NCBI GenBank assembly: GCA_017540175.1
Contig: JAFYBN010000014.1
Span: 1-39,009 of the forward strand
DNA length: 39,009 nucleotides
From: Clostridia bacterium
GTDB lineage: Bacteria > Bacillota > Clostridia > Oscillospirales > CAG-272
Direction: 5' to 3'
A program made the position numbers and the translations under genes. Below the pieces are notes generated by a model. The model did no database searches and was not told the DNA's origin. It saw nothing but the letters and a program-made list of their open reading frames with translations. Positions 1 to 39,009 of the stretch are shown here, piece after piece. The stretch's first letter is position 1; each line of letters begins with the position of its first letter.

Positions 1-44
1 CTGAAAAGGTGAGAGGAGCACAGATGTAATGGCCAATGGGCCCC

Positions 45-83
45 GCACGGGGGGACCTGCGGCCTGAGCTGGTCCCCCCGTGC
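45..83. repeat. Perfect 13-bp inverted repeat (stem-loop)
   Basis: Arms at 45-57 and 71-83 are exact reverse complements, separated by a 13-base loop. No T-run follows on either strand, so it is not a canonical terminator. It lies in the non-coding stretch beyond the end of the ABC operon. Confidence 0.6.
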
Positions 84-101
84 CGCCGTCCGCGTAGGAC
101 A

Positions 102-280
102 ATTTCAAATCCGTAATTCCCAAACGCGAAGCGTTTGTTCCAAAAATTACACGCGGTTTCAGCAGACTCCACCTGGCGCCGCCAGCCGCATCGACGCAGT
201 CATGCTGGGCATTTCAAATCCGTTATTCCCAAACGCGAAGCGTTTGTTCCAAAAATAGCAGACGGTTTCAGCAAACCCCA
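102..280. repeat. Pair of about 70-bp direct repeats, each an imperfect palindrome
   Basis: Copies run 102-171 and 211-280 and agree at about 63 of 70 positions, with no gaps. Each is centred on the 15-bp palindrome AAACGCGAAGCGTTT, and the flanks pair further (CCGTAATT against AATTACACG in the first copy), so each copy could fold into a long hairpin. Thirty-nine bases separate the copies. I recognise no transposase or insertion-sequence end. A small dispersed intergenic repeat is the simplest reading. Confidence 0.7.
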
Positions 281-336
281 TCAAGAACATGCAGGATGTA
301 TATGAGCATGTGAAGCTGAGAGATGAGTGCACCGGC

Positions 337-374
337 AAAAAACAAGCCTTTCCAAAAGCGGATCGGCTTGTTTT
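337..374 (-). terminator. Intrinsic terminator of the ABC operon
   Basis: Read on the minus strand, AAAACAAGCC (374-365) pairs with GGCTTGTTTT (348-339) around a 16-base loop, and the T-run continues to 337. It lies about 65 bases after the stop codon of the solute-binding protein gene, as expected for the end of that transcript. Confidence 0.65.
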
Positions 375-395
375 GGTTCTGTTGATTTTGACTTG

Positions 396-432
396 CCGCA
401 CGGGTCAGCCGTGCGGACCCCGGTTCGGGGTC
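396..432. repeat. Two adjacent GC-rich hairpins
   Basis: CCGCACGG (396-403) pairs with CCGTGCGG (409-416). Directly next to it GACCCCG (416-422) pairs with CGGGGTC (426-432). They lie just after the stop codon of the solute-binding gene on the minus strand and have no T-run. They may protect the mRNA 3' end upstream of the terminator at 337-374. Confidence 0.5.
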
Positions 433-437
433 AGAGC

Positions 438-2966
438 TTATTTGTGCTCCGCGACGTAGAGGTCCACGCGGGAGGCGATCTGCTTCGCAACGTCCTCGGC
501 GGTCTTCTGACCGGAGAAGACGGCGGAGAGATCCTCTTTTACGATATCCACCAGCGCGGAATCCGTGCGGGCGACGACGGACGCGTTCGTCACGATCCTG
601 CGGCACGCCTCGGTCAGCGCGGGGTCGTAGGGGGTGCGGGACTTCATCATATAGTTGATGTACTCGTCGGAATAGCCGGCTTCCTTCATCCACTGACGGT
701 CTTCCTCGGTATAGCCGCCCCAGTCGCCGTAATTCTCCTTCGCGTTCGCGAATCTCGCGTCAAATTCCGCCTTGTTGACCGTCAGACCCCAGTTCTCGCT
801 CAGCCCTTCGTCGCCGAGGAAGAATTTGAACGCTTCCCACGCTTCGTCCTGCGCGGCGGTTTTCGCGCTGATGGCGAGTTCGATGTTCGGGACGATGACC
901 GCTCCGTTGCCCTCGCCCTGACGTGGGTAGCCGATGGCGGTGACTTCCGTCGTCAGGAAATTGTTGCAGGCGTTCTGGTACGCGGAGGCGTCATAAATCG
1001 AAAGCATCTGGAACAGCGCCATGTTCCGCGCGAAGCGGAGCTGGTACCCTTCCTCATACTGTCTTTGGAGGTCGGGATCGTATTCGTAGTTGTCGCCGTA
1101 GAGCTCTTCCCAATACCCCTTCTCCGGGCAGTCCTTCAGGTACTTCGCGAATTCGATGAAGCCGGGGGTGTCGAAATAGCTCTTGCCGGCTTCCCAGTCG
1201 ATGAAGGAGTTCATGGAATTCGTGAAGAAGACTTCGACGAGGTTGTCGCGCGTGTAGTCGAAGAACGCGCGCGCTCCCTCGGGCAGCTTTTTGATCGCCG
1301 CCATCATCTCTTCGAAGGTCCAGCCCTCCTTCGTGCCGACGATCTCGCTCTTCGCGAGCAGGGTGCTGACGTTGTAGCTGTAGATCATCGAATAGAGCTT
1401 GCCGTCGGTCAGGTTCGCGTCAAGGATGTTCGTGACGAGGGTCGAGCGGTCGATGCCCTTCTCCGGATCGTCGATGAATTTGTTGAGATCGACAAATACC
1501 TTCTTCGAGAAATAGCTTTCCACAGGCATTTCGGAGTTCAGCAGGACGATGTCGGGCAAGCTGCCCGTGACGATGTCGTTGTTGAACTTCGTGATCGCGC
1601 CGGTCCATTCGTTTTCTTCGTTGTTGTAGATCGAATAGTCCTTGATGGCAAGGCGCACGCCCGTGTTCTGCTTGTTGAAGCGGATCATGGCGCGGCGCAG
1701 GTTGTAATCCGCGTAGATCATGCCGACGTTGAGGATGATCTCCTCCGCGAGCTGTTCGTCCGGAACGCGGGTGTAGAGCGTGAGCACGGGATTGTCCGGC
1801 GCGGGCTTGCCGACGATCGCCCTGTCGTAAACGATCCCGTATGAAGACGAGCTCGTGAGGATGCGCCCGTCCTCAAGGAACACGAATTCGTTCATGTCCG
1901 AGGTGTCGATATCGGAATTGATGTAGTTCAGCAATTCACCGAAGGAGCCGGTCGCGGTATCATACGCGTAGATGCCGGTCGAGGAGTTGAAATAAAGATG
2001 ACCGTCGTCCGCCGCGACGGGGTTCATGGCGCTGAGCGTCATGTCCTCCCCGGTCTGAACGGTGAATTCGCTTGCCTTTCCGCCGTCGACCATCATGAAT
2101 TTCTGCTTGCCGTCGACGTAGCAGCTCAGCATGAGCCGGTCGCCGGACGAATACATTCCGTTCAGCCAGTAATCCGCCGCGGTGATGCCGAGATCGAGCT
2201 TTGTCTTGTAGTTCCCGTCGAGGTCGAGCACGAGCACGTCCTTTTCCGTCTGGACATAGAGAACGTCGGAGCCGATCACGCAGTTGTTGATATAGAAGTA
2301 TTCGCTCGGATCCATGCCCGCCTTGGTCTTGAGATCGTCGCCGAACTGCGCGGCGATCCCCATTTCACCCGTCTTCGGATCGAGGGTGATGAGCGAGGTC
2401 GACTGGCTGGATTCCTGGGTTTCTTCATTCCAGTTCCACTGCGTCGACACGCCGTAGAGCCTGCCGTCCGTGCCCATCTGGAATCTGCCGTTCATGTTTC
2501 CGTTCATGAGGATGTCTCCCCCGTCCGCTTCGACGGTGGAATACTGCTTCGAAGCGAGGTCGACCGTGGTGATCATGGGGACGCTTTCATAGTTGGTCCA
2601 GCCGGTCGGTTCCTCCACGGGTTCCCCGTCTTCCTCGTATGCCTCGTCCACCGAATTCGCGTAGAGGACCGGGGCGTCGTCTTCCCATGTGAATTCGGAT
2701 TCCTTGACGCGCTTGACCTCGTTGCCCTCCGCGTCGTAGGTCACATAGTATCCGGCCGAGTAGAACACATACGCCTTGCCGCCCGAGGCGCTCAGGGACT
2801 GCACGTACCTGGCCTCCTCCGGAAGCGGGATCTCCTCGGCGGAATAAACGTTCGTGCGCCTCTGCTTGACGGGCTCCGCCTTCTTCCCGCAGGACGAAAA
2901 CGCCGCGATAGAAGACGAAGCCGTGAGGACTGCCAAAATGAGCGAAAGAGTCTTACGGATTTTCAT
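438..2966 (-). CDS. Large solute-binding lipoprotein with N-terminal propeller-like domain
   Basis: 842-residue lipoprotein, the substrate-binding part of a sugar-type ABC importer. A lipobox ends at Cys26 (...AAFSSC), so the mature protein is lipid-anchored outside the membrane. Residues about 390-842 resemble family 1 extracellular solute-binding proteins, with a SLPDIVLLN-type segment and the usual pattern of alternating sheet and helix. Residues about 40-390 are an extra domain with repeated short beta-strand motifs (for example DGRLYGVSTQ, DDGHLYFNSS, EDGRILTSSS) that look like a beta-propeller. Ordinary binding proteins of this family have about 400-550 residues, so this is nearly double. 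The start is fixed by GGAGGTA just upstream and overlaps the end of the preceding gene by 14 bases. It is the last gene of the operon. The substrate is not predictable from sequence alone. Confidence 0.85.
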   Translation of the reverse strand: MKIRKTLSLILAVLTASSSIAAFSSCGKKAEPVKQRRTNVYSAEEIPLPEEARYVQSLSASGGKAYVFYSAGYYVTYDAEGNEVKRVKESEFTWEDDAPVLYANSVDEAYEEDGEPVEEPTGWTNYESVPMITTVDLASKQYSTVEADGGDILMNGNMNGRFQMGTDGRLYGVSTQWNWNEETQESSQSTSLITLDPKTGEMGIAAQFGDDLKTKAGMDPSEYFYINNCVIGSDVLYVQTEKDVLVLDLDGNYKTKLDLGITAADYWLNGMYSSGDRLMLSCYVDGKQKFMMVDGGKASEFTVQTGEDMTLSAMNPVAADDGHLYFNSSTGIYAYDTATGSFGELLNYINSDIDTSDMNEFVFLEDGRILTSSSSYGIVYDRAIVGKPAPDNPVLTLYTRVPDEQLAEEIILNVGMIYADYNLRRAMIRFNKQNTGVRLAIKDYSIYNNEENEWTGAITKFNNDIVTGSLPDIVLLNSEMPVESYFSKKVFVDLNKFIDDPEKGIDRSTLVTNILDANLTDGKLYSMIYSYNVSTLLAKSEIVGTKEGWTFEEMMAAIKKLPEGARAFFDYTRDNLVEVFFTNSMNSFIDWEAGKSYFDTPGFIEFAKYLKDCPEKGYWEELYGDNYEYDPDLQRQYEEGYQLRFARNMALFQMLSIYDASAYQNACNNFLTTEVTAIGYPRQGEGNGAVIVPNIELAISAKTAAQDEAWEAFKFFLGDEGLSENWGLTVNKAEFDARFANAKENYGDWGGYTEEDRQWMKEAGYSDEYINYMMKSRTPYDPALTEACRRIVTNASVVARTDSALVDIVKEDLSAVFSGQKTAEDVAKQIASRVDLYVAEHK

Positions 2967-4116
2967 TGATTACCTCCACTTGTTCCGGTATGCCGGGTTC
3001 TCCGGGTTCGGCTTTTTGTTTCGTTTTTTTCTTCTTTGTTTTTTCGGGCTTCGGCGGCTGTTCTTTTTTGCGCGCCTCCCGTTTTTCGGACAGTTTTTTC
3101 ACCGCGTTCTTCACGCTCTGGGTCAGGGTGTACCCGGACGCGCGGAGCAGAATGAACGACAGCAAGAGGGAGATCACGGCGACGGCGGCGAACGCGATCT
3201 CGAAGATCATGATCACGGCCGCCCGGTAGTCGTACACCCGCGCCTCGTTCTCCCAATAGGGGAACTCGATCCGGTTGACGCTCACCCACGCGTAGGAGAG
3301 CTGCTTCATGTTCTCGAGGCGTTTGTTCAGCGAAAACCGGTCCGTCGCTTCGAGAACGACCGTGCGGGACGGGTCGGTCGATACGGCCTTGCCAAAGATG
3401 TTCAGCGCGAAGCCCTTCACGGCGTTCGGAAGCGCGGCTTCGAACAGCGTGACGGATTTCGACGCGATTTTCGAATACCCGGCGTAACTCATGTACATCC
3501 GGGGCGTGTCGCCGTAGGCGTATTCGTAGGGACCGGCGTCCGATTCCTTCTGCGCGATGCCGACGACGACGAATTCCTCGCCGCCGATGTCGACCGTCAT
3601 GCCGACGACGTTCTCCGCGCCGAAGGTCCGCCACGCGGTGTCGCGGTCCAGCACGACGCCCATGGGATTCGAGTCGTCGTTGAGGAAGCCGCTCCCGTAG
3701 GTAAAGCTGAGCTGATGAAAGAGGAAGAAGTCGCCGCCCACGGCGAGGGTCTTCGCCGTGCAGGACGCCTTCGGACCCGTTACGGTGACCATGTCGTCCG
3801 CTGCGAAGCAGAACGCCCACGAGCGCGCGCCCTCCTTCGGCGTGACCGCCGCCTCGAGCAGTTCGCTGTCCATGCGGCGCGTCCATCCGGCGACGTCGTC
3901 CGCTGTGAGGCCTGCCTCGTCCTCCGCGTACAGGGAGATCACGGCGTAGCGCTGCCCGTCGCTCGACCAGCGCTCGCCCGCGCCGAGGTAATCGAGCCGG
4001 CTTTTCATGCCGAGCACGACGAGCTCGAGCGCGCCGACGACGAGGAGCGCGCCGACCATGACGATGGCGACGATGCCGGACGCCTTCAGAACCTTGCGGT
4101 TAACCTTTTCGTTCAC
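2953..4116 (-). CDS. Membrane protein with MacB-like extracytoplasmic domain
   Basis: 387 residues with a transmembrane helix near residues 10-34, a large outside domain, a second helix around 305-330 and a Lys/Pro-rich cytoplasmic tail (KTKKKKTKQK). The outer domain resembles the MacB/FtsX periplasmic core: it contains VVLDRDTAWRTFG, then VGMTVDIGGEEFVVVGI, the conserved pattern in which a permease name-giving strand pair precedes 'vVGI'. True MacB permeases have four transmembrane helices and a partner ATPase. This protein has two helices and no ATPase domain, so it is more likely a structural partner than a transporter. The start is GTG, 8 bases after the adaptor stop codon, with a GAGG ribosome site overlapping that stop. 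The domain assignment is by pattern recognition only. Confidence 0.65.
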   Translation of the reverse strand: MNEKVNRKVLKASGIVAIVMVGALLVVGALELVVLGMKSRLDYLGAGERWSSDGQRYAVISLYAEDEAGLTADDVAGWTRRMDSELLEAAVTPKEGARSWAFCFAADDMVTVTGPKASCTAKTLAVGGDFFLFHQLSFTYGSGFLNDDSNPMGVVLDRDTAWRTFGAENVVGMTVDIGGEEFVVVGIAQKESDAGPYEYAYGDTPRMYMSYAGYSKIASKSVTLFEAALPNAVKGFALNIFGKAVSTDPSRTVVLEATDRFSLNKRLENMKQLSYAWVSVNRIEFPYWENEARVYDYRAAVIMIFEIAFAAVAVISLLLSFILLRASGYTLTQSVKNAVKKLSEKREARKKEQPPKPEKTKKKKTKQKAEPGEPGIPEQVEVINENP

Positions 4117-4124
4117 GTCGCGCC

Positions 4125-6644
4125 TCAGTTCCCCGCGAGCCGCACCTGCTGCCCGTTCGAGATCGGGGAGGTCGAGCTCGTGATCACGAATTCACTGCCG
4201 TACAGCCCGCCGACCGCAGTCTGCGTATCGTCGGACGCGAGCACCTCAATGGCGGTGCGCTTTGCCGTGTACCGCATGCCGAGCGGGGTCTTCTTCGATT
4301 CGACGGTCAGAACGTATTTGCCGTCGTTGTCCTCACGGATGGCGGAGTTCGGGAGCACGGAGTCGTAGGACTGGCTCCGGTCGCCGATGGAGAAGTTGAG
4401 GCTCTGCCCCTCGGTGACGTCGCCGGAAACCGTGATCACGATGATGCGGTTCTTGCCCTGGCTCTGCGGATCCGGCTTGATCTGGGTCACGCTTGCCGTG
4501 ATGTTCGAGTACCACCACGAATTGGTGACGGTGCACGGCGCGCCGACCTGGATCTTTCTCGCCTGCTCCGCAGGCAGGTTGATCTCGACGACGTAGCCCT
4601 TATCGGAGATTTCGATGGACGCGACGGTATTGCCACTCGTGACGGTGTCGCCCGGGACGAAGCTCACGGAGACGACGCGCCCGGCGATGGGGGCCTTCAC
4701 CTCGGTGGTTTCGGGAGCGTTTCGATACGCTTCGATCTTCTCTTCGAGGTCGGAGATCTCCTTTTTCTGTTCCTCGCGCTCGAGCGCGGTTTCGGTCTTT
4801 GCCTTGTCGTTCGTCGCCGCGGAGATTTCATAGCGTCCCTGGAGGTCGGCGATCGCTTCCTTCTTCGCTTCGATCTCCTCTTTTTTCGCCTCCATGGATT
4901 CCTTGTAGTCGTCGGGATTCTTGATCTTGCTCTTTTCCTCGGAAAGCTCCTCTCTCTTGTCGGCGAGCTTTTCCTCGATCTCCGCTTTTTCCTCGTTCAG
5001 GGCTTCGATCTGCGCTTCCAGCTCTTCGATCCGCTTTTCCCAGTAGTCGACCTGTCCGTTCAGGGAATCGAGCTCCGCCTGATACTGCGTGGCTTTTCCC
5101 TGCGCCTGCGCCTTCTTCTGCAGGCTTTCGACGGTCTCCTTCGCTTTTTCGTATTTTTCTTTCAGCCCGGTCAGTGCTTCGTTTTCCCGGTCGTATTCCG
5201 CCTGCGCCGCCGCGAGGTCGTAATTGTATTCGTAGTCGATCACGTCGTCGACCTCGGGCATGTCGATGACGTAGAGCTTCGCCTGCGCGTCCTCGAGCTG
5301 ACGCCGGACGGCGTCGATCTGCTCGTCGCGATCCTCCTTTGAGCGGTTGTAGGTCTTGGTGAGGGAATTGCATTGATCGTAATATTCTTTCCAAATATTG
5401 TCAAGCTGTTTTTGATACTGCTCGTAATACTCTAACAATGTATTCGAAAGCTCATAAGCTGCATCTGTTTCATTAAACTGACGCAAAGCCTCTCTAACTC
5501 TTCTATCTGTCCCTAAAAACACGTCCCAACGTTCTGTATCTCCATCAAACAATCCATTATTCACACAATATTCTTTGAACGCATTACCACTATTCTTAAA
5601 TTGATTCAAGTAGTTTTCTCTTGCGTCTTCAATGCTCTTTTCACGTGTTTTTTCATATTCATCGAGTTGTTCCCGATAGTCCTCCTCGTCGCGCGCCGCC
5701 TGTTTTTCGAGGGAAGCGAGGCTCTCCTCATAGCCCTTGATCTCCGCGGCGATGGTGTGGGCGCGCTGCATGTCGTCGGAGAAATTCTTCATCGTCTCGA
5801 GATTCTGCGCGAGCTCGTCGACCTTTTCCTTCTGGGCGTAATAGGCGCGTTCCGCCTGCGCCAGATCCTCGCCGGCGATGGACGCCTGCTGATCGTAGGT
5901 CAGGGACGAGGGGGCGTCCTCGTCGATCTCGCTTTTCGCGCCGGCGAGCTTGCCGGAGACCTCGGAGATTTTTCCCTGCAGCTCGGAGATCGTCTTGTTC
6001 TGAATGTCGGAAATCGACTTGTTCACGGTTTTGACGGCGCTTTCCTTGTCCTTGATCTGCTGCTGGAGGTTCTTGATCGACGCTTCGATGACCGTGGTGA
6101 CGTCCGTGCCGCTCAAAATCGCCCGATAGGTCTCTTCCATTTCGGCGAGCTCCGCCTCGGCCTTTTTGAGATCCGACTCCGCCTTTTCGATCTCCTTCTT
6201 CGCGTCGGAGAGATTCTTGGACGTCTGCATCTCGTTCACGCCGTCGTCCAGCAGGGCGAGCTCATACGCCTTCTTCTTCTCGGCGAGGTCCTTTTCGACG
6301 TTCTCAAGCTGCACGCTCGGACCGCCGGAAAGGGTGAGGATGACGTCGTCCTTCGACACGTAGTTCCCTTCCTTGACGAAGACCGAGAGCACCTTGCGCG
6401 ACTGCGGCATCGACTCTTCCTGATCCTCCTCGAAGATGACGCGGTAGCTCTCATTCGCCTTGACCGTGCCGTTCACCTTGACGGCGGTCGACAGGGTCGC
6501 GTACTGCGCGTACTGCGCCGACACCTCGGGCAGGGAGTGGTTCAGAATGGTATTGGAAAAGAAGGTGAGAAGCAGAAGGATCACGAGAAAAATGATCGCG
6601 AAATTCTTGATCCATGCTCTGCGGCTTGCGGAGTCCTTGTTCAT
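4125..6644 (-). CDS. HlyD/MacA-like membrane fusion (adaptor) protein with very long coiled coil
   Basis: 839 residues. A transmembrane helix at about 13-35 anchors it, followed by half of a lipoyl/barrel domain (about 45-110). A Glu/Lys-rich coiled coil runs from about 112 to 645. The second lipoyl half begins at VKAPIAGRVVSVSFVPGD near 648 and a beta-barrel follows to the C terminus. Adaptors of this family normally bridge an inner-membrane transporter to an outer partner. Most are 350-480 residues long, so this hairpin is unusually long. Residues about 327-428 are encoded by an AT-rich island and form a Cys- and Trp-containing, non-heptad segment in the middle of the coil, where the helix hairpin should turn. 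The start is preceded by GGGAG at good spacing. It sits between the sugar permeases and the MacB-like protein. Confidence 0.8.
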   Translation of the reverse strand: MNKDSASRRAWIKNFAIIFLVILLLLTFFSNTILNHSLPEVSAQYAQYATLSTAVKVNGTVKANESYRVIFEEDQEESMPQSRKVLSVFVKEGNYVSKDDVILTLSGGPSVQLENVEKDLAEKKKAYELALLDDGVNEMQTSKNLSDAKKEIEKAESDLKKAEAELAEMEETYRAILSGTDVTTVIEASIKNLQQQIKDKESAVKTVNKSISDIQNKTISELQGKISEVSGKLAGAKSEIDEDAPSSLTYDQQASIAGEDLAQAERAYYAQKEKVDELAQNLETMKNFSDDMQRAHTIAAEIKGYEESLASLEKQAARDEEDYREQLDEYEKTREKSIEDARENYLNQFKNSGNAFKEYCVNNGLFDGDTERWDVFLGTDRRVREALRQFNETDAAYELSNTLLEYYEQYQKQLDNIWKEYYDQCNSLTKTYNRSKEDRDEQIDAVRRQLEDAQAKLYVIDMPEVDDVIDYEYNYDLAAAQAEYDRENEALTGLKEKYEKAKETVESLQKKAQAQGKATQYQAELDSLNGQVDYWEKRIEELEAQIEALNEEKAEIEEKLADKREELSEEKSKIKNPDDYKESMEAKKEEIEAKKEAIADLQGRYEISAATNDKAKTETALEREEQKKEISDLEEKIEAYRNAPETTEVKAPIAGRVVSVSFVPGDTVTSGNTVASIEISDKGYVVEINLPAEQARKIQVGAPCTVTNSWWYSNITASVTQIKPDPQSQGKNRIIVITVSGDVTEGQSLNFSIGDRSQSYDSVLPNSAIREDNDGKYVLTVESKKTPLGMRYTAKRTAIEVLASDDTQTAVGGLYGSEFVITSSTSPISNGQQVRLAGN
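5362..5680. other. AT-rich compositional island inside the adaptor gene
   Basis: By hand count, 87 of 240 bases in 5401-5640 are G or C (36%), while the surrounding gene and the window are clearly GC-rich. Reading frame is kept across both edges. The island encodes residues about 327-428, the centre of the coiled coil. Codon choice switches to A/T-ending codons over the whole stretch and back again. This suggests replacement or insertion of this protein segment from a lower-GC source. Confidence 0.8.
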
Positions 6645-6678
6645 AATTCAATCTCCCGTATGAATTCGCTTGAAAGGT

Positions 6679-7638
6679 TCAGCCCTTGACCGACGCGGAG
6701 TAGGATATCCCGTCGATCAGATAGTCTTCGCTGTAGAGGAAGAGCAAAACGGGCGGCACCATATAAATGACCGCGATGGCGAGCGCGATGCCCGTGTCCC
6801 CCTGATTGATCTTCGAGAGGAAGACCGAAAGCGGATACAGCTCGTCGCTGTTCAGCAGGATGAGGGGCTGTTCCACCATGTTCCAGTAATCGAGGAAGAC
6901 AAGGATCGCCACGGAGTACAGGGTGCTCCGGCAAAGCGGCATGAAAATGCGCGTGAAGATCTGCCACTCTCCCGCCCCGTCGAGCTTCGCCGCCTCCACG
7001 ATGGACGTGGGAATGCGCTTCATGAACTTGGCGAGAATGAAGACCGAGAAGGGGGAGAAAACGCCCGGCAGAATGATCGCCCAGCGCGTATTGAGCAGGT
7101 TCATCGCGTCGATGACGAGATAGTTCGGCACGAGCGTGACCTGATACGGCATGAGCATGAGGATGATGTAGACGAAGAACACGATCGCGCGGAATTTCGT
7201 GTTGACGCGCGCGATGGCGTACGCCGCGCCCGCCGCCGTCACCACCTGAAAGATCACGATGGGCAGCACGTAGATCACGGAATTCCAGAATTTGAGCAGG
7301 TATTCCGGCGAGCGCAGAAGCACCGTCGAATACTGCGAAAAGCTGACTTTTGAGGGGATGAGCTGCAGATTGACCTTTTCGCCGATGAAGACGCGCCCGC
7401 CGTTCCCCGCCGCGCCCAGTCCCGAGAAGACCTTGCCGTAGTTGGCGGTGATCTCCGTGGTGGACATGAAGGAATTCGTCAGGGTGAAGACGGTCGGGAA
7501 GAGGAAGAGCGCCGCGAAGGTCACAAGCACGAGCAGGGCGAAGAAGAGGAAGAGGACGCGCCGGAAAGTAATCTTTTTCTTTTTCTTCCTCGGGACGAGC
7601 CGCTCTGCCGGAACGTTCAGAAGGATGTCGCCGTTCAT
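6679..7638 (-). CDS. Carbohydrate ABC transporter permease, MalG type
   Basis: 319-residue inner-membrane permease of the binding-protein-dependent sugar importer family (CUT1). It has about six hydrophobic segments, the first around residues 28-52 after a Lys-rich cytoplasmic start (RKKKKKITFRR). The EAA loop that contacts the ATPase is clear: EAAKLDGAGEWQIFTRIFMP. Length is normal for the family. The start codon overlaps the stop of the upstream permease by 4 bases (ATGA), so the pair is translationally coupled. No ATPase gene lies nearby. In many Firmicutes, CUT1 systems share an MsmX-type ATPase encoded elsewhere, and that is the likely case here. Confidence 0.92.
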   Translation of the reverse strand: MNGDILLNVPAERLVPRKKKKKITFRRVLFLFFALLVLVTFAALFLFPTVFTLTNSFMSTTEITANYGKVFSGLGAAGNGGRVFIGEKVNLQLIPSKVSFSQYSTVLLRSPEYLLKFWNSVIYVLPIVIFQVVTAAGAAYAIARVNTKFRAIVFFVYIILMLMPYQVTLVPNYLVIDAMNLLNTRWAIILPGVFSPFSVFILAKFMKRIPTSIVEAAKLDGAGEWQIFTRIFMPLCRSTLYSVAILVFLDYWNMVEQPLILLNSDELYPLSVFLSKINQGDTGIALAIAVIYMVPPVLLFLYSEDYLIDGISYSASVKG

Positions 7639-8627
7639 TCGTCCAGCCCCCTTCCCGCGCGGTTGTCGATCCAGAGAAGGATGCCGATGATGACGATCAT
7701 GATGAGCGCCAGCACGATCGCCGCGCTGGACAGCTTCTGATAATCAAAGGACGAGAACGTATTGTTCATGAAGTGCTGCAGGGTGTACATGGACTCGAAG
7801 GGATAGTCCCCGGTCAGAAGGTAGACCTCGCGGAACACCTTGAAGGAATTGATGAGGGACATGATGGTCACGAAGGAGATCGTCGAGCTGAGATAGCGCA
7901 TTTTGATGGTGAAGAACCTCCGCACCGGTCCGCAGCCGTCGAGCATCGCGACCTCGATGATGTCGCGCGGGATATTCGACAGGGCGGACATGAACATGAT
8001 CATGTTGTAGCCGATGTTCTTCCACAGAAAGAGCAGCACGACGACGAGATAGCCGGATCCGGATTTCAGCCACTCCACCGGGGCGACCCCAAAGGAGGCG
8101 AGCATTTCGTTGACCACGCCGTTGTAGTCGAACATCATCTGCCAGATCAAAATGACGGACGCGGCGGGGACGATCATCGGGGAGAGGAAGATGGTGCGGA
8201 ACGTGCTTTTCAGCGGGACCTTTGCGTCGAGCAGAACGGCGAGCGCCAGACTGAGCGACACGACGAGGGGCACGGCGGTGAGCGAGAAAATGCCCGTGTT
8301 CCGCATTGCCATCTTGAACGCTGTGTTGCGGAACAGGCTCACGAAATTGTCCAGTCCCACGAAGTTCGCGCTCGCGTTGCTGTCGATGAAGGCATAGTAC
8401 ACGACGACGAGAAAGGGCAGAATGAAGAACAGAAGCACGCCGATGAGCGAGGGAAGCATGAAGAACGACGTGGAAAAGCGTTCCCGTCGTTCCCGCTTCG
8501 ACAACCCGCGGCGTTTTTTCTTTGTTTTCGGTTCCGCGCCCCCGCTGCCGTCCGGCGCGGGAGCCGAGGCGAGCGGCAAGAGCTCGAACTCGTCCTCTGC
8601 GGCGGGGGATTTCAGCTTATCTTTCAT
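7635..8627 (-). CDS. Sugar ABC transporter permease, MalF/UgpA type
   Basis: 330-residue partner permease. A basic, charged N-terminal stretch (KTKKKRRGLSKRERRERF) precedes the first transmembrane helix (FFMLPSLIGVLLFFILPFL), followed by the usual six-helix pattern and an EAA loop (EVAMLDGCGPVRRFFTIKM). I chose the ATG at 8627. The open frame continues upstream to 8750, but that extension would overlap the end of the previous gene and looks like read-through of a spacer. The ribosome site (GGACGGAAT) is weak. The 104-base spacer before it is AT-rich and probably holds the operon promoter, but I see no convincing -35/-10 pair. First gene of the five-gene operon. Confidence 0.88.
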   Translation of the reverse strand: MKDKLKSPAAEDEFELLPLASAPAPDGSGGAEPKTKKKRRGLSKRERRERFSTSFFMLPSLIGVLLFFILPFLVVVYYAFIDSNASANFVGLDNFVSLFRNTAFKMAMRNTGIFSLTAVPLVVSLSLALAVLLDAKVPLKSTFRTIFLSPMIVPAASVILIWQMMFDYNGVVNEMLASFGVAPVEWLKSGSGYLVVVLLFLWKNIGYNMIMFMSALSNIPRDIIEVAMLDGCGPVRRFFTIKMRYLSSTISFVTIMSLINSFKVFREVYLLTGDYPFESMYTLQHFMNNTFSSFDYQKLSSAAIVLALIMIVIIGILLWIDNRAGRGLDE

Positions 8628-8731
8628 ACGATTCCGTCCGAATGATCCTTGTTTCCTATATAAGACGTTTTTTATCCGAAAAAGTTCCGCGAAGAAGCGG
8701 GAAAACCAAAAAAATCTATAAACGCGCCGAA

Positions 8732-9478
8732 TTATTCTTTTCCATGCCATCCGTCCACGCCCGCGCGTTCCATCGCGCCGAGGATGCGGCGGTAGAGGCC
8801 CCGGTTTTTCGCGTCCAGCGCACGGAGCAGTTCCCTTGTCTCCGCCCTGCCGGTCGCTCCGTTCGCCGGGCAGGGGCTTTGGATCACGGGGAGCGCCGCG
8901 GCTCTCACACAGGCGGCGACCTCCCTTTCCCGCGCGTAAATCAGGGGACGAATCACGGAAAGCCCACGGTCCTCATATGCTGTGACCGGGGAAAAACAGC
9001 CGATCCGCCCGTTTGCCGTGAGGTTCATGAAAAAGGTCTCGGCCGCGTCGTCGAGGTGATGCCCGAGCGCGAGCTTGTTCGCGCCGAAGCTCAGCGCGGC
9101 GTCCGTCAGCGCGCCCCGCCTCATGTTCGCGCAGAGGGAGCAGGGATTCTTCTCCCGCCGCTCCTCAAACACCACCGCGTAAATATCCGTTTTGACAATC
9201 CGGTGCTCGACCCCCAGGGACGCGCACAGCTCGGAGAGAGGCTCAAACGGCCCGCGCGCCGCGGGGGAATCCTTCGGGAATCCCGGATCGACCGTGACGG
9301 CGCAGAGCGAAAAAGGCTCGGGATAAAAGCCGCGCAGGGTGTTCAGGGCGTACAGCAGCGCGAGGGAATCCTTGCCGCCGGACAGCCCGACCGCGATCCG
9401 GTCGCCGGAGCCGATCATGCGGTAGCGTCCGCACGCCTGACGGATCAGGGAGAGGAGACGGTCAAGTTCTTTCATCAT
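8732..9478 (-). CDS. ttcA: TtcA-family tRNA thiolation enzyme (PP-loop ATPase)
   Basis: 248 residues. The PP-loop SGGKDS (33-38) binds and activates ATP. A CSLC pair near residue 113 and a further Cys in SPCPANG near 201 match the three cysteines that hold the iron-sulfur cluster in TtcA, which makes 2-thiocytidine at position 32 of tRNA. HHLDDAAETFFMNL is the usual helix after the PP-loop domain. TilS, the other close PP-loop family, lacks this cysteine set and has extra C-terminal domains. Other members of the TtcA/TtuA group with different substrates cannot be excluded. ATG codons at 9478 and 9475 are equivalent. The gene is divergent from the amidase gene, with only 28 bases between start codons. 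Confidence 0.78.
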   Translation of the reverse strand: MMKELDRLLSLIRQACGRYRMIGSGDRIAVGLSGGKDSLALLYALNTLRGFYPEPFSLCAVTVDPGFPKDSPAARGPFEPLSELCASLGVEHRIVKTDIYAVVFEERREKNPCSLCANMRRGALTDAALSFGANKLALGHHLDDAAETFFMNLTANGRIGCFSPVTAYEDRGLSVIRPLIYAREREVAACVRAAALPVIQSPCPANGATGRAETRELLRALDAKNRGLYRRILGAMERAGVDGWHGKE

Positions 9479-9506
9479 TTATCAACCCGTATAGGAGGCA
9501 GCTTTC

Positions 9507-10064
9507 GTGAAGATTTACATCGATCAGGGGCACAACCCGGAAAACCCGAACGCGGGCGCGGAGGGAAACGGATTCCGCGAGCAGGACATCGTCTTTGATA
9601 TCGGACTGCGCACCGCGGATCGGCTGCGGGACGCGGGGATCGACGTGCGTCTGTCCCGTCCGACGTCCGAAACACAGCTCGGGTCCTCGGTCGCCACGTC
9701 CCTTGCCGCCCGCGTGAACGACGCGAACGACTGGGGCGCGGATTATTTCATCAGTCTGCACACCAACGCGTCAGAGATCCGCGCGGCGTCCGGAAGCGAG
9801 GCGTACATCTACCGCCGGGACAGTCCGGCGGAGGATCTCGCGCTGCAGATTCTGCGGCGGCTGAACGAGGCGACGGGGCTCAGGGATCGTGGCGTCATGG
9901 CGAGGCCGAGTCTTTACGTCCTGCGCAAAACCAGGATGCCTGCCGTGCTTGTGGAGCTGGGCTTCATCACCAACCCGCGCGACGCAGAGCTCATGGCGTA
10001 TTCGCCGGGACTCTTCGCCGCGGGCATCGCAAACGGCGTGCTCACCGATCTCGGATGGCAGTAA
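9507..10064 (+). CDS. N-acetylmuramoyl-L-alanine amidase (Amidase_3)
   Basis: 185 residues, a stand-alone zinc amidase domain that cleaves the lactyl-amide bond between MurNAc and the stem peptide of peptidoglycan. Zinc ligands are His9 (in DQGHN), Glu25 and His85 (in SLHTN), and the catalytic Glu is Glu150 (in VLVELGFITN). The usual first motif is DPGHG; here it is DQGHN. There is no signal peptide and no binding domain, so export by an unrecognised route, or action on imported or spore-related murein, must be considered. GTG start, preceded by AGGAGG at good spacing. Its stop lies 3 bases from the convergent trmD stop. Confidence 0.88.
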   Translation: MKIYIDQGHNPENPNAGAEGNGFREQDIVFDIGLRTADRLRDAGIDVRLSRPTSETQLGSSVATSLAARVNDANDWGADYFISLHTNASEIRAASGSEAYIYRRDSPAEDLALQILRRLNEATGLRDRGVMARPSLYVLRKTRMPAVLVELGFITNPRDAELMAYSPGLFAAGIANGVLTDLGWQ

Positions 10065-10067
10065 GGT

Positions 10068-10778
10068 TCAGGTTTCCTTTTCCGTTTTTTCGAGCAGATC
10101 GGGGCGGCGCTGCCGGGTGATTTCGATCTGCCGCTCGCGCCGCCATGCCTCGATGTTCGCGTGATGCCCGGACAAAAGGACCTCCGGAACCGCTCTTCCC
10201 ATCCAGACCGGCGGGCGGGTGTATTGGGGATATTCGAGCAGATTGTCCTCGAAGCTCTCCTTTTCATGGCATTCGGGCAGGGCGAGCACGCCGTCCGTCA
10301 GCCGGGCGACCGCGTCCGCCACGATGCAGGCAGGCAGCTCGCCTCCGGTCAGCACGAAATCGCCGATGGAGATCTCCTCATCCACGATCTCTTCGATCAG
10401 ACGCTCGTCCACGCCCTCGTAATGCCCGCAGAGCAGGATGAGCTGATCATATCGGGCAAGCTGTTTCGCCTTCTCCTGTGTGAATACCGTCCCGCGCGGC
10501 GAGAGATAGACGACGCGCGATGTCTGCGCCCCGCTCTCTTCCCTGCCGGAGCGGGAAACGGCGTCCCACGCGCGCCAGATGGGGGGAGCAGCCATGAGCA
10601 TCCCGCGTCCGCCGCCGTAGGGGGTGTCGTCGACCCGGCGGTGCTTATCCTCGGACCAGTCGCGGATGTTGTGGGCGCGGACGTCGATCTTGCCCGCTCT
10701 CCGCGCGCGTCCGACGATGCTTTCCGACAGGATATAATCGACGTATTCGGGAAACAGGGTGAGAATGTCGATCCGCAT
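10068..10778 (-). CDS. trmD: tRNA (guanine-37-N1)-methyltransferase TrmD
   Basis: 236 residues, full length for the family. TrmD methylates G37 next to the anticodon using S-adenosylmethionine and prevents frameshifting. It has the start MRIDILTLFPEY, the conserved DDTPYGGGRGMLM, and the trefoil-knot SAM site LLCGHYEGVDERL...ISIGDFVLTGGE. The start codon shares one base with the rimM stop (TGATG), so the two are translationally coupled. In most Firmicutes these genes lie in rpsP-rimM-trmD-rplS; here the ribosomal protein genes are missing on both sides. Confidence 0.96.
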   Translation of the reverse strand: MRIDILTLFPEYVDYILSESIVGRARRAGKIDVRAHNIRDWSEDKHRRVDDTPYGGGRGMLMAAPPIWRAWDAVSRSGREESGAQTSRVVYLSPRGTVFTQEKAKQLARYDQLILLCGHYEGVDERLIEEIVDEEISIGDFVLTGGELPACIVADAVARLTDGVLALPECHEKESFEDNLLEYPQYTRPPVWMGRAVPEVLLSGHHANIEAWRRERQIEITRQRRPDLLEKTEKET

Positions 10779-11302
10779 CAGTCCCGCATCCCTTCGATCA
10801 GGGAGACGCGGATGCCCGCGCCCTCTCCCTCGGTTTCGATCTCCCGCACGAACTCGGCGACGACGGGGATCATGAACTGCCCGCCGCGGACGTCGTCCAC
10901 CACGTAGACGTCGCGCCCGCCGGGGCTGATGACATCCGCGAGCGTGCCGTAGACTTCCCCGCTCGACACATCCGAAACCGTCAGCCCGATGAGGTCGGCG
11001 ATGAAATGATCGTTCTTTCCGAGCTTCAGATCGTTCCGGTCGGCGTAAAAGACGGTTCCCTTGAATCGCATCGCGTCCTCGCGGGTCGTGATCTCCTCAA
11101 AGGAACAGAGCACCATACCCTTCTGCACCGACGACGCGCGCGCCTTCATGGGGACGAACGCGCCGTCCGGCGTTTTGCGGTACAGGGTCCTGAGCTTCGC
11201 GAGAACCTCGGGCGAATCGCACCAGCATTCGAGCCGGAGCGTGCCGCGGACGCCGTGTATGCCCGCCGCCATGCCGCATTCGAGATACTGTTGTTTTGCC
11301 AT
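10778..11302 (-). CDS. rimM: Ribosome maturation factor RimM
   Basis: 174 residues. RimM binds ribosomal protein S19 and helps assemble the head of the 30S subunit. The N-terminal RimM barrel has the marker MAAGIHGVRGTLRLE; the C-terminal PRC barrel contains LIGLTVSD and DVYVVDD...QFMIPVV. I chose ATG 11302 because GGGAGGCG lies just upstream and the family starts here. The frame continues 29 codons upstream to 11389, but that part covers the promoter at 11340-11368. Confidence 0.95.
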   Translation of the reverse strand: MAKQQYLECGMAAGIHGVRGTLRLECWCDSPEVLAKLRTLYRKTPDGAFVPMKARASSVQKGMVLCSFEEITTREDAMRFKGTVFYADRNDLKLGKNDHFIADLIGLTVSDVSSGEVYGTLADVISPGGRDVYVVDDVRGGQFMIPVVAEFVREIETEGEGAGIRVSLIEGMRD

Positions 11303-11339
11303 GAACGCCTCCCAAAAACCGACGACACATATTTTTACA

Positions 11340-11368
11340 ATTATATCATAAACACGCGGAAAGTGCAA
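11340..11368 (-). promoter_or_regulatory. Sigma-A promoter for rimM-trmD
   Basis: On the minus strand: TTGCAC, 17 bases, TATAAT. The -10 box is perfect and starts about 40 bases before the rimM start codon. Confidence 0.8.
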
Positions 11369-11462
11369 TGGATATCCCGCAATATTCATAATTTTATAAT
11401 CAATTTATTTTTCAAATGTCTCCCTCCGCTGCTGATTCCGCCCAAATTCTCAAAAAGATCGA

Positions 11463-11500
11463 CCCGAAGGTGTCCTTTCGGGAACTTTTTCGCTTTTTTC
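11463..11500 (+). terminator. Terminator-like hairpin in the leader of the serpin gene
   Basis: CCCGAAGG (11463-11470) pairs with CC-TTCGGG (11474-11482, one bulged T), followed by runs of five and six T. It lies about 40 bases before the serpin start. A TATAAT sequence at 11395-11400 precedes it, without a good -35 box. If transcription starts there, this hairpin would act as an attenuator. Otherwise the promoter lies after it. Confidence 0.4.
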
Positions 11501-11541
11501 GACGTCTAATAGGCAGTACCGAAAAGACGGAGGCATTTCAA

Positions 11542-12810
11542 ATGCGTTTCAAAAAATGGATTGTGCTGATTCTCGCGGGGCTGATGCTGTTCTCCTGCGC
11601 TTCAAAAGAAGATAGGACCGAAGATGCGGATGACACGAGTGAGGCGGCGGTCGGAACCGACGTAGTGACTGCCATCCCCCTGGCCGCCGCGCACACGGAG
11701 CCCTCTCCCAGGGAAGCGGACGACACGCTGCGCGACGCGGTGATCTCTTTCTCCGAAACCTTCTACCGCACGCTCGAGGCGGACCGCGACGGCAACGCTG
11801 TCTATTCCCCGCTCTCCCTGTATTACGCGCTCGCCCTGACGTCCAACGGCGCGCTCGGCGACACGAAGGAGGCGCTCGAGAAGGCCCTCGGGATCGGGAC
11901 GGACGAGCTGAACGCCTATCTGTACGCGCTGACCTCGAAGCTCGGCGAGACGGGAAGCTCGACGGTGAAGATCTCGAACGCGTTCTGGGGCAACGCGGAC
12001 AATTTTGAAGTGTCCCCCGACTTCAAAACCGTCGCCCGGAAGTATTACGACGCGGAAGCCTCCTCTCTTTCCTTCAGCGATCCCGCGACGCTCGCGGCGA
12101 TCAACGACTGGGTGAGCCAAAAGACCGACGGCATGATCCCCACCCTGTTCGACAGTCTTGACCCCGGGATGATCATGGCGCTCGTGAACACCGTTCTGTT
12201 TGACGGCGTATGGGAAGAGGAGTACGAGGAAAGAGATATTTTCGAGGACCGGTTCACGGTCGGGCCCGGTTCGGTCTCCCTCGCGGAATACCTCTTCTCC
12301 AAGGAGTATTCCTATTTCACCACGACGGGCGGCGTCGGGTTCTCGAAGGCTTACAAGGACGGATACCGCTTCATCGCGGTCCTGCCCGACGGGGACGTGG
12401 GGGACTTTGCCGCGAAGATGGACCTCACTGACATCATCAAAAAATCCGGCGAGAGCAGAGCGGAGTGTGAGGCCTACATCCCGAAATTCGAATTCGAGAC
12501 CGCCCGCACCTTGAACGACGTCGCCGAGCAGCTCGGCGCCGGGCGCGCGCTGACCGAGGACGCAGAGCTCGGCGGACTGAGCGCGGACGGCGTGAACGAC
12601 ATCATGATCAGCACGATTTTGCAGAAGGCGAAGATCATTCTGAACGAGCACGGCACGAAGGCCGCAGCCGCGACCGGGATTACGTTCGGGACCACCGCCC
12701 TGCCGGAACCCGTCCCGGAGGTCTTCCTCAACAGACCGTTCTTCTTCGTCATCGTGGACACGGACGGCATTCCGCTCTTCCTCGGAACGGTGGAAAACCC
12801 CGCGGAATAA
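11542..12810 (+). CDS. Secreted lipoprotein serpin (serine protease inhibitor)
   Basis: 422 residues. A lipobox (LMLFSC) anchors it outside the cell. The serpin fold follows, with FSPLSLYYALAL-like YSPLSLYYALAL, and ends in LNRPFFFVIVDTDGIPLFLGTVENP. The hinge of the reactive centre loop is intact (HGTKAAAATG, small residues), which is needed for the inhibitory insertion mechanism. Counting from the hinge Gly as P15, the scissile bond falls near FGTTAL. Small residues there point to elastase-like or subtilisin-like targets, but this is inference. Human gut Clostridia carry related inhibitory serpins (siropins), so interaction with host or bacterial proteases is plausible. I chose ATG 11542, preceded by CGGAGG, because the signal peptide begins there. 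It is transcribed alone. Confidence 0.93.
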   Translation: MRFKKWIVLILAGLMLFSCASKEDRTEDADDTSEAAVGTDVVTAIPLAAAHTEPSPREADDTLRDAVISFSETFYRTLEADRDGNAVYSPLSLYYALALTSNGALGDTKEALEKALGIGTDELNAYLYALTSKLGETGSSTVKISNAFWGNADNFEVSPDFKTVARKYYDAEASSLSFSDPATLAAINDWVSQKTDGMIPTLFDSLDPGMIMALVNTVLFDGVWEEEYEERDIFEDRFTVGPGSVSLAEYLFSKEYSYFTTTGGVGFSKAYKDGYRFIAVLPDGDVGDFAAKMDLTDIIKKSGESRAECEAYIPKFEFETARTLNDVAEQLGAGRALTEDAELGGLSADGVNDIMISTILQKAKIILNEHGTKAAAATGITFGTTALPEPVPEVFLNRPFFFVIVDTDGIPLFLGTVENPAE

Positions 12811-12855
12811 TCTTCCCCGTCCTCTTGGAAGCTCAGCCTTCTCTCTCGAAACAAA

Positions 12856-12915
12856 CGGGTCTGCCGCATCTTCTCCGGAAAACGGAGAAACGCGGCAGAC
12901 CCGTATTTTGTTTTG
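12856..12915. terminator. Bidirectional terminator between serpin and PfkB kinase
   Basis: Arms CGGGTCTGCCGC (12856-12867) and GCGGCAGACCCG (12892-12903) pair perfectly, with an inner stem TTCTCCG/CGGAGAA. T-rich sequence follows on the plus strand (TATTTTGTTTTGTTT). It lies between convergent genes and belongs to the recurring hairpin family of this window. Confidence 0.85.
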
Positions 12916-12924
12916 TTTGAATGC

Positions 12925-13815
12925 TTACCGATAAAACGCGGTGATATAGTCCTCGACATCGGCTCTCGTGCCGCGGAACGGACAGGGGGTCTCCATCTTG
13001 AGCGAGACGAGCGCGGAGCAAAACAGCAGTGATTCCTCGATCCCGCGCGTCAGCCGCTCGTTGATGTAGCCGGAGAAGGTCGTGTCTCCCCTTCCCGTCC
13101 GCCCGCTGAGATTGCGGGATTTGATGGGACTTGTGTAAATGCGCTCACCGTCGCAGATCATGACCTCGGTGTTGTGCGTGAGCATGACCTCCTTCGCGCC
13201 CCATTCGCAGAGCGTGCGCGCCGCCTTTTCCCGGTCGGAGAAGCCGGTGAGCATTTCGCCCTCCGCCGCGTCGACCTTGAAAAAGTCGATTTCGGGAAGC
13301 ATTTCGCGCTTGGTCGTCCAATCCCCATACGCCATCGAGCGGTCTGGCTGAACGCGGCGCAGAAGGCACTGCGCGTCCACCGCGACCGGCCCATACTTCT
13401 TCGCCGCGCGGATGAGGTCGTCGGAGAAGTCGCCCCAGACCAGCCCGGCAAGGTGCATGACCCCGACCTCGAATCCGTCGAGAAAAGCGAGCTCCTCGGG
13501 CAGGAATGGGTCGCAGACGGAGAGCGAGGTGCAGATGCGCCGCTCCTTATCGGGTGTGAGATAGCGGTTTTCGATGGAGCAGGTGTTTTTCGATTCGAGC
13601 ACGACGAGGTCGACGCCGCTGTCCCGGAAGCGCTCGCCCGGATCGGCGGTTTTCGGATCAGCTTTCGTGAGCACGAGGGGCCGGAATCCGCATCCAGCCG
13701 CCGCCCAGCCCGCCTGCACGACCGCGCCGCCGAGCTCCCTTCTCTCGTTGCCTTCGCAGTCGATGTTGATGTCGAGCGAAACCGGTCCCACGATCACGCT
13801 GTCGTATTTTTTCAT
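12925..13815 (-). CDS. PfkB-family carbohydrate kinase
   Basis: 296 residues, ribokinase-like fold that transfers the ATP phosphate to a sugar or nucleoside. The C-terminal signature GRTGRGDTTFSGY (about 233-245) carries the catalytic Asp and the anion-hole Gly residues. The N-terminal region has GPVSLDINI and ELGGAVVQAGWAAAGCG, which correspond to the substrate-binding GG motif. The substrate is not identifiable. It has its own strong promoter and terminator, and no sugar pathway gene directly beside it. Confidence 0.88.
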   Translation of the reverse strand: MKKYDSVIVGPVSLDINIDCEGNERRELGGAVVQAGWAAAGCGFRPLVLTKADPKTADPGERFRDSGVDLVVLESKNTCSIENRYLTPDKERRICTSLSVCDPFLPEELAFLDGFEVGVMHLAGLVWGDFSDDLIRAAKKYGPVAVDAQCLLRRVQPDRSMAYGDWTTKREMLPEIDFFKVDAAEGEMLTGFSDREKAARTLCEWGAKEVMLTHNTEVMICDGERIYTSPIKSRNLSGRTGRGDTTFSGYINERLTRGIEESLLFCSALVSLKMETPCPFRGTRADVEDYITAFYR

Positions 13816-13847
13816 GTCATCTTACCCCCCGATATGATTTCACACCG

Positions 13848-13876
13848 ATTATACCACATTCCGCGCGGGGATGCAA
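13848..13876 (-). promoter_or_regulatory. Sigma-A promoter for the PfkB kinase
   Basis: Minus strand: TTGCAT, 17 bases, TATAAT, about 33 bases before the start codon. Confidence 0.82.
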
Positions 13877-13972
13877 GGGGGCGGCGTCCGGCTGTGCGCG
13901 GAATTTGGAGCGCGAGCCGGATTCGGCGCGGCAGCTGAGCGGGCGCGGCGGTACGGCGGCCGTATCGCGGAG

Positions 13973-14010
13973 AAAACGCCCCTCAAACCGTTTGCAGCGG
14001 CTGGGGGGCG
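13973..14010 (-). terminator. Terminator of the radical SAM / Cys-tail operon
   Basis: On the minus strand CGCCCC (14010-14005) pairs with GGGGCG (13982-13977), with an inner CCG/CGG pairing, followed by TTTTCT. It begins 32 bases after the stop of the Cys-tail membrane protein gene. Confidence 0.55.
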
Positions 14011-14041
14011 CTGACGCGCATATCCGGACTTTTCGGCTTCG

Positions 14042-15316
14042 TTACTCCGCCGTTTTTCTCTTGCTCTCGACGCGGACGCGGGTTTTGTGGACTCCCTCCG
14101 TAAAGAGATCCTTCACCGAGCAGCCCGCGCGGCCCGAAGAAGCGCAGGCGCAGGCGCAGGCACAGGAGGATGCGCACGCGCACGAAGACGCGCAGGAGGA
14201 TGCGCACGAGGAAGCACAGGACGAATGGTGCGAAGAGCGGCTTGAGCTCGACGACGAACGCGGGCGGCTGACCGGCACGTTGACGACGTTGACGCGGATA
14301 AAGGTGGAGGGGGAGCTGCCGTAACGGTAGGTACCCGTTTTGGTATAGTTCTCCGGCTTTTCGATCTGGCTCTCCTCCACGACCTCCTTGCTCTTGACCA
14401 TATCGCGGCCGCAGTAGGCGCAGACGTCCTTGCCCTCTTCCCGCGTGCCGCCGCAGCCCGGGCAGGTCTCGTAATACTCGATCTTGGTGCGGACGATTTT
14501 CTTCTCCGTCGCCGTTTCGGTTCCGAATCCGAGGCCTCCGCCGATCCATTTCACGAATTTGACAATCAGGATGATCGGAACCGCGATCATCGCGATGAGA
14601 AATATGAGTCCGAAAAACACCGTAAACCCGTCCGCGGGTTCGGAATCGTTTCGTTCGTAATACTCCCAGGACTCGTCGTACTCCTCGCTTTCCTGACGGT
14701 CGATGTCAAAGGCAAACGCGTCGTTCGGATAGACGACCGTCATCGTGTACTGTTCACCCTCGCCGAGGGACGCGCGGAAGACGAGATAACCGTCCTCGAC
14801 TGTACAGTCGGGCTGCCATGCTCCCGCCTTGTCCGCGTTCCAGCGGATGGTGAGCGCGTCGACCTCCATCCCGTCGAACCACGCGGGCGTAAAGGAATAA
14901 ACCGTCTCCCCCTCGACCCATTTGTCGATCTGGTACATGTGGTCCTGCGTCATGGAGAACTCGACGCTGACCGTTTCGCCTTCGCCGTACGAACGGTCGA
15001 GATAGATGGAGAGCGCGTATCCGTTGTCCTCGATCCGGCTGACCGAGGGGCTCAGCGGCGTGATGTTTTCGTGGTACGGGTTCGGCATGCCGAGATCGAT
15101 CCACTCGAGCTCGCCGATCGAATCGTCAAGCACCTTCCAGTCGATGTGATAGGTCATGCCGAGGGACGCGTCCTCGTTGACGTCCACGGTGATCGTGAAA
15201 TCGAGAATCTCGTCGGTCGGCGCGGCGAACGCGGAGACCGCTGCGAAAAACGCGAAGAGCAGGACGAGGGACGCGAGAAGACAATACTTGAACGCTTTTC
15301 TTCGAATCGGTTTCAT
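14042..15316 (-). CDS. DUF2207-like membrane protein with zinc ribbon and Cys-Ala-Ser repeat tail
   Basis: 424 residues. Order: signal peptide (to about residue 30, ending AVSAFAA), an outside domain rich in beta strands resembling DUF2207 proteins (about 31-235), a transmembrane helix (around 260-285), a cytoplasmic zinc ribbon (CPGCGG...CAYCGRD), a Ser-rich stretch, and a tail with ten cysteines between residues 367 and 399. The tail begins HHSSCASSCASSC, moves into CACACAC, and closes with SSGRAGCSVKDLF. I chose ATG 15316 because AGGAGG lies 8 bases upstream; ATG 15322 is too close to it. The start overlaps the radical SAM stop by 4 bases (ATGA). The tail could bind metal or be the substrate of the radical SAM enzyme. 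Function unknown. Confidence 0.8.
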   Translation of the reverse strand: MKPIRRKAFKYCLLASLVLLFAFFAAVSAFAAPTDEILDFTITVDVNEDASLGMTYHIDWKVLDDSIGELEWIDLGMPNPYHENITPLSPSVSRIEDNGYALSIYLDRSYGEGETVSVEFSMTQDHMYQIDKWVEGETVYSFTPAWFDGMEVDALTIRWNADKAGAWQPDCTVEDGYLVFRASLGEGEQYTMTVVYPNDAFAFDIDRQESEEYDESWEYYERNDSEPADGFTVFFGLIFLIAMIAVPIILIVKFVKWIGGGLGFGTETATEKKIVRTKIEYYETCPGCGGTREEGKDVCAYCGRDMVKSKEVVEESQIEKPENYTKTGTYRYGSSPSTFIRVNVVNVPVSRPRSSSSSSRSSHHSSCASSCASSCASSCACASSCACACACASSGRAGCSVKDLFTEGVHKTRVRVESKRKTAE

Positions 15317-16713
15317 GTGCATGTCCTCCTGAGCGGGCATTCGCCGGTCATTTCGGAAGAATAATCCCGGCGCGCGGCGCACGCTTCGCTTTCCCAGATC
15401 GTCTTCCAGTCGTCTTTCAGCATATTGCCGAGCGGCTTGTCGGACAGCCAGCTCTGGCACGGCACGACGTTCCCCCCGGGCGTGACCGCCATATTGGAAA
15501 GGCAGGCGCCGCAGGACGGGGACGGGATGTTCAGCTCGTCGAAGACGCTCTGGGCGATCCATCCGGGCGAGGTGAAGGCGATCTCCATGCCGTTCTCATG
15601 ACAGTATGCAACCGCTTCGCGCAGAATTTCCTCGAGCTCTTCCCCGCTGAGCTGCAGCCGCTCGGATTCCTCCTTCGCGGCGTTCCCGGTCGTGATCATG
15701 CCGGAGCAGGTGACGTAGACGACGCCCTTGGCGCGCAGAAACGCCAGCGTGTCGGCGTATTTCCGGTTCAGGGTGCAGAGGGGCGTGTTGATGCTCACGG
15801 ACAGCCCCGCCTCGAGCGCGTTTTCGATGCCCTTCACGGTATCGTCCCAGCGCGGGGTTCCCACAAGCCGGTTGTGCACCGCGGGATCGCTCGAATAGAA
15901 GGTGATCTGCACGCTGTCGAGCTCCGCTTCGCGGAGGGAGAGGCAGTATTCCTTCGTGAGCCGGATCCCGTTTGTGTTGAGGCGAGAGATGAACCAGCGG
16001 GCATACCGGATGAGCTCGCAGAGGTCCTCGCGCATGGTCGGCTCTCCCCCGGTGAACGTCACCTGCGGGATCCCCGCCGCGCGGCACCGGTCGAGAATCT
16101 GCTTCCACTCCTCGGTGGAGAGCTCCTCTTCTTCGGCGTGTACCTGATCCGCGGCGTAGCAGTGCACGCATTTCTGATTGCAGTGCCATTTCCCGTCCCG
16201 GGTCATGGCGCTGACGAGAAGGTCCATACGGTGGGGGGCGTTCATGTATTCGGCGTATTCCCCGATGCTCATATAACACACGTCGGTTGTGACCTCTTCC
16301 CGGTACGCGATTTGACGCAGGGTCTGCCAAATCGTTTCGATGTCCCTTTCAATGCGTTTTTTCGAGAAGACGGGAATGATCCGCTTCACGTTTTCCGCAG
16401 AGCGGTCGAGGATGCTTCGGATGTCGTCCTCGCCGATTTCTTTCCCGTCGTATTTGTTCGTTTCCCGGATCATTTCCGCCAGCATGACCGCCCAGGCGAA
16501 ATTGACCGGGACGATGTCGGTGCCGTTGATGATCGCGACGCTGGGGTTGAGCGTGTTTTCTTCCTTTTTCGGGGGGATCAGATGAATGCGGATCGCGCCC
16601 GGTCCGTTCGGGTTCAGCGTCGTATGGAGGACTTCGTCGAAGGTGTCGTCCATATATTCGCTGATCCGACGCACGGTTTTTGTTTTCCTGAATAGCTTGG
16701 GAACGGGGATCAT
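15313..16713 (-). CDS. Radical SAM/SPASM peptide-maturase-like protein
   Basis: 466 residues. The radical SAM cluster motif is C178-x3-C182-x2-C185 (HCNQKCVHCYA), which holds the 4Fe-4S cluster that cleaves S-adenosylmethionine. TFTGGEPTMRED is the GGEP motif. The C-terminal SPASM region (about 399-466) has CGACLSN, NVVPCQSW, a further Cys in SEACAARRD and a closing CPLRRTC, fitting auxiliary clusters. Residues about 55-130, including NPSVAIINGTDIVPVNFAWAVM, look like a PqqD-type recognition domain that binds peptide substrates. SPASM enzymes with such a domain usually modify ribosomal peptides or proteins. The coupled downstream gene with a Cys-rich tail is the obvious candidate substrate. 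A possible -10 (TATGAT) lies at 16754-16759, with no clear -35. Confidence 0.85.
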   Translation of the reverse strand: MIPVPKLFRKTKTVRRISEYMDDTFDEVLHTTLNPNGPGAIRIHLIPPKKEENTLNPSVAIINGTDIVPVNFAWAVMLAEMIRETNKYDGKEIGEDDIRSILDRSAENVKRIIPVFSKKRIERDIETIWQTLRQIAYREEVTTDVCYMSIGEYAEYMNAPHRMDLLVSAMTRDGKWHCNQKCVHCYAADQVHAEEEELSTEEWKQILDRCRAAGIPQVTFTGGEPTMREDLCELIRYARWFISRLNTNGIRLTKEYCLSLREAELDSVQITFYSSDPAVHNRLVGTPRWDDTVKGIENALEAGLSVSINTPLCTLNRKYADTLAFLRAKGVVYVTCSGMITTGNAAKEESERLQLSGEELEEILREAVAYCHENGMEIAFTSPGWIAQSVFDELNIPSPSCGACLSNMAVTPGGNVVPCQSWLSDKPLGNMLKDDWKTIWESEACAARRDYSSEMTGECPLRRTCT

Positions 16714-16893
16714 TTCGCGGACACTCCCTTTCGGATTCTGATTTGCTCATCTCATCATACCATATAATCTTTGCGAAACTGTGAATAGCGCGGGTTTTTC
16801 TCGGCGAGGGCAGCGGGAAAACCGCCCGCCTCGCCGCCGCGGCAAGTGCGGTTCTTTCCGGCTCTCCTCTTCCCGGTTCTTTTGAAAAATCGC

Positions 16894-16928
16894 GGGGCTG
16901 CCGCGTGACGCGGCGGCCCCGTCGTTTT
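16894..16928. terminator. Terminator after the repeat lipoprotein gene
   Basis: GGGGCTGCCGCGT (16894-16906) pairs with ACGCGGCGGCCCC (16908-16920) with one mismatch. T-runs follow on both strands (GTCGTTTTTT on plus, CGCGATTTTTC on minus). It lies 34 bases after the stop of the 916-residue lipoprotein gene on the minus strand. It is a shorter relative of the other hairpins in this window. Confidence 0.8.
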
Positions 16929-16953
16929 TTCGGGGGCTTCAAACGGCGGCCCC

Positions 16954-19704
16954 TCAGTTATAGATCCCGAACCAGTTATGCATGAGCAGCCGCGCCAGCC
17001 GGGATCTCTCCGGCGGCGTGTAATACGAGGTCGCGTTCGGCGACGTGAACGCGACGGTCGTTCCGGCACGGTCGCTGCCGAGGTTTGCCACAAGCCTCCC
17101 GTCGGCGGTGTACAGATTCATCACGGATGTGACGCCGTATTCCTGCAGGCTCCTTTCGCCGGCGTACAGCATGCCTCCCTTGGTCCATGTGTTTTCGATC
17201 GTCACGATGAAGTCCGCTTCACCGGGGTCTGCGGGAATATTGTCCGGCTCGAGCGCGAACATCATCCCGTAGTCGATCTCCCACGCGGACGGCGTCGTGC
17301 TGCCGTTATAGTTCATATCACGCGAGAGAATGATGTATTTGCCCGCTGTCGAGCCGACCGAGGTTGTACCCGAGAAATTCGGGACCGTACCGCCGTATCG
17401 CGCGGTCACGGTGTGGAACGTATCGTCGACAAGCGCGTAGCGCGGCTCCAGATAATAATCGGATTCGATCAGCTGTCCGTACAGCGGCGCGATCACGCTG
17501 CGCGCGGTCTTCAGCGCGGCGAGGGTGTTCCTGGAGTTGCGTTCGACGTACGTCCCGCAGATATCCTCCAAAATCGCCATTTTGTTGTGATAAAGGGGAT
17601 TGTCCCACGACGCCATGCCGGCGAGGCATCCGGTCTTCACGAGCGCGGGCAGCAGGTTTTTGAGCATCCGCTCCGACGCAGCCGCCGTGACGACGACGGT
17701 GCTCAGCCCGGGCGAGTAAAACTTCTCCGCATCGAATTTCACCGTCGCGAGAGCCCGCTTCGCGAACAGCTCGTAGCAGTCGGCGTAACCCTGCTCGTCG
17801 CAGAGCTCAAGCAGGTCGGAGAGGTACATCCCTCCGTAGATCTCCCAATCTTCATCCGCGCCGTTATATTCGCCGATGAGCTTGTACGCACCCTTCGCCG
17901 CCGTCACGGGATCGGAGAATTCAAGCTGTATGATCGCGTCCATCCGGTCGAAAACGCTGCCGTCGCCAAGCGCGGCCGCGCGGAGCTTGGCGCCGGCGGT
18001 CTTGTCGTAACACTCTGCGGCTTTCGCCTTCGCGTCGCGGAAGTCGCCGAGGGACGAGAACTTCGTGTACGCCGTGTCGTAATCCTTTTTGTCGTAAGCC
18101 GCCGCCGCATCGGCATAGTCCTTTTCGAGCCGGCACTGCCGGGCAAGCTCGCCGCTGTCGCGGTAGCCGCTGAGCGTGTCGATGGGCCAAGACACGTCGC
18201 CGAACAGCAGCTCGAGTTCTTCGGCGATCTCCTCTTCGCTCATCCCGAGCTCGAGGAACATTTCGTAAAACTCTTCATATTCCTCGGGATACAGTTCCTT
18301 GAGGGACACAGTCTCCGTCGTACACAGCTCCAGAAATTTTTCATAAGCCGCGCCGTAATCGCCGCTGTTCATCAGCCTCACCGCTTCGGCGTATACGGTC
18401 TCGTTCGAGCAGATCTCAGCTTTTTCGGCGGCGTCCCTGAAATCGCCTAGCGACGTGAGAAGCTCAAGCGCCCCGGCATAATCCCCGCCGTCCATCTTCC
18501 CGAGCGCGTCGGCGTAATCGACCTCGGAACGGCAGGCTTCGAGCCGGTCGGCGGTATCGTAAAGCCCCTCCGTTCCCTCAAGCAGTTCGAGCGCGCCGGC
18601 GTAATCGCCGCTTTCCATCTTCTCGACGGCCTTGGCATAATCCGCCTCGCGCTTCGCCTCGGCGGCTTTCTCCGCGGCATCGCGGAAGGAGGAAAGCGCG
18701 TCGAAGGCGGCGTACGCCTTTTCGTAGTCGCCCTTTTCAAAGAGCTCCGCGGCCGCGGCGTAGTCGAGCTCTTTGGCGCATTCGGCGGCACGCTTCGACG
18801 CGTCGCGGAATGCGCCGAGCGCTGCATAGAGCTCACGCGCGCCGGAATAGTCCCCGGCTTTAAGCAGCTTTTCCGCCTCGGCATAGCTGATCTCGCGGCG
18901 GCAGATCTGCGCCCGCTCCGCCGCGTCGCGCAGCCCTTCCGTTCCCTCGAACAGCGCGAGCGCCTCCGCGTAATCGCCGCCGTCCATCTTCTTCACGGCT
19001 TCGGCGTAATCGATCTCGCGCTTCGAGGCGGCCGCCTTTTCATCGGCGTCGCGGAAGCTGCCGAGCGCGGTATAGGCGGCGTAAGCCTTTTCGTAGTCCC
19101 CCTTCTCGAAGAGCTCCGCAGCCGCGGCATAAGCAAGCTCGCTGTCGCACGCGCCGACGCGCTCCGCCGCGTCGCGGAAATCGCCGAGCGCTTCGTAGAG
19201 CTCGCGCGCGCCGGAATAGTCCCCGGCGTCATACAGCTTTTCCGCCTCGGCACAGCTGATCTCGCTGCGGCAGGTCTGTGCCCGCTCCGCCGCGTCGCGC
19301 AGCCCTTCCGTTCCCTCGAACAGCGCGAGTGCCTCCGCGTAATCGCCGCCGTCCATCTTCTTCACGGCTTCGGCGTAATCGGCCTCGCGCTTCGAGGCGG
19401 CCGCCTTGTCTTCGGCGTCGCGGAAGCTGCCGAGCGCGGCATAGGCGGCGTAAGCCTTTTCATAGTCGCCCTTCTCGAAGAGCTCCGCAGCCGCGGCGTA
19501 GTCGAGCTCATTCCCGCATTCGGCGGCAAGCTCGGACGCGTCGCCGTAATCGCCGAGCGCGCCGAACAGCTCGGCCGCTTCGGCGTACTTTCCTTCGGAC
19601 ATCAATTCCTTCGCCGTTTTGTAGTCGGACGACCTGCACCCGCCGAGCGCCAGCGCGACGAGCAAAATCAGCGCCGAAACCAGCAATTTGTATGGCTTCT
19701 TCAT
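16954..19704 (-). CDS. Lipoprotein with ten 41-residue TPR-like repeats
   Basis: 916 residues. The lipobox ends at Cys23 (LALGGC). Residues 25-434 are ten consecutive units of exactly 41 residues, each of the form D-Y-x-x-A...L/M...G-D-Y-x-x-A...L...F-R-D-A, like tetratricopeptide pairs of helices. Units 2-10 form three larger blocks of 123 residues, each holding the same three unit types in order. Partial units follow at about 435-461 and 520-560. The remaining part (about 565-916) is a globular domain I do not recognise, with SGTTSVGSTAGKYIILSRD and FIVTIENTWTKGG. Helical repeats of this kind usually hold protein partners. It has its own promoter and terminator. Function unknown; outside-facing scaffold or sensor is the modest guess. 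Confidence 0.8.
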   Translation of the reverse strand: MKKPYKLLVSALILLVALALGGCRSSDYKTAKELMSEGKYAEAAELFGALGDYGDASELAAECGNELDYAAAAELFEKGDYEKAYAAYAALGSFRDAEDKAAASKREADYAEAVKKMDGGDYAEALALFEGTEGLRDAAERAQTCRSEISCAEAEKLYDAGDYSGARELYEALGDFRDAAERVGACDSELAYAAAAELFEKGDYEKAYAAYTALGSFRDADEKAAASKREIDYAEAVKKMDGGDYAEALALFEGTEGLRDAAERAQICRREISYAEAEKLLKAGDYSGARELYAALGAFRDASKRAAECAKELDYAAAAELFEKGDYEKAYAAFDALSSFRDAAEKAAEAKREADYAKAVEKMESGDYAGALELLEGTEGLYDTADRLEACRSEVDYADALGKMDGGDYAGALELLTSLGDFRDAAEKAEICSNETVYAEAVRLMNSGDYGAAYEKFLELCTTETVSLKELYPEEYEEFYEMFLELGMSEEEIAEELELLFGDVSWPIDTLSGYRDSGELARQCRLEKDYADAAAAYDKKDYDTAYTKFSSLGDFRDAKAKAAECYDKTAGAKLRAAALGDGSVFDRMDAIIQLEFSDPVTAAKGAYKLIGEYNGADEDWEIYGGMYLSDLLELCDEQGYADCYELFAKRALATVKFDAEKFYSPGLSTVVVTAAASERMLKNLLPALVKTGCLAGMASWDNPLYHNKMAILEDICGTYVERNSRNTLAALKTARSVIAPLYGQLIESDYYLEPRYALVDDTFHTVTARYGGTVPNFSGTTSVGSTAGKYIILSRDMNYNGSTTPSAWEIDYGMMFALEPDNIPADPGEADFIVTIENTWTKGGMLYAGERSLQEYGVTSVMNLYTADGRLVANLGSDRAGTTVAFTSPNATSYYTPPERSRLARLLMHNWFGIYN
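18402..19509 (-). repeat. Tandem 369-bp higher-order repeats (3 copies)
   Basis: Three head-to-tail blocks of 369 bp lie at 19509-19141, 19140-18772 and 18771-18403. Each encodes three 41-residue units. The first two blocks are the most alike in protein sequence (for instance AAAAELFEKGDYEKAYAAY is identical in both), and the third has diverged. This points to stepwise duplication of a three-unit block. Such DNA can expand or contract by recombination. Confidence 0.85.
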
Positions 19705-19784
19705 TGCAGCAGCCTCCCGTTATATGATACCGAGCGGTCTCCGAAAGAAAAGATCCTCCGCCGTGACCGACGATCCTCAAAAAA

Positions 19785-19813
19785 ATCATAACCGATTTTC
19801 ATGCCGCTGTCAA
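19785..19813 (-). promoter_or_regulatory. Sigma-A promoter for the repeat lipoprotein gene
   Basis: Minus strand: perfect TTGACA, 17 bases, TATGAT. It lies about 80 bases before the start codon. The stretch 19705-20064 otherwise holds a ribosome site (GGGAGG), the terminator at 19904 and about 100 bases of GC-rich sequence in which I see nothing. Confidence 0.85.
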
Positions 19814-19903
19814 GGGGGTAATAAAACTATTCGGCGAAATATCATGGAACGCCGTAAAACCGCGGGAAACCCTGCGGGGGAAATCCCCGATCCGCGCAAA
19901 AAA

Positions 19904-19958
19904 GGGGACCGCGGCATTTCTCCGGTTTTCGGAGTTTATGCGGCAGTCCCCGCTGTTT
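19904..19958 (-). terminator. Terminator after the phosphoesterase gene
   Basis: An interrupted stem: GGGGAC pairs with GTCCCC, GCAT with ATGC and CTCCG with CGGAG over 19904-19951. T-runs follow on both strands (TTTTTTGCG on minus, GCTGTTTTTT on plus). It is about 110 bases beyond the stop of the upstream minus-strand gene. Member of the recurring hairpin family. Confidence 0.75.
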
Positions 19959-20064
19959 TTTGTCACGCGGTCCGGCGTATTTCGGCGGGGCCGTTTCGAT
20001 CCCGTTCCGGGACCGGTCCCGTCTCCCGCCCCGGCGGATCCCCGCGTCCGGGCTCAGCCGGGGA

Positions 20065-22290
20065 TCAGCCCCCGTATTCCGTGAAGACCGTATAGTCCGG
20101 CACGAGCGCGATCTCGTCGAGGTAGAACGGCGTGCCGGTCATCCCGTCGGTGTTGTAGTCGAAATACAGGTAGACCGCCTTGATCTCATGGTCGGAGAAC
20201 GCCTCCCCCGTACCCTTGCGCGACGCGAAGTCCGCGGTCGGGAACGCGAGCCAGCCCTTAAAATTCTTGACGGAGGAATTCTGCGCCGCGCCGAAGCACC
20301 CGTCGTCCGCGCCGTGGTACATGGTCTTCCACTGCGTCTCCCCTTCGGGCAGATAATAGAACGCGAGGTCCCCACGGCTGTCGAAGTCGTCCGTGGAATA
20401 AAGCTCGTTCTTCGTGCTTACGAGCCCGAACGACGCCTTGCGGAAGTCCACGCCCGTGAAGTCGACCCAGACGCGGAGATACCGGAAGCGCGGATAGGAG
20501 GTCGTCAGCTTGTTCTGATCGTTCGCGTAGAGCATGATCGCTCGGTTCGAATGCGTCGGGCCGGTCTTCTCGACCGAGAGAGCCGTCGAGCCATCGACGC
20601 CCTTTCCCTCAGCGAGCCCGACCTTGACGTCGCTGTGGCTCTCAGCGCCGTTCCATTCCCCGCCGAACCAGTCCCCGTTCGCGATCCCGCTGAAAACGCC
20701 GTTTTCGGGGGAGCGGGTCAGCGCCGTCTGGCTCTCGAAATCCGTAAAGGTGCCTTCATAGCGGACGGGATTTGCCGAGGTATAGGGGATATCCTCGTAT
20801 TTCGCCGTCTCAAACTCCGCCGTGATCGGCTCGCCTTCCTTGCCCCACGCGTTGACGGGATGGACGCTCACCTTGTATTTCGTCCCGTCCCAGAGTCCGC
20901 TCAGCTTATAGGAAACCGTCTCAGGCATCGGCTCGAAATAGTATTCGGAGAAGAATTTGACCTCTTTCCGGCCGCCCGACTCATCCTCGGCGACGAGGCG
21001 GTAGCTGTAAATGCACGCGTCGTCGAACGCCTGCGGGACGGTGACAAGCGCGCCGCTGTCCGTGATCTCCGTGACCGTGAGCTTCGCGTCCGCGGCGAAA
21101 TACGGCGGAGCCGCTTCATCCCCTCTCGCGGGCGTGTACAGATAGGTCGAGGGATCAGACGGGTTGTCGATCACATAGATGAGCTGCTTGTCGGGATCGT
21201 CGGTATTGGACGGGGTTCTGAAGAAATCGTCCGTCAGGATGTTGTACGGCAGAATCCGCACGCGCCCCGCGGCGTCCGCTTCCACGATGTAGTACTGCGC
21301 GGCGTTCTCCTTGCCCGCAGGCAGCGTACCGCCGGTCATGCCGACTTCCATCTCAAAGTAATTGAGCGTGCCCGTGCCGAGCAGGGTGAACTTGTCCTGC
21401 CAGATCGAAAGCGGGTTGTTCACCGGTCCGTGCGAGTGTCCGGAGAAATTGATGACCTGCGGATACTCCCCGTACGCCTTCGCGAGCGCGGCGGAATCCC
21501 CGGTGTACCACGACCGGCTGACGTAGACGGTGTCCTTGATGTGGTGATGCTGGAAGGTGAAGATCGGCATGCCGGGGGCGTCCTCCGCCGCGGCTTTCAG
21601 TTCCCCTTTCAGCCAAGCGATCACGTCGCGGGGATAGTCGTTCCCGTTACGCGGGGAGAGGCCGATGATATGAAAACCCTTCACCACGGCGTGCACGTCC
21701 AGCGAATCGCTCATATTGGCGAGAAACACCGGCTGTCCCCCGCCGAAATACTCATGGTTGCCCATCGTCGCGAAAAGCTCGGTCTCCGGACGGATGTGCG
21801 CGTCGATGACGGCGTTGAGCGCCTTGTACTGATCGGCGTTGCCGTTGTTGGTGATGTCCCCCGCCATGAGCACGGCGTCAAGCGTGTTGTAGGTCGGATG
21901 CGCGTCGGCGTAGCGGTAGGCGGTGTCGAACAGCTTTCCGAGGCGCTGCGCGAGGGTGTCCCTCGTATTGTTGTTGATGTGGGTATCGGAGCAGACGGCA
22001 AGCCGGACGACCGGGACGAAATCCTTCATGGGATCGTCCTCGGGCTCCTCCGCGGGCTTGGTCTCTTCCCCGTTCTCCTGCGTCTGCGCGGCTTCTCCGT
22101 CCTCCTGTGTCTGTTCGCCGGGAGTCTCCGTCGTGTCCGGCGCGACGCTCTGCGTGTCGGCAGGCGTCCCGGACGTCTCGTCCGTTCCGCTTTGACAGGC
22201 GCAGATCAGCATCGCCGCGGCAAGCAGCAGCGCGACGAGCGGCATCAGGCGTCCGCGGCGCGCGGGGCGGGTTGAATGTGCGGATTGCAT
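20065..22290 (-). CDS. Secreted calcineurin-like metallophosphoesterase lipoprotein
   Basis: 741 residues. A lipobox (LICAC, Cys32) is followed by an acidic Thr/Glu linker (about 35-95). The catalytic domain has all metal-binding motifs in order: SDTH near 103, GDITNNG near 145, GNHE near 177, QHHHIKD near 245 and GHSHGPVNN near 282. The two-metal site hydrolyses phosphate esters or nucleotides. Residues about 380-500 look like a fibronectin-type segment, and the last 240 residues look like a carbohydrate-binding-type beta sandwich. The substrate is therefore likely outside the cell, perhaps a nucleotide or a wall or host glycan phosphate. AAGGAGG lies just before ATG 22290. Single-gene transcript with its own promoter. 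Confidence 0.88.
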   Translation of the reverse strand: MQSAHSTRPARRGRLMPLVALLLAAAMLICACQSGTDETSGTPADTQSVAPDTTETPGEQTQEDGEAAQTQENGEETKPAEEPEDDPMKDFVPVVRLAVCSDTHINNNTRDTLAQRLGKLFDTAYRYADAHPTYNTLDAVLMAGDITNNGNADQYKALNAVIDAHIRPETELFATMGNHEYFGGGQPVFLANMSDSLDVHAVVKGFHIIGLSPRNGNDYPRDVIAWLKGELKAAAEDAPGMPIFTFQHHHIKDTVYVSRSWYTGDSAALAKAYGEYPQVINFSGHSHGPVNNPLSIWQDKFTLLGTGTLNYFEMEVGMTGGTLPAGKENAAQYYIVEADAAGRVRILPYNILTDDFFRTPSNTDDPDKQLIYVIDNPSDPSTYLYTPARGDEAAPPYFAADAKLTVTEITDSGALVTVPQAFDDACIYSYRLVAEDESGGRKEVKFFSEYYFEPMPETVSYKLSGLWDGTKYKVSVHPVNAWGKEGEPITAEFETAKYEDIPYTSANPVRYEGTFTDFESQTALTRSPENGVFSGIANGDWFGGEWNGAESHSDVKVGLAEGKGVDGSTALSVEKTGPTHSNRAIMLYANDQNKLTTSYPRFRYLRVWVDFTGVDFRKASFGLVSTKNELYSTDDFDSRGDLAFYYLPEGETQWKTMYHGADDGCFGAAQNSSVKNFKGWLAFPTADFASRKGTGEAFSDHEIKAVYLYFDYNTDGMTGTPFYLDEIALVPDYTVFTEYGG

Positions 22291-22328
22291 GGTGATCCTC
22301 CTTGCTCTGGGGTTTGTTCATCCTCATG

Positions 22329-22357
22329 ATTTTACCACAAAGCTCGTCGAAAAACAA
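22329..22357 (-). promoter_or_regulatory. Promoter for the phosphoesterase gene
   Basis: Minus strand: TTGTTT, 17 bases, TAAAAT, about 40 bases before the start codon. Four of six bases match at -35 and five of six at -10. Confidence 0.65.
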
Positions 22358-22475
22358 TCACCTTTCGGGATTTTGTTGCGCGTCTCAGCGGAAGTTTCCG
22401 CACGGCGTTCCGCTTCCGCCGGGCGTTCGCCGGGCGTTCGCCGTGCTTTCGCGCCGCCGTTTTTTCCCCTTCCCG

Positions 22476-22504
22476 TTGACAGATCGGCCGTTTTCGGCTA
22501 TAAT
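22476..22504 (+). promoter_or_regulatory. Perfect consensus sigma-A promoter for the STAS-kinase operon
   Basis: TTGACA (22476-22481), a 17-base spacer, and TATAAT (22499-22504). All twelve bases match the housekeeping consensus. Transcription would begin near 22511, about 70 bases before the start codon. Confidence 0.92.
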
Positions 22505-22579
22505 ACGAAGTAAACCGACGGCACGGGATCGCGGGGGCCTTATGACTCACCGGCCCTGCGCCGCGCACGAAAGGAACGG

Positions 22580-23749
22580 ATGACAATGGACGAAAAGAAC
22601 AGCGCATATCCCGAGCTCACGGGTCGGATCGACTCGGGCAACGCCGCCGAGGTGGAAGAAAAACTGCGGGCTGAGCTCGCAGGCAGGGACGGCGAGCCCC
22701 TCGTGCTCGACGCCTCAAAGCTCGTTTACATCTCGAGCGCGGGGCTGAGGGTGCTCCTTCGGCTCCGGAAGACCCACCCCGAAATGAAGATCGTCGGCGT
22801 AAGCCCGGAGGTCTATGAAATCCTCGACATGACGGGCTTTACCGAAATGATCGAGGTCGAAAAGGCGTACCGTGTCGTGGACATCACGGGCTGCGAGGTG
22901 ATCGGACAGGGCGCGAACGGAACGATCTACCGCATTGACCAGGACAACGTCGTCAAGGTCTACAACAACGCGGACGCGCTGGACGATATTCAGCACGAGC
23001 GGGAGGTGGCGAAGCTCGCGCTCATCCTCGGCATTCCGACCGCGATCTCCTACGACGTGGTCCGTGTCGGGAACAGCTACGGCTCCGTGTTCGAGCTGCT
23101 GAACGCGCGGTCCTTTTCAAAGATCCTCGCGACCGAGCCGGACAAGATGGACTGGTGCGTCGCGGAATACGTCGGGATGCTGAAGAAGATCCACGGCACC
23201 GTCGTCCCATCGGGCAAGCTGCCGGACATGAAGGAAGCCGTGCTCGACTGGGCGCGTTTCCTCGAAGACCGTCTCCCCCCGGAAGCGGGCAGAAAGCTCG
23301 TCTCCCTCGTGGAGGCCATACCGCACGACGATCACATGATCCACGGGGATTACCATACGAAGAACGTCGAGCTGCAGGGCGACGAGGTGCTTCTCATCGA
23401 CATGGACACGCTGGCGGTCGGACACCCCGTTTTCGAGCTGGGCTCCATGTACAACGCTTTCTGCGGATTCTCGGAGCTGGATCACAGCATCATCAAGAAG
23501 TTCCAGGGCTTTGATTACGATACTGCCCAAACGTTCTGGCGCAAGGTTCTCGCCGCGTATCTCGGCACGGAGGGCACGCAGAAGCTCCGCGAGGTGGAGG
23601 ACAAGGCCCGCATCATCGGGCAGGCCCGCCTCATCCGCCGCTCCATCCGCCGTGGCGGGCTCGAATCCGAGGAGGGCAGACGGGAAATCGACTATCGCGT
23701 GAAGGTCCTCGTCTCTCTGCTCGAGACGACGGATACCCTGCTCTTCTGA
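22580..23749 (+). CDS. STAS domain fused to aminoglycoside-phosphotransferase-like kinase
   Basis: 389 residues. Residues 1 to about 100 form a STAS (anti-sigma-antagonist) domain with LVLDASKLVYISSAGLRVLLRLRK, in which the Ser pair of the phosphorylation site is present. Residues about 108-389 form an APH/choline-kinase-like domain: glycine loop GQGANGTIYRI, the ATP-binding Lys in NVVKVYN, the catalytic loop HGDYHTKNVEL near 255, and the metal-binding Asp in LIDMDTL. The kinase part resembles the TIGR02172 group. Small-molecule kinase or self-contained regulatory switch are both possible. ATG 22586 is an alternative start with better spacing from AAGGAA. Confidence 0.82.
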   Translation: MTMDEKNSAYPELTGRIDSGNAAEVEEKLRAELAGRDGEPLVLDASKLVYISSAGLRVLLRLRKTHPEMKIVGVSPEVYEILDMTGFTEMIEVEKAYRVVDITGCEVIGQGANGTIYRIDQDNVVKVYNNADALDDIQHEREVAKLALILGIPTAISYDVVRVGNSYGSVFELLNARSFSKILATEPDKMDWCVAEYVGMLKKIHGTVVPSGKLPDMKEAVLDWARFLEDRLPPEAGRKLVSLVEAIPHDDHMIHGDYHTKNVELQGDEVLLIDMDTLAVGHPVFELGSMYNAFCGFSELDHSIIKKFQGFDYDTAQTFWRKVLAAYLGTEGTQKLREVEDKARIIGQARLIRRSIRRGGLESEEGRREIDYRVKVLVSLLETTDTLLF

Positions 23750-23849
23750 AACGCCGCGGACGGCATCGATGAGATTCGCCTCACGCGCGGTCCGCGTGAA
23801 AAGAACACGAACGCCCCTTTTCGGGGGCCGTGTAAAACGGAGTAACGGA

Positions 23850-24737
23850 ATGGCGCATAAAATCGATCTGCATATGCATACCGTCGTCTCGGACGGAACG
23901 GACACGCCCGAAGAAATCGTCGGCAAGGTAAAAGCCGCCGGGATCGGGCTGTTTGCCGTGACCGACCACGACGCCGTGGGCGCGTGTGAAACCATCGGCA
24001 GGCTCCTCGGGAAGGGGGATCCCGTCCTCATCACGGGCGTGGAGTTTTCCTGTTCGGACGAGCTGGGCAAGTACCACATCCTCGGATACGAGTTCGATCC
24101 CAATTCACCCGCCGTCTTAAGAGTCGCGCAGGAGGGACACGCCTTCCGCCTGAAAAAGGTCAAAAAGCGCCTCGACTTTATCGAGGAGGAATTCGGCTTT
24201 CGGTTTTCCGCGGACGAGGTCGCGTGGCTTTTCTCGCGGGACAACCCTGGCAAGCCCCACATTGCGCACCTGATGGTTCAAAACGGATACGCGCACTCGG
24301 TGAAGACCGCCATCGAAACCTACCTCGACCGGGCGCATTTCCCGACGGAATACGTCCGTCCCGAGGAAGCGATCGCGGGCATTCTCGGGGGCGGGGGCAT
24401 TCCGGTCCTCGCACATCCGGCGTTCGGCAGCGGAAACCAGACGGTCCGCGGCGCGGAACTCAGATCCCGGATCGCGCGGCTCAGGGAATACGGGCTCGCG
24501 GGACTCGAAGTCTTTTATTCCGGTTTCCCGGAAGAGATCCGCGCGGAGGTGCTCGCGCTGACTGAGGAATTCGGCCTCTACGCGACGGCGGGCAGCGATT
24601 ATCACGGCTCGACCAAGCCGATCGAGCTCGGAGACACGGGACTCGACGAAGACGCGGACGTGCCGGAGGGGCTTGCAAGGTTCATCCGGGACGTGAAAAA
24701 GCATAACGATACCAACTCGGCAAACAGCCGCGGATGA
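23850..24737 (+). CDS. PHP-domain phosphoesterase (RNase AM / TrpH-like)
   Basis: 295 residues. Metal-binding motifs of the PHP family are clear: DLHMHTVVSDGTDTP at the start, VTDHDAV, GVEFSC, LAHPAFG, and the final GSDYHGS. Relatives hydrolyse nucleoside 3',5'-bisphosphates or trim short RNA 5' ends. I chose ATG 23850 because the domain begins at once and GGAG lies upstream; the frame extends to 23769 without support. It follows the STAS-kinase gene by 100 bases. The gap contains two short hairpins without T-runs, so co-transcription is likely. Confidence 0.88.
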   Translation: MAHKIDLHMHTVVSDGTDTPEEIVGKVKAAGIGLFAVTDHDAVGACETIGRLLGKGDPVLITGVEFSCSDELGKYHILGYEFDPNSPAVLRVAQEGHAFRLKKVKKRLDFIEEEFGFRFSADEVAWLFSRDNPGKPHIAHLMVQNGYAHSVKTAIETYLDRAHFPTEYVRPEEAIAGILGGGGIPVLAHPAFGSGNQTVRGAELRSRIARLREYGLAGLEVFYSGFPEEIRAEVLALTEEFGLYATAGSDYHGSTKPIELGDTGLDEDADVPEGLARFIRDVKKHNDTNSANSRG

Positions 24738-24752
24738 CCGCGGAAAAAACTC

Positions 24753-24777
24753 CGCCCGGCGGCTCATCCGCCGGGCG
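24753..24777. repeat. Perfect 10-bp stem-loop before the GH63 gene
   Basis: CGCCCGGCGG (24753-24762) and CCGCCGGGCG (24768-24777) flank a 5-base loop. A T-run follows only on the minus strand. On the plus strand it lies directly before the AGGAGG of the next gene, where it could modulate expression between the two genes. Confidence 0.5.
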
Positions 24778-24799
24778 AAAAGCAGGAGGAAAATGCAAG

Positions 24800-26611
24800 A
24801 TGAATTACGGTGAACTGCGCGCTCAAACGGCCCGCGGCTGGAATACCTGGTTTTCCCCCTCCATGACGGCGCACGTTCTTCTGCCTTACGGCTTTGCCGT
24901 CAACCTCTGCTTCAAGCATTTCGCCGACTCCGGCCTCGTGCGGAATCTGAAGGTCGGCGATCACGGACTGCGGCCCGGCTCCCGGAGCTGGGACGGGACG
25001 TACACCTATCTTTCGTTCCGGCTCGGCCCGCTCGACGTCACGGTGGAAAGCGCCGCTGTCGGAGGGGAGCAGATCATCCTCGTCACGCCGACGGGGGAGA
25101 TCGGGGACGGGATGCGTCGTCCCGCGCTCGTGATCGAGGGCGCTCTGCTCTGGGGCAAGCCGGGGCAGCTCTTCAAACAGAACGGCAAAATCGGCGCGCG
25201 CTTTGACGACGGCAAAACGATCGAGATCCACACGACCGGACAGCCGGACGCCTACACCCACACGTCGGCGCTCTGCCCGTGCCTCTGTGTCACGCTCGAG
25301 CCGTCCGTGCCCGTCGCCGTCTCGACGACCCACGTCACGGCACAGGAGGCGCGCCGCCTGCTCGACGAAGCGCGGGCAAAGGTCGTCTCGGAGGAGGCAG
25401 CTTACGGGGACCTTGCGGGCGCTTATCAGGCGATGCGCTCCTGCCTCGCGTGGGACACGATTTACGAACCGGAGCACGACCGCATCTGCTCCCCGGTCAG
25501 CCGGAGCTGGAGCGAGGGCTCGGGCGGCTACGTCCTCTTCGACTGGGACACCTATTTCGCCGCGCTGATGTGCGGACTGGGAAGCCGGGAGCTCGCCTAT
25601 CTCAACGCCTTCGCCATCACGAGCGAGGCGACGGAGGACGGATTCATTCCGAATTTCGCCTCCTCCGACGGGTTCCGCAGCCGCGACCGCTCCCAGCCAC
25701 CCGTCGGTTCCCTTGTGACGCTCCGTCTGTGGGAACGCTTCCGGGACGACTGGTTCGTCACCGAGATCTTCCCCGCCCTTCTCAAGTGGAACGAATGGTT
25801 CGCCGCGCATCGGACGCTCCCCGACGGCACCATGGCGTGGGGATCGGAAAAGTACGCGCCCCGGCTCGGCCGGTATTTCGAGGTGAGCGACACCGGCAAC
25901 CTGCAGGGCGCGAAATTCGAATCGGGACTGGACAACTCCCCGATGTACGACGGCGCGGCGTTCGACGAAAAAAGGCAGATCATGCTGCTCTCCGACGTCG
26001 GTCTGACGGGGCTCTTTATCGAGGACTGCCGCTGTCTCATCCGGCTCGCCGAAATCGCCGGACGGACCGAAGAAATCCCCGCGCTCCGCGCTCGGATGGA
26101 AGCGGCGGAGGCGGCGCTGGAGTCGATGTGGAATCCCGACACCGGGATCTTCGAAAACCGGGACGCCGTGACGGGCAAGTTCAGTCACCGCATCTCGCCG
26201 ACGAATCTCTACGCGCTCTTTTCCTCCCGCGTGAGCGCGGAACAGAAGAAGTCGGTTTCCGAAAAGTATCTTCTGAACCCCGACGAGCTCGGAGGCGAGT
26301 TCATGCTGCCGTCGATCTCCCGAAGCGACCCCGCCTTCCCGGATCAGGACTACTGGCGCGGGCGCATCTGGGCGCCGATGAATTATCTGGTTTACGAAGC
26401 CCTCTCTGAGGCTGGAATGGATACGGAAAAGCGCCTGCTCGCCGCGTCATCGCTGAAGGTCCTGCTCGGAGAATGGGAGGAGCACGGCCACGTCCACGAG
26501 AATTACAGCGGGATCGACGGACAGGGCTGCGATAAGCCGAACAGCAATAATTTCTACCATTGGGGGGGACTGCTCGGGTATATCGCCGTCGTCGAAAGCG
26601 GCAGGGGATGA
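24800..26611 (+). CDS. GH63-type alpha-glycosidase
   Basis: 603 residues, (alpha/alpha)6-barrel glycosidase of the GH63/GH37 clan. Motifs: FDWDTYFAAL with a candidate catalytic Asp, RSRDRSQPPVGSL which matches the conserved NRSQPP-type loop, YWRGRIWAPMNYLVYEAL, and the C-terminal HVHENYSGIDG with a candidate catalytic Glu. No signal peptide, so it works in the cytoplasm. Bacterial relatives hydrolyse mannosylglycerate, glucosylglycerate or short alpha-glucosides; which applies cannot be read here. AGGAGG (24783-24788) fixes the start; the frame extends upstream across the stem-loop without support. Last gene of the plus-strand operon. Confidence 0.85.
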   Translation: MNYGELRAQTARGWNTWFSPSMTAHVLLPYGFAVNLCFKHFADSGLVRNLKVGDHGLRPGSRSWDGTYTYLSFRLGPLDVTVESAAVGGEQIILVTPTGEIGDGMRRPALVIEGALLWGKPGQLFKQNGKIGARFDDGKTIEIHTTGQPDAYTHTSALCPCLCVTLEPSVPVAVSTTHVTAQEARRLLDEARAKVVSEEAAYGDLAGAYQAMRSCLAWDTIYEPEHDRICSPVSRSWSEGSGGYVLFDWDTYFAALMCGLGSRELAYLNAFAITSEATEDGFIPNFASSDGFRSRDRSQPPVGSLVTLRLWERFRDDWFVTEIFPALLKWNEWFAAHRTLPDGTMAWGSEKYAPRLGRYFEVSDTGNLQGAKFESGLDNSPMYDGAAFDEKRQIMLLSDVGLTGLFIEDCRCLIRLAEIAGRTEEIPALRARMEAAEAALESMWNPDTGIFENRDAVTGKFSHRISPTNLYALFSSRVSAEQKKSVSEKYLLNPDELGGEFMLPSISRSDPAFPDQDYWRGRIWAPMNYLVYEALSEAGMDTEKRLLAASSLKVLLGEWEEHGHVHENYSGIDGQGCDKPNSNNFYHWGGLLGYIAVVESGRG

Positions 26612-26679
26612 ACGGGGATCGCCCTTTCCGACAACCGGGTTTCTTTCGGGAGGGGACCGCAAAGGAATTTTGAAAAACA

Positions 26680-26731
26680 GGGATCGCCGCGTTTCACCGT
26701 TTTCAGGTGTGAAACGCGGCGGTCCCCTTTT
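26680..26731 (+). terminator. Terminator after the GH63 gene
   Basis: GCCGCGTTTCAC and GTGAAACGCGGC pair perfectly within a longer GGGA/TCCC-closed stem (26680-26727), followed by TTTTG. The inner loop GTTTTCAG matches the other hairpins of the family in reverse orientation. Confidence 0.85.
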
Positions 26732-26867
26732 GCATCGCACTGCCGGGCGTTTTTATACTCTTCTCATGCAAAAGCGACAATGTCAACGGCTCATCGTGCG
26801 CTTCACATTACCCCGATGTGCACTTTGAGCGGTGCGCTGCACCAGTCGTATGAAAGTTCTTTGCCAG

Positions 26868-26920
26868 GGGCTGTCGCATTAACTCCAGAAAACGGAGAAA
26901 TGCAACAGCCCGCTTGCTTT
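26868..26920. terminator. Second hairpin of the same family, downstream of the GH63 terminator
   Basis: GGGCTGT (26868-26874) pairs with ACAGCCC (26905-26911); inner CTCC/GGAG. GC-TTGCTTTT follows. No gene ends directly before it, so it may be a dispersed copy and not a working terminator. Between this and the previous hairpin I see no gene. Confidence 0.6.
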
Positions 26921-26974
26921 TCAGAGCCGACAGCTGTCCTTTTTCTCCTTTATCAGAGGAGCCGGTTCAGCAAG

Positions 26975-27115
26975 CTGAACCCAAAAGGACCAAAAAGAGG
27001 AACTCTTTCCGTGTCTTGGGTGTTCCGAGGTCGGAGAGTTCGCGCTCCGCGCGAATCTCGGGACCTCGGGTCAGGGCGTTGCCCCGACACCCCACCACCT
27101 TTTGAAAAAGGTGGA
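26975..27115. repeat. Intergenic composite of three consecutive hairpins
   Basis: CCGAGGTC (27025-27032) pairs with GACCTCGG (27062-27069) and encloses TTCGCGC/GCGCGAA. Next, GGGC-GTT-GCCC forms a small stem. Then CCACCTTTT (27095-27103) pairs with AAAAGGTGG (27106-27114). No open frame here looks like a protein. The pattern resembles intergenic sequence I associate with gut clostridial genomes, which I cannot verify. It lies beyond the 3' end of the MmcQ-like gene on the minus strand. Confidence 0.5.
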
Positions 27116-27163
27116 CGAAAACTTTTGGGACTATTTGCGACAGGCCCGCGTTCCCCCTTTCGC

Positions 27164-27910
27164 TTATGCTTTCAGCGCCTCGCTCAGGCTGTGCGGCACG
27201 CCCCTTGGACCGCGGACCGCGAAAATACCGTATTCCTTCCCGAGCAGCGCGAAGGGAAACGCGTCCGGCGGATACCGCTTTGTGAGCCGGATCTTCATCA
27301 GCGCCTTCATCCGGACCTTCCCGTCGTCATAACGGTACGGAATGTCCGTCTCCGTGACATCGCACCGGTACAGGATTGCCGAGACGGGAGAGGCCACATA
27401 GAGATAGACGGTATCCCCCTTCCGGATCCCCGCGCCCTGCTTCCAGTTGATTTCATCCGAGCCGGCAAACGCCGCCTCGACGTCGTAATACTTCGGGTTC
27501 GCGGGAACGAGCCATTCCTTCGGCGGGCGCAGCTTTTGCTTCTTCGCCCGCGGCGCCGTGGTCACATAGCTCTCGTTCAGCCAGCCGCAGATCTCCTCAA
27601 AGGGCACCGTTCCGTCGAGCAGAACGGAAACCCAGTTCCCGCGGCGGATGTGATACCCGCGAAAATACCCGGGTTTGGCAACCAGAACGTCCGCGAGGAA
27701 GGGATCGGCGAGTTTGACGTTCAAAACGTCCGCCGTCCCGTCCCCGCGCAGCCCGAGGCTCTTCTTCGGCACGTTCATCACGATCCCGTACCATTTCCGG
27801 TTCTCCGCGTGCCTGAGCACCGCGTAATCCGGATACCGCGCCCACAGGTATTCGGGTTCTGTCCCGTACTGCTCCTTCGAGAAGTCGAGCACTTTGTCTC
27901 TCAGCGTCAT
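27164..27910 (-). CDS. MmcQ/YjbR-like protein fused to EVE/PUA-like domain
   Basis: 248 residues. Residues 1 to about 120 resemble the MmcQ/YjbR (CyaY-like fold) family: YPDYAVLRHAENRKWYGIVMNV and a closing VSVLLDGTVPFEEICGWLNESY. Residues about 133-248 resemble an EVE/ASCH-PUA-like barrel: EWLVPANPKYYDVEAAF, GDTVYLYVASPVSAILYRCDV. EVE-like domains bind modified bases in nucleic acids, so the fusion could recognise modified DNA or RNA. That is inference from family knowledge. GGAGGAG lies before the ATG. Last gene of the minus-strand run. Confidence 0.72.
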   Translation of the reverse strand: MTLRDKVLDFSKEQYGTEPEYLWARYPDYAVLRHAENRKWYGIVMNVPKKSLGLRGDGTADVLNVKLADPFLADVLVAKPGYFRGYHIRRGNWVSVLLDGTVPFEEICGWLNESYVTTAPRAKKQKLRPPKEWLVPANPKYYDVEAAFAGSDEINWKQGAGIRKGDTVYLYVASPVSAILYRCDVTETDIPYRYDDGKVRMKALMKIRLTKRYPPDAFPFALLGKEYGIFAVRGPRGVPHSLSEALKA

Positions 27911-27964
27911 TTCACTCCTCCTCCGCGCGCGGCAACCGCCGCCCGTCCGCCGTTTCCGCGCCGT

Positions 27965-28894
27965 TCAGTCCTTTTCAAACCGCAGGGTCTTTTTCATTCC
28001 GTCCCTGCCGCACACCGTGTTCGGGAAGATACCGGCCGCGCACGGCAGATAGGCCTCTGGCTCCTCGATCATCTGGGAATAATGCGCGAGCCACAGTTCC
28101 TTCGCCCCGGCTTTCGCCGCCGCCTGCGCCGCCTGGGCGAAATTCATGTGCCCGTGTTCGAGCGCGAGCTGTGCCTGGTCGTCCTCGCCGTAGGTCGCTT
28201 CCGCGATCAGAAGATCCGCGTCCTGCGCCGCATCAAGCAGGGATTCGCAGAGCGCCGTATCCCCGGTGAAGACGATTTTCAGTCCTTTCCGGGCTTCTCC
28301 CAAAACCTGCTCCGGCGTCACGGTCACGTCCCCGACCGTCACGCTCTGTCCCTTCTGCAGAAGCCCCCACTGATTCGTGGGAACGCCCAGTTCCTTCGCC
28401 TTCTGCGGCATGAACTTTCCCGCGCGGCTCAGGGTGAAGCAGTATCCCTGACTGGACACCCTGTGCTCCGTCGGGAAGGAAGTCAGCACGGCTCCCGCGG
28501 GCCATCCTTCGGCGAGGGTGTCAAGCGCGAGTCCGTCCCGCGGCATCTCAGTCAGGCGGATCTCATAGGAGGTCCACCCGACCAGCTTCAAAATCGGCTC
28601 GAGCGCCTCCGTCAGGCCTTCGGGCCCGGTAATGGTCAGCGTTTCGGTCCTGCCCATGCTGCACATGGTCTGAAGCAGGCCCGGCAAACCGAAGATATGG
28701 TCCCCGTGATAATGCGTCAGCGCGATCAGATCCGTCTTCATCAGGCTGACGTCCGCTTTTCTCGCAGCAGACTGCGTGCCCTCTCCGCAGTCGAACAAAA
28801 TCGAATGCCCGCCGCAGACAAGCTGCGCCGCGGTCAGGGCGCGGTCGGGAAGCGGCACGAGCGCCGCCGTTCCGATCAATGCGATATCGATCAT
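27965..28894 (-). CDS. rnz: Ribonuclease Z (tRNA 3' endonuclease)
   Basis: 309 residues, full length for the short form. It cuts the 3' trailer from pre-tRNA. The metallo-beta-lactamase motif is H61-Y-H63-G-D65-H66, followed by IFGLPGLL, the RNase Z signature. Downstream metal ligands sit in FTGDTA and in LAHYSQM; the substrate-contacting HEAT-like motif is in EATYGEDD. Its start lies 5 bases after the cca stop, so two tRNA 3'-end enzymes are expressed together. Confidence 0.95.
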   Translation of the reverse strand: MIDIALIGTAALVPLPDRALTAAQLVCGGHSILFDCGEGTQSAARKADVSLMKTDLIALTHYHGDHIFGLPGLLQTMCSMGRTETLTITGPEGLTEALEPILKLVGWTSYEIRLTEMPRDGLALDTLAEGWPAGAVLTSFPTEHRVSSQGYCFTLSRAGKFMPQKAKELGVPTNQWGLLQKGQSVTVGDVTVTPEQVLGEARKGLKIVFTGDTALCESLLDAAQDADLLIAEATYGEDDQAQLALEHGHMNFAQAAQAAAKAGAKELWLAHYSQMIEEPEAYLPCAAGIFPNTVCGRDGMKKTLRFEKD

Positions 28895-28899
28895 TTATA

Positions 28900-30285
28900 T
28901 CACTCCGTTTCCGTTTTTCGTTTTTCCTCCCGTATCCATGCGAGGGTGCTTTTCAGCTGTTCTTCTTTCGGCACACCCGCGAGGCGGAGCTTGTGGGCGT
29001 AGGCGAGCGCCGAGCTGAACAGGGGACCCGGCTTTTCTCCGGCCTCGATCAGATCCCGGCCCATGACGTACGGACGGCTCATTCGCTCTTCGTACACAGC
29101 AAGTATTTCCCGCAGCTTGCTTTCGGTCGCCTCATACGCCTCTGCGAGCGCTTCGCGGTCCTCTCGGACGCCGACACGTCCCATGTGATCAGCCTTCGCG
29201 AGCAGGAGCAGATCCTCCGGGCACACGGACCGGTCGAACATCTTCATGAAGGCTTTGACGTGCGAATCCATGGCGGCCTTTTGATTGGGCTCCATGTGAA
29301 GCTCCGTCATGTTCAGCGTGTATCCCCTCAGCTTCACCTCGCCCGTGATCCGGGAGAGGAACGCGCGGACGAGCGGCAGCCCCTCCGTCTCATGCCCGTA
29401 GGCGTGCAGGCCCTGTTCGTCTGTCGCCGACGCCTTGCCGAAATCGTGGCACAGGGCGGCGAGCATGAACCAAAGCGGCTCCTTCGCGTCCCCGCGCAGC
29501 CGCGCCGCCTCGTCGAGGACCTGCATGGTATGCGTCCACACGTCCCCCTCCGGATGATACCGGGCGTTCTGGCGCACCCCGATCAGATTTTGGAGTTCGG
29601 GGAACCAGACCCCGAGCTGATTCATTTTTTTGAGTTCTTCGAAGAAGACCGAAGGCCGGGGCGCTTTGGACATCGCTTTTTCAAGCTCCATCATGATCCG
29701 CTCGCCCGGCAGGGCGGCGACGTCCATCGACGACGCCAGCGCCGTCGTTTCCTCTGCGACAGAAAACCCGAACCGCGCGGCGAACTGCGCGGCGCGGAAC
29801 ACCCTGAGCGGATCCTCCGCGAAGCTCGCGTCGTTCACATGCCGGATGCGGCCGCGGCGGATATCGTCCTTCCCGCCGAAGAAATCGAGGATCTCGCCGG
29901 TCAGAACGTCCTGCATCATCGCGTTCATCGTGAAGTCCCGCCGGGAAGCGGCCTTCTCCTCGCCGAGGAACGGATCGACGAACACCTCGAAATCCTTGTG
30001 CCCGCGGCCCGTGGCGGACTCGGAGCGGGGCATGGCGATATCGAGATCATAATGCCTCAGCCCCATGATGCCGAAGCTCACGCCCATCGTGAGCCTCTCC
30101 CCGAGCGAGTCGAGGATCTCTTCGAGGCACCGGACGGACACGCCGTGGACTTCGATATCGATGTCCTTGTTCTCCCGCCCGAGGATCTGATCGCGGACAA
30201 AGCCGCCCACATAATAGGAGCGGCCGCCCGCCCGCGAAACCTCCGCGGCGATCCTTTGCGCCATTTCCATGTTTTTGTCGTTCAT
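28900..30285 (-). CDS. cca: CCA-adding tRNA nucleotidyltransferase with HD domain
   Basis: 461 residues. The class II nucleotidyltransferase head begins with YYVGGFVRDQILGR and the catalytic DIDIEV. MNAMMQD, DPLRVFRAAQFAARFGF and EERIMMELEK-like GERIMMELEKAM follow. Residues around 245-330 hold an HD-type phosphohydrolase domain (HPEGDVWTHTMQVLDEA, LCHDFGKA, GHETEG). The enzyme adds or repairs the 3' CCA of tRNA; HD-containing forms may also remove 2',3'-cyclic phosphates. Pure poly(A) polymerase activity is less likely given the neighbouring rnz. ATG 30285 is preceded by GAGGTGGG; the upstream in-frame extension to 30333 is not supported. Confidence 0.93.
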   Translation of the reverse strand: MNDKNMEMAQRIAAEVSRAGGRSYYVGGFVRDQILGRENKDIDIEVHGVSVRCLEEILDSLGERLTMGVSFGIMGLRHYDLDIAMPRSESATGRGHKDFEVFVDPFLGEEKAASRRDFTMNAMMQDVLTGEILDFFGGKDDIRRGRIRHVNDASFAEDPLRVFRAAQFAARFGFSVAEETTALASSMDVAALPGERIMMELEKAMSKAPRPSVFFEELKKMNQLGVWFPELQNLIGVRQNARYHPEGDVWTHTMQVLDEAARLRGDAKEPLWFMLAALCHDFGKASATDEQGLHAYGHETEGLPLVRAFLSRITGEVKLRGYTLNMTELHMEPNQKAAMDSHVKAFMKMFDRSVCPEDLLLLAKADHMGRVGVREDREALAEAYEATESKLREILAVYEERMSRPYVMGRDLIEAGEKPGPLFSSALAYAHKLRLAGVPKEEQLKSTLAWIREEKRKTETE

Positions 30286-30345
30286 GTCCGTCCCACCTCG
30301 CCGCAATGCCGTTTTAGCGGCTTCTGTTTTCAAATCCGGAATAGT

Positions 30346-31362
30346 TCAGAGCCTCCCGAGGGGGATCTTTTTCATGACCGCTCCCTCGGGCGTGCCCGCC
30401 GACGCGAAGAGCGTTTCCCCGTCCGAATACACCGCCGTCCAGAGAGCGCCGGCGTCCTCGGGAACGTCGAACACGACCTCGGCGGGGGAAAAGTCCGACG
30501 CATCCAGCTCATCCGCGGGGGTACCGTTCGAAATCATTGTTTTCATGACGGACGTGCGGTCCCCCTTGACCGCCTTGTTCTCGTCCGTCTGAAAGGAGAC
30601 GACGAGCCTGCCGCCCTTCGTTTCGGCGATCCACGGAGCGCCCGCCTTCGAGCCTTCCCCCGACGGGATATAGATCTCGCGCGGTTCGCTCCACTCTCTG
30701 CCGTCCGCCGAGGTGAGAAGGCAGATCACGAAGGGGTGCCTTCCCGCCTCCCGGCGCAGGTGCGTGGCCTCGATGACCAGCGCGTACCCGCCGTTTCCGA
30801 GCTCTGTCCAGACGGGCATGCCGTCCCGGGAATCGTGCATTCTCCCGTCGCAGATCACCGTTCTGTCGACCCATGCCTCTCCGTTCCACCGTTTGCTTTC
30901 GATGTTCTGCATCGGCGTCACGAGGGTTGAGTCGTTCGCGTAAAAGCAGGTCAGCTCCCCCTCGAGCATCCCGAGGCAGGGCTCCCAGACGCCGCGGAAG
31001 CCTCCGTCCGGCTCCGTGTACTCCGCGACGACGGAATGGGGCGCAAAGGTCTCCCCGTCGCCGGCGGATATGCGCAGGGAGGTATAAAACCCGTCGTCCC
31101 GCTTTCCGATCGCGCGGTACGCCAGAAGAACGACGCCATCCGGCAGCTCGAACAGCTCCGGGTTCGCGCAGGTCAGATCGGGGGCAAAGCTGCCCCGGCC
31201 GACGTCCCGCCACACTGCCCCGTCGTCCTCCGCCGCAAAGACGCGGATCCCGCGCGCCGTCTCCGCCGCGGCGATCAGCCTGCCGTCCCGCAGCCGCAGA
31301 ACGCGCGGACTTGCCGCATGGGGCGCGATCACGGTCCTTGAAACGCGTTTCCAGTCAAACAT
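30346..31362 (-). CDS. Sialidase-fold (BNR repeat) glycosidase, cytoplasmic
   Basis: 338 residues, six-bladed sialidase-type propeller. Asp-box-like elements are SAGDGETF and SADGREW. The Arg residue in ASPRVLRLRDGRLI, the WEPCLGML segment and SFQTDEN are placed as in this superfamily. No signal peptide. GH33 exo-sialidase is one possibility; GH93 arabinanase and uncharacterised sialidase-fold enzymes are others. GGGGGAGG lies just before ATG 31362. The gene sits between NADAR and cca genes, so the context does not settle its substrate. Confidence 0.75.
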   Translation of the reverse strand: MFDWKRVSRTVIAPHAASPRVLRLRDGRLIAAAETARGIRVFAAEDDGAVWRDVGRGSFAPDLTCANPELFELPDGVVLLAYRAIGKRDDGFYTSLRISAGDGETFAPHSVVAEYTEPDGGFRGVWEPCLGMLEGELTCFYANDSTLVTPMQNIESKRWNGEAWVDRTVICDGRMHDSRDGMPVWTELGNGGYALVIEATHLRREAGRHPFVICLLTSADGREWSEPREIYIPSGEGSKAGAPWIAETKGGRLVVSFQTDENKAVKGDRTSVMKTMISNGTPADELDASDFSPAEVVFDVPEDAGALWTAVYSDGETLFASAGTPEGAVMKKIPLGRL

Positions 31363-31442
31363 GTTGCCTCCCCCGAAAGTCCGATCCCGTCCGGACGGCT
31401 CCTCTGCACCGTTTCCGGAAGATGCGCGCCGCCTCTGATTTC

Positions 31443-32012
31443 TTATGCCTCCGGCGTCTGTGCCGCTTTCTCCCGCAGGATGTCACGCGCCTCCATCAGC
31501 GCGAATCCCAAGAGGTTTTCTCCCTGCCACTGATTCGGGTCGTGGATCCGCGGATCGTCGAGCCCGAGCTTCACGCCCCAGATGCCGTCATAGGGACTGC
31601 CCTCGACCAAAACTTGGTTTCCGGTGCCGTCAAGGAACGCCCAAAGTTCCGGATTCTGCGAGAATTTCGCGAGAGTCCCCTGAAGGACCACACCGTACTT
31701 TTCGCGGTCCCACAGCGCGGCGTCGAAATTCCGCACTTCGCGTCCGAGCGCCTTATACGCCTGAGGATCGGACGCCGCCATGATGCGTTCGTACGTCTCG
31801 CCGTCGCCCATCAGCACCGCCTTCTGCGCCATCATGTACTGCTCCGCTGTGTGATAACGGACGCCGTCCGCCTCGAAGCAGCAGTCATACCACTGGCTGA
31901 AGCAGGCCTTGGTCATCTTCTTCGGATTGGGCGTATGCCCCCAGAAAGCGATGACGTTCAGATCTTCTCCCGCCCTGTACCGTTCTATGATCGATTCTCT
32001 TGTATACTTCAT
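31443..32012 (-). CDS. NADAR-family (YbiA-like) protein
   Basis: 189 residues, a single NADAR domain. Motifs: FSQWYDCCFEADGVRYHTAEQYMMAQKA, broken here as CFSQWYD then YHTAEQYMMAQKA; KFSQNPEL; and the C-terminal IWGVKLG...GENLLGFALMEARD. Family members act on N-glycosidic bonds: YbiA removes damaged riboflavin precursors, and others reverse ADP-ribosylation of guanine. It starts 2 bases after the stop of the adenylyltransferase-NADAR fusion gene, with its GGAGG inside that gene, so it is translationally coupled to it. Confidence 0.9.
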   Translation of the reverse strand: MKYTRESIIERYRAGEDLNVIAFWGHTPNPKKMTKACFSQWYDCCFEADGVRYHTAEQYMMAQKAVLMGDGETYERIMAASDPQAYKALGREVRNFDAALWDREKYGVVLQGTLAKFSQNPELWAFLDGTGNQVLVEGSPYDGIWGVKLGLDDPRIHDPNQWQGENLLGFALMEARDILREKAAQTPEA

Positions 32013-32014
32013 CG

Positions 32015-33058
32015 TTAAGTTTCCTCCGTTCTCACTTTCATCAAAATCGTTCCGAGACGGTTTTCACCCTCCCATGTGTTGAGATCGACGCCCCAGAACG
32101 TGTCCTTTTTCGCGCCGTTGATCAGCTTGAGGTTCCCCGTTTCGATCAGCCGCCGCACAAGCTCGGGATTCTGCGAAAACTTCAGGCGGACGATTTCTTC
32201 CATGACCTCTGTTTTGCGCGCTTCCCACGCGGGCGAGCCCTGTTTCGCCGCGTATTTCTGCTTCGCCTTGTCGGGATTCATGCGCGCGATGGTTTTTCTG
32301 TCCGCCTCTTCCTCGCATTTTGAAGCGAGGAACGCCGACGCCGCGCAGGGGTATGTGATCCCCCCGTACGTCACCTCCGCCGGAAAGCCGTTTGACAGAA
32401 ACGCGTATTCGTCCCTGAACTGCAGGATCTCTTCCGGGTAATCCTGTTGCCTCAGCTCCCGCAGGATCGGGACGACGGACGGGTGAAGCATTTCAATCAC
32501 GGCGTCGACGTCGAAGAGGTGCTCCCGGATCGCGGTGGAGCTGACGCCCTCGAGCCCCGCGGGGGTGCCGACCGTGATCAGCGAATCCCTGTGGGGAGCG
32601 AGATGCCCGCGCGCGGCGATCTCTTCCTCGAGGCGTCCGCAGTCGCGCGCGTAGAGGATGCAGCGGCAGATCTCAAAGAAGGTGCCCTTCTCGGCAAAAT
32701 GATCGAGCAGATCGAGCTTATCCGCGCCGGCGACATAATAGAGTTCCTCGTCGGGATATCGGTCCCGCATCAGCCGCATCATCCCGACGTCGTCGGAATA
32801 CGGCTGATCCATCGCCTCCGTGAAGATCCTCATCCTTTCGTCCGAGGCCGTCATTGCCTCCAGCATCCGGACGCGCAGTTCGCTCGAGAGGCTGAGATGA
32901 CTTTGTCCCGCCTTCATCATTTTTCGTTTCAGATACGGGAAACCGACCGGTATGAAGAATCCCGTCCGTGCGTTCACGGCGTCGAGCGCCGTTTTCATGA
33001 CCGCGAGATGCGCGGCAGTCGGCGGATTGAACGATCCGCCCATGACCACAATACTCAT
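32015..33058 (-). CDS. Nicotinate-nucleotide adenylyltransferase-like domain fused to NADAR domain
   Basis: 347 residues. Residues 1 to about 215 are a NadD-type nucleotidyltransferase: GGSFNPPTAAHLA at the start (the T/HxxH motif that binds the ATP phosphates) and GVSSTAIREHL (the ISSTxxR motif). NadD makes the dinucleotide precursor of NAD. Residues about 218-347 are a NADAR domain: FRDEYAFLSNGFPAEVTYGG, KFSQNPELVRRL, FWGVDLNTWEGENRLGTILMKVR-type ending, here FWGVDL and GENRLGTILM. AAGGAGAG lies before ATG 33058. The 370-base stretch upstream (33059-33428) keeps the frame open but lacks coding character; it has a TATACT box near 33350 and no recognisable riboswitch. The fusion ties NAD chemistry to N-glycosidase chemistry. 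Confidence 0.87.
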   Translation of the reverse strand: MSIVVMGGSFNPPTAAHLAVMKTALDAVNARTGFFIPVGFPYLKRKMMKAGQSHLSLSSELRVRMLEAMTASDERMRIFTEAMDQPYSDDVGMMRLMRDRYPDEELYYVAGADKLDLLDHFAEKGTFFEICRCILYARDCGRLEEEIAARGHLAPHRDSLITVGTPAGLEGVSSTAIREHLFDVDAVIEMLHPSVVPILRELRQQDYPEEILQFRDEYAFLSNGFPAEVTYGGITYPCAASAFLASKCEEEADRKTIARMNPDKAKQKYAAKQGSPAWEARKTEVMEEIVRLKFSQNPELVRRLIETGNLKLINGAKKDTFWGVDLNTWEGENRLGTILMKVRTEET

Positions 33059-33428
33059 GCATATCTCTCCTTTCCGCGGGAGTCCGTCCGCCGGAGCCCG
33101 AAGCGGCTCCCCCCCTTTCCGTCGATATCCGCTCTTTTTCGAACGGATGAAGGAGAATGGCGCGCCCGGCACCGTCTTCGTTTCGGCGTCGGTTTCGGGG
33201 CTTGTCCCGAAATTCCTCCCGTTTTTACGGTGTGCTTTGAACTCCCGTTTGTCCCCGGGGCACAGGGCGTTCCGAAACGCGCTGCCCGCCGCGCGCTGAA
33301 AGGGTCTGCTCGCCCGCCGCTTCCGGGACCTGTCCGGTGAGTTCCGGGAGAGTATATCACACGGGGGGAGCGGGATTTGAATTTGTTTTCCGGCGCTCTT
33401 GCGCCTTTTCGTCTTTCGTCTCCGCTTT
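33059..33428. other. Non-coding stretch upstream of the adenylyltransferase-NADAR gene
   Basis: GC-rich, with one possible minus-strand -10 (TATACT, near 33350) and a weak upstream TTCAAA at 19 bases. If used, it would give a leader of about 290 bases. I recognise no riboswitch, tRNA or repeat in it. Confidence 0.4.
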
Positions 33429-34067
33429 TCAGCTTTCCGCGCCGCCGAGTCCGAGCCGTCCGAGGACGTGCTCCGCAATGATCTCGGCCTGCTTTGCGAC
33501 GGCGGGCGCGTGAAAATGATAGGTGTCCGACCAGAACTCGTCCCGCTCAAGCACATCCATCGGGGAAAACAGATCGATCACGGGCAGCCCCTCCTCTTCG
33601 GCGAGCGCCTTGACCGTTTCGTTCAGGGTCGATGAAACCGCGGTCAGCCCCGCGTCCTTCAGCGGGGTGCTGAGCGTCAGCGAAAGCTTCGTGTCCGGGA
33701 GCTTCGCGCGGATGAACGCCACAGCCGCGCGGTATGCCGCGTCCCACTCCGTTCGGTCCGTCGACAGACTGTGCAGACCGTTGTTGAAGCAGATCACGTC
33801 GTACGGATACGCGTCGAGCATGAAATCGAGCTCGCGGAAGTAAACCGGATCGGTCACGCATTTCGACGACGCCCAGAAGGAAACGTTCACCCGTCCAGCG
33901 AGCAGGGCGCGCACAGGACCGCTGTAAGCGTTGCAGATCGAATCGCCGATCAAGAGTACGCGCGGCAGAGCGGACTCGACCGCGCTGAACGTATAGGTGA
34001 TGCTCCATTCGGTGCCCTCGCGCCTGCGCGACGTGGAGGCCGGAGCAAAGTCCTGCCACTTAATCAT
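33429..34067 (-). CDS. SGNH/GDSL-family hydrolase (esterase)
   Basis: 212 residues. Block I is LLIGDS with nucleophile Ser43. NNGLHSL is the block III region, with Asn in the oxyanion position. SDTYHFHAPAV at the C terminus carries the Asp-His pair of the catalytic triad. No signal peptide. Such enzymes commonly remove acetyl groups from sugars. GGAGGAG precedes ATG 34067; the upstream in-frame extension overlaps the previous gene. It follows the sugar isomerase gene by 74 bases. Confidence 0.87.
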   Translation of the reverse strand: MIKWQDFAPASTSRRREGTEWSITYTFSAVESALPRVLLIGDSICNAYSGPVRALLAGRVNVSFWASSKCVTDPVYFRELDFMLDAYPYDVICFNNGLHSLSTDRTEWDAAYRAAVAFIRAKLPDTKLSLTLSTPLKDAGLTAVSSTLNETVKALAEEEGLPVIDLFSPMDVLERDEFWSDTYHFHAPAVAKQAEIIAEHVLGRLGLGGAES

Positions 34068-34141
34068 GATTTTCTCCTCCCTGTATGACGGACGGCAAAA
34101 CGCCGCGGTCTCTGCGGCGCGCTTTTCACCGCCCGGATTTT

Positions 34142-34924
34142 TCACCGTCTGAATGCTTCCATCAAAGGCCGCGCCGTCCGGACTGCCGTATCGAAATCCG
34201 GATGCCACGAGCACTCGAGGCTGATCCGCTCCGCTCTCGGGCAGCGCCCGAGAAGAGCGGCAAGGCGCGCGAGATCTTCCTCGTCTCCCGGGATGGGCGC
34301 CCAGCGGTCGACGGGGCGGCCGTAATGCACGTGCCAGAGGAGATCGCCGAAGTCCGGCAGGCTCTCGAGATCGTCCCCGTTCTCGCTGTGATGATAGAAA
34401 TCCACGAGCACGCCGACGGCAGGATGCGCCGCCGCCCGCGCGGCCGCCGCGCCTTCGGCGACCGTGTGGATGAAGTTGCAGTCCCTTCGCGACAGCGGCT
34501 CCACGACGATCCTCATGCCGGACCGCTCAGCCGCCTCGCCGCAGACCGAAAGCACGCGGGCGAACTGGGGCTCGACCTCCTCGCGGCTCATCCCCTCGGG
34601 GATCCCGCGGACAAACCCGCTGCCGATGACGGCGATTTTCCCGCCCCACGCCGCCGCGCGGCGGAATCCTCTTTCCGCGTAGGCGCCGATCTCAGAGAGC
34701 AGCGGGGACTGATCCCCGTCCTTCGCATAGAGCTTCATGCCGCCGCGGAAGAAGATGTTGTACGCCTCCGCCGGGACGCCGGTCTTTTCGATCAGATCGG
34801 TATTGTGCCGGAAGGCTTCTTCGTCCAGTCCTTCCAGCCAGCTGAAATTCGCTTCGAGATAATCGTACCCGAGCTCCGCGAGCAGGGGCAGTTTGTCGGG
34901 GGATGCGCATACGCCGATTTTCAT
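34142..34924 (-). CDS. Sugar phosphate isomerase/epimerase-like TIM barrel
   Basis: 260 residues, xylose-isomerase-like barrel (AP endonuclease family 2 fold). MKIGVCASPDKLPLLAELGYDYLE is the typical first strand and helix, with the metal ligands probably in VVEPLS, VDFYHHSE, HVHYGRPVD and SLECSW. Substrate not identifiable. GGAGG lies before ATG 34924. It is the first gene after the promoter at 35057-35085 and probably heads the transcript running to 27164. Confidence 0.85.
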   Translation of the reverse strand: MKIGVCASPDKLPLLAELGYDYLEANFSWLEGLDEEAFRHNTDLIEKTGVPAEAYNIFFRGGMKLYAKDGDQSPLLSEIGAYAERGFRRAAAWGGKIAVIGSGFVRGIPEGMSREEVEPQFARVLSVCGEAAERSGMRIVVEPLSRRDCNFIHTVAEGAAAARAAAHPAVGVLVDFYHHSENGDDLESLPDFGDLLWHVHYGRPVDRWAPIPGDEEDLARLAALLGRCPRAERISLECSWHPDFDTAVRTARPLMEAFRR

Positions 34925-35056
34925 TCAGATTGACCTCCGTTTTATGTTCGATGCCGATGATTCTTCTTTTTTTGTCGGGGAGTGCCGCGGGCAGCACGCG
35001 CGGGTTTCCGCCCTCCTTCGCCGAAAGCTGTGAGCGCACCTTCCCGCACCTACCGT

Positions 35057-35085
35057 ATTGTAGCACAGAAACAAGCCGGATGCAA
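35057..35085 (-). promoter_or_regulatory. Sigma-A promoter for the isomerase-led operon
   Basis: Minus strand: TTGCAT, 17 bases, TACAAT. It gives a leader of about 125 bases before ATG 34924. Confidence 0.72.
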
Positions 35086-35123
35086 GACAATGCGCAAAAC
35101 TCCGCGAGCCTCCGTTCCCCACG

Positions 35124-37040
35124 TCACGCCCTGCGCGTAAAGCTGCCGAGCAGGATGTCGCCCTCATCCGCGCAGGTCTTGACCGTGCGCACGGCAGCGA
35201 CGGGCTTTTCGGGATGGGGGTCCGGCACGGCGATTTTGTACCAGGTGTCCCCGCCGCGCCGTTCGGGCAGCGTCGTATAGGAGACCTCGGCGAGCTTGTC
35301 GTCGAAGGACCAGGTGTCGCGCTCCGCGAGCCCCGGGTTTTCATAGAGCCCACCCTGATAATGCCGCTCCCAGACGCGCTTCTTGCCCGTGATGTTCAGC
35401 CCGTAGACGAGCGGGATCGAAAGGATCTCGCCGTCCGCGTATTCCACCTCGTACCGTCCGACCGTGTCGCGCTCCGTCTGCATGGGGACGCTCGAGAGGT
35501 ACTGATAGCGCCGCTCGATCGTGGCGGTGTGTTCGATGAGGAAATGCGGTCCCGCAAGAGTTTTCCGGTTGGCGGTCCGATACATCTCCTCGTAAACTTC
35601 GTCGAGGTATGCGGGGAAGCGCGCGTCGTCCCAGGTCTCGTCCCAGAACATCCGCCTGCCGAGGAAGAGGGAGAGGAAAACACCGTTGCGCTGCATGGTG
35701 GCGTCCTCGAGGCTGGACCAGTGGGAGGGGGAGCCGCCCGCGGCCCCCTGCGCGAGACGGCGGTTCCAGTCGAGGAAATTGGCGGGTCCGAAATTGCCGT
35801 ACAAAAACGGGATGCCGCGCTTCACAAACTCGTCGTCGAAGTATTCCGCGATGCTCCAGTACCAGTGGTGGGCGATGATATCGCGCGGGATGAGGTCGAT
35901 AGCGCGCCACGTGGCGGGGCGTACGATCTCCACCGTGCCGTCGGGACGGCGTTCGCGCGCCTCGGAGCCGCCGAAATGCTCCCCGTTCAGTCCGATGGCG
36001 TCGAGCAGCTTTTCTGCCCAGAGCATGGTGCGCACGCCGCGCTCGGCGAGCCAGTCGTGAATTTTCGTCACGTCGTCGGCATAAATATTCTCGGCGGCCT
36101 TTCCCCGGCAGCGGGGGCAGACGCCGATGGAATAGTACTCGTCGTGCCCGATGTGCACGATCTTCGGCTCGAAGACGCCGAGCACCTCTTCGAGGACTTC
36201 AAACACCAGTTGGTACGTGTCGGGGTTCGAGGGGCAGTAGGCGTCCGGCCACGCGTCGTCCGAACGCTCCGCAAGCTCGGGATGGGGCATGAGCAGATAG
36301 TCGGAATGGGAGAGCGTGGGACACTCCGGAATGACCTCCATGCCGCGGTCCTTACAGTATTTCACAAGCGTGCGCACGGTGTCCTGCGTCAGCCAGCGCC
36401 CCCCGCCGTTCTCGAAGTGAATGGAATTCTTGCCCCACGGGTAGGTCTTGTTCTGGATCTCGTTCGCGCGGTCCGGGTACCGCGCCATCTCCCGGCAGTA
36501 ATCGATCCACGCGGAATTGATCTCCGGGTGCTTTTTATACTCCATCGCCCCGCCGACCTCGATGATGACGGTGTTGTACCTGAGGGACAGGAGCAGATCG
36601 ACGGTGCGGTAAAAGCTCTCAAGGTTGTCCGGGGCGGGCATGTAGACCTTCAGCCCGCGGAACGGGTAGCGGGGCAGATCCCACAGAAGCCCGCGCCGCA
36701 CGCTTTTGCCGTCCGCGCTGTCCCGCGCGTCCTGTAAGAGGGCGTACGCGCCGTAGATGAGCCCTCTCAGTCCGTCGGAGTAAACACGGACGGCGCTTTC
36801 GCGGGTATCGACGAGGTAGGAGTCCTCGGCGCGGTCCCGATCGGTGTGAAGGAGAGAGCGCGCCTCCGAAAGAACTTCTTCCGGGATGGGGCGGATGAAT
36901 TCGATGCTCCCATAAAAGCCGTCCGGCGCGGTCGGGAGCTGTTCCGTCACCGCGGCGAGCGCGGGATCCTCCGGCTGTGAAAAGGGCGCGAAGACGGCGT
37001 CCCCGTCCGCCACCCGGAAGGTATGGAGCGAAGAAAGCAT
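35124..37040 (-). CDS. GH20-type beta-N-acetylhexosaminidase
   Basis: 638 residues. An N-terminal accessory domain (about 1-125) precedes a TIM barrel. The GH20 catalytic pair is Asp300-Glu301 in HIGHDEYYS, where Asp positions the substrate acetamide and Glu is the acid. PRYPFRGLKVYMP matches the strand that opens GH20 barrels (usual P-R-x-x-R-G). AHHWYWS and the late Trp residues would line the sugar pocket. No signal peptide, so short imported oligosaccharides are the likely substrates. The last 150 residues are extra. GGAGGTGATC fixes ATG 37040. Own promoter, with no clear terminator before the next promoter. Confidence 0.83.
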   Translation of the reverse strand: MLSSLHTFRVADGDAVFAPFSQPEDPALAAVTEQLPTAPDGFYGSIEFIRPIPEEVLSEARSLLHTDRDRAEDSYLVDTRESAVRVYSDGLRGLIYGAYALLQDARDSADGKSVRRGLLWDLPRYPFRGLKVYMPAPDNLESFYRTVDLLLSLRYNTVIIEVGGAMEYKKHPEINSAWIDYCREMARYPDRANEIQNKTYPWGKNSIHFENGGGRWLTQDTVRTLVKYCKDRGMEVIPECPTLSHSDYLLMPHPELAERSDDAWPDAYCPSNPDTYQLVFEVLEEVLGVFEPKIVHIGHDEYYSIGVCPRCRGKAAENIYADDVTKIHDWLAERGVRTMLWAEKLLDAIGLNGEHFGGSEARERRPDGTVEIVRPATWRAIDLIPRDIIAHHWYWSIAEYFDDEFVKRGIPFLYGNFGPANFLDWNRRLAQGAAGGSPSHWSSLEDATMQRNGVFLSLFLGRRMFWDETWDDARFPAYLDEVYEEMYRTANRKTLAGPHFLIEHTATIERRYQYLSSVPMQTERDTVGRYEVEYADGEILSIPLVYGLNITGKKRVWERHYQGGLYENPGLAERDTWSFDDKLAEVSYTTLPERRGGDTWYKIAVPDPHPEKPVAAVRTVKTCADEGDILLGSFTRRA

Positions 37041-37135
37041 GGGATCACCTCCGTTTTGTTCTGCCGTGCGCCGGCGCGCGGGGGAGAGGGATCGGGGACG
37101 ATCCCGATGCGCGTGGCGCGGTCTTTCCGCATTCC

Positions 37136-37164
37136 ATTGTACCACAAAACCGCGTCGGATTCAA
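37136..37164 (-). promoter_or_regulatory. Sigma-A promoter for the hexosaminidase gene
   Basis: Minus strand: TTGAAT, 17 bases, TACAAT, about 95 bases before the start codon. Confidence 0.72.
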
Positions 37165-37260
37165 GACAAAGCCGAGAATCCCGCCGCAGTTTCCCGCACG
37201 GGCAGATTCCGACGACGGATTTCAAAGCGGATTTCAAAAAAACGCTCTTTCCGTCATGTA

Positions 37261-37289
37261 TTGACATTCTCCCCGGAATATGGTATAAT
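37261..37289 (+). promoter_or_regulatory. Perfect consensus sigma-A promoter for pssA-psd
   Basis: TTGACA (37261-37266), 17 bases, TATAAT (37284-37289). It leaves a leader of about 110 bases before the pssA start, in which I see no recognisable regulatory RNA. Divergent from the hexosaminidase promoter, with 96 bases between them. Confidence 0.92.
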
Positions 37290-37405
37290 TGGCACAAATC
37301 AAGGTTTCGGCTCAAATCATCGTTCTCGGAGACCGCGGCGCACCCAGCGGGCCGCCTCGGGGTTCCCTCATCACGCAAGGAAGCATGCAAAAGGGGCAAG
37401 GTGAA

Positions 37406-38050
37406 ATGAAAAACAAGCCAAAGCTTCTCGGGTACTACAATTACACAGTCATCCTGACCTATATCGGAATGCTGATCGGGTTTGCGGGCGTTTTCTGCGT
37501 CTTTGAAGATCGCATCTTTTACGCGGTGCTCTGCCTGATCGCCGCGGGAGCATGCGATATGTTCGACGGAGCGATCGCGTCCACCAGGGAGCGGACCGAG
37601 GCGGAAAAGTGCTTCGGCATCCAGATCGATTCTCTCAGCGACCTGATCTGCTTTGGCGTTCTTCCTGCCATGATCGCCTGCGGCGCGAGGGGGCAGGCTC
37701 TCCCGATCCTTGTGATCGCCGCGCTGTATGTGCTCTGCGCCCTCATCCGGCTCGCCTATTTCAATGTCGACGAACAAGAGCGGCAGAAGAACAGTTCATC
37801 TTCGCGCGAACTGTATCTCGGCATGCCCGTTACGGTCTCCGCCCTCATCGTCCCGCTGGTCTTCAGCGTCGGAAGCTGGTTCCCCGCGCAGAGAACCGTC
37901 GCGCTTGCCGTCGCGCTTGCCTTGTCCGCCATTCTTTTCCTGCTTCCCTTCCCGCTGAAAAAGCCGAAGCTCACCGGCAAGATCATCCTTGTGCTCTGCG
38001 GGTTCATCGAACTGTTTCTGGTCGTGTTCATCCACGTGAGGCTGTCATGA
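37406..38050 (+). CDS. pssA: CDP-diacylglycerol-serine O-phosphatidyltransferase
   Basis: 214 residues, an integral membrane enzyme that joins serine to CDP-diacylglycerol to make phosphatidylserine. About six hydrophobic helices. The CDP-alcohol motif is present with its metal-binding Asp residues: CDMFDGAIAS, then FGIQIDSLSD, then LICFGVLPA. The usual Arg after DGxxA is Ser here. Its stop overlaps the start of psd by 4 bases. ATG 37406 follows AAGGTG; ATG 37385 with AAGGAAGC upstream is possible and would add seven residues. Confidence 0.93.
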   Translation: MKNKPKLLGYYNYTVILTYIGMLIGFAGVFCVFEDRIFYAVLCLIAAGACDMFDGAIASTRERTEAEKCFGIQIDSLSDLICFGVLPAMIACGARGQALPILVIAALYVLCALIRLAYFNVDEQERQKNSSSSRELYLGMPVTVSALIVPLVFSVGSWFPAQRTVALAVALALSAILFLLPFPLKKPKLTGKIILVLCGFIELFLVVFIHVRLS

Positions 38051-38883
38051 TCACAGATTTCTTTTATGGCAGCGCCGCGGGAAGAGCGATGATGAACAGC
38101 CTGCAGGCGGTCGGTTTTTACAACCGCTGCGCGTTTCTCCTCCGCACAAAAGCGTCAAAGCGCATGATCCCGCGCTATATCCGAAAGAATCAAATCGATA
38201 TGCGCCCGTACGGGGATCGGGAATACGGCTCGTTTGCCGAATTCTTCTCCCGGAAGAAGGACGGGGTTCGAATCAATGAAAATCCGAATGTGCTGATCAG
38301 TCCCTGCGATTCCCTGCTTTCGATTTATGAGATCCGGGACGACCTTGTGATCCCGATGAAGGGCTCGCGGTACGATCTCGGCGATCTGCTTCCCCGGCCT
38401 GATCTCAGAGAGCTGTTCCGCTCGGGGCTCTGCATGGTCTTCCGTCTGGAAGCGTCGTTCTATCACCGCTTCTGCTGCTTCGACAACGCGAAAATCGAGG
38501 AAACTCATTTTATCCCCGGACAACTGCACAGCGTCCAGCCGATCGCCTTGCGGACAGTTCCGGTTTACCGTCTGAACAGAAGATGGTGCAGCATTCTCGA
38601 AACCGAGCATTTCGGGGTGGCCGCCCAGATCGAGGTCGGCGCGATGTTCGTGGGGGGCGTGGAGTTCTCGAAGAACGACGGCTCCTTCCGTCGGGGCGAG
38701 GACATGGGGAGCTTTGAGCTTGCCGGCTCGACCCTCGTTCTGCTCCTGAACGCGTCCGTCCGGAAGCGTCTGGCGATGTACGAACGCTTCCGCCCGACGT
38801 TCCGCGGAAAAGAAGAAATGAAGGTCTCGATGGGAGAAGGACTGGGAATCCTGCGTCCGGAGCGGACGAGCCCGACCGAATGA
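38047..38883 (+). CDS. psd: Phosphatidylserine decarboxylase
   Basis: 278 residues. Converts phosphatidylserine to phosphatidylethanolamine. The proenzyme cuts itself before the Ser of AGST (Ser228), making the pyruvoyl cofactor; LGST or GGST is more usual. FRLEASFYHRFCCFD holds the conserved His, and the N-terminal SFAEFFSRKKD segment is typical. Translationally coupled to pssA through ATGA, so the two steps of the pathway are made together. Confidence 0.94.
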   Translation: MITDFFYGSAAGRAMMNSLQAVGFYNRCAFLLRTKASKRMIPRYIRKNQIDMRPYGDREYGSFAEFFSRKKDGVRINENPNVLISPCDSLLSIYEIRDDLVIPMKGSRYDLGDLLPRPDLRELFRSGLCMVFRLEASFYHRFCCFDNAKIEETHFIPGQLHSVQPIALRTVPVYRLNRRWCSILETEHFGVAAQIEVGAMFVGGVEFSKNDGSFRRGEDMGSFELAGSTLVLLLNASVRKRLAMYERFRPTFRGKEEMKVSMGEGLGILRPERTSPTE

Positions 38884-38964
38884 GCGGGCACATCCGACGG
38901 ATCGGACTGCGCTGGGGCAACAAAGAATACAAGAACGATACGGCGCAGAGGCGCTGAGAGCGGT

Positions 38965-39005
38965 GGTGCCGCGTGAAACTCCGGATGACGGAGGCGCGCG
39001 GCGCC
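38965..39005 (+). terminator. Hairpin after psd, cut off near the window edge
   Basis: GGTGCCGCG (38965-38973) pairs with CGCGGCGCC (38997-39005, one G-T pair) and the inner CTCCG pairs with CGGAG. It has the same design as the hairpins at 12856 and 19904. Any T-run would lie beyond the window. Between 38884 and this point I see no gene. Confidence 0.55.
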
Positions 39006-39009
39006 GCCG

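Follow-up and report, generated by a model that had tools for sequence, protein, structure and literature searches.

Most known radical SAM maturases act on small secreted peptides, and a few on enzymes or enzyme subunits. Among the proteins associated with such systems, the enzyme subunit QhpC is small and accompanied by several partner genes, and the protein HxsA carries a repeat tail. SkfB is described as a thioether-forming enzyme that carries an N-terminal RRE (PMC6231123), the SPASM enzyme PapB as forming thioethers at Cys residues spaced through a repeat, and the radical SAM enzyme QhpD as forming thioether bridges in a subunit that is still a protein afterwards (PMC8172795), while the His-Xaa-Ser system, as cited in PMC9062424, pairs a repeat motif with radical SAM proteins. 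Here we analysed a 39,009-nt stretch of DNA from a Clostridia bacterium (the window), whose minus strand encodes a radical SAM/SPASM-type enzyme of 466 aa (P0002; 15313–16713) and a membrane protein of 424 aa with a Cys-repeat tail (P0001; 14042–15316), both as intact ORFs. We found no description of this pair in the open-licence papers and family libraries searched. We put at roughly 0.7 the probability that the two genes form a unit in which the enzyme modifies its partner, a resident membrane protein of distant DUF2207 likeness, on the cytoplasmic tail.

The enzyme is a member of the radical SAM superfamily, SPASM/Twitch subfamily. It matched Pfam Radical_SAM PF04055 (E 2.9e-24, 86.5 bits, cut-off 29.5) and SPASM PF13186 (E 2.2e-7, 31.5 bits, cut-off 21.5), and the three cysteines of its CxxxCxxC cluster motif (C178, C182 and C185, residues 178–185; 16159–16182, minus strand) were invariant in 32 of 32 aligned enzymes. 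These matches agree with the initial annotation, which had described a SPASM enzyme with CxxxCxxC and extra cysteines, but the full SPASM ending C-x2-C-x5-C-x3-C, present in members of three distant enzyme groups described below (groups 2 to 4), was absent from the window's enzyme group. The C-terminal auxiliary cluster region delineated by Pfam and alignment (C401, C404, C419, C445 and C459; 15337–15513, minus strand) is therefore called Twitch-like. A further 64 weaker enzyme matches, 12 of which were examined, covered the radical SAM core alone and were kept out of the family count.

Alignment and hhalign delimited an N-terminal domain (about residues 28–135; 16309–16632, minus strand) that is a candidate RiPP-recognition element. 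The PqqD likeness previously ascribed to it did not appear in direct comparison, since hhalign gave the N-terminus of the window's enzyme group probabilities of 3.9% and 4.6% and Pfam PqqD gave no match to the window enzyme at E up to 1. PqqD could nevertheless be reached transitively, by stepping from one related group to the next (99.4%, 84.8% and 69.4%), a chain in which the short cut between the N-terminal domains of groups 1 and 2 scored 2.0%. The group 4 domain had no match to those of groups 1 to 3 (0.1 to 1.5%) and reached E 0.16 against PF05402. Support for a PqqD/RRE identity is indirect and mixed, and we treat this assignment as a candidate.

The tail gene overlaps the enzyme gene by four bases, ATGA, at 15313–15316 of the minus strand, and the other features of the tail protein lie on the same strand. 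Hydropathy alone predicts a signal peptide or first hydrophobic segment (residues 1–31; 15224–15316), with hydrophobic stretches at residues 12–30 and 233–251; the second is a predicted membrane helix (14564–14620) with positive residues on the tail side, and between them lies a putative outside domain (residues 32–228; 14633–15223) that is distantly DUF2207-like by Pfam. By simple hydropathy, a helix precedes the tail in 85/85 distinct proteins, and the charges favour a tail in the cytoplasm in 80 of these, with tail-gene start positions taken as estimates. The gene overlap, the signal peptide, outside domain and single helix, and the cytoplasmic tail by predicted topology had all been proposed in the initial annotation and were borne out. 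The zinc ribbon that it had also named survived as a pattern, with CxxC pairs at residues 285 and 299 (residues 285–302; 14411–14464), but Pfam ribbon models gave no match to the window protein at E up to 1 and matched 4 of 30 aligned relatives. Of 85 distinct tail proteins (window's included), 70 have this CxxC...CxxC pattern ahead of the tail and 15 lack it; the ribbon is dispensable.

The tail itself (residues 367–399; 14120–14218) reads (CASS)3 CACASSCACACACASSGRAGC, with ten cysteines at residues 367, 371, 375, 379, 381, 385, 387, 389, 391 and 399. Steps of 4 and 2 residues do occur, as had been noted, but not as one run after the other: three steps of 4 are followed by 2, 4, 2, 2 and 2, and then by 8 to the last Cys. 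Nor does the protein end at GRAGC, as had been thought, since 25 more residues follow (SVKDLFTEGVHKTRVRVESKRKTAE; residues 400–424, 14045–14119), starting with a conserved [ST]xK[DE] motif in the alignment. Among 84 distinct relatives (window left out, identical sequences merged), the core CACACACAxxGRAGC was the best conserved part of the protein, with codons freely variable, and it formed the most conserved 20-residue segment, at 92% mean column identity versus 55% in the outside domain. Ala at three between-Cys core positions (84, 84 and 83 of 84) was as invariant as Cys, and the Arg and Gly of GRAGC were kept in 84/84. The tail is under selection at the protein level, and its presence is more than chance, given a core that 84 distinct relatives retain while synonymous codons vary freely. 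The outside domain, at 55%, is conserved too, and the enzyme could therefore have another target.

The initial annotation had made co-occurrence of the homologues its first check and a tail gene common without the enzyme its first counter-evidence. We found a tail at 88 of 94 enzyme loci (L002–L095, window included), or 85 of 91 distinct enzymes when genomes present twice (L003/L016, L005/L073, L006/L088) were removed, and the remaining six loci run off contig ends. Among the 88 is L087, with a broken enzyme and the tail in a 74-aa ORF, which fails a stricter test and stands outside the 86 pairs; the pair stays together in the three of these 86 loci with reversed gene order and in one locus with two tandem tail genes, and a script label of 'tail upstream' at L046 is an artefact of a misplaced start. 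Chance tail matches at L105 (a 53-aa frame) and L110 (a 64-aa frame with a stop) were dropped before counting. Of 196 family genomes, 180 had neither gene and 13 had both, and the enzyme stood alone in 1 and the tail in 2 (Fisher p 2e-17), with all three single-gene genomes cut by contig ends. Contig ends apart, the tail gene was not common without the enzyme in the samples searched. Control loci, examined as short stretches of 2.3 to 3.9 kb, had no Cys-repeat tail (0/12 generic radical SAM, 0/25 PqqD). These results indicated that the pairing is close to obligate in the genomes searched, which include gut anaerobes such as the named isolate Roseburia inulinivorans DSM 16841 (L086).

Surveying ORFs of at least 100 aa across 60 loci, each at least 8 kb long and the window among them, we found that the enzyme and the tail gene, at 57 loci each, were the only coding-strand families recurring in at least 5 loci, and no protease, export or immunity gene family recurred at that threshold. 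The sole other cluster comprised five opposite-strand ORFs from 5 loci, with centres lying no further than 2 kb from the enzyme. The survey covered ORFs of this size only, and a small peptide gene could therefore be missed. Together, the near-constant pairing and the conserved Cys-Ala tail suggest that a resident membrane protein is modified, rather than a small secreted peptide.

The three distant groups consist of related enzymes paired with other Cys-repeat tails, CACACACACASSGGCT, CVSCACACVSCACACACAGG(R/G)GAGC and (CHSA)n. Tail residues are mostly Cys, Ala, Ser and Gly, with His in group 4, and Cys supplies the reactive side chain that the tails of all four groups share. The pair adjoins TPM-like and LemA genes in one distant group, and the separate TPM-like protein of locus L178 had no Pfam match at E up to 0.5. 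The tail groups cluster on the enzyme tree, with a branch support of 92/97 that lies below the program's own star, few outgroups and a long-branch warning. A group-3 tail profile found 9 genomes, finds that are circular because the profile was built from 8 of these 9; what it adds is that the other 389 genomes had no match. One genome, G909 (L182), has unread bases at the expected tail position.

We also considered a phage origin and a role in anti-phage defence, and rejected both. The enzyme query returned no relatives in viral contigs; a tail-pattern match in viral contig L096 was a wrong-frame chance match inside another gene, and in a 'Bacteriophage sp.' record (MT837216.1, UNVERIFIED, 7.4 kb) the genes around the pair look bacterial by eye. 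The gene containing the L096 match reads by eye as an adenylosuccinate synthetase with intein-like inserts. A plasmid search gave one partial match at 32% identity. PADLOC gave the enzyme three viperin-type matches, all restricted to a portion of the radical SAM core; the tail protein had no match.

We propose that the two genes form a self-contained modification unit. The membrane protein would insert so that a 200-residue domain lies outside and the C-terminal tail faces the cytoplasm. There the translationally coupled enzyme would bind the tail, its N-terminal domain perhaps making the contact, and modify the Cys-Ala repeat. The most likely product would be a ladder of thioethers, each an intramolecular bridge between a Cys sulfur and a carbon of a nearby Ala or Ser, as made by sactisynthases, and the product would remain a membrane protein; nothing that we found gave any sign of the tail product being cut out or exported. 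We consider the tail likely to be the enzyme's substrate; thioether formation is moderately likely, and an envelope or stress role of the finished tail, like that of other DUF2207-type proteins, is speculative.

Modification by non-thioether chemistry, such as Cys oxidation, Ala epimerisation or C-C bond formation, seems doubtful to us but deserves weight, given that SPASM enzymes catalyse many reactions and that the PDB search also returned an anaerobic sulfatase maturase (an enzyme of Cys or Ser oxidation), PqqE and BtrN. Repeat peptides also offer a precedent for unexpected chemistry, in the cyclopropylglycine described in TVGG repeats (PMC9062424). Against this stand the Cys-, Ala-, Ser- and Gly-rich composition of the tail, with Cys as the reactive side chain in all four groups, and the closest PDB chain to the enzyme, its nearest solved relative, which is the sactisynthase SkfB. 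We judged it improbable that the tail stays unmodified and binds metal or clusters in the manner of a metallothionein, with the enzyme acting elsewhere or drawing clusters or reductant from it. A tail serving as a mere scaffold or cluster donor would also yield co-conservation, and the 6–11 Cys counted over a 60-residue stretch up to and including GRAGC in the 85 distinct tail proteins, the CxC motifs, which are typical metal ligands, and the ribbon ahead of most tails speak for such a module. Metal sites, however, tolerate change between ligands, whereas here the intervening Ala and the Arg and Gly of GRAGC are almost invariant; the ribbon is dispensable, and a plain metal tail would be expected often without the enzyme, contrary to what the samples searched showed, contig ends apart. 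Tight translational coupling and a cytoplasmic tail would suit a membrane protein that serves the enzyme, or a small peptide from another locus, as anchor or export partner, with the tail merely docking the enzyme, but no further coding-strand family recurred in five or more of the 60 loci among ORFs of at least 100 aa, a size limit at which a small peptide gene could be missed, and a docking site needs no ten Cys in register; we hold this very improbable.

Returning to modification of the tail, we see about even odds for the broader proposal of a new radical SAM family, with at least four divergent groups in the one phylum searched, that would build ladders of crosslinked Cys-Ala or Cys-His-Ser-Ala on DUF2207-like proteins, on the cytoplasmic tails of molecules that stay in the membrane and undergo neither excision nor export. 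If true, radical SAM chemistry would reach the cytoplasmic side of the cell envelope in common gut anaerobes and DUF2207-like proteins would gain a concrete biochemical handle. The repeat tail, being short, regular and easy to make by peptide synthesis, is an attractive test substrate.

Among the DUF2207, TPM and LemA envelope proteins, it is DUF2207 that the outside domain distantly resembles: the window protein scored 13.3 bits against DUF2207 (PF09972), below the cut-off of 24.4, relative L098 scored 26.4 bits, above it, and 5 of 30 tail-protein members matched at E up to 0.01. To our knowledge, ordinary members of these families have neither a Cys-repeat tail nor a radical SAM partner. NCBIfam models matched 0/30 tail proteins at E 0.001, and the tail resembles known precursor peptides poorly; sactipeptide and ranthipeptide (RaS-RiPP) precursors are small with a leader, whereas the partner here is a 424-aa membrane protein without one. 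Ranthipeptide maturases (PapB, SCIFF maturase/CteB) are likewise SPASM enzymes, which make thioethers at Cys residues of a repeat, and the PDB matches include 5wgg, a CteB chain. SCIFF-maturase-like genes of relatives, however, branch apart on the enzyme tree (3 rows), and their loci, within the 25 PqqD loci, lack the Cys-repeat tail neighbour of the window pair. The His-Xaa-Ser system (HxsA, HxsB, HxsC) likewise joins a repeat motif to radical SAM proteins, with a different repeat, and the enzyme scores below the cut-off of the HxsC model (NCBIfam; 58.8 bits, cut-off 267.9). SkfB/SkfA (sporulation killing factor) has the same radical SAM core and Twitch-like auxiliary cluster region, but the enzyme falls far short of the SkfB model TIGR04403 (NCBIfam; 51.5 bits, cut-off 300), and SkfB acts on a small peptide rather than a membrane protein. 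QhpD, which was not among the best 25 of 67 NCBIfam models for the enzyme, is likened to it by description, in that QhpD/QhpC (quinohemoprotein amine dehydrogenase gamma subunit) has a lasting protein as substrate; here, by comparison, the system comprises two genes and the substrate would be a membrane protein with a repeat tail.

The pair consists of a radical SAM/SPASM-type enzyme gene encoding 466 residues (16713-15313, minus strand; Radical_SAM 2.9e-24 and SPASM 2.2e-7 by Pfam) and, downstream of it, a tail gene encoding 424 residues (15316-14042, minus strand), with the four bases ATGA common to the enzyme-gene stop and the tail-gene start. The tail protein runs from a hydrophobic N-terminus through an outside domain, a membrane helix (233-251), two CxxC pairs and a Ser-rich linker to the ten-Cys tail; 25 further residues follow the GRAGC motif, which the initial annotation had mistaken for the end of the protein. 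The enzyme matched no NCBIfam model at cut-off among the best 25 of 67 models, and the single NCBIfam model matching the tail protein fell below its cut-off. Further searches with the tail protein returned no Pfam family above cut-off, no PADLOC model and no PDB structure up to E 1, and none of 30 tail proteins matched any NCBIfam family at E 0.001. In the window genome, DUF2207-like matches (E up to 0.1) were confined to the tail protein (E 0.05), and LemA gave no match at E up to 0.01. A DUF2207 protein of Streptococcus mutans is reported to affect acid tolerance, peroxide tolerance and biofilm (PMC10457818). Near the pair lies a serpin-family protease inhibitor gene (window 11416-12810, plus strand; Pfam 1.5e-72), which did not recur beside the pair in relatives upon ORF clustering at 60 loci. 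A 916-residue putative lipoprotein with ~40-residue repeats, encoded upstream of the enzyme gene and likewise on the minus strand (window 16954-19704), matched no Pfam or NCBIfam family above cut-off.

Searching genome contigs yielded 87 enzyme relatives, of which 80 were kept, and searching 196 genomes of the window's family yielded 14, window included, giving 94 enzyme loci with 91 distinct enzymes. Tail proteins bearing the C.C..GRAGC core were present at 88 of the 94 loci (85 of the 91 distinct enzymes), and the contig end was reached at all six others. A stricter mechanical test found the tail at 86/94 loci, missing these six together with L082, which has an Arg within its repeat, and the broken locus L087. 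At L087, which reflects a deletion or a misassembly, the enzyme match extends no further than residue 322, and a 74-aa ORF beyond it encodes what is left of the tail. Both genes lay on one strand in all 86 pairs checked for position, with the tail gene upstream of the enzyme in three (L083, L090 and L092); L092 carries two tandem tail genes (4039-4965 and about 5016-5963), the second with Tyr replacing one repeat Cys, and one enzyme gene.

An independent tail search of the 196 family genomes gave 15 matches: both genes occurred in 13 genomes, the enzyme only in 1, the tail only in 2 and neither in 180 (Fisher p 2e-17), and in the three single-gene genomes the contig stops where the partner is expected. 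Co-occurrence, which the initial annotation had left to a homologue search, is thus borne out. Across the order (394 genomes), nine matches to the tail profile were obtained, one of them a chance fragment (L105); the enzyme adjoins the tail in seven of the eight genuine matches, window included, and the tail of genome G462 reaches the contig end. The six matches in 299 phylum genomes comprised the window, four with an adjoining distant enzyme and one chance match (L110). An enzyme and tail gene also sit amid bacterial-looking genes on L192 (MT837216.1), an UNVERIFIED record from human faeces labelled 'Bacteriophage sp.' that is probably a bacterial scaffold. The viral contig L096 encodes a 1212-aa protein (3626-7264, plus strand), by eye an adenylosuccinate synthetase with apparently two intein-type inserts.

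Neighbourhoods were compared by clustering ORFs of 100 aa or more at 60 loci (the window among them), each spanning 8 kb or more; of the remaining 59, upstream flanks reached at least 4 kb in 49 and downstream flanks in 49. On the coding strand just two families, enzyme and tail protein, recurred in five or more of the 60 loci (each at 57). A single additional cluster comprised 5 ORFs on the opposite strand, with their centres no more than 2 kb from the enzyme. Because only these two families recur on the coding strand, no protease, transporter or immunity gene (ORFs >=100 aa) recurs at these loci with the pair of the window's own enzyme group (group 1).

Aligning 30 tail proteins revealed mean column identities, with gaps counted as mismatch, of 92% in the 20-residue core, 55% in the outside domain, 55% in the ribbon stretch, 45% in the linker and 31% in the end. 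With the window excluded, 84 different core sequences were compared: three positions had Ala in 84, 84 and 83 of them, and the Arg and Gly were invariant. Synonymous codons of these conserved residues all occur, indicating selection on the protein and not on a DNA repeat, since core residues are kept while codons vary. The 60 residues up to and including GRAGC contained 6 to 11 Cys. The proposed zinc ribbon was recovered as a CxxC pattern in 70/85 tail proteins and, being found in these only, is not required. By simple hydropathy alone, all 85 distinct proteins have a membrane helix ahead of the tail, and in 80 of the 85 the charge distribution points to a cytoplasmic location for the tail, in agreement with the topology first predicted.

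Other Cys-repeat tails accompany three distant enzyme groups. In group 2 (L111-L114), enzymes 28 to 32% identical to the window's come after a membrane protein roughly 475-500 residues long with the C-terminus SSCACACACACASSGGCT, or GSCACACACACAGGGGCT in L113. Group 3 (L177-L186) has the tail GC.CVSCACACVSCACACACAGG[RG]GAGC, preceded by a Gly-rich stretch, and its neighbours, where flanks reach, include TPM-like and LemA-like stretches; Pfam identified TPM in the fused L177 protein (8.9e-9) and LemA in L180 (1.1e-13), and found nothing in L178, where the TPM-like protein is separate. The TPM-like part comes after the tail within one ORF in L177 (2367-4439, minus strand; TPM by Pfam), L179 and L183, so a C-terminal position of the tail is not obligatory. 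In group 4 (L189-L191), the enzyme gene overlaps the end of the tail gene, whose (CHSA)n tail ends in CVSGGAR; the group 4 membrane protein at L190 (1933-3632) is split by a frame change in the assembly.

An enzyme search of 398 phylum genomes gave 82 matches at 1e-40. Fifteen had E-values of 1e-100 or lower and alignments spanning most of the N-terminal domain, and 14 of these had a Cys-repeat tail, including G777, where the contig ends inside it; the remaining one, G909, has unread bases at the tail position. All three group 4 genomes (1e-59 to 1e-60) had the tail. The other 64 matched in the radical SAM core only, and no Cys-repeat tail was found at 12 of these 64 loci examined or at 25 PqqD loci, all of them stretches of 2.3 to 3.9 kb. 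The group 3 tail profile matched 9/398 genomes, all enzyme holders, a partly circular result as the profile was built from 8 of those 9. In a tree of 51 enzymes, the 39 tail-associated ones fell on one side of a branch with support 92/97, not starred, and tail groups clustered (10 changes for the 10 groups, against a mean of 36.8 after shuffling), with groups named by eye from the tails and a long-branch warning from the tree program. Several genomes of the window's genus also carry radical SAM genes with PqqD-type N-termini (L136-L139, L141 and L142), which we take to be SCIFF maturases.

The enzyme N-terminus had been called PqqD-like. Compared directly with PqqD, the group 1 domain gave an hhalign probability of 3.9% (4.6% on another cut), and Pfam PqqD did not match the window enzyme at E up to 1; the resemblance held only through a chain of groups (group 1 to group 3, 99.4%; group 3 to group 2, 84.8%; group 2 to PqqD, 69.4%), whose shortcuts ran contrary (group 1 to group 2, 2.0%; group 3 to PqqD, 2.5%). 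The group 4 domain matched no other group (0.1 to 1.5%) and gave 25.4% with PqqD. Because the transitive chain is positive and the direct and shortcut comparisons negative, a candidate RRE at this N-terminus is plausible, not proven.

The nearest solved structure to the enzyme was SkfB (264 profile positions aligned, E 2.1e-19), described as a sactisynthase that has an RRE and a Twitch domain (PMC6231123). C401, C419 and C459 are conserved in group 1, as are C404 and C445 with few exceptions. This group lacks the second SPASM cluster motif, which occurs in enzymes from groups 2 to 4. Cys, flanked by Ala and Ser, is the main reactive and invariant side chain of the tail, and Ala is a reported thioether acceptor in trn-beta and ruminococcin C (PMC8172795). 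Given this nearest structure, these Cys neighbours and this acceptor, the most economical reading is that the enzyme would form thioethers on the predicted cytoplasmic tail of the membrane protein.

Neither the enzyme class nor the concept of a maturase is new. We found no description of such a pair among the open-licence papers searched, and as far as could be found in these and the family libraries, neither the candidate substrate type nor the two-gene unit has been described. Protease and transport genes, reported as general in sactipeptide clusters (PMC8172795), do not recur among ORFs of at least 100 aa with the group 1 pair, which sets it apart from secreted radical SAM peptides. The proposed thioether formation in a lasting protein has a precedent in QhpD, reported to form thioethers by radical SAM chemistry in a protein that remains a protein (PMC8172795).
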